A stretch of DNA of 22,897 nt, taken from a virus. The position numbers and the translations under genes are program-made. Below are positions 1 to 22,897 of the stretch, piece after piece. Position 1 is the stretch's first letter. Every line of letters starts with the position of its first letter. A model generated the notes under the pieces. The model was not told the origin of the DNA. It did not search any database and saw only the letters and a program-made list of their open reading frames with translations. The stretch is taken from IMG/VR virus record IMGVR_UViG_3300009420_000097, positions 1 through 22,897 of that record, one strand, 5' to 3'.

Positions 1-248
1 CCGTCCTTAATTTGTTTCCATAATTCCGATTCGCAAATGTCAACCGCAATTTCGTTAATATCGTCAACCGCAATTTTAAAATCTTTGTCGCTATTATAAT
101 AACGATAAAACGTGGAACGTGAACAATTGCCGAAGTGACACGCCAACGTTACGTTTCCCATATTTTGTTCTAATTGTTTTAATAATTGATCCTTTGTAAT
201 TTCGGTTCGCTTTTGTTCTTTGATTCCCTTTTTTATAGATTGTCCCAT
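1..248 (-). CDS. Terminase small subunit-like HTH protein, 3' end beyond window
   Basis: The first 82 residues are visible and the reading frame is still open at the window edge, so the gene is partial. The protein starts MGQSIKKG and carries a helix-turn-helix of the type found in small terminase subunits of Bacteroidota phages (about residues 33-51, VTLACHFGNCSRSTFYRYY), followed by the acidic helix DINEIAVDICESELWKQIKDG. This family recognises packaging sites on phage DNA and hands them to the large terminase, which would be expected just past the left edge. A promoter -7 box lies 32 bases upstream. The ATG is chosen because it follows an A-rich leader; another ATG nine bases upstream is out of frame. 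Alternative: a generic phage HTH regulator. Confidence 0.78.
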   Translation of the reverse strand, partial: MGQSIKKGIKEQKRTEITKDQLLKQLEQNMGNVTLACHFGNCSRSTFYRYYNSDKDFKIAVDDINEIAVDICESELWKQIKD

Positions 249-279
249 TTTGTAACATTTTGTTTTTAGTTAGTCAACG

Positions 280-287
280 CAAATGTA
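280..287 (-). promoter_or_regulatory. Promoter -7 box for the terminase operon
   Basis: On the minus strand this reads TACATTTG followed by C, an exact match to the Bacteroidota -7 consensus TAnnTTTG. No good -33 TTTG is visible at the usual spacing. The predicted transcript would have a leader of about 28 nt before the terminase start at 248, rich in A. Confidence 0.5.
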
Positions 288-327
288 ATAAATTAATTCA
301 ACATTGTTTTATAAAATAAAGAATTGT

Positions 328-627
328 TTAATCAATGTCCCACCCTTCGTGATTGAAACCACCTAACGAACTGATTGGAACGTTAAGCGCTTCGACAATT
401 GCGAATTCAAATATCTTTGATTTGTTTTCGTAGCCCAACACTTCACCCCAATTTTCACATAACAATTCCCACATTTCGAATGTTTCTTTTGTGACTTTTA
501 ACGTAATCACTTTGTCAAACTTTTGATTGCTGAATTCGTTTGTTTTGTCTTCTGACAAATAATCATTTAATGATTCGTATTTTTTGAAATTGTCTTTTGA
601 TTTATATTTGTCAAAATCGTTTCCCAT
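328..627 (-). CDS. Putative ribbon-helix-helix DNA-binding regulator
   Basis: A 99-residue protein with a charged, polar N-terminus (about residues 1-35) and a C-terminal part that reads KVITLKVTKETFEMW followed by two helices ending EFAIVEALN. A short basic beta-strand followed by two helices with KSK before the second helix is what one expects of CopG/Arc-type ribbon-helix-helix proteins, which bind DNA as dimers and often repress their own promoter. Supporting this, a 20-bp near-perfect palindrome lies 25 bp upstream of its start. It is separated from the terminase gene by 79 bp that carry a promoter. The family call is by eye only and the N-terminal extension is unexplained. Confidence 0.5.
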   Translation of the reverse strand: MGNDFDKYKSKDNFKKYESLNDYLSEDKTNEFSNQKFDKVITLKVTKETFEMWELLCENWGEVLGYENKSKIFEFAIVEALNVPISSLGGFNHEGWDID

Positions 628-651
628 AATATATTCGTTTAAAATGTTGAG

Positions 652-671
652 CCGATTAAATATTTATTCGG
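652..671. promoter_or_regulatory. Palindromic operator candidate
   Basis: CCGATTAAATATTTATTCGG is a 20-bp inverted repeat with only one mismatched pair. It sits between the leader and the start of the putative ribbon-helix-helix gene (start 627), the position of an autoregulatory operator. The surrounding intergenic stretch 628-850 holds no convincing gene; besides this site it contains the hairpin and inverted leader at 731-768 and an inverted repeat CGTTCG/CGAACG at 770-795. Confidence 0.5.
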
Positions 672-730
672 TTCGCTTTGTCTTTTAAAATGGTGAATAA
701 ACAAGACAAAAAATCTTATAAATAAAGAAT

Positions 731-768
731 GGGCGGCAACCACGCCACCCACTCAACCAAAAAAAACC
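731..768 (+). other. Orphan hairpin plus AACCAAAAAAAACC leader, inverted
   Basis: Read on the plus strand, a hairpin (GGGCGGC at 731-737 pairing with GCCACCC at 744-750, with one mismatch in this sense) is followed by AACCAAAAAAAACC at 755-768. This is the same hairpin-plus-leader layout that precedes several minus-strand genes, but in the opposite orientation and with no start codon until 834, which opens only a tiny frame. Read on the minus strand the stem is complete with a U-G wobble and is followed by a T-rich stretch, so it could instead be a weak terminator for the genes ending at 851. Confidence 0.4.
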
Positions 769-850
769 GACGTTCGAAAAACAAACAAAACGAACGCCAA
801 TCATAGAATTGTAAAATTACGTTTGTTTTTCCAATGTGTCTTCGCAATAA

Positions 851-1123
851 TTAGTTTAATTTATTGCCCATTTTTTTATTCATTATTTTCGTTTGTTCTC
901 CTTCTATTCTTTTTATGTTATGCACTTTCAATTCTTCCGGCGACAAAGGTTTGGCAAATGTTTGTGTTTTTGCCTTTTCTTCATTTTCTTTTTTCAATGC
1001 GTTTTGAACGTCACCCATTTTTGCAAATAAAGCGTTCAACCTTTTTTGTCTTGAAATTTCAACTTCGATAAAAGTAACACCAACATTTTCGTTTCCATTT
1101 TCTTTTATATAAACTTCCAACAT
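851..1123 (-). CDS. Hypothetical protein, 90 aa
   Basis: Not recognised. The protein begins MLEVYIKENGNENVGVTFIEVEI, which looks like a short beta-rich segment, and continues as a highly charged, probably helical stretch rich in Lys and Glu (about residues 25-90). No cysteine motif, signal peptide or membrane segment is visible. The start overlaps the 3' end of the short gene 1105-1221 by 19 bases, so the two are probably co-transcribed and perhaps translationally coupled. The 223-bp gap downstream marks the end of this small-gene operon. Confidence 0.55.
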   Translation of the reverse strand: MLEVYIKENGNENVGVTFIEVEISRQKRLNALFAKMGDVQNALKKENEEKAKTQTFAKPLSPEELKVHNIKRIEGEQTKIMNKKMGNKLN

Positions 1124-1221
1124 TTTTCACACGCTTTTATTTGTTCGCCTTGTCTTGACGTCCACACAACGTTTATAATATGTAACATTTGATCACGTGC
1201 ATTTAATTTTTTAAAATCCAT
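1105..1221 (-). CDS. Small protein, 38 aa, with CxxC
   Basis: A short frame starting MDFKKLNARDQMLHIINVVW and ending CEKCWKFI. It fills the otherwise empty 100 bases between its neighbours, starts four bases after the stop of the gene at 1226-1639 and overlaps the next start by 19 bases, both typical of this tightly packed operon. The leader is A-rich (AAAAAAATG on the minus strand). The CEKC could bind a metal or form a disulfide. No family is recognised; length makes the call uncertain. Confidence 0.5.
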   Translation of the reverse strand: MDFKKLNARDQMLHIINVVWTSRQGEQIKACEKCWKFI

Positions 1222-1225
1222 TTTT

Positions 1226-1639
1226 TTATTTCTTTTTATTATTTATTTGTTTTATACTCGGAATACTATTTACTGCCTTGCGTCTTAAATCATTTGCAAT
1301 AATGTTTGTGTCCAACAACATAATTGCGGCACGTTTTAAACCGGCGCGATTGTATTGTTTTTCGCCAATGTCCACCCAATCTAATAATTCAAACACCATT
1401 TGGTTTTGATCGTTAACAATCATTGCCCTTAATAATTCAATCAAAAATTGAATCGGATCTTTATTCCCTTTGGATTGTTCAATTAAATATTTATGAAACG
1501 CGGTTAATTCTTTAATCATAAAGTTTGCGTTGTCACGTAAACAACCCGAACATTCCGTTGTTCCTAAATATATTTCTTTTTTGCAGCAACACGAAACGAC
1601 ACCGCTTCGAAATTCTGAATCTATTATTTCAATATCCAT
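1226..1639 (-). CDS. Hypothetical protein with N-terminal zinc-ribbon-like cysteines
   Basis: A 137-residue protein. Near the N-terminus there is a cysteine cluster (VVSCCCKKEIYLGTTECSGC, about residues 14-33) with the spacing of a small zinc ribbon. The rest is mostly helical (FHKYLIEQSKG, FLIELLRAMIV, MVFELLDWVDIG, LKRAAIMLLDTN), ending in a basic tail. It sits two bases from the preceding gene and four from the next, so it is an internal operon member. A role in binding nucleic acid or a host protein is possible but nothing in the sequence fixes it. Confidence 0.55.
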   Translation of the reverse strand: MDIEIIDSEFRSGVVSCCCKKEIYLGTTECSGCLRDNANFMIKELTAFHKYLIEQSKGNKDPIQFLIELLRAMIVNDQNQMVFELLDWVDIGEKQYNRAGLKRAAIMLLDTNIIANDLRRKAVNSIPSIKQINNKKK

Positions 1640-1641
1640 TT

Positions 1642-2040
1642 TTAAAAATTTATTGTGATTTGTTTTGTGTCAAAATCGACTTCAATATTAGTTATACAAA
1701 ATAACTTATCGTTTACGTGTTCGGATAATATTTCAAAATCTTTTATTAATTCCGTGATGTCTAAAGATAATTCATTTTCTATTCCTTCAAATTCGTTTGA
1801 TTCGTTTTCATAATATTCAATTTCAATTTCGAAGTTTTTAATTTGTGTAGCATACGCGCCAATGTCTTTGACACCCCACGAACGGGTTTCAAAATAAAAT
1901 TCCCAATCAATTATTGCCGTTGCAATTGTTTCGTCTATTGAATAAACATTAACTTTTTTATTTACTTTTATAAATTTTTCCAATCCTATAAAATCAAAAT
2001 CAATATTTTTGTTTTCGTTTGTGTGCGTGGTAAAATTCAT
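1642..2040 (-). CDS. Hypothetical acidic protein, 132 aa
   Basis: Not recognised. The protein is strongly acidic: by hand count about 28 Asp/Glu against about 11 Lys/Arg. A conserved-looking aromatic core (IIDWEFYFETRSWGVKDIG, about residues 43-61) is followed by a Glu-dense stretch (FEIEIEYYENESNEFEGIENE) and a beta-rich C-terminus ending ITINF. Small acidic phage proteins sometimes mimic DNA and block host nucleases or restriction enzymes; here that is only a possibility. It lies five bases downstream of the 2046-2489 gene and two bases upstream of the zinc-ribbon-like gene. Confidence 0.55.
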   Translation of the reverse strand: MNFTTHTNENKNIDFDFIGLEKFIKVNKKVNVYSIDETIATAIIDWEFYFETRSWGVKDIGAYATQIKNFEIEIEYYENESNEFEGIENELSLDITELIKDFEILSEHVNDKLFCITNIEVDFDTKQITINF

Positions 2041-2045
2041 TTCAA

Positions 2046-2489
2046 TTATTTTTTTAATTTATAAATCATTAAAGCAACCCAACGTTGCAACCTATCACAC
2101 AACGAACGTTTAACGTATTCCGTGCCGTGTATTAACAATGAATCGTTCATAAAGTCAACCAAACAATCTTGCGCGTTGTCTTCATAAATCCATTCGTCAA
2201 ATTGTAGCGGTTCGAATTTTTGAAAAACTGATTCCGTTTCATAATCCCAATGATCGGTTGTTGACATTAAATAATCGTTTGATTCTGCATATTCTTTAAA
2301 CGATTGAAATTTGTGCGTTTTAATAAACTTTTTTTCGTCGCCGTAGTGTTCACACCAAAAGATTATTTGGATTGCGTCCGTGTCTTTAAAGTAGTAAATC
2401 GCGCACGTTTCGTTGTCAATTGTTAAGTTGTCAACTTCAATTTCGTGTGATCCGTCATTGTCTTTTAATTGTTGTTTAAATTCGGACAT
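2046..2489 (-). CDS. Hypothetical protein, 147 aa
   Basis: Not recognised. The first nine or ten residues (MSEFKQQLKD) nearly repeat the start of the gene immediately upstream (MSEFTQQLKN), while the rest of the two proteins is unrelated. The body has alternating beta and aromatic segments (TCAIYYFKDTDAIQIIFWCEHYGDE), an acidic middle (YETESVFQKFEPLQFDEWIYED) and a basic helical C-terminus (RSLCDRLQRWVALMIYKLKK). It starts three bases after the upstream stop, so it is expressed from the same leader as the 2493-2699 gene. Confidence 0.55.
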   Translation of the reverse strand: MSEFKQQLKDNDGSHEIEVDNLTIDNETCAIYYFKDTDAIQIIFWCEHYGDEKKFIKTHKFQSFKEYAESNDYLMSTTDHWDYETESVFQKFEPLQFDEWIYEDNAQDCLVDFMNDSLLIHGTEYVKRSLCDRLQRWVALMIYKLKK

Positions 2490-2492
2490 AAT

Positions 2493-2699
2493 TTATTTGC
2501 TTTTTATTTCTTCATTAATAATTTGATTGATTGCAGCCAATGTATTTTTAGCCGCTTTTAAATTACGATCGTTAATTGAAGAAAATAATTCTTTTTGCAA
2601 TTGATTTGTAAAAATAGTGAATTGATTTTTACGAATATCGCAACCTCTAATTCTTTTGCTATGTTCTTTGTTTTTTAATTGTTGTGTAAATTCTGACAT
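2493..2699 (-). CDS. Hypothetical small protein, 68 aa
   Basis: Not recognised. It starts MSEFTQQLKNKEHSKRIRG and is basic, with a helical C-terminal half (LKAAKNTLAAINQIINEEIK). The start codon follows a copy of the leader ACCAAAAAAAACCAAATAAA and a GC-rich hairpin, so it probably is well translated. Its N-terminus is near-identical to that of the next gene. Together with the gene at 2046-2489 it forms the first pair of a small-gene operon ending near 851. Confidence 0.55.
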   Translation of the reverse strand: MSEFTQQLKNKEHSKRIRGCDIRKNQFTIFTNQLQKELFSSINDRNLKAAKNTLAAINQIINEEIKSK

Positions 2700-2747
2700 T
2701 TTATTTGGTTTTTTTTGGTTTATAAAATGGCGGGAATTTCACCCGCC
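2700..2747 (-). promoter_or_regulatory. GC hairpin plus A-rich translation leader
   Basis: On the minus strand a hairpin with stem GGCGGG/CCCGCC and a 7-nt loop (2729-2747) is followed by ATTTTATAAACC and the repeated leader element ACCAAAAAAAACC (2707-2720), then the start at 2699. No promoter box is visible between hairpin and upstream gene, so this is a partial copy of the promoter-hairpin-leader cassette. A run of eight T follows the hairpin only on the plus strand, where no gene needs terminating. Confidence 0.5.
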
Positions 2748-2754
2748 GTTTTTT

Positions 2755-2982
2755 TTATTTGTTTTTTGCTTTAAAGTAATTTAAACTTTCAATCATTTGA
2801 TTTGAATTCCAAGTATAAAAATAACCTAAATTATTATAAATTAAATTCACGTCTTCAACTGAATGACTAACGCCATTATAAGGGTTTTCGTCATTGATTT
2901 TAACCGGTATTAATTTAATTAAAAATTCGATTGAATTTAATTCCGTTTGCTTTGCTAATTTTTTGATGTTTAAATTTGACAT
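2755..2982 (-). CDS. Hypothetical small protein, 75 aa
   Basis: Not recognised. The protein starts MSNLNIKKLAKQTELNSIEFLIKLIPVKI and ends YFYTWNSNQMIESLNYFKAKNK; it is soluble-looking, with aromatic residues concentrated in the second half. No motif points to a function. It is the first gene behind a full promoter-hairpin-leader cassette (2983-3060) and is followed by a GC hairpin, so it is likely to be strongly expressed and behave partly as its own unit. Confidence 0.55.
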   Translation of the reverse strand: MSNLNIKKLAKQTELNSIEFLIKLIPVKINDENPYNGVSHSVEDVNLIYNNLGYFYTWNSNQMIESLNYFKAKNK

Positions 2983-3060
2983 TTTATTTGGTTTTTTTTG
3001 GTTTTATTGAAACTTAGTGTTTCAATTATGGTGTAAAGATAAAACAATTTTTGATTCCAA
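2983..3060 (-). promoter_or_regulatory. Promoter-hairpin-leader cassette, copy 1
   Basis: On the minus strand: -7 box TATCTTTA (3034-3041) followed by CACC; -33 weak (TTG 16 nt upstream). Just after the predicted start of the RNA comes a perfect 8-bp hairpin ATTGAAAC-ACTAA-GTTTCAAT (3006-3026), then the leader ACCAAAAAAAACC (2991-3003) and TAAAATG. The predicted 5'UTR is about 48 nt. Three further copies with the same order and nearly the same length precede the genes starting at 3371, 7827 and 17026. Confidence 0.6.
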
Positions 3061-3095
3061 CACTATGAAATCAAAAAAAGTTTCATTTATTTTTT

Positions 3096-3371
3096 TTATG
3101 CTTCTATTACATAAGATGTCATTAATAACGCGATCATTTCATTTTCCGATCCGTTAGATAATAAAGTAGTTAATTCCGTGTAATTTTTACGAGCAACACA
3201 ATTAAACATTCCATTGTCAAATGTTATGTCCATACACCCGTGTTCCGTTCCCGTTACTGACATACACCCGTTTTCCTTTGCAATTGTTGTGTCTTCTATT
3301 GCGTATGATCTTAAAGCATTGATTGTTGATCTTACTTCGTTTGCGATTGTGTTTTTTGTAGATTCTAACAT
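3096..3371 (-). CDS. Hypothetical protein, 91 aa
   Basis: Not recognised. The protein starts MLESTKNTIANEVRSTINALRSYAI (helical), has a central segment with Cys and Gly (ENGCMSVTGTEHGCMDITFDNGMFNCVA, roughly residues 33-60, probably beta-rich) and ends in a hydrophobic helix (MIALLMTSYVIEA). The frame is open for another 35 codons upstream, but the start at 3371 is chosen because it lies directly behind the repeated A-rich leader and because the upstream extension would be translated promoter and hairpin. It is the first gene behind a full expression cassette. Confidence 0.55.
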   Translation of the reverse strand: MLESTKNTIANEVRSTINALRSYAIEDTTIAKENGCMSVTGTEHGCMDITFDNGMFNCVARKNYTELTTLLSNGSENEMIALLMTSYVIEA

Positions 3372-3452
3372 TTTGATTTGGTTTTTTTTGGTTTGCGTTA
3401 AAACTTTGTGTCTTAACTTGGTGTAAAGATAGATTAAATTTTGAATCCACAA
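3372..3452 (-). promoter_or_regulatory. Promoter-hairpin-leader cassette, copy 2
   Basis: On the minus strand: -33 TTG (3450-3452), 18 nt spacer, -7 box TATCTTTA (3424-3431), then a hairpin GTTAAGAC-ACAAA-GTTTTAAC (3397-3417; 8 pairs with one G-U), leader ACCAAAAAAAACC (3380-3392) and the start at 3371. Predicted 5'UTR about 49 nt. Layout and lengths match copies 1 and 4. Confidence 0.65.
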
Positions 3453-3495
3453 CCATAAAATCAAAAAAACTTTCATTTATTTTAACTTTTTTTCA

Positions 3496-3509
3496 TTTAC
3501 TAGGTTAAA
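3496..3509. promoter_or_regulatory. CTAG-centred palindrome upstream of cassette 2
   Basis: TTTACTAGGTTAAA, an imperfect palindrome, lies 75 bp upstream of the -7 box of copy 2. Related sites lie upstream of copy 3 (7939-7952) and copy 4 (17151-17164, opposite orientation). The position and recurrence suggest a regulator-binding site; this is inference. Confidence 0.35.
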
Positions 3510-3511
3510 AA

Positions 3512-3865
3512 TTAAACGTTTTCGTTTAAATATTCCGTGATTTGATCAATAGATTCGTCGAAACCCTTACAAACGACGGCATAATAACCGCGATCATTTA
3601 GTTTTTTTATCCATTCCTTTTGTTCTTTTGACGCATAACACGTTTTATCGGCCTTCAATTCAATAAACATTCCGTGGTGTTTCATTGTTGGGTGAATAAT
3701 TTGTAAATCCGGAAACCCTTTTACATAGCCGGACGCCTTCATTTTCTTTGCAACTGATAAAGACGTTCGCATTCCGCCCGCCGACGCGCAATAAAGCATT
3801 TCCGGAAAATTCCATTTGATCCAATTAACAACGGCAATTTGAATTTTCAATTCGTTTTGCGCCAC
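3512..3865 (-). CDS. VRR-NUC domain nuclease
   Basis: A 117-residue protein covering a whole VRR-NUC (PD-(D/E)XK-type) nuclease domain. The visible landmarks are the N-terminal Glu (NELKIQ, E5), GFPDLQI with Asp53, and FIELKAD with Glu69 and Lys71, the expected metal-binding and catalytic set, followed by the helix SKEQKEWIKKLNDRGYYAVVC. Phage members are stand-alone nucleases thought to resolve branched DNA such as Holliday junctions or to act in replication and packaging. The start is GTG, sharing one base with the upstream stop (TAGTG), so it is translationally coupled to the gene at 3865-4245. It closes the replication operon. Confidence 0.85.
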   Translation of the reverse strand: MAQNELKIQIAVVNWIKWNFPEMLYCASAGGMRTSLSVAKKMKASGYVKGFPDLQIIHPTMKHHGMFIELKADKTCYASKEQKEWIKKLNDRGYYAVVCKGFDESIDQITEYLNENV

Positions 3866-4245
3866 TATATTATTTTTTTAATTTCATTGCCAATTGTTTT
3901 CGTTCCAACTCCGTAACGGCTTCGATATTGCAAACGCTTATCCCTTTGTTGTGGTTCTTTTGATTCGTTATCCCAAATGATTTGTCGGTGTTCATTTATC
4001 CATTTATAATAATTTTGAACGTTCAAATGGAATTCTTTACCATTTCGAATTCCTTGACGAAAACTTTGTTTGATGTCTTCAAAACTTAAATTTGGAAAAT
4101 CCAACTTTAAATCGGCGCTTAAAATTAAAGCAAAAGAAACGACGTCTTCTTTGTTTGGGCGTTGTCCTAATTCCAAATATGTTTGCGCCATTAAGTCAAC
4201 GCAATTTTCACGCAATGTTTTTAATTCAATATCTTTTATTATCAT
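3865..4245 (-). CDS. Putative replication-associated protein, 126 aa
   Basis: Not assigned to a known family. The start at 4245 is preferred over an upstream ATG at 4290 because it gives the classic four-base overlap ATGA with the stop of the initiator gene. The protein is helical with a recognisable phage-type segment LSFEDIKQSFRQGIRNGKEFHLNVQNYYKWINEH and a basic C-terminus (QQRDKRLQYRSRYGVGTKTIG). Its position, directly behind a winged-helix initiator and before a nuclease, is that of a helicase loader or primosome protein (compare lambda O and P), but no ATPase motif is present, so the role is inferred only from context. Confidence 0.6.
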   Translation of the reverse strand: MIIKDIELKTLRENCVDLMAQTYLELGQRPNKEDVVSFALILSADLKLDFPNLSFEDIKQSFRQGIRNGKEFHLNVQNYYKWINEHRQIIWDNESKEPQQRDKRLQYRSRYGVGTKTIGNEIKKII

Positions 4246-4940
4246 TTTTGTAAATTTAAGTCGTCCAACATATTTCGGGCGTCTTGCCACGTGTTAATGT
4301 TTTGTTTCGTTTTGCTGACGTTATTAATAGAATTTCCATTTCTTTTTTTATTCCATTTAATTTCATTTGATTTCCAACGCGCCAATCGCATTTCAATTGA
4401 AAACGTTTTTTCCAATTCCCATTTCATTTTTGGATTGCTTTTTGAATTCGTCGATTCCGTCCAATACATAACAAAATCATTTTGTGTTTCAACTGATTCG
4501 TTTAATAATGAAACATCATTAATAAATTTTAATTTTCGCAAATCGATATTGGATTTATTAATTGTTTTAATAGATGTTTTATTACTTGTTTTATTATGTA
4601 TTAAATTTTCCGTGTGTCTGCCTTTAAATTTATTTAAACTCTGACTATTGGAATTTTTAATTGCTGCCTTTAAAATGCGTGTGCGTCCGTCAAACGAAAC
4701 TTGTTCAATGAACCCAAGTTTTTTCAGTTTAGAAACTGACGTTGAAATAGTTGTTTTTGTAACACCTAAAAATTCGGCGAAATAATCGTTGGACGCAAAA
4801 CACCCGCGTTCATTATCTAAAGAATGAATTTCAACAACCAAAATTTTATCCGTCCAACTTAAATTTTTGTTCAAATAAATTTCGCGTGGAATCCAAATCC
4901 CTAAAAATTGGCGTGTTTCCTTGGTTTGTTTTTGTGTCAT
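4242..4940 (-). CDS. Winged-helix replication initiator-like protein
   Basis: A 232-residue protein. The N-terminal region (about residues 10-95) reads as a winged helix-turn-helix of the kind found in phage replication proteins: FLGIWIPREIYLNKNLSW, ILVVEIHSLDNERGCFASNDYFAEFLGVTKTTISTSVSKLKKLGFIEQ, then a wing with Arg/Lys. A low-complexity linker with four-residue repeats (NKTS NKTS IKTI NKSN, about residues 114-129) separates it from a C-terminal helical region rich in Trp and Lys (MKWELEKTFSIEMRLARWKSNEIKWNKKRNG). It likely binds the origin and recruits the replication machinery. The gene has its own -7 box and A-rich leader and is followed by a coupled partner gene. Confidence 0.7.
   Translation of the reverse strand: MTQKQTKETRQFLGIWIPREIYLNKNLSWTDKILVVEIHSLDNERGCFASNDYFAEFLGVTKTTISTSVSKLKKLGFIEQVSFDGRTRILKAAIKNSNSQSLNKFKGRHTENLIHNKTSNKTSIKTINKSNIDLRKLKFINDVSLLNESVETQNDFVMYWTESTNSKSNPKMKWELEKTFSIEMRLARWKSNEIKWNKKRNGNSINNVSKTKQNINTWQDARNMLDDLNLQK
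4553..4600. repeat. Four 12-bp AT-rich tandem repeats, candidate origin
   Basis: Inside the initiator gene, four direct repeats of about 12 bp follow each other without gaps: 4553-4564, 4565-4576, 4577-4588 and 4589-4600, with consensus TTTTATTAnnTG on the plus strand. They encode the four-residue repeats of the linker. In lambda the origin iterons lie in the same place inside gene O, between its two domains. Whether these are iterons or only a repetitive linker cannot be decided from sequence. Confidence 0.4.
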
Positions 4941-4977
4941 AATGGTTTTTTTTGGTTAAACTTTATTTGCAAACATA
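4941..4977 (-). promoter_or_regulatory. Promoter -7 box and A-rich leader of the initiator gene
   Basis: On the minus strand the -7 box TATGTTTG followed by C (4970-4977) matches TAnnTTTG exactly; the leader AACCAAAAAAAACCATT (4944-4957 core) directly precedes the ATG at 4940. There is no hairpin between them, so only the promoter and leader parts of the cassette are present. No good -33 box is visible. Confidence 0.55.
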
Positions 4978-4991
4978 CAAAAAACTTTTAT

Positions 4992-5276
4992 TTAAAATGG
5001 CATATCGTCGCCCGTTTCAAATTTTCCGCTTGGTGTGCTTGTTTTTATTGCCGGAACGAATTGTGAAACTTCGACATAATGCGTCAATCCGTTTTCGCCC
5101 TTCTCGCGTCGTGATTTTATTTCCAATGTAATTTTGCCGTCACTTTTTTTGTGTTCGTTTAATTGCTTCGTGAAGTCGTCCACGTTAATAATATCCACGT
5201 TTAAAATTGAACCGCCGTTGTCAAATGTTTTTTCGCGGACGAAAATTCCATTCATAAAAATTTTTTGTTTTTCCAT
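4992..5276 (-). CDS. Single-stranded DNA-binding-like protein with acidic DDMPF tail
   Basis: A 94-residue, beta-rich protein (MNGIFVREKTFDNGGSILNVDIINVDDF..., THYVEVSQFVPA) compatible with a single OB-type barrel, ending in a flexible segment and the tip DDMPF. Bacterial SSB proteins end in DDDIPF-type tips that dock partner proteins such as nucleases and helicases, so the tail is strong circumstantial evidence for an SSB-like role. It is shorter than cellular SSB and lacks an obvious SSB core signature, so it may be a divergent phage version. It starts by sharing one base with the upstream stop (TAATG) and lies just before the initiator operon. Confidence 0.6.
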   Translation of the reverse strand: MEKQKIFMNGIFVREKTFDNGGSILNVDIINVDDFTKQLNEHKKSDGKITLEIKSRREKGENGLTHYVEVSQFVPAIKTSTPSGKFETGDDMPF

Positions 5277-5494
5277 TATTGTTTTAATTTATTAAATTGA
5301 TTTTGCATTTGTGATTTTAATTCCATAATTTTTCGTTCACGTGAGCCGAAACGTTCCGTGAATATTTTGTTAATCGTTGACGTTGTAACGTTGCAAACGT
5401 CCGCCGCGTCTTTTATAGACATTCCGGTTTTGCGTATTTTTTCCAAAATATTATTTTTTCTTTTTTCAGTTAGATTTGAATATTTTGTTTTCAT
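5276..5494 (-). CDS. Small helix-turn-helix protein, 72 aa
   Basis: The protein is basic and contains a clear homeodomain-like helix-turn-helix in the middle: ILEKIRKTGMSIKDAADVCNVTTSTINKIFTERFG (about residues 17-51), where SIKDAADVCNVTTSTINKIF is the two-helix unit. The C-terminus is a polar helix. It probably binds DNA, either as a small regulator or as an accessory replication protein. Start and stop each share one base with the neighbouring genes (TAATG on both sides), so it is translated in a coupled run with the HTH gene before it and the SSB-like gene after it. Confidence 0.65.
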   Translation of the reverse strand: MKTKYSNLTEKRKNNILEKIRKTGMSIKDAADVCNVTTSTINKIFTERFGSRERKIMELKSQMQNQFNKLKQ

Positions 5495-5703
5495 TATTTG
5501 AAATTTATTATTTCGTCCAATTCATTTAATTGTTTATCCATTAATTTACCAATCGTTTTCAATTGATTTAATCGAAATAATTGTGGGTTTTCGCAATAAC
5601 TTTTTATCGTTGGTTGTGACAAATTTAATTCCGTTCCCAAATCACGTTTGGAAACTCCGTGAAATCTTAATGTTTTTGTAAATTGATTATCCTTGTTTTT
5701 CAT
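5494..5703 (-). CDS. Small Cro-like helix-turn-helix protein, 69 aa
   Basis: A 69-residue protein with the layout of a small XRE/Cro-type DNA-binding domain: FTKTLRFHGVSKRDLGTELNLSQPTIKSYCENPQLFRLNQLKTIGKLM, where GVSKRDLGTELNLSQPTIKSY is the helix-turn-helix and the following helices complete the fold. It ends in an acidic helix. In phages such proteins regulate early genes; here it is inside an operon rather than facing a divergent repressor, so a lysogeny switch is not evident. One-base overlap (TAATG) couples it to the next gene. Confidence 0.65.
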   Translation of the reverse strand: MKNKDNQFTKTLRFHGVSKRDLGTELNLSQPTIKSYCENPQLFRLNQLKTIGKLMDKQLNELDEIINFK

Positions 5704-5717
5704 ATTATTTTTTATTT

Positions 5718-6023
5718 TTAATTTTGATCTTTAAAATCCATAAACACACCTTTTTTAAACATATCATTTAATTGATCTTTTGGATCACGGAAATTTTGGT
5801 TTTCTTTTAATTGCATACATAACAAATCCATTTCAGATTTTCGCATTTCATTTAATGAATCAATGTAAACGTTTTTTTGATTTTCTGAAATTAAAGCGTT
5901 TAAAATTAATGATTCCATAAAACCAATATATCCAAACGAACCCGTTTCACTAACAATCGGATCTTCTATATTATCCAAAAGGTTGTCAATAAATTTGTCC
6001 GATTCTATTTTATTTTTTTGCAT
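5718..6023 (-). CDS. Hypothetical acidic protein, 101 aa
   Basis: Not recognised. An acidic, helical protein starting MQKNKIESDKFIDNLLDNIEDP, with a glycine-rich hinge (ETGSFGYIGF) and a long amphipathic helix region (ESLILNALISENQKNVYIDSLNEMRKSEMDLLCMQLKENQN). No motif indicates an activity. It overlaps the end of the upstream membrane-protein gene by 14 bases and is 14 bases ahead of the Cro-like gene, so it is part of the same operon. Confidence 0.55.
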   Translation of the reverse strand: MQKNKIESDKFIDNLLDNIEDPIVSETGSFGYIGFMESLILNALISENQKNVYIDSLNEMRKSEMDLLCMQLKENQNFRDPKDQLNDMFKKGVFMDFKDQN

Positions 6024-6303
6024 TTGAAATTTCTTTATTAATTTTTTTAACTTCGCTTTTAAATTTATCCGTTTGTTTTTTTCGTTCTTCTTTTAAAAAA
6101 AAAGAATATAAATACGGATCAACATTTGGTTCAACGTCCAAAACTTTTTTCAATACAACGTTTTCGAAACCCGTTCGTGGATAATCTTTTATAGACATTA
6201 TTTTTAACCCACGCATTAACCCGCTTGCGAAACCAACAACAATGAAAAATGAAACAATAATAATTCCAACAATCCACAACATAATTTTTAATAATAATAA
6301 CAT
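6010..6303 (-). CDS. Single-pass membrane protein, 97 aa
   Basis: The N-terminus is one long hydrophobic segment (LLLLKIMLWIVGIIIVSFFIVVGFASGLM, residues 2-30), followed by a soluble, basic and helical tail ending KKQTDKFKSEVKKINKEISNAKK. This predicts an inner-membrane anchor with the tail in the cytoplasm, or an uncleaved signal anchor. It is far from the lysis cassette and inside the replication operon, so it might anchor a replication or host-takeover complex at the membrane; that is guesswork. It starts eight bases after the upstream stop and overlaps the next gene by 14. Confidence 0.55.
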   Translation of the reverse strand: MLLLLKIMLWIVGIIIVSFFIVVGFASGLMRGLKIMSIKDYPRTGFENVVLKKVLDVEPNVDPYLYSFFLKEERKKQTDKFKSEVKKINKEISNAKK

Positions 6304-6311
6304 AATTTTTT

Positions 6312-6716
6312 TTATTTTGATTTAACGAAGTCGTCGGCTTCGTCTTCCGATTTAACACCTATTTCATAAAGATTTAAAATTTTCAAAACCGCCCGTGACA
6401 TTGCGCGTTTTTCGGCCATTTCTAAAACATAATGCGATTGTGTGTTTCCGTCTTTATAAGATGTCCCACGTAATGCCGAACCCGTTGTTTCCAATGTTCT
6501 TTTTCCGAAATAAGATGTCGCCAAAACTGACGCAAAATCGCGTTCACTTTTTATAATTTTAAACGTGACAATTATTTGTGATTTTGCCATAATTTTTTCG
6601 ATTCCGGAACGTGTCAAAATAACATAATTTTTGTGTGTGAAAACGTCGGTTGGCGTTAATTCATAATCAAAATACATTTTTTTTAATTGCTCGCGGTTGT
6701 TGTCTTTTTTTTCCAT
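6312..6716 (-). CDS. Possible Rad52/ERF-like single-strand annealing protein
   Basis: A 134-residue protein with a beta-rich body (NYVILTRSGIEKIMAKSQIIVTFKII, FASVLATSYFGKRTLETTGSALRG) and a conserved-looking helix MAEKRAMSRAVLKILNLYE (residues 100-118) followed by an acidic end SEDEADDF. The order of a beta sheet with an ETTGSA segment followed by an AEKRAxxRAVLK helix resembles the core of phage annealing proteins related to ERF and Rad52, and an SSB-like gene follows in the same operon. It is shorter than usual for ERF (about 200 aa), so the assignment is tentative. It has its own strong promoter and A-rich leader. Confidence 0.45.
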   Translation of the reverse strand: MEKKDNNREQLKKMYFDYELTPTDVFTHKNYVILTRSGIEKIMAKSQIIVTFKIIKSERDFASVLATSYFGKRTLETTGSALRGTSYKDGNTQSHYVLEMAEKRAMSRAVLKILNLYEIGVKSEDEADDFVKSK

Positions 6717-6767
6717 TTGGTTTTTTTTTGGTTCTACAAAGTTAATAAATTTTTGATATTGTGCAAC
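6717..6767 (-). promoter_or_regulatory. Promoter and A-rich leader
   Basis: On the minus strand: -33 GTTG (6764-6767), exactly 19 nt spacer, -7 box TAACTTTG (6737-6744), a very good match to the Bacteroidota consensus. The leader AACCAAAAAAAAACCAA (nine A here) directly abuts the ATG at 6716. The -33 box overlaps the stop codon of the upstream gene. No 5' hairpin is present. Confidence 0.7.
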
Positions 6768-7030
6768 TATTTTTTATAAATATTTCCGCCATAACTCGGC
6801 GTTGAATCGGCGTCAATAATTCCTTTGCCCGCGATACGCAATCCGTTGACAATATCACCACGTGTTGCGTTGTTAATTAAGCGTTCCCACTTTGCAAAAT
6901 TACGATAACCGGAATCGACGCACGTTCGAAATGATTTTTCGCCGTCGTTAAAAAATAGATAATACATTGTTCCGCCCGTCTTTTGTGACGGAACGGACTT
7001 TTGGTTTTTGTAGTGAAATTTTTTATTCAT
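6767..7030 (-). CDS. Hypothetical protein, 87 aa
   Basis: Function not known. The protein is basic and reads FHYKNQKSVPSQKTGGTMYYLFFNDGEKSFRTCVDSGYRNFAKWERLI, then RGDIVNGLRIAGKGIIDADSTP; it looks like a compact single domain of the kind often met as an unnamed protein in early regions of Bacteroidota phages. No catalytic motif is visible. The ATG shares one base with the stop of the small membrane protein before it (TAATG). The promoter of the next gene starts inside its stop codon. Confidence 0.6.
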   Translation of the reverse strand: MNKKFHYKNQKSVPSQKTGGTMYYLFFNDGEKSFRTCVDSGYRNFAKWERLINNATRGDIVNGLRIAGKGIIDADSTPSYGGNIYKK

Positions 7031-7137
7031 TATTTTATTAAAAAGATTAAATCAATTAAAGTTAATGTTGCGCAAAGCATATATAATAAACCATACATTG
7101 CCGCAAACGCTAAAGTGTATTCAAGAATTTTTTTCAT
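7030..7137 (-). CDS. Very small membrane protein, 35 aa
   Basis: A 35-residue frame starting MKKILEYTLAFAAMYGLLYM and ending LIDLIFLIK, almost wholly hydrophobic after the first six residues, so probably a membrane peptide. It exactly fills the gap between its neighbours: it starts one base after the 7139 gene ends and its stop shares a base with the next ATG (TAATG), which is good evidence for translation. The AAAATAAAATG leader is typical here. No function is recognised. Confidence 0.55.
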   Translation of the reverse strand: MKKILEYTLAFAAMYGLLYMLCATLTLIDLIFLIK

Positions 7138-7138
7138 T

Positions 7139-7345
7139 TTATTTTTTATTTATTGTTTTATTAATGTCAATGTAAAAGTCACCCAAATTTGTTTCGTGTG
7201 TTTTGTTTTCATATTCAAATTTAATTGAAATGTTTTTAGTGTATAAACAAACATAAACTTCAATGATTTTTGCACCTTGTTTTTGCAATTCTTTGATTCT
7301 TATTTTCAATTGCTTTTGACGTTCTTTTGTGTGTGGGTTTTCCAT
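7139..7345 (-). CDS. Hypothetical small basic protein, 68 aa
   Basis: Not recognised. A Lys-rich helix (TKERQKQLKIRIKELQKQGAKI, residues 6-27) precedes a beta-like region (IEVYVCLYTKNISIKFEYEN) and a short tail. No motif is seen. Two bases separate it from the upstream gene and one base from the downstream membrane peptide, so it belongs to the small-gene operon read from the cassette at 7828-7906. Confidence 0.55.
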   Translation of the reverse strand: MENPHTKERQKQLKIRIKELQKQGAKIIEVYVCLYTKNISIKFEYENKTHETNLGDFYIDINKTINKK

Positions 7346-7347
7346 AA

Positions 7348-7539
7348 TTAAATTCCTAAAGAAAATTTCTTTTTATAATCTCGCGTGTCATTTCCTTTTA
7401 AATCGAAATTCATAAATTCAACTTGCGGTTCACCACTCCAATTTGTTGTGTGTATTTTTAACGTAAAACCATTTTTGTTTTTTGTTGTTTTGGTTTTAAG
7501 TTTTGAAAATGCTTTTTGATATGCTTGTAATTGTGTCAT
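7348..7539 (-). CDS. Hypothetical small basic protein, 63 aa
   Basis: Not recognised. A basic N-terminal helix (LQAYQKAFSKLKTKTTKNKNG) is followed by a beta-like segment (FTLKIHTTNWSGEPQVEFMNFDLKG). The start lies behind an A-rich leader (AAAAACAAAAAAAAGAAATG) and a GC-rich hairpin, similar to the partial cassette before 2699. The short length and lack of known motifs limit the call, but spacing and leader support a real gene. Confidence 0.55.
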   Translation of the reverse strand: MTQLQAYQKAFSKLKTKTTKNKNGFTLKIHTTNWSGEPQVEFMNFDLKGNDTRDYKKKFSLGI

Positions 7540-7559
7540 TTCTTTTTTTTGTTTTTAAT

Positions 7560-7580
7560 GGGCGGGAAAAATCCCCGCCC
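7560..7580 (-). other. GC-rich hairpin between small genes
   Basis: GGGCGGG (7560-7566) and CCCGCCC (7574-7580) form a perfect 7-bp stem with a 7-nt loop. On the minus strand it is followed by ATTAAAAACAAAAAAAAG and the next start rather than a T tract, so it is not a standard terminator; a 5' leader hairpin or an RNA processing/stability element is more likely. Confidence 0.45.
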
Positions 7581-7590
7581 GTGTTTTGTT

Positions 7591-7827
7591 TTATCTTGCA
7601 ATCGCTTGCGCTAAGTATGTAAAAAAGTGCATAATGTCGCCGTTATGAAAATCGATTTTTACTAAAGTGTTTTTGATTTGGTTTTGTTCGTGTGTTGGTG
7701 CGATTTCAATATGTTCAACGATCACACCTAATGGAATAAAGTTTGTTCCGCTTTGTCCTTCAACTTCAATGATTGTTTCAATGTTGATGTTTTTTTCTGA
7801 AATTAAAGTGTTTAAATAATTTGTCAT
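7591..7827 (-). CDS. Hypothetical small protein, 78 aa
   Basis: Not recognised. Starts MTNYLNTLISEKNINIETIIEVEGQSG and ends VKIDFHNGDIMHFFTYLAQAIAR; mixed alpha/beta, slightly acidic, without cysteine or membrane segments. The frame is open for 20 codons further upstream, but those codons are leader and hairpin of the expression cassette, so the start at 7827 behind the A-rich leader is preferred. It is the first gene of an operon of small proteins and is expected to be strongly expressed. Confidence 0.55.
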   Translation of the reverse strand: MTNYLNTLISEKNINIETIIEVEGQSGTNFIPLGVIVEHIEIAPTHEQNQIKNTLVKIDFHNGDIMHFFTYLAQAIAR

Positions 7828-7906
7828 TTTCTTTTTGGTTTTTTTTGGTTGGCAAGATTGCCGTTGTTTGATGGTGTAAAGATACATTAAATTTCATTAA
7901 ATCAAA
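7828..7906 (-). promoter_or_regulatory. Promoter-hairpin-leader cassette, copy 3
   Basis: On the minus strand: -33 TTTG (7903-7906), 18 nt spacer, -7 box TATCTTTA (7877-7884), short inverted repeat GGCAATCTTGCC, leader ACCAAAAAAAACC (7838-7850) and the start at 7827. Predicted 5'UTR about 46 nt. The hairpin is weaker than in copies 1, 2 and 4, but promoter, leader and spacing are the same. Confidence 0.65.
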
Positions 7907-7938
7907 CTTTTTTTCATTAAATATGCAAAAAACTTTCA

Positions 7939-7952
7939 TTTACTAGAGTAAA
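7939..7952. promoter_or_regulatory. CTAG-centred palindrome upstream of cassette 3
   Basis: TTTACTAGAGTAAA has perfect half-sites TTTACT and AGTAAA separated by two bases. It lies 65 bp upstream of the -7 box of copy 3, just past the end of the phosphoesterase gene. It is the most symmetric of the three related sites. Confidence 0.4.
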
Positions 7953-7961
7953 AAAAGATTT

Positions 7962-9206
7962 TTATTTTATTAAATTATGTGAAAATTGGCAAATTAAACC
8001 CTCATTTTCGCACCAAATGAACGCTTCGCAACTTTGTGTTGCGCCTTTATAACCTTTTAAATTGTGCCACGCGTCCGTTCCGCTTAGTGAACGCATAAAC
8101 CTAATAACAATTCCTTTGTGTTCTTGCGTTGCCATAAATTTGATTTCCTTTTTATGGTGTAAATGGCCAATATGGATTTCGCGAAATTGTGTCGCCGCCC
8201 ATAATTTTGGAACTTCGGACGCAACTAACAAAGGCAAATCAATTGTTTTTTCATTGTTTCCGTGCGTGTAACTGATTAAACAATTTCCGAATTGATAATG
8301 TTTCCGTGGTGTTGGTTCGTTGTTTACAATAACATTTTTGTTGTTATGATACCAACACGACAACACGTCACCAACATAAAACGAACGTTCCCAATCGTGG
8401 TTTCCTTGGATAATAACAACGTCAACGGGCGCAACCTTGGACAACATATCAATTCCCGCAATTAATAATTGCCGGCCTTCTTTAAATGTTTTTTGCCACC
8501 TCACGTCCTCGTCTTGCGGCGTCCCCGCCGAAGTTTGGTTTAATCTTGTATCAGAATTAAAAAAATCGTTACCCACGGGAAAAACAACCCGTTTGATGTC
8601 ATAACCTTTTGAACGTTGTATTATCGCGTCAATGGCCTTTAAAAAGCGTTTGGCGGCAATCTTGGTGTCGTAGTTGTCGCCGGTTTCCAAACCCCAACAC
8701 AATTTCCCAAAATGCAAATCGAAAATATTAACTTCTAATAAATGGCCTTTTTTTATTTTCTTATAATTAAACGACGGATATTTTGGCGAAAATGTTTTGA
8801 CTTCATTAATTAATTCGTCACGTAATTTTTTAATGTTTAAAATATCCGTGTTCTTTTTTAACCACGCTTTGATTTGAAACAAAGGTTCAACAATTATCGT
8901 TCCTTCGACATTTGATCCGACTTCCCATTTGTTGACAACGTAACGTTCAATTTCCCATACGTCCAAATCAATTTCACAATGTTCAATTAAGTCGTCAATA
9001 TTTTTAATTCTCGACGATTTTTTTGTTTCAATTGTTGCGCCTTTTTTATTTTCGTCAAACGTGATTTCGTTTCCGCTTGTTGCTGAACGAACGGCCAATT
9101 CCAAACAATGTTTTTGGATATGTTTTGGAAACTTTCGAATCCTAGTGATTAAAGAATGAAATTCTGTATTCCAACGCGGCCGAAATTGTTTTTCTTTTGA
9201 ATTCAC
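7962..9206 (-). CDS. Calcineurin-like metallophosphoesterase
   Basis: A 414-residue protein. From about residue 155 it carries the full motif set of calcineurin-like phosphoesterases: D163-L-H165 (FDLHFG), GND at 212-214, GNHD at 268-271, a histidine in THGN (H315) and GHLHH at 347-351; these bind two metal ions and hydrolyse phosphate esters, often in DNA. The first 150 residues are a separate, probably DNA-related helical region (LITRIRKFPKHIQKHCLELAVR, NIDDLIEHCEIDLDVWEIERYVVNKW). A nuclease or DNA-repair role like SbcD is possible, but no ATPase partner is seen. The start is GTG and shares one base with the stop of the spanin gene (TAGTG), so it is coupled to the lysis operon. Confidence 0.85.
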   Translation of the reverse strand: MNSKEKQFRPRWNTEFHSLITRIRKFPKHIQKHCLELAVRSATSGNEITFDENKKGATIETKKSSRIKNIDDLIEHCEIDLDVWEIERYVVNKWEVGSNVEGTIIVEPLFQIKAWLKKNTDILNIKKLRDELINEVKTFSPKYPSFNYKKIKKGHLLEVNIFDLHFGKLCWGLETGDNYDTKIAAKRFLKAIDAIIQRSKGYDIKRVVFPVGNDFFNSDTRLNQTSAGTPQDEDVRWQKTFKEGRQLLIAGIDMLSKVAPVDVVIIQGNHDWERSFYVGDVLSCWYHNNKNVIVNNEPTPRKHYQFGNCLISYTHGNNEKTIDLPLLVASEVPKLWAATQFREIHIGHLHHKKEIKFMATQEHKGIVIRFMRSLSGTDAWHNLKGYKGATQSCEAFIWCENEGLICQFSHNLIK

Positions 9207-9679
9207 TATTTAATTAATTTTCTAATAAAAAACAAACCAAAAATAAAAATAATTCCAATTATTAACCAATCTTTTATTTTCTTAGAAATTGCGGATTTTG
9301 AAACAACTATTTTTTCAATTGGAATTTCACGTGTTAAATAAATAGTGTCCGCGATACATTCGCCCATTAAATAAATAATGGAATCGGTTTTTAAATATTT
9401 AATAATTAATTTGTCACGTTGAATAATTATCGTGTCGTTAACGTTGCCAAAAACAAAAGAAGTGTCAACCAAAACGTTGTTCGTGCGTATAGTGTCCGAC
9501 AATCGGATCGTGTCCGTTGGTTGCAATAACTCCGGAAATTTCTTTGTTAAAACATAGATTTTTTCCGACGCCTTTTGTTTTTGGCATTCATAACGATTAA
9601 CCGGTGATTTTAAAGCACAACAACCCGTTAAAATAAACAATAATAAAATTGCTAATATTTTATTTTTTACAATTTTCAT
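9206..9679 (-). CDS. Unimolecular spanin (u-spanin) candidate
   Basis: A 157-residue protein with both anchors of a u-spanin. Residues 1-19 are a lipoprotein signal ending in the lipobox LTGC, so Cys20 should be lipidated and placed in the outer membrane. Residues about 138-152 (WLIIGIIFIFGLFFI) form a C-terminal inner-membrane helix with a basic tail. Between them is a periplasmic domain rich in beta-strand repeats (DTIRLSDTI, VDTSFVFG, NDTIIIQ, DTIYL). Such proteins, first described in phage T1 (gp11), join and fuse the two membranes in the last step of lysis. It overlaps the upstream holin-like gene by 20 bases and follows the amidase, completing a lysis cassette. A longer frame from 9793 lacks the signal sequence at its start and is not preferred. 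Confidence 0.75.
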   Translation of the reverse strand: MKIVKNKILAILLLFILTGCCALKSPVNRYECQKQKASEKIYVLTKKFPELLQPTDTIRLSDTIRTNNVLVDTSFVFGNVNDTIIIQRDKLIIKYLKTDSIIYLMGECIADTIYLTREIPIEKIVVSKSAISKKIKDWLIIGIIFIFGLFFIRKLIK

Positions 9680-9884
9680 TTTTACAATTAAAACCGGACG
9701 GACGTTTTGTTTCGCCGTATATATAACCAATAACAAACGGCGATAATGCCGCAAAATATGCCGCAAATTCTGACATATTCGTTCCGTTGTCAATTCCTTT
9801 TAAACCAAACACAACCCAACAAATTATCATTGTTGTTGTAATTAATGCCCTTTTTGAAGTAAGTAAACCAAGTAAGTTTTTCAT
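9660..9884 (-). CDS. Holin-like two-TM membrane protein
   Basis: A 74-residue protein with two predicted membrane helices (LITTTMIICWVVFGL, about residues 14-28, and FAAYFAALSPFVIGYIYG, about 40-57) and a polar, basic C-terminus ending KNENCKK. Size, two helices and location between an amidase and a spanin suit a class II holin, which would open the inner membrane to time lysis. There is no sequence hallmark of a named holin family. A second membrane protein at 10430-10603 competes for the same role; one of the two could be an antiholin. Confidence 0.6.
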   Translation of the reverse strand: MKNLLGLLTSKRALITTTMIICWVVFGLKGIDNGTNMSEFAAYFAALSPFVIGYIYGETKRPSGFNCKNENCKK

Positions 9885-9894
9885 AATATTTTTT

Positions 9895-10383
9895 TTAATT
9901 AAAATAAACGTTTTTCATTTTCAATCCAATTTGTGCGCAATATGTTGAAACAACAAAAGACGGACACGCCTTGTTTGAAAATTGATTATGTCCCGCAACC
10001 AAAATGTCGGGATGACGTAATATTTCGTGTTTAATGTAAGTTTGCAACGTATCACATTGCAAATCGTTTAATGTATTTTTTGGAACTTTGTTTTTATCCA
10101 ACCCGCCAACATAACAAACGTGTTTGGATTCACTATTAATTCCACGAACACCCCACGTCATTTCCGAACTTTCAATAATTTGATCGTTTGGGTTCGTTCC
10201 TTCTGCAAAATGTAAATTGTGTAATTTTCCGTCAATTGTAATTAAATCGGAATATCCGGCACGTGTCCAACCGCGCCCATTTTTTCCCGTATGCCATTCC
10301 ATTATTTGTTCCGGCCTTATGTCAACTCCTTCGTAAGTTGCCGAACAATGAATAACAAGATATTTCAATTTTGCCATAGACAA
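9895..10383 (-). CDS. N-acetylmuramoyl-L-alanine amidase (endolysin)
   Basis: A 162-residue single-domain amidase of the T7-lysozyme/PGRP (Amidase_2) type, which cuts the bond between muramic acid and the peptide stem of peptidoglycan. The zinc ligands are visible: His12 in VIHCSAT, His132 in VAGHNQF and Cys140 in NKACPSF, spaced as in T7 lysozyme. RAGYSDLITIDG (about 41-52) and YVGGLDKN are further family segments. No signal peptide is present, so it depends on a holin. It lies between two small membrane-protein genes and upstream of the spanin. Met1 and Met3 are both possible starts. Confidence 0.9.
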   Translation of the reverse strand: MSMAKLKYLVIHCSATYEGVDIRPEQIMEWHTGKNGRGWTRAGYSDLITIDGKLHNLHFAEGTNPNDQIIESSEMTWGVRGINSESKHVCYVGGLDKNKVPKNTLNDLQCDTLQTYIKHEILRHPDILVAGHNQFSNKACPSFVVSTYCAQIGLKMKNVYFN

Positions 10384-10429
10384 AAATAAAAATTATCTTA
10401 AAATTATTGTCGCAATATTTGGTTATGAA

Positions 10430-10603
10430 TCATTTTTTGTTCCAATCTTTTAATTCCTTAACAACTTTTATTGTTGTCCAAATTATCGCAATTGAATACG
10501 ATATTAATTTCAATGTTAATTCCATTTGTGACAAACTTATTCCAATTGCGCCCACATTTAATAAAAGTGTCGTTGGACAAATTCTTTCAATTATTGTTTG
10601 CAT
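10430..10603 (-). CDS. Small single-TM membrane protein, holin/antiholin candidate
   Basis: A 57-residue frame starting MQTIIERICPTTLLLNVGAIGIS and continuing with LTLKLISYSIAIIWTTIKVV (about residues 29-48), then a charged end KELKDWNKK. One or two short hydrophobic segments with a basic C-terminus make a small membrane protein, and its place directly before the amidase suggests a role in lysis timing. The leader is A-rich and the frame fills most of a 239-base gap. The plus-strand frame over the same bases is judged a shadow because no plus-strand gene or promoter is seen here. Confidence 0.6.
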   Translation of the reverse strand: MQTIIERICPTTLLLNVGAIGISLSQMELTLKLISYSIAIIWTTIKVVKELKDWNKK

Positions 10604-10622
10604 TTTAAAGATAATTTATTTA

Positions 10623-11354
10623 TTAAAAATTAAGTGTAATATTGCTATTTAATATAAAAACGGCTGATTCTGCTGAACCACTAGATGCCGTTACAATCAA
10701 AACTTCGTTCGGCGACAATGCTTCCGTAAAACCTGCGCAAGTTGTAAAAGAATCAATATTAAAACAAATTGGAGTATTATTTGAAGTCAATGTTAAAGAA
10801 ATAGTTGCCGCCCTACAAACCGGAATTGTTGACGGATAAGCGCCCGACAACGGACAAACCAATGTTGTTCTTAATAAACTCAACACAACAATTGTTCCCG
10901 TTGCACCATTGATCCAACCATTCCAATTTTGTAATATCCCTCCGTTTTTTGGATTCGAATAAACTGAAGTGTAAAGCATATTTTTTGGCGTAATTGTCGT
11001 TATGCTTGGTGTTCCTAAATTTGTAACAAATTTGTGTTCACTATTGTATTGCGCATTTCCTAACCCAAATTCACTTCCGGTTGCAATTGATCCGTATGCT
11101 TTTATATTTTGTGTAACAAAATTGTCAATACTTGCCGACGTGTTTATTGTTACGTCACCCAAACCCGTAACCGGTGAAATTGTGATTCCCGTTCCCGCAA
11201 CAATTGAAGACACGCCACCACCGCCACCACTATCGGCCGCCCATTCTAAAACCCCCGTTGAATTTTTTGTTAATTTTGTGTCGTTTGCAGCCGTCGCGAA
11301 TCCTTTTGGAACGTGAATTTGTGCGTCAACTAAATTTTTGTGTAAATTACTCAT
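10623..11354 (-). CDS. Virion surface / tail-fibre-like protein, 243 aa
   Basis: The N-terminus NLHKNLVDAQIHVPKGFATAAN, TGVLEW and a glycine-run linker (SGGGGGVSS) are followed by VAGTGITISPVTGLGDVTIN, a beta-strand pattern frequent in phage tail-fibre and surface proteins. The C-terminal 150 residues are beta-rich with few charges and several Cys (TTLVCPLSGAYPSTIPVCRA, TPICFNIDSFTTCAG), like a receptor-binding or decoration domain. The start at 11354 lies behind a variant of the A-rich leader; an upstream ATG at 11411 is out of keeping with this. It lies after the connector genes and before lysis. Exact virion location is unknown. Confidence 0.6.
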   Translation of the reverse strand: MSNLHKNLVDAQIHVPKGFATAANDTKLTKNSTGVLEWAADSGGGGGVSSIVAGTGITISPVTGLGDVTINTSASIDNFVTQNIKAYGSIATGSEFGLGNAQYNSEHKFVTNLGTPSITTITPKNMLYTSVYSNPKNGGILQNWNGWINGATGTIVVLSLLRTTLVCPLSGAYPSTIPVCRAATISLTLTSNNTPICFNIDSFTTCAGFTEALSPNEVLIVTASSGSAESAVFILNSNITLNF

Positions 11355-11517
11355 TTGTTTTTTTTGTTTTTGGTTTATCTTTATTGTCCCATTGTGAAAC
11401 ACACACCGCAATTCGTTGTGTTAAATTTGGAAAATCTTTATTCATTATTTCCGTTTCAATACAACGTGAAATGAACGCGTCTTTTGGTTCGTTTTTATTT
11501 GGTATCGGTAACGGCAC
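11347..11517 (-). CDS. Small FISRC...QRIAVC phage protein, 56 aa
   Basis: Starts at GTG and reads MPLPIPNKNEPKDAFISRCI, then KDFPNLTQRIAVCVSQWDNK, ending KPKTKKTNE. The spacing F-I-S-R-C, F-P, Q-R-x-A-V-C-x-x-Q-W is a recurring short phage motif usually found near portal and prohead protease genes; its function is not established. The GTG lies three bases after the stop of the connector gene and in the same frame, so stop readthrough would fuse the two. Its last codons also form the A-rich leader of the fibre-like gene, which it overlaps by eight bases. Confidence 0.65.
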   Translation of the reverse strand: MPLPIPNKNEPKDAFISRCIETEIMNKDFPNLTQRIAVCVSQWDNKDKPKTKKTNE

Positions 11518-11520
11518 AAT

Positions 11521-12063
11521 TTAATAAATTATCATTCCGTGTTGCTTTGAAACTTTGTTTGAAGTGTTGCCACAATCCACACTTGACGAACTTTTGTATT
11601 CCGGAAAATCCGTTGCGTTTGTGTCTAAAAAATCAATCATTGCTTGCAACATAACATTTCCGCGTCTATAAGTGTCTTGTTTATAAACGTTTAATGTTTT
11701 TGCGTCAACCGCTTTTGAAAAATCCGGAATTGCCGTTACTATTCCGCTTGACGTTGAATTGTCTTGGATTTCGTTTATTACTTCAAATCTAACAAACCAC
11801 GCAAACGTTGGAATTAACCATTGCGCCATAAAATCCGTGTCCTCTGTGCTTGGTGCGCCAACCGGAACGGAATTAAAAACTTTTTTCAAATGTAAATAAT
11901 AAGAATCACCAATTGCACTTTTTAAGTGTGCAAATTCGGCCATTGTAATTAAATTATTCGAAATTAAAACCGGATCGGTGTTTTGATTTGTGAACGAATA
12001 AGTGATTGTTTGCGCCGCCGTAATTAACGGATCAAATGATAAATAATTATTTGTAATTGCCAT
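11521..12063 (-). CDS. Putative head-tail connector protein
   Basis: A 180-residue protein directly behind the portal (stop and start adjacent, TAAATG). It reads YLSFDPLITAAQTITYSF, MAEFAHLKSAIGDSYYLHL, a helical middle (FMAQWLIPTFAWFVRFEVINEIQDN) and YKQDTYRRGNVMLQAMIDFLDTNATDFPEYK. Position and the mainly helical pattern with a YRRxNVMLQAMIDFL-type helix fit the small connector or adaptor proteins that sit under the portal in Bacteroidota phages. No catalytic motif. The function is inferred mostly from gene order. Confidence 0.6.
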   Translation of the reverse strand: MAITNNYLSFDPLITAAQTITYSFTNQNTDPVLISNNLITMAEFAHLKSAIGDSYYLHLKKVFNSVPVGAPSTEDTDFMAQWLIPTFAWFVRFEVINEIQDNSTSSGIVTAIPDFSKAVDAKTLNVYKQDTYRRGNVMLQAMIDFLDTNATDFPEYKSSSSVDCGNTSNKVSKQHGMIIY

Positions 12064-13299
12064 TTATATTTCTTTTTTATTTGACAACATAGTGTCGCCA
12101 AATTCCGTTGCTTCGAAACCTAACACCAAACGTTGTTCGTTAATTGTTAAAACTTGACTTGGGACAATATCGGATAAAAAAGAAACCGGCGGTTCATAAA
12201 CAATTTCCAAATCGTCAATGTCTAACGTTGTGTTTTCTTTGATTATTCTTTGAATTTTTCCAAAAATTAAACTTTCAACGTCTTTTATTATCGTTCCCAT
12301 TACCATTTCCCACGCAACACGGATTTCATTTCCGGTTGAACTTAATTTTCCGGAACTAACGATTCCGGACATTGCCGGTTGCCACCGGTGCGCGGTGATT
12401 ATGTTTTGACTTGTTAATGATTGTAATTCCATAAACGATCCGTCCGATCCGTCTTTTATTAATGTAACGTTTGCCGGTGACGTGTCGCCGTTCTTAACTA
12501 GAAATAAAATCTTTGAATTGTTACCTTTGCCCGTCCATTTTGCTTGCGCGTCCTTAACTAATTTTTCGGCTTCTTCTTCACCCATATCGCCGTTTATTTC
12601 AACAATTGCGCTTGGTGTAAAATTATTTTTGAACTTTGATTCATTATAAGTTTGCAATTCCCAATCAATAGCCAACCAAGACATTGCGGCCACAAAATCC
12701 GGCAATCCGTAATAATTAAACGTCGGTTCGTAATCTTTAAATTGAACAATTGAAGTGTTTTTTTCAAAATCCGGATAAACGGGAACAATTGCCGTGTCTT
12801 CTTTTGTCGTTCCATACTTCGCCCAATCGGGGTGAATGTAAATATGTTTTTGATCCTTTGAAATTCGACATTTCGTTGCGTCAATATGAAATAAATTTAT
12901 TCCGCCTTCGTGTCTAACAATTTGCATATAAGCATTTCCAAAAGTATAATAATCATTGATAATTCTTCCGTAAACCTCACGCATTGAATCACCCGTGTTG
13001 ACGTCTGCAATAAATTCTTCGACGGCTAAATTTTCGGACGCAAAGTTTTTTCCCATACTCAAAATTTTCTTTTGTGCTAGGATTGATCGGTGCGTTGGCG
13101 ATTGTCGCGCAACTTCTGCCAAAAATTGTGGAAATAAATTGTCTTCGCCACTTGGAATAAATGGTGTTCGAATTGTTTTTAAATCTACGTTTTCGCGGAT
13201 TTTGTCCGGAACTCCTAAATTAAAAATATCGAACTTTGTAAATCCAACTTTTTTCGCGGCCGAATTAATCGTTTGATTCGTTGTTTTCCTTTTGCTCAT
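12064..13299 (-). CDS. Portal protein
   Basis: A 411-residue portal protein, the dodecameric ring through which DNA enters the capsid. Typical portal segments are visible: DNLFPQFLAEVARQSPTHRSIL near residue 55, the wing region DYYTFGNAYMQIVRHEGG, IVQFKDYEPTFNYYGLPDFVAAMSWLAIDWELQTYNESKFKNNF (about 185-230), and the stem/crown stretch with MELQSLTSQNIITAHRWQPAMSGI followed by GNEIRVAWEMVMGTIIKDVE. Length agrees with siphophage portals. The start lies inside the upstream gene's 3' end (35-base overlap) behind AACCTAAAAAAACC, an in-gene copy of the leader. It is translated in series with the connector gene. Confidence 0.85.
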   Translation of the reverse strand: MSKRKTTNQTINSAAKKVGFTKFDIFNLGVPDKIRENVDLKTIRTPFIPSGEDNLFPQFLAEVARQSPTHRSILAQKKILSMGKNFASENLAVEEFIADVNTGDSMREVYGRIINDYYTFGNAYMQIVRHEGGINLFHIDATKCRISKDQKHIYIHPDWAKYGTTKEDTAIVPVYPDFEKNTSIVQFKDYEPTFNYYGLPDFVAAMSWLAIDWELQTYNESKFKNNFTPSAIVEINGDMGEEEAEKLVKDAQAKWTGKGNNSKILFLVKNGDTSPANVTLIKDGSDGSFMELQSLTSQNIITAHRWQPAMSGIVSSGKLSSTGNEIRVAWEMVMGTIIKDVESLIFGKIQRIIKENTTLDIDDLEIVYEPPVSFLSDIVPSQVLTINEQRLVLGFEATEFGDTMLSNKKEI

Positions 13300-13465
13300 T
13301 TTTTGCGGTTTTTTTAGGTTCTTTTATTTCGTTAACATATTCGAATCCGTCTTTAAATAATTTTTTCAAAAGTTTTTGATCAACCGAATTTGTTTCGTAT
13401 TTATTTCCGTTGTAACGAAATGATTTTGCACCCGCAACGTCTTTGTGTAATTTGTATTTTGCCAT
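13265..13465 (-). CDS. Small basic protein upstream of portal, 66 aa
   Basis: The protein starts MAKYKLHKDVAGAKSFRYNG with NKYETNSVDQKLLKKLFKDG next, a compact beta-helix pattern with aromatic and Gly positions, then a charged tail KEPKKTAKNEQKENNESND. Similar short proteins are common beside portal or connector genes in Bacteroidota phages, but no function is known. It overlaps the portal start by 35 bases; the codons for EPKKTAK double as the portal leader. It is the first gene after a terminator-promoter pair. Confidence 0.6.
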   Translation of the reverse strand: MAKYKLHKDVAGAKSFRYNGNKYETNSVDQKLLKKLFKDGFEYVNEIKEPKKTAKNEQKENNESND

Positions 13466-13498
13466 TTTATTATTTTAAATAATTAATAAATCGTTTTG

Positions 13499-13529
13499 CT
13501 AAAATACAATAAAATTTCATTGTGTCAAA
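13499..13529 (-). promoter_or_regulatory. Promoter of the portal operon
   Basis: On the minus strand: -33 TTTG (13526-13529), exactly 19 nt spacer, -7 box TATTTTAG (13499-13506; one mismatch to TAnnTTTG). The -33 TTTG is formed by the end of the terminator's T tract, so termination and re-initiation share bases. Confidence 0.6.
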
Positions 13530-13559
13530 AAAAAATGGGGACACTTTTAAATGTCCCCA
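13527..13559 (-). terminator. Rho-independent terminator after the tail-tube-like gene
   Basis: A perfect 8-bp stem TGGGGACA/TGTCCCCA with an 8-nt loop (13536-13559) followed on the minus strand by nine T. It lies 52 bases past the end of the gene at 13611-14162 and closes the protease-capsid-tube unit. Confidence 0.85.
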
Positions 13560-13610
13560 ATTTAATTTTAATTCAAATCGAATTTGAAACCTATATTCTA
13601 GCGTTAAATA

Positions 13611-14162
13611 TTAAACCGGAATCGTTCCCGTGAATTCTCTTGGATATTCTCCTTGTTGTGTAGAAATAACAATTGCCGTTCCGTTTGCGTCTTGCAGCCC
13701 AACACCCGTTGTTTCTTCACCACTTGTGAATTCCATATATGCCGTTTCTTCAAATATTTCGTCCCAACCTAAAACGAATTTATAAGTCAAAGCCGGTGTT
13801 GCGCAATCGTCCGCGTAAGTTTCAACAATTGCCGTAATTCCACAACTCGTAACTAATTCCATTAAATCGTGGTTAACAACTCCCGTTACTTTAGGAATGT
13901 AAAATTCCAAAGAAACTTCAATCATTGTCGATCCGTTTTCCCTTGTTGCTGACGCCGTGAAACCCGCGCTTCCTCTGTCAAATTCCCATTTAAAGAAAAC
14001 CGCCCCACCCGTCATAACAACCGCCGTGTAGCCGTGTGAACCGGCCGCCGCGTCAAGTGTAAACGACGTAATATCGTCCGTGTTTCCTAAATAAATTGTT
14101 TTTAATCCACCACGTCTATTTCTATCGCAGCAAATAACATTATGTCCCGTTGTAATACTCAT
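13611..14162 (-). CDS. Putative tail tube / major structural protein, 183 aa
   Basis: Starts MSITTGHNVICCDRNRRGGLKTIYLGNTDDITSFTL and continues beta-rich (HGYTAVVMTGGAVFFKWEFDRGSAGF, TMIEVSLEFYIPKVTGVVNH, ALTYKFVLGWDEIFEETAYMEF, GVGLQDANGTAIVIS, YPREFTGTIPV). A small, almost all-beta protein cotranscribed with the capsid and followed by a strong terminator is what one expects for an abundant virion protein; size and fold pattern suit a tail tube protein. A head decoration protein is the main alternative. The leader TATAAAATTATG is close to the preferred start context. Confidence 0.6.
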   Translation of the reverse strand: MSITTGHNVICCDRNRRGGLKTIYLGNTDDITSFTLDAAAGSHGYTAVVMTGGAVFFKWEFDRGSAGFTASATRENGSTMIEVSLEFYIPKVTGVVNHDLMELVTSCGITAIVETYADDCATPALTYKFVLGWDEIFEETAYMEFTSGEETTGVGLQDANGTAIVISTQQGEYPREFTGTIPV

Positions 14163-14198
14163 AATTTTATATTTTTATTTTATTATTATTTATTTTAA

Positions 14199-15179
14199 TT
14201 AGTAACCTATTTGCACTAAAGAATCGTGTAAAAATTGGAATCCTAATTTGAAGTATGCACGAACGTAAACTTTTTCCGTTAAATCGTCATAAAACATTTT
14301 CATTTCGCCCTCCGGATCGTTTGTGTCCGTTCCAACTGCAAGATTTTGTTTTGCAACGTATGCCGCACGAACGTCGTCCGTCAATGTTAATTGCGTCGCC
14401 GCAACGTCCCAAATATACATTGGAATTACCTCGATTCCTCTAAAGTATAATTTCATTGATCCGTCAACTAATTGTGAAAATCCTTCTGCATTTCCTAAAT
14501 TTTCAAGTGACGTCATATAATCGTCATAAATTAATCTTGACACGTAATATGCTTTGTCATTTGTTGCAACTCCTTGTAATGCACTTGGTGCGGCTGCATA
14601 CATTGCACGTAAAGCAATAAGGCCGTCACCCGTAGTAAATGCACCGGAATTTGCGATTGCCGTTTTTCTTGCATTAATAACCGTGTCCGCAATAAATAGT
14701 TTCCACCACCCGTCCGTTGAATCGTAACAACTATTATTCGAACCCGTAATTGCCGTATCACCGAACCACGCTAACCTAACAACGTCTTCCGCAATTCCGT
14801 TTCTTACATTTTGTAAAATTGTGTCCATTAACGCCGTTCCTTCTAAATTCATAACGTTAACGCCATTTCTAAATGATTCTTCAAGATACGTCCCAAAAAA
14901 TGCGTCTTGACATTGTGAAACCGCAACTCTCATTCTTCCCGCCGTAATTACTTTGTCATTCACGTTGAATTCACCACTTTCAGCGCCACCGCACGTTGTG
15001 TATTTCTTAACGATACACGATAATGCGTCCGCCGTGTAAAGATTCATTTTGAATTTTACGTTTGGAATAACTCTAAATTGCATTAAATCCGAATCCCTAA
15101 AGATTGGTTCTAAAAACAATTCGTTAAAATTCGCGCCACTATAAGTTGCCGCGATATTGTCTAATGCTACATTTGCCAT
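14199..15179 (-). CDS. Major capsid protein (HK97 fold)
   Basis: A 326-residue protein of typical HK97-fold capsid length, right behind the protease/scaffold gene. Visible parts are an N-terminal arm (NIAATYSGANFNELFLEPIFRDSDLMQFRVIPNVKFK), an extended E-loop-like beta region (GEFNVNDKVITAGRMRVAVSQCQDAFF), long helix segments (MDTILQNVRNGIAEDVVRLAWFGD) and the P/A-domain end (YFRGIEVIPMYIWDVA..., EKVYVRAYFKLGFQFLHDSLVQIGY). It builds the icosahedral shell. The gene has an A-rich leader (AAAAAAATAAAATTATG) and is expected to be the most highly expressed in the window. Confidence 0.85.
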   Translation of the reverse strand: MANVALDNIAATYSGANFNELFLEPIFRDSDLMQFRVIPNVKFKMNLYTADALSCIVKKYTTCGGAESGEFNVNDKVITAGRMRVAVSQCQDAFFGTYLEESFRNGVNVMNLEGTALMDTILQNVRNGIAEDVVRLAWFGDTAITGSNNSCYDSTDGWWKLFIADTVINARKTAIANSGAFTTGDGLIALRAMYAAAPSALQGVATNDKAYYVSRLIYDDYMTSLENLGNAEGFSQLVDGSMKLYFRGIEVIPMYIWDVAATQLTLTDDVRAAYVAKQNLAVGTDTNDPEGEMKMFYDDLTEKVYVRAYFKLGFQFLHDSLVQIGY

Positions 15180-15217
15180 AATTTTATTTTTTTATGATTA
15201 TTTATTAATTATTATTG

Positions 15218-16294
15218 TTATGCCTTTCTTTTTAACGTCGAAACCATTGCATTGAAAAATGCCGCGTTTGGATCAACAACTGAATTGTCAATAACGCTTG
15301 GATCTGAATTTGGTGTAACGTCCGTTTTTCCCGCTTTCAATTTAGAAATTTCAATTGATTTATTTTCAATTGTTTTGTTTGCAACCTCTAATTCTTTTGC
15401 TTTGTTTTCCGCGTCTTCAATAGCGCTTTCTTTTTCACCTTCTGCCATTCCCATTTTTTCTTCAATGTCGTGAATCGCGTTTTCTAGGTTGTCAACTCTT
15501 GATTTTAATTCTTCATAAGTTAACGCCCAATCCGCGTCCTCTGCCGGTGTGCCTTCTTCGTGTCCTTCTTCGTGTTCGTTCTTAACACCCAACATTGACT
15601 TGATTTTTCCAAGTAAACTTGCGTCGTTTGAAATTTCTTTTATTTCAACAACTTCTTTTGTTTCTTTTGCCATAACAATTTGTTTTGATTTATTAATAAT
15701 AGTGTTTATTTTTTCGCTTGTAATATTTTGAAACTTCGAAACGTCATAATTGTTTTCGATTTTTAATGGTTGTGTGATTCCATTAATTAAACCCAATTCC
15801 ATTGTTTCTTCGGAATTAAACCAAGTTTCAACATTCATTAAATTAATATAATGATCCGAAGTTTGATTTGATTTTGACGCGTAAATTTCGGCAATTTCAT
15901 TTCTGATTTTATCTAAAATGTTTGCCGTTTTTCTTAATTCGTTTGCGTCACCGCCCGCACTCGCAAATGGATTGTGAATCATAAATAAAGAATTTTCCGC
16001 CATTTCTATTTTGTCACCCGCCATTGCAATAACTGACGCAATCGACGCCGCGATTCCCTCAACTTTCGTTGTTACTTTTTTCGAATGATTTTTTAATGCG
16101 TTGTAAATTGCCAATCCGTCAAAAACCGAACCACCTAATGAATTAATGTGGACGTCAATGTTTTTGTCTTTGATTGTTTTTAATTCGTCAATAAATGTTT
16201 TTGCGTTCACGTCGTGTCCGCCAACTTCCGAATATATATAAACGTCGGCGGTTTCTGATTCCGCGTTGTTTTGTATTTCAAACCAATTTTTCAT
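15218..16294 (-). CDS. ClpP-like head maturation protease fused to scaffold
   Basis: Residues 1-175 are a ClpP-type serine protease: HINSLGGSVFDGLAIYNAL, the nucleophile Ser84 in GIAASIAS, His107 in FMIHNP, and WFNSEETMELGLINGI near 158-173; the third catalytic acid is not obvious (E156 is a candidate). Residues from about 208 form an acidic region and a long coiled coil (WALTYEELKSRVDNLENAIHDIEEK... KELEVANKTIENKSIEISKL), the usual scaffold half, ending FFNAMVSTLKRKA. The protein should assemble and then trim the procapsid. An internal Met208 (15673) follows an A-rich stretch and could start a separate scaffold. The gene has its own promoter behind a terminator. Confidence 0.85.
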   Translation of the reverse strand: MKNWFEIQNNAESETADVYIYSEVGGHDVNAKTFIDELKTIKDKNIDVHINSLGGSVFDGLAIYNALKNHSKKVTTKVEGIAASIASVIAMAGDKIEMAENSLFMIHNPFASAGGDANELRKTANILDKIRNEIAEIYASKSNQTSDHYINLMNVETWFNSEETMELGLINGITQPLKIENNYDVSKFQNITSEKINTIINKSKQIVMAKETKEVVEIKEISNDASLLGKIKSMLGVKNEHEEGHEEGTPAEDADWALTYEELKSRVDNLENAIHDIEEKMGMAEGEKESAIEDAENKAKELEVANKTIENKSIEISKLKAGKTDVTPNSDPSVIDNSVVDPNAAFFNAMVSTLKRKA

Positions 16295-16299
16295 TGCGA

Positions 16300-16307
16300 C
16301 AAAAATA
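16300..16307 (-). promoter_or_regulatory. Promoter -7 box of the capsid operon
   Basis: On the minus strand TATTTTTG matches TAnnTTTG exactly and lies only five bases before the protease start codon, directly after a terminator. The -33 region is weak (TTTTCG at about 22 nt). With this spacing the transcript would be leaderless or nearly so. Confidence 0.5.
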
Positions 16308-16344
16308 AAAGTGTTGAATCTTTATTTTACGAAAATATTGGAAT

Positions 16345-16372
16345 AAAAAAAACACGGGTTGTTTGCCCGTGT
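16345..16372 (-). terminator. Rho-independent terminator before the capsid operon
   Basis: Stem ACACGGG/CCCGTGT (7 bp, 7-nt loop; 16352-16372) followed on the minus strand by eight T and ATTCC. It lies 23 bases past the stop of the small gene at 16395-16565 and separates the right-hand genes from the protease-capsid unit. Confidence 0.85.
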
Positions 16373-16394
16373 CTTTTAAAATATGTTTTAATGT

Positions 16395-16565
16395 TTATTG
16401 ATAAATTGTTTCCGCCATTGCATTAATGATTTTTGACGGATAAACCTTGTCTTTTGCGGCGTCAAAATGTAAACGTCCAATTCTATTTTCAAAGTTTAAT
16501 TTTTTTAATTGTTCGGTTAAAAATTTTGAAATCAATTTTTGTTGTGCGTGTGTTAAATTTTCCAT
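16395..16565 (-). CDS. Hypothetical small protein, 56 aa
   Basis: Not recognised. It reads MENLTHAQQKLISKFLTEQL, KKLNFENRIGRLHFDAAKDK and VYPSKIINAMAETIYQ: two or three helices, slightly basic, no Cys. The start directly follows the leader ACCAAAAAAAACCAA and a strong GC hairpin, and a terminator follows 23 bases after the stop, so it is framed as an expressed gene. It is read after the 16628-17026 gene, both probably from the cassette at 17027-17106. Confidence 0.6.
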   Translation of the reverse strand: MENLTHAQQKLISKFLTEQLKKLNFENRIGRLHFDAAKDKVYPSKIINAMAETIYQ

Positions 16566-16567
16566 TT

Positions 16568-16610
16568 GGTTTTTTTTGGTATTAATTAAGGCGGGACAAA
16601 ACGTCCCGCC
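16568..16610 (-). promoter_or_regulatory. GC hairpin plus A-rich translation leader
   Basis: On the minus strand a perfect 8-bp stem GGCGGGAC/GTCCCGCC with a 5-nt loop (16590-16610), nine bases (TTAATTAAT), then ACCAAAAAAAACC (16568-16580) and the start at 16565. A partial copy of the cassette without a promoter box. A T tract is absent downstream, so it is unlikely to be a terminator. Confidence 0.5.
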
Positions 16611-16627
16611 CGTGTCTTTTAAATTAT

Positions 16628-17026
16628 TTATTTTGTTTCTGATACGTGTTCTAATAATAGAACCATTGCGCTTAATTCTTTTTTTAAAATTTGTAATTCT
16701 TCTGAAATTTCTTTTATTAAATTTTTTCTTTGATCTTCATTATTATTTTCATCTATTTGGTTAAATGTTTTTCTTAATCTATTTTTGCAAAATAAGATTG
16801 AAAATTCTAATGTTTCTGAATCCATTTCTTCCATTTGATTCATTGTAATTGAATGTTGAACACTTCCCGTTGCTAATTGAACTTTTTGTCCCATTAACGC
16901 TTTTTTTAATTGCCAAAATTCAAACGTTCCAAATTCAAATTCAATCCAATTTTGATTTTCTAATTTTAATGATAATTCTTCTAATCTTTTGTTGTGAAAT
17001 GCTGATGTTAAGTTAGTTAGTGACAT
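16628..17026 (-). CDS. Hypothetical protein, 132 aa
   Basis: Not recognised. It starts MSLTNLTSAFHNKRLEELSL, contains WIEFEFGTFEFWQLKKALMGQKVQLATG, and from about residue 65 is acidic and helical with a likely coiled coil (RKNLIKEISEELQILKKELSAMVLLLEHV). No catalytic or metal motif. It is the first gene behind the fourth full promoter-hairpin-leader cassette although it lies among virion genes, so its expression probably differs from theirs. A host-directed early function is possible but unproven. Confidence 0.55.
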   Translation of the reverse strand: MSLTNLTSAFHNKRLEELSLKLENQNWIEFEFGTFEFWQLKKALMGQKVQLATGSVQHSITMNQMEEMDSETLEFSILFCKNRLRKTFNQIDENNNEDQRKNLIKEISEELQILKKELSAMVLLLEHVSETK

Positions 17027-17106
17027 TTTGTTGGTTTTTTTTGGTTTGTAATAAAGGTTTGTCCCTTATTTCTGATGTAAAGATACATTAAATGTTTGTT
17101 TGACAA
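17027..17106 (-). promoter_or_regulatory. Promoter-hairpin-leader cassette, copy 4
   Basis: On the minus strand: -33 TTG (17104-17106), 18 nt spacer, -7 box TATCTTTA (17078-17085), hairpin AATAAGGG-ACAAA-CCTTTATT (17050-17070; 8 pairs with one G-U), two bases, leader ACCAAAAAAAACC (17033-17045), start at 17026. Predicted 5'UTR about 48 nt. The loop is identical to copy 2. Confidence 0.65.
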
Positions 17107-17150
17107 TGGAAAAATCAAACTTTCTTTTACTTTTTTAAACTTTTTTTGCT

Positions 17151-17164
17151 TTTAACCTAGTGAA
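17151..17164. promoter_or_regulatory. CTAG-centred palindrome upstream of cassette 4
   Basis: TTTAACCTAGTGAA on the plus strand, the reverse orientation of the site at 3496-3509 (TTTACTAGGTTAAA). It lies 76 bp upstream of the -7 box of copy 4, directly after the stop of the upstream gene. Confidence 0.35.
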
Positions 17165-17548
17165 TTAACGATTTAACGCCCGATTTATATTGGCTTTTTT
17201 GCGTTTTTCTTTGATTTTTAACTTATAATCACCCAAAATTGTTTCGTTTTTAGTGAATTTTGGCCGGTATTTATAGACAATTCCTTGTATTTGTCTGTCT
17301 GATAAGTCATATTTAATGGATAAATCCATAAAAGTATGTGTTACGTGGCCGTTGTTTTGTCTTAATATAGTGTCGAAATCGCAAATGATTAAATAATTTC
17401 GAACACGTGTTGGTTCGCATAAACCTTTTTCGACTAAATGATAAACAACGTCTTTTGGTGTTGCGTGTTCACCGAAACGCGTTTGCACTTCGTCCCAAAT
17501 AATATCGATAAAATCGATAACAAATTTTATTTTGTTTGGTTTTGCCAT
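17165..17548 (-). CDS. Putative helix-turn-helix protein, 127 aa
   Basis: The protein has an N-terminal helical part (KIKFVIDFIDIIWDEVQTRFGEHATPKDVVYHLVEKGL, with PTRVRNYLIICDFDTIL) and a helix-turn-helix near residues 69-90 (HVTHTFMDLSIKYDLSDRQIQGIVYKYRPKF), then a strongly basic tail (KLKIKEKRKKANINRALNR). DNA binding is likely; it could be a late-gene regulator. The start overlaps the end of the upstream gene by 22 bases, which indicates coupled translation. The downstream gap carries cassette 4. Confidence 0.6.
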   Translation of the reverse strand: MAKPNKIKFVIDFIDIIWDEVQTRFGEHATPKDVVYHLVEKGLCEPTRVRNYLIICDFDTILRQNNGHVTHTFMDLSIKYDLSDRQIQGIVYKYRPKFTKNETILGDYKLKIKEKRKKANINRALNR

Positions 17549-17835
17549 TTTTTATAAATAGTAAACATATATTCAACCATTTTTTTTGCACAACCACCGC
17601 AACCAAAAATGTTGTCACGAACGTTTGGATCAATATATTTCCTAAAATAAACTAATAATTCCAATCCTTGTTTTTGTGGAATTTTCCATTGTCCGCGTGC
17701 GTCTTTATTTTTAATAAATTGAACCATTAAATTTTCAACCGCTTGACGATCTATTGAATCGAATTTTGCCGCGTTTTCGTCGTCTTTGTTTTCCATAACG
17801 TCAAAAATAGTTTTTTTATATATTGGAATAGGCAT
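17527..17835 (-). CDS. Hypothetical protein with FGCGGCAKK motif, 102 aa
   Basis: Not assigned. A disordered acidic start (MENKDDENAAKFDS) is followed by helices QAVENLMVQFIKNKDARGQW and QGLELLVYFRKYIDP, then NIFGCGGCAKKMVEYMFTIYKKW. The CGGC could bind a metal or be redox active. Start 17835 lies behind an A-rich leader; a start at 17796 is possible. It sits between the small cysteine-rich gene and the helix-turn-helix gene, all downstream of the tape measure, so a link to tail assembly or late regulation is conceivable but not shown. Confidence 0.55.
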   Translation of the reverse strand: MPIPIYKKTIFDVMENKDDENAAKFDSIDRQAVENLMVQFIKNKDARGQWKIPQKQGLELLVYFRKYIDPNVRDNIFGCGGCAKKMVEYMFTIYKKWQNQTK

Positions 17836-17870
17836 AAATGCAATTTTTTTTTAACAATCTAATGTTAGTT

Positions 17871-18056
17871 TTACCATTTGCCCAACGGACACTTGCCGTC
17901 GAATTCTTTTGTGACACTTGTTTTTGCTTTCAACAAACACTTGCAAAGTGAACACGAATCATAATTAAACAATCCTAAAAATTTATTGGAACGCTTATCG
18001 CATTTTTTACAAATTGCTAATCGTTTTTTTTGTGTTGCCTTATCTACTATAAACAT
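17871..18056 (-). CDS. Small cysteine-rich (zinc-binding-like) protein, 61 aa
   Basis: Reads RLAICKKCDKRSNKFLGLFN, then YDSCSLCKCLLKAKTSVTKE, then GKCPLGKW. Two CxxC pairs plus further Cys and the ending CPLGKW are the pattern of a small zinc-binding protein family found in many phages and in Bacteroidota; its function is unknown. It begins 11 bases after the tape-measure stop and is thus in the tail operon. A AAAATAAAAATATG leader supports the start. Confidence 0.7.
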   Translation of the reverse strand: MFIVDKATQKKRLAICKKCDKRSNKFLGLFNYDSCSLCKCLLKAKTSVTKEFDGKCPLGKW

Positions 18057-18067
18057 ATTTTTATTTT

Positions 18068-21000
18068 TTAAAATGAAACCCGTGATTGAATTGTTTTAAC
18101 CGAATTTTGCGATTGCGTAACGTTTGCTTCTACCAACAACACTTGTTGGTTGTTTAATTGATCAACTAACGATTCCGCAATAATACTTTCGTCTTGCATT
18201 GAATCCGTGTCAAAAGTCATTCCGCCGTCTGCAAACACCATTCCGCCGTCTGCAAACTTTTTTCCGCCACCGGCAACATTCATTTTTGACAACATAGGTT
18301 TAAACATTGCCGTTGAACGTTTATTTATTACGGCTTCGCCACCTTCTAATTCCGCAACACGTCCGCCCACTTTGAATTTTTCACCGCCGTTTGCGTGTGA
18401 TTTTCCAACAACCATTCCGCCGTCTGCAAAAAACGAATCGTCCATTATACCACCCAACGCGGCCGTTGGAACGGGTTGTGAATTTATTGTTGAAATTTGC
18501 ATTGCGGTTGTTGCAATTGTTGCGGCAATTAAAACCCCTTTTATTATTGCGTCGGCAATTACATTTCCGGTTGCCGAACCTTTTAAAATATTCATTATCG
18601 CGGTTGCGCCACCAATAACGGCTTGGGCTTTTTGAAACTTTTTATCCTTTTCAAATTGTGCAATTTTTAAAATTAACATTTCGTCGTCGTGCTTTTTTTC
18701 AATCGCTTCAATTTTCGTTGTTCGTTCTTCGTCGGTGTCGATTTGATATTGCGCGCTTTCTTCGTATGTCTTAACTTCTAAGTCACTTGCTTTTTGAATA
18801 ACACCAATTTTGTTGTCCGTTTCTTGTTTTGATTTTTCGTTAAAAGAAGACATTACGTCGCTAACCGCACCCAATCCAATTTGAATTGAGGTTAACGCGT
18901 CGCCCATTGTAAACGCGCCGCCGTCTTCGTTCGTTCCAAATAATGTTTTATCTAACCAACTTCCGCCGCCGTCTTCGTCGTCATTTTCCAATTGTTCTTT
19001 GAATCCGTCAATTTCACCTTTTAACCTTCTTAAATTTGCAATTTGTGCTTCGGTTGTAATGTCGGACGCTTCGGCCGTTCTAATCGCTAGATCCAATTCG
19101 GTTTGTGCAATCTTTAATGCCAAACGTATTCGTTCGTTTGCTACGTCCGCGCCGGCCGTTTCCAATTCTTGTAAAACACCTAATTGTCGTTTATCTAAAT
19201 CAATATTTTTTTGTGATTCAACGGCCAATTTTTTTAATGAATTAATATATTCGTTTGATTCAAAATTAATTATTTCATATTGTTTTGCCAATTCGTCGTC
19301 AACAACTTTTAAATCTCCTTTTGCTTTTATAACCAACCCCGTGGCAATCTTAACTTTTTTCGCCGTGCCTTCTTCAATTTCTGCAATCCTTTTGTTTCTG
19401 TCTTCAACTGACATTGCTTTTGCTTCTTCTGAATTAATAAAAATTCGTGCTTGGTTTGCGCCTTCCGTAACTGATTTTTTTAAAACGGCTTCATAAATAG
19501 TAACTTCGCCCGCTAATAATTGATATGCGGTTTTTGCTTTTGTTGTGGACTTGCTTCCTTTTATTGTAACTTTAATTAATTTTGACAATGCCTTTTCCCT
19601 TGCGTTGTAAATTGAATTAACTTGTTTTTCTATAACTTCGGATTCTGCAATTAATATATTGTCTTCTTGTGATGTTTCGTAATTATCTTGTAAAACATTT
19701 CCGATTTGTCTTCTTAATTTTAAAATATTTTCCGCACTTGCTGCTTCGGAAACCGCCAAATCTTCGTTTGCGGTTTTTTTGTCTTCAATTGTTTTTAATT
19801 CATTTTCCTTTAACATATTATCCAAAGATATTAATGCGGCCGCATCTTGGATTTGCAATTGATTTGCATACGTTATTTCAACATTGTTTTGCTTACGTTC
19901 TGCCATTGCTTGGGCTTGCTCTTTTGCACCCGCAATAATTACGTTGTTAAATTCACGGGCGTCACTTACTGCGCGTTCATTTTGTTTTCCCAATTTTAAT
20001 CCGTCTTCTAATAATTGATCCGAACTCCTAATGCCTGCGTTTTTTCTTTCTTGTTCCAACAACGCTAATTCTTTAGAAATCGCTTCATTACCTTTTAATT
20101 TTTCATTTTGTTTTTCGATTGATGCTTCAATTTTTTCGTCAAGTATTAATTGATCTTTTAGTAAAACATTTATTTTTTCACGTGATCCGTCTAATATTAT
20201 TTTTCGTTTTAAGGCGTCAATTGTCCCTTCCATTGCGTTGTTCAATTCCGAAGTTAATCTTTTTTCGTCTTTTAATTGTATTATGTTAGAACCCGTTAAT
20301 TTATTAAACGCTTTCAATGCTTCTTGCCTTTCTGATAATGTTAAATTTGTGTCACTAATTTCTTTTTTCAACAATTTTAAAGTAGAAATTTCATCTATTT
20401 GTTTATCATTATATTTTTTTTGTATTTTTTCAAGTTTCGTCAATTCTTTAGCCGTTTCTTCTAAAGATTCCGTTGCTTTGTCTTGTTTGTCTGCTGCATC
20501 TCCCGAAGCATCTCCCCAATCAAATAACAATGCAATTCCCGTTGTCAATAACCCAACAAACAATCCAATTGGATTCGCAAATATTGCGGCACTAAAAACA
20601 CGCGTTGCCGTTGCTGCAATATAATTTCCTACGGCAACCGCCGCCAATGCTATTTTTTCCGCAATTAATGCGGTTGTCAACGCACCCGTTGCAAATGCAT
20701 TTCCAATAACAACAACCCCGTAAGCGGCCGCACCTATCGCCACCGCTTTGAAATTTGTAATCAAAAATGATAATCCGGTGAATAACAATCCAACCCCTTG
20801 AACTATTAAATCAATTGCCGGTGCTAATGCTTCAAATAATTCAATTACAAAACCACCCGCCGCGCTTTTTGCTTCGTCCAATGAACCCTTCAATGTGTCC
20901 CGCATAACGTTCGCGAATTTTTCCGCCGTTCCCGCCGAATTTTCAAATTCTTTTGTTAATTTTTGAACGTCCGGAATTCCCGAAACTAATGTTGCAAACG

Positions 21001-22174
21001 CCGTTACTGAACGTTTGTCCGTTAAACCTAACATTTCGTTTACGTCCGTTCCGTCTTCTGACAATTCTTTTAAAGCCGGAAGTAAAGTTTCAATCGAAGT
21101 TGCTGAACCACCTAAACGTTGTGATAATGCGGAATTCGAATCGGCTAATTTTAAAAATATCGAACGAAGTGATGTCCCCGCCGTTGACGCTTCAATTCCG
21201 GCGTTAGTTAATGAACCCAAAATTGCCGTTGTCCCTTCTAATGAAAAACCAAGTTGTTTCGCAATCGCACCAACTTTTGGAAATGCAACATTGAATTTTG
21301 TCAAATCTAAAGAAGTTGACGCAAAGGAAGCCGCCAAAATATCCGTAACCCTTGCCGCTTCGGACGCTTCTAATTTATAAGAATTTAAAACAACCGCAAT
21401 TGTTTGTCCCGTAGTTGCCAAATCTTCGTCAAATGCAAACGCCAAATCTAAAACACTTGCCGTCATATTATCAATTTCAGTTGGATCGAAACCAAGTTTT
21501 GCCAATTCATTTTGTAATTCGGCAACTTCGCCCGCCGTGAACGCGGTTGTTGAACCTAATTTTTTTGCGGTTTCCGTTAACATTGCTAATTCTGCTTCGG
21601 TTGCGCCACTAATAACACCAACTTGTTTCATTTGAAATTCGAAATCTACAAAAGTTGACAACACACGTTCGAATGCTTTGAACGCTATAATCACCGCGCC
21701 AATTCCCGTTGCGACACTTGTTAATGCTTGTTTGTAATTTCCGACGTTTCGTTGGTTTCGTCCCATTGACTTGTCCATTTTTTTTAATTGCGCTTCGTTG
21801 GCTTTCATTTTTGCCGTCAATTCTCCAAACGCTTTTTTGTTTTTATTTAACGGATCGGATAATTTCCGTGCTTCTTGCGATAATTTCGCGTTTGCTTTTA
21901 CTAATGAATTATAAGATTTTGAAGTGTCGCCGGCGGCTTTTGCATTTTTAACCAATTCCGTTTTTCCTTTGTTTAATTCACCGCGTAAACCCTTTAATTT
22001 TGTTTCGGCCGTTATTACTTTCGCGTTATATTGATCTTGCGTCTGTCCGGCTTTTACTCCTTCCTTTTGCAATTCCTTTAATTCCGCCGAAGTTTTATCA
22101 ATTTCGGTTTTTAACTTAACCATTTGATCCGTTCCCTCAACTTTGATGTTTAATATTGTTTCTAATGTTGCCAT
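18068..22174 (-). CDS. Tail tape measure protein
   Basis: A 1368-residue tape measure protein, which sets tail length and carries domains ejected with the DNA. Order: coiled coil (about 15-145); a TP901-type tape-measure core (about 175-370, including GSTTAFTAGEVAELQNELAK and LGSLTNAGIEASTAGTSLRS); hydrophobic segments (about 445-550); then a very long coiled-coil region (to about 1100); a further hydrophobic stretch (GGATAIMNILKGSATGNVIADAIIKGVLIAATIATTAM in parts); and a C-terminal region with FADGGM repeats. At about 0.15 nm per residue the tail would be near 205 nm, as in a siphovirus. No sheath gene is seen. It starts four bases after the upstream gene ends. Confidence 0.9.
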   Translation of the reverse strand: MATLETILNIKVEGTDQMVKLKTEIDKTSAELKELQKEGVKAGQTQDQYNAKVITAETKLKGLRGELNKGKTELVKNAKAAGDTSKSYNSLVKANAKLSQEARKLSDPLNKNKKAFGELTAKMKANEAQLKKMDKSMGRNQRNVGNYKQALTSVATGIGAVIIAFKAFERVLSTFVDFEFQMKQVGVISGATEAELAMLTETAKKLGSTTAFTAGEVAELQNELAKLGFDPTEIDNMTASVLDLAFAFDEDLATTGQTIAVVLNSYKLEASEAARVTDILAASFASTSLDLTKFNVAFPKVGAIAKQLGFSLEGTTAILGSLTNAGIEASTAGTSLRSIFLKLADSNSALSQRLGGSATSIETLLPALKELSEDGTDVNEMLGLTDKRSVTAFATLVSGIPDVQKLTKEFENSAGTAEKFANVMRDTLKGSLDEAKSAAGGFVIELFEALAPAIDLIVQGVGLLFTGLSFLITNFKAVAIGAAAYGVVVIGNAFATGALTTALIAEKIALAAVAVGNYIAATATRVFSAAIFANPIGLFVGLLTTGIALLFDWGDASGDAADKQDKATESLEETAKELTKLEKIQKKYNDKQIDEISTLKLLKKEISDTNLTLSERQEALKAFNKLTGSNIIQLKDEKRLTSELNNAMEGTIDALKRKIILDGSREKINVLLKDQLILDEKIEASIEKQNEKLKGNEAISKELALLEQERKNAGIRSSDQLLEDGLKLGKQNERAVSDAREFNNVIIAGAKEQAQAMAERKQNNVEITYANQLQIQDAAALISLDNMLKENELKTIEDKKTANEDLAVSEAASAENILKLRRQIGNVLQDNYETSQEDNILIAESEVIEKQVNSIYNAREKALSKLIKVTIKGSKSTTKAKTAYQLLAGEVTIYEAVLKKSVTEGANQARIFINSEEAKAMSVEDRNKRIAEIEEGTAKKVKIATGLVIKAKGDLKVVDDELAKQYEIINFESNEYINSLKKLAVESQKNIDLDKRQLGVLQELETAGADVANERIRLALKIAQTELDLAIRTAEASDITTEAQIANLRRLKGEIDGFKEQLENDDEDGGGSWLDKTLFGTNEDGGAFTMGDALTSIQIGLGAVSDVMSSFNEKSKQETDNKIGVIQKASDLEVKTYEESAQYQIDTDEERTTKIEAIEKKHDDEMLILKIAQFEKDKKFQKAQAVIGGATAIMNILKGSATGNVIADAIIKGVLIAATIATTAMQISTINSQPVPTAALGGIMDDSFFADGGMVVGKSHANGGEKFKVGGRVAELEGGEAVINKRSTAMFKPMLSKMNVAGGGKKFADGGMVFADGGMTFDTDSMQDESIIAESLVDQLNNQQVLLVEANVTQSQNSVKTIQSRVSF
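18218..18257 (-). repeat. 21-bp tandem repeat encoding FADGGMV
   Basis: Near the 3' end of the tape-measure gene, 18218-18238 and 18239-18257 are tandem copies of CATTCCGCCGTCTGCAAACAC, with a third copy at 18413-18430. They encode ADGGMVF-type repeats. Such glycine repeats are common at tape-measure C-termini; the near-identical DNA suggests recent duplication. Confidence 0.6.
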
Positions 22175-22177
22175 AAT

Positions 22178-22897
22178 TTATTTTTGTGTTATGCTTGGTT
22201 CGGATAATAAACAACGAACGTAATTAAATTTCGGTGTAATACCAACTTGAATTGTGTGATAAGGAATCCCCGTCATAACTTCCATAATTTCACCGGCCGG
22301 ATTTTCATAATAAACACAACCGCCGCCACCCTCCAACATTAAACCACCATTCGAAATTGCCAACGCCGTGATTCCGTTTTGTGTGAATTGAATTGGTTGT
22401 GTTGAATATTGATTATTCCCGTCACCAATAACAATGTTTGAACTTGTTTGATTTATATTTTTTCCAATTGAAATTGCGCCAACTCCAATGTTTTGATTGT
22501 TGCCAATGTTTCCACCGGCGTTGGGTGCTAATTGCGTAGGAACTCGCGTCCCGTCGCTTGTATAATTTATATTTATTGGTTGTGCAATTCCAACTTGACT
22601 TGGTAATTTTTGCGTTCTTAATATTTGATTTGTTGGATTATTAATAAATCTTTCGTTTGCAATATCTAAAGACGACGTCATATATTCCGAAGCTACTTTT
22701 GCAACTCCAAACGCAATTGGTTGTGCATTAAAATCTGTCCATTGCGGCGTTAAGTTTGCGCCAAAACCTTTTTTCATTGACACCTTAGAAACTCCACGTG
22801 TGTTTGAATATTCGAATAATTCGACTATTGTTAATTGATTTGCACCCGCTTTGAAATCCGTTATTTTATTCATAACCCAATACGTGTCCGCTTGCGC
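22178..22897 (-). CDS. Virion/tail-associated protein, 5' end probably beyond window
   Basis: The frame is open from the window edge (AQADTYWV before Met at 22873), and there is no A-rich leader at that Met, so the true start is probably outside. The visible protein has a helical N-terminal part (FGVAKVASEYMTSSLDIANERF) and then a beta-solenoid-like section with repeated Ile-Gly positions (NIGNNQNIGVGAISIGKNIN, SNIVIGDGNN), as in phage and bacterial surface appendages, and a C-terminal stretch with GLMLEGGGGCVYY. It directly precedes the tape measure gene. A tail or appendage component is likely; a start at 22873 cannot be excluded. Confidence 0.55.
   Translation of the reverse strand, partial: AQADTYWVMNKITDFKAGANQLTIVELFEYSNTRGVSKVSMKKGFGANLTPQWTDFNAQPIAFGVAKVASEYMTSSLDIANERFINNPTNQILRTQKLPSQVGIAQPININYTSDGTRVPTQLAPNAGGNIGNNQNIGVGAISIGKNINQTSSNIVIGDGNNQYSTQPIQFTQNGITALAISNGGLMLEGGGGCVYYENPAGEIMEVMTGIPYHTIQVGITPKFNYVRCLLSEPSITQK

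Follow-up and report, generated by a model that had tools for sequence, protein, structure and literature searches.

A promoter-hairpin-leader cassette upstream of scattered small genes in a tailed phage and a related leader hairpin in unrelated phages

Introduction

Bacteroidota do not use Shine-Dalgarno sites, which prompts the question of how their phages reach strong expression, and to our knowledge phage leaders have rarely been examined. The question is raised here by a 22.9-kb IMG/VR virus (the whole stretch analysed, 22,897 nt, is referred to as the window), a tailed phage that has all of its main genes on the minus strand, among them annotated genes for a portal, a head protease, a virion structural protein and a tape measure protein, and whose promoters and leaders are of the Bacteroidota type. 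At four sites, A to D, a promoter, a short hairpin and an A-rich leader stand in the same order before a small gene, and we ask what such a cassette might do. We lean, if only slightly, towards the reading that the hairpin is a 5′-terminal mRNA cap that would protect the transcript and bound an A-rich landing site for the ribosome.

Anatomy of the four cassettes

The order of -7 box, hairpin, leader and start codon described in an earlier note on this DNA is borne out at all four minus-strand sites, each of which carries the -7 box TATCTTTA. Transcription starts were predicted by placing this box at -12 to -5, the position mapped for the sigma-A -7 box of F. psychrophilum (PMC9723704). At site A the box (3034-3041; this and all features below are on the minus strand) predicts +1 at 3029, and an 8-bp stem with a 5-nt loop (ATTGAAAC-ACTAA-GTTTCAAT; 3006-3026) starts at +4 and is followed by 23 nt of unpaired A-rich leader (AAAACCAAAAAAAACCAAATAAA; 2983-3005) up to the start codon at 2982 of gene A (2755-2982; 75 aa). 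Site B has its box at 3424-3431, a predicted +1 at 3419, a hairpin of the same kind starting at +3 (GTTAAGAC-ACAAA-GTTTTAAC; 3397-3417) and an unpaired A-rich leader of 25 nt (3372-3396) before the start codon at 3371 of gene B (3096-3371; 91 aa). At site D (box 17078-17085; predicted +1 at 17073) the hairpin AATAAGGG-ACAAA-CCTTTATT (17050-17070) again starts at +4, with 23 nt of unpaired A-rich leader (17027-17049) leading to the start codon at 17026 of gene D (16628-17026; 132 aa), which has the head protease gene (15218-16294) on one side and tail-side genes on the other. The earlier account of three 8-bp stems with 5-nt loops (ACTAA, ACAAA, ACAAA), 3-4 nt past the predicted start, thus holds for A, B and D, and we refer to these as class I hairpins.

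Site C departs from this pattern in its hairpin. Its box (7877-7884) predicts +1 at 7872, and a 4-bp GGCA/TGCC stem (GGCA-ATCT-TGCC; 7851-7862), the class II form GGCA-NNNN-TGCC, starts at a predicted +11 and is followed by 23 nt of unpaired A-rich leader (7828-7850) before the start codon at 7827 of gene C (7591-7827; 78 aa). The idea of one cassette shared by all four sites therefore stands for promoter, leader and spacing, whereas the hairpin falls into two classes. The predicted 5′UTRs, recomputed as 47, 48, 45 and 47 nt for A to D, likewise shift the range of 46-49 nt given before. Each leader folds better than its dinucleotide shuffles, with z-scores of -6.4 (A), -4.3 (B), -2.4 (C) and -3.3 (D).

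The promoters are of the sigma-A type. Read by eye, B, C and D have TTG or TTTG and an 18-nt spacer before TATCTTTA, and the upstream element of A is weaker than these (GTG at 19 nt or TTG at 16 nt). TATCTTTA itself occurs seven times in the window against 1.0 expected, a number reached in none of 100 shuffles; three of the seven boxes are not part of cassettes, and an 8-bp stem, with start and loop left flexible, follows three of the seven compared with ~3.7% of random window positions. The leader ACCAAAAAAAACC stands before the ATG at A, B and D, and exact or near copies of it also precede genes at 2699, 4940, 6716, 13299 and 16565 without the promoter-hairpin unit; ACCAAAAAAAACC alone is not diagnostic of the cassette. 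Related sequence (AAAGTTTGATTT or ATGAAA-like), common to the relatives, is also present on the minus strand ~15-50 nt upstream of the A-D -7 boxes, and may be an UP element or a regulator site.

That the small proteins might be host-directed, as suggested earlier, finds no support in the genes: those of A, B and D match no family, and gene C encodes a widely conserved phage protein (phrog_6004) with a near-invariant KIDFHNGD motif. Homologs of gene C occur in 31 viral loci, including phages with Shine-Dalgarno-like leaders, and a fold search with its AlphaFold model (pLDDT 95.9) gave no PDB match. In other Bacteroidota phages these homologs have short leaders (~25-30 nt) without a hairpin. 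In a different phage group, the start codons of two gene C homologs (L032, near 835, and L034, near 4001) are preceded by another leader hairpin, CGTTATTTGCAGAGCAATAACG.

Recurrence in related phages

When viral contigs were scanned for the exact pattern, related contigs proved to carry the cassette, often in more than one copy, and a covariance-model search of these relatives, as proposed in the earlier note, recovered all of the copies there and one extra (in G003). The cassette is present in at least four related, non-identical phages, near-identical contigs such as 3300027813_000087 having been left out of the independent count, and its reach is wider than first proposed. Copies precede orthologs of gene B (L021, L023), gene C (L015, L017, L022) and gene D (L014), as well as a further, 178-aa gene (L019, L080). 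Upstream of gene C the hairpin is of class II in the window and in L015 and of class I in L017 and L022, and from this exchange between orthologs the two classes appear interchangeable.

Beyond the known family, a relaxed class I scan gave one real match, in a more distant phage (L089), where the site B hairpin is present letter for letter with a different leader (AAAACCAAAAAAACTAAAAAACA) and before a different gene; the other new matches had neither promoter nor leader and were rejected. The cassette pattern had seven matches in reference genomes, none of them with a cassette and three of them the same coding stretch in Flavobacteriales. In a small survey of promoters, a significant hairpin lies within the first 40 nt at 4 of 14 in the window's family, at 0 of 12 in other Bacteroidota phages, several of which have a gene C homolog, and at 0 of 15 in Flavobacteriaceae host stretches. 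The leaders of the other phages are short and unstructured, so that the hairpin is an optional addition to a promoter that does not require one.

A leader hairpin in unrelated phages

Class II extends well outside the window's relatives. A scan for the promoter together with class II found unrelated phages, among them a 14-kb contig with three copies (G020), a contig with two (G022) and others with one each, and each of these promoter-adjacent copies precedes a start codon. Without the promoter requirement, AACGGSAATNNTSCCACA has at least 120 matches in viral contigs, compared with 38 for the control AACCCSAATNNTSGGACA, in which the two outer G-C pairs of class II are flipped. By a strict leader-like criterion (not within a long ORF, and 8-50 nt upstream of a start codon), 46 among the 120 class II matches listed qualify and none of the 38 control matches does. 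A looser definition that allows alternative upstream starts, applied to the class II pattern (the 0 of 38 for the control refers to the strict criterion), gives 67 sites in 25 protein clusters among the matches listed. Clusters were made with simple similarity rules, and counts are given by cluster because the Gene product 88 group supplies many of the matches.

The scans fixed the flanking bases and left the third stem pair free, and among the matches listed this pair is complementary in 25 of 25 leader clusters versus 20 of 33 others (Fisher p = 2.4e-4). The distance from the stem end to the AUG has a median of 25 nt, matching the spacing in the window, and 21 of the 25 clusters fall within a 13-nt band (p = 3.5e-6 against a uniform distribution); some 25 unrelated phage genes thus have AACGGSAATNNTSCCACA ~25 nt before the start codon among the matches listed.

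The genes downstream include major head proteins of two unrelated families (phrog_267 and phrog_10), single-stranded DNA-binding proteins of two unrelated families (phrog_112 and phrog_743) and Gene product 88 (PF17338), most of the others having no assigned function. Head and single-stranded DNA-binding proteins are typically abundant in phages. Because class II precedes them in other phages, the earlier description of the cassette as a high-expression module is plausible. With such unrelated and typically abundant proteins served in unrelated phages, the hairpin seems to be a part that phages can reuse where they need strong expression, class II being a candidate sequence tag for genes that a phage needs in quantity. 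Some class II leaders lie behind sigma-70-like promoters (TTGACA...TATAAT/TACAAT) and contain GGA stretches resembling Shine-Dalgarno sites, so that class II is not confined to expression signals of the Bacteroidota type. In one group of phages (L131, L140, L193 and ~23 other loci) a consensus-like sigma-70 promoter is immediately followed by a class II hairpin and then by a gene for Gene product 88 (PF17338), an arrangement suggesting that this protein may be made in quantity.

In the host genomes searched, class II was absent from leaders. The class II pattern had three matches in 199 Flavobacteriaceae genomes, none of them leader-like, and the combination of the host -7 box promoter with class II had none in 148 Bacteroidota genomes. 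Rfam returned no relevant family, and no Flavo-1, for the window (E up to 1) and no relevant match at gathering score for 11 phage loci, and none of five class II core sequences was found in the literature searched. Blastn matches among GenBank phages were chance or coding and were rejected, with the exception of a podovirus (L280) that has GGCAATGTTGCC 18 nt before an annotated start. The pre-early gene A1 of many T5-like phages (e.g. L284, L285) has GGCAATATTGCC in its leader, ~40 nt from the ATG; the flanks are oriented opposite to those of class II, and these phages were left out of the class II count.

The absence of the flipped-stem control from leaders indicates that class II is conserved not only in pairing but probably in sequence too. 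A flipped stem would place a G-rich 3′ arm near the ribosome, where it might act as a stray Shine-Dalgarno site, and this may account for its absence; a sequence-specific reader is the more novel option. On a tentative, broader reading, which we hold to be rather doubtful, AACGGSAAUNNUSCCACA is a phage leader element recognised by its sequence by a conserved part of the host machinery (ribosome, RNA chaperone or decay enzyme); for that reason many phages that share neither ancestry nor promoter type would have acquired it for their abundant proteins, whether by convergence or by exchange. Class I would then be a lineage-specific functional substitute in the window's phages.

Sequence conservation could also be expected of translational operators, in which a phage or host RNA-binding protein would read the RCNAA loop of class I or the GGSAAUNNUSCC of class II and switch the small genes together. 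The class I loop bases are indeed semi-conserved (ACTAA, ACAAA, ACGAA, GCGAA, ATAAA), the class II sequence is conserved and its flipped version is missing from leaders, and there is precedent in T4 gene 43, where a hairpin ~40 nt upstream of the AUG is bound by gp43 (PMC3014915). One specific reader is, however, hard to reconcile with two unlike hairpin classes that exchange upstream of gene C. Class II, moreover, serves genes that are unrelated to each other, and the phages that have it differ in promoter type. No candidate for the reader protein was identified, and on balance we judge such operators unlikely.

Hairpins downstream of the cassette genes

A feature missed in the earlier note is a GC-rich hairpin within ~25 nt of the stop codon of genes A (2729-2747), C (7560-7580) and D (16590-16610), while gene B is directly followed by cassette A. 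Nearly all of the relatives' copies examined have a GC-rich hairpin (GGGCGGG...CCCGCCC type) or a T-run terminator soon past the stop. The GC-rich hairpins in the window are mostly without a T-run on the gene strand, with T-rich tails on the opposite strand, and only one of the three at A, C and D has a partial T-run on the gene strand. These three lie 29, 20 and 24 nt, respectively, before the ATG of the next gene (2493-2699, 7348-7539 and 16395-16565), a geometry like that of the 5′ hairpins, which raises the possibility that the hairpin mainly fences a ribosome landing strip, whether at the 5′ end or between genes.

With GC-rich hairpins downstream, the 5′ hairpins could alternatively be antitermination or RNA-polymerase-modifying signals, like nut/boxB or HK022 put, that allow polymerase to pass them, and the predicted location at the very 5′ end of phage transcripts would suit such a role. 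We think this quite improbable, as the units are short, closing in a hairpin or terminator instead of extending across long operons, and neither a boxA-like companion nor a second hairpin was noticed. Known put RNAs are also larger than these hairpins.

Conservation of pairing

The proposal that selection acts on RNA structure is supported by covariation in the relatives, by compensatory changes between orthologs and by wobble pairs. Among eight distinct class I copies, six of the eight pairs have changed on both sides and 98.4% of cells are paired. The covariation score of 0.64 compares with 0.32 for shuffled copies and is reached in none of 500 shuffles, and the signal is lost (at most 0.23) when the pairing partner is slid. 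Seven of the eight cells that depart from Watson-Crick pairing are G-U wobbles, not all of them independent events, pointing to a structure that probably forms in RNA rather than to a DNA palindrome.

The orthologs of gene B in L021 and L023 have class I hairpins with compensatory changes, and between site B and L021 the outer pair has gone from G-C to A-U by changes on both sides. Site D and L014 differ by two double changes (U-A to C-G and A-U to U-A) with pairing kept, and between orthologs of the 178-aa gene GGC/GCC has become GGG/CCC. Pairing is conserved in both classes, by covariation in class I and in class II by complementarity in 25 of 25 leader clusters among the matches listed.

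The same positions bear on whether the inverted repeats are instead operators in the DNA, overlapping the transcription start, at which a phage repressor or activator would bind. Perfect palindromic arms exist (at site A and in GGCAATATTGCC) and adjoin promoters, but the sites do not share a half-site sequence, G-T positions that pair in RNA and break a DNA dyad are present in most class I copies, and class II centres are mostly not palindromic; we regard this reading as very unlikely. Slightly less probable still, and already disfavoured, is that recombination has recently copied a single regulatory segment to all of these places, with a functionless hairpin. The sites are nearly the same in promoter, leader and spacing, and some genes have class I stem sequence in common, but copying keeps sequence, whereas the stems have changed with pairing kept, also between orthologs, and class II recurs with unrelated promoters and leaders.

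A putative 5′-terminal cap

If the hairpin is a 5′-terminal cap, as we favour, each cassette would work as an independent transcription unit serving a single small gene. Transcription by the host's main RNA polymerase would start at the TATCTTTA promoter, and the mRNA would have, in order, 2-10 nt of unpaired RNA, the short hairpin, 23-25 nt of unstructured A-rich RNA and the AUG. The hairpin would seal the 5′ end against 5′-end-dependent decay and fence off the A-rich stretch on which the 30S subunit would land in place of a Shine-Dalgarno site, so that the initiating ribosome and the hairpin together would leave little bare RNA upstream. Any hairpin that pairs could serve, and stems would therefore be free to change, with the same gene having class I or class II depending on the phage. 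Class II (GGSA-AUNN-USCC) takes the same position in many unrelated phages, before proteins typically needed in quantity.

Work on bacterial mRNAs is consistent with these steps. A 5′ hairpin prolongs the life of some E. coli mRNAs and impedes RppH, and B. subtilis mRNAs are stabilised by 5′ hairpins (PMC3997798). In E. coli, bare RNA in the 5′UTR raises the decay of well-translated mRNAs, although in the same decay model the height of the hairpin is unimportant (PMC11541907), and in F. johnsoniae adenines and an unpaired initiation region favour translation (PMC6847099).

Several observations weigh against a cap. Class I hairpins lie closer to the predicted 5′ end than does the class II hairpin of site C, at ~+11; no leader-like site was found for class II with its stem flipped, which is not explained by pairing alone; and the hairpin is optional, since gene C homologs use short leaders that lack one. 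Whichever role it plays, a 12-21 nt hairpin followed by a 23-25 nt A-rich strip is a candidate expression or insulation part, and the presence of class II before head and single-stranded DNA-binding genes under unrelated promoters suggests a general rule for phage mRNA ends.

Comparison with known systems

The arrangement resembles the E. coli ompA and papA and B. subtilis aprE leaders, in which an unstructured stretch for ribosome binding comes after a hairpin a few nucleotides from the 5′ end (a predicted position here). Each of those leaders belongs to a single host gene, whereas here one phage uses the module for several of its genes and the class II sequence is conserved across unrelated phages; stabilisation of the phage transcripts would be by analogy with them. 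The operators of T4 genes 43 and 32 serve single autoregulated genes and have a known reader, in contrast to the many genes served here, for which there is no candidate reader.

Phage morons are likewise small genes with their own promoter and a post-stop hairpin amid phage operons, as gene D for example is, and both features are present in the window, the promoter at A-D and the hairpin at A, C and D (with a partial T-run in only one). Moron status requires patchy presence relative to close relatives, together with expression data, and the comparison here is among partial contigs; a shared hairpin leader is outside the moron definition. Flavo-1 and other Bacteroidota cis-regulatory RNAs in Rfam are also structured elements in Flavobacteriaceae leaders, none of which matched the window (E up to 1) or, at gathering score, the 11 phage loci.

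The remaining signals are like the sigma-A promoters and A-rich translation starts of F. johnsoniae and F. psychrophilum, with which the cassettes share a TAnnTTTG-like -7 box, an upstream TTG and an A-rich leader with no Shine-Dalgarno site. The median host 5′UTR is 24 nt in F. psychrophilum (PMC9723704), compared with the predicted 45-48 nt here, and the difference reflects the addition of the hairpin.
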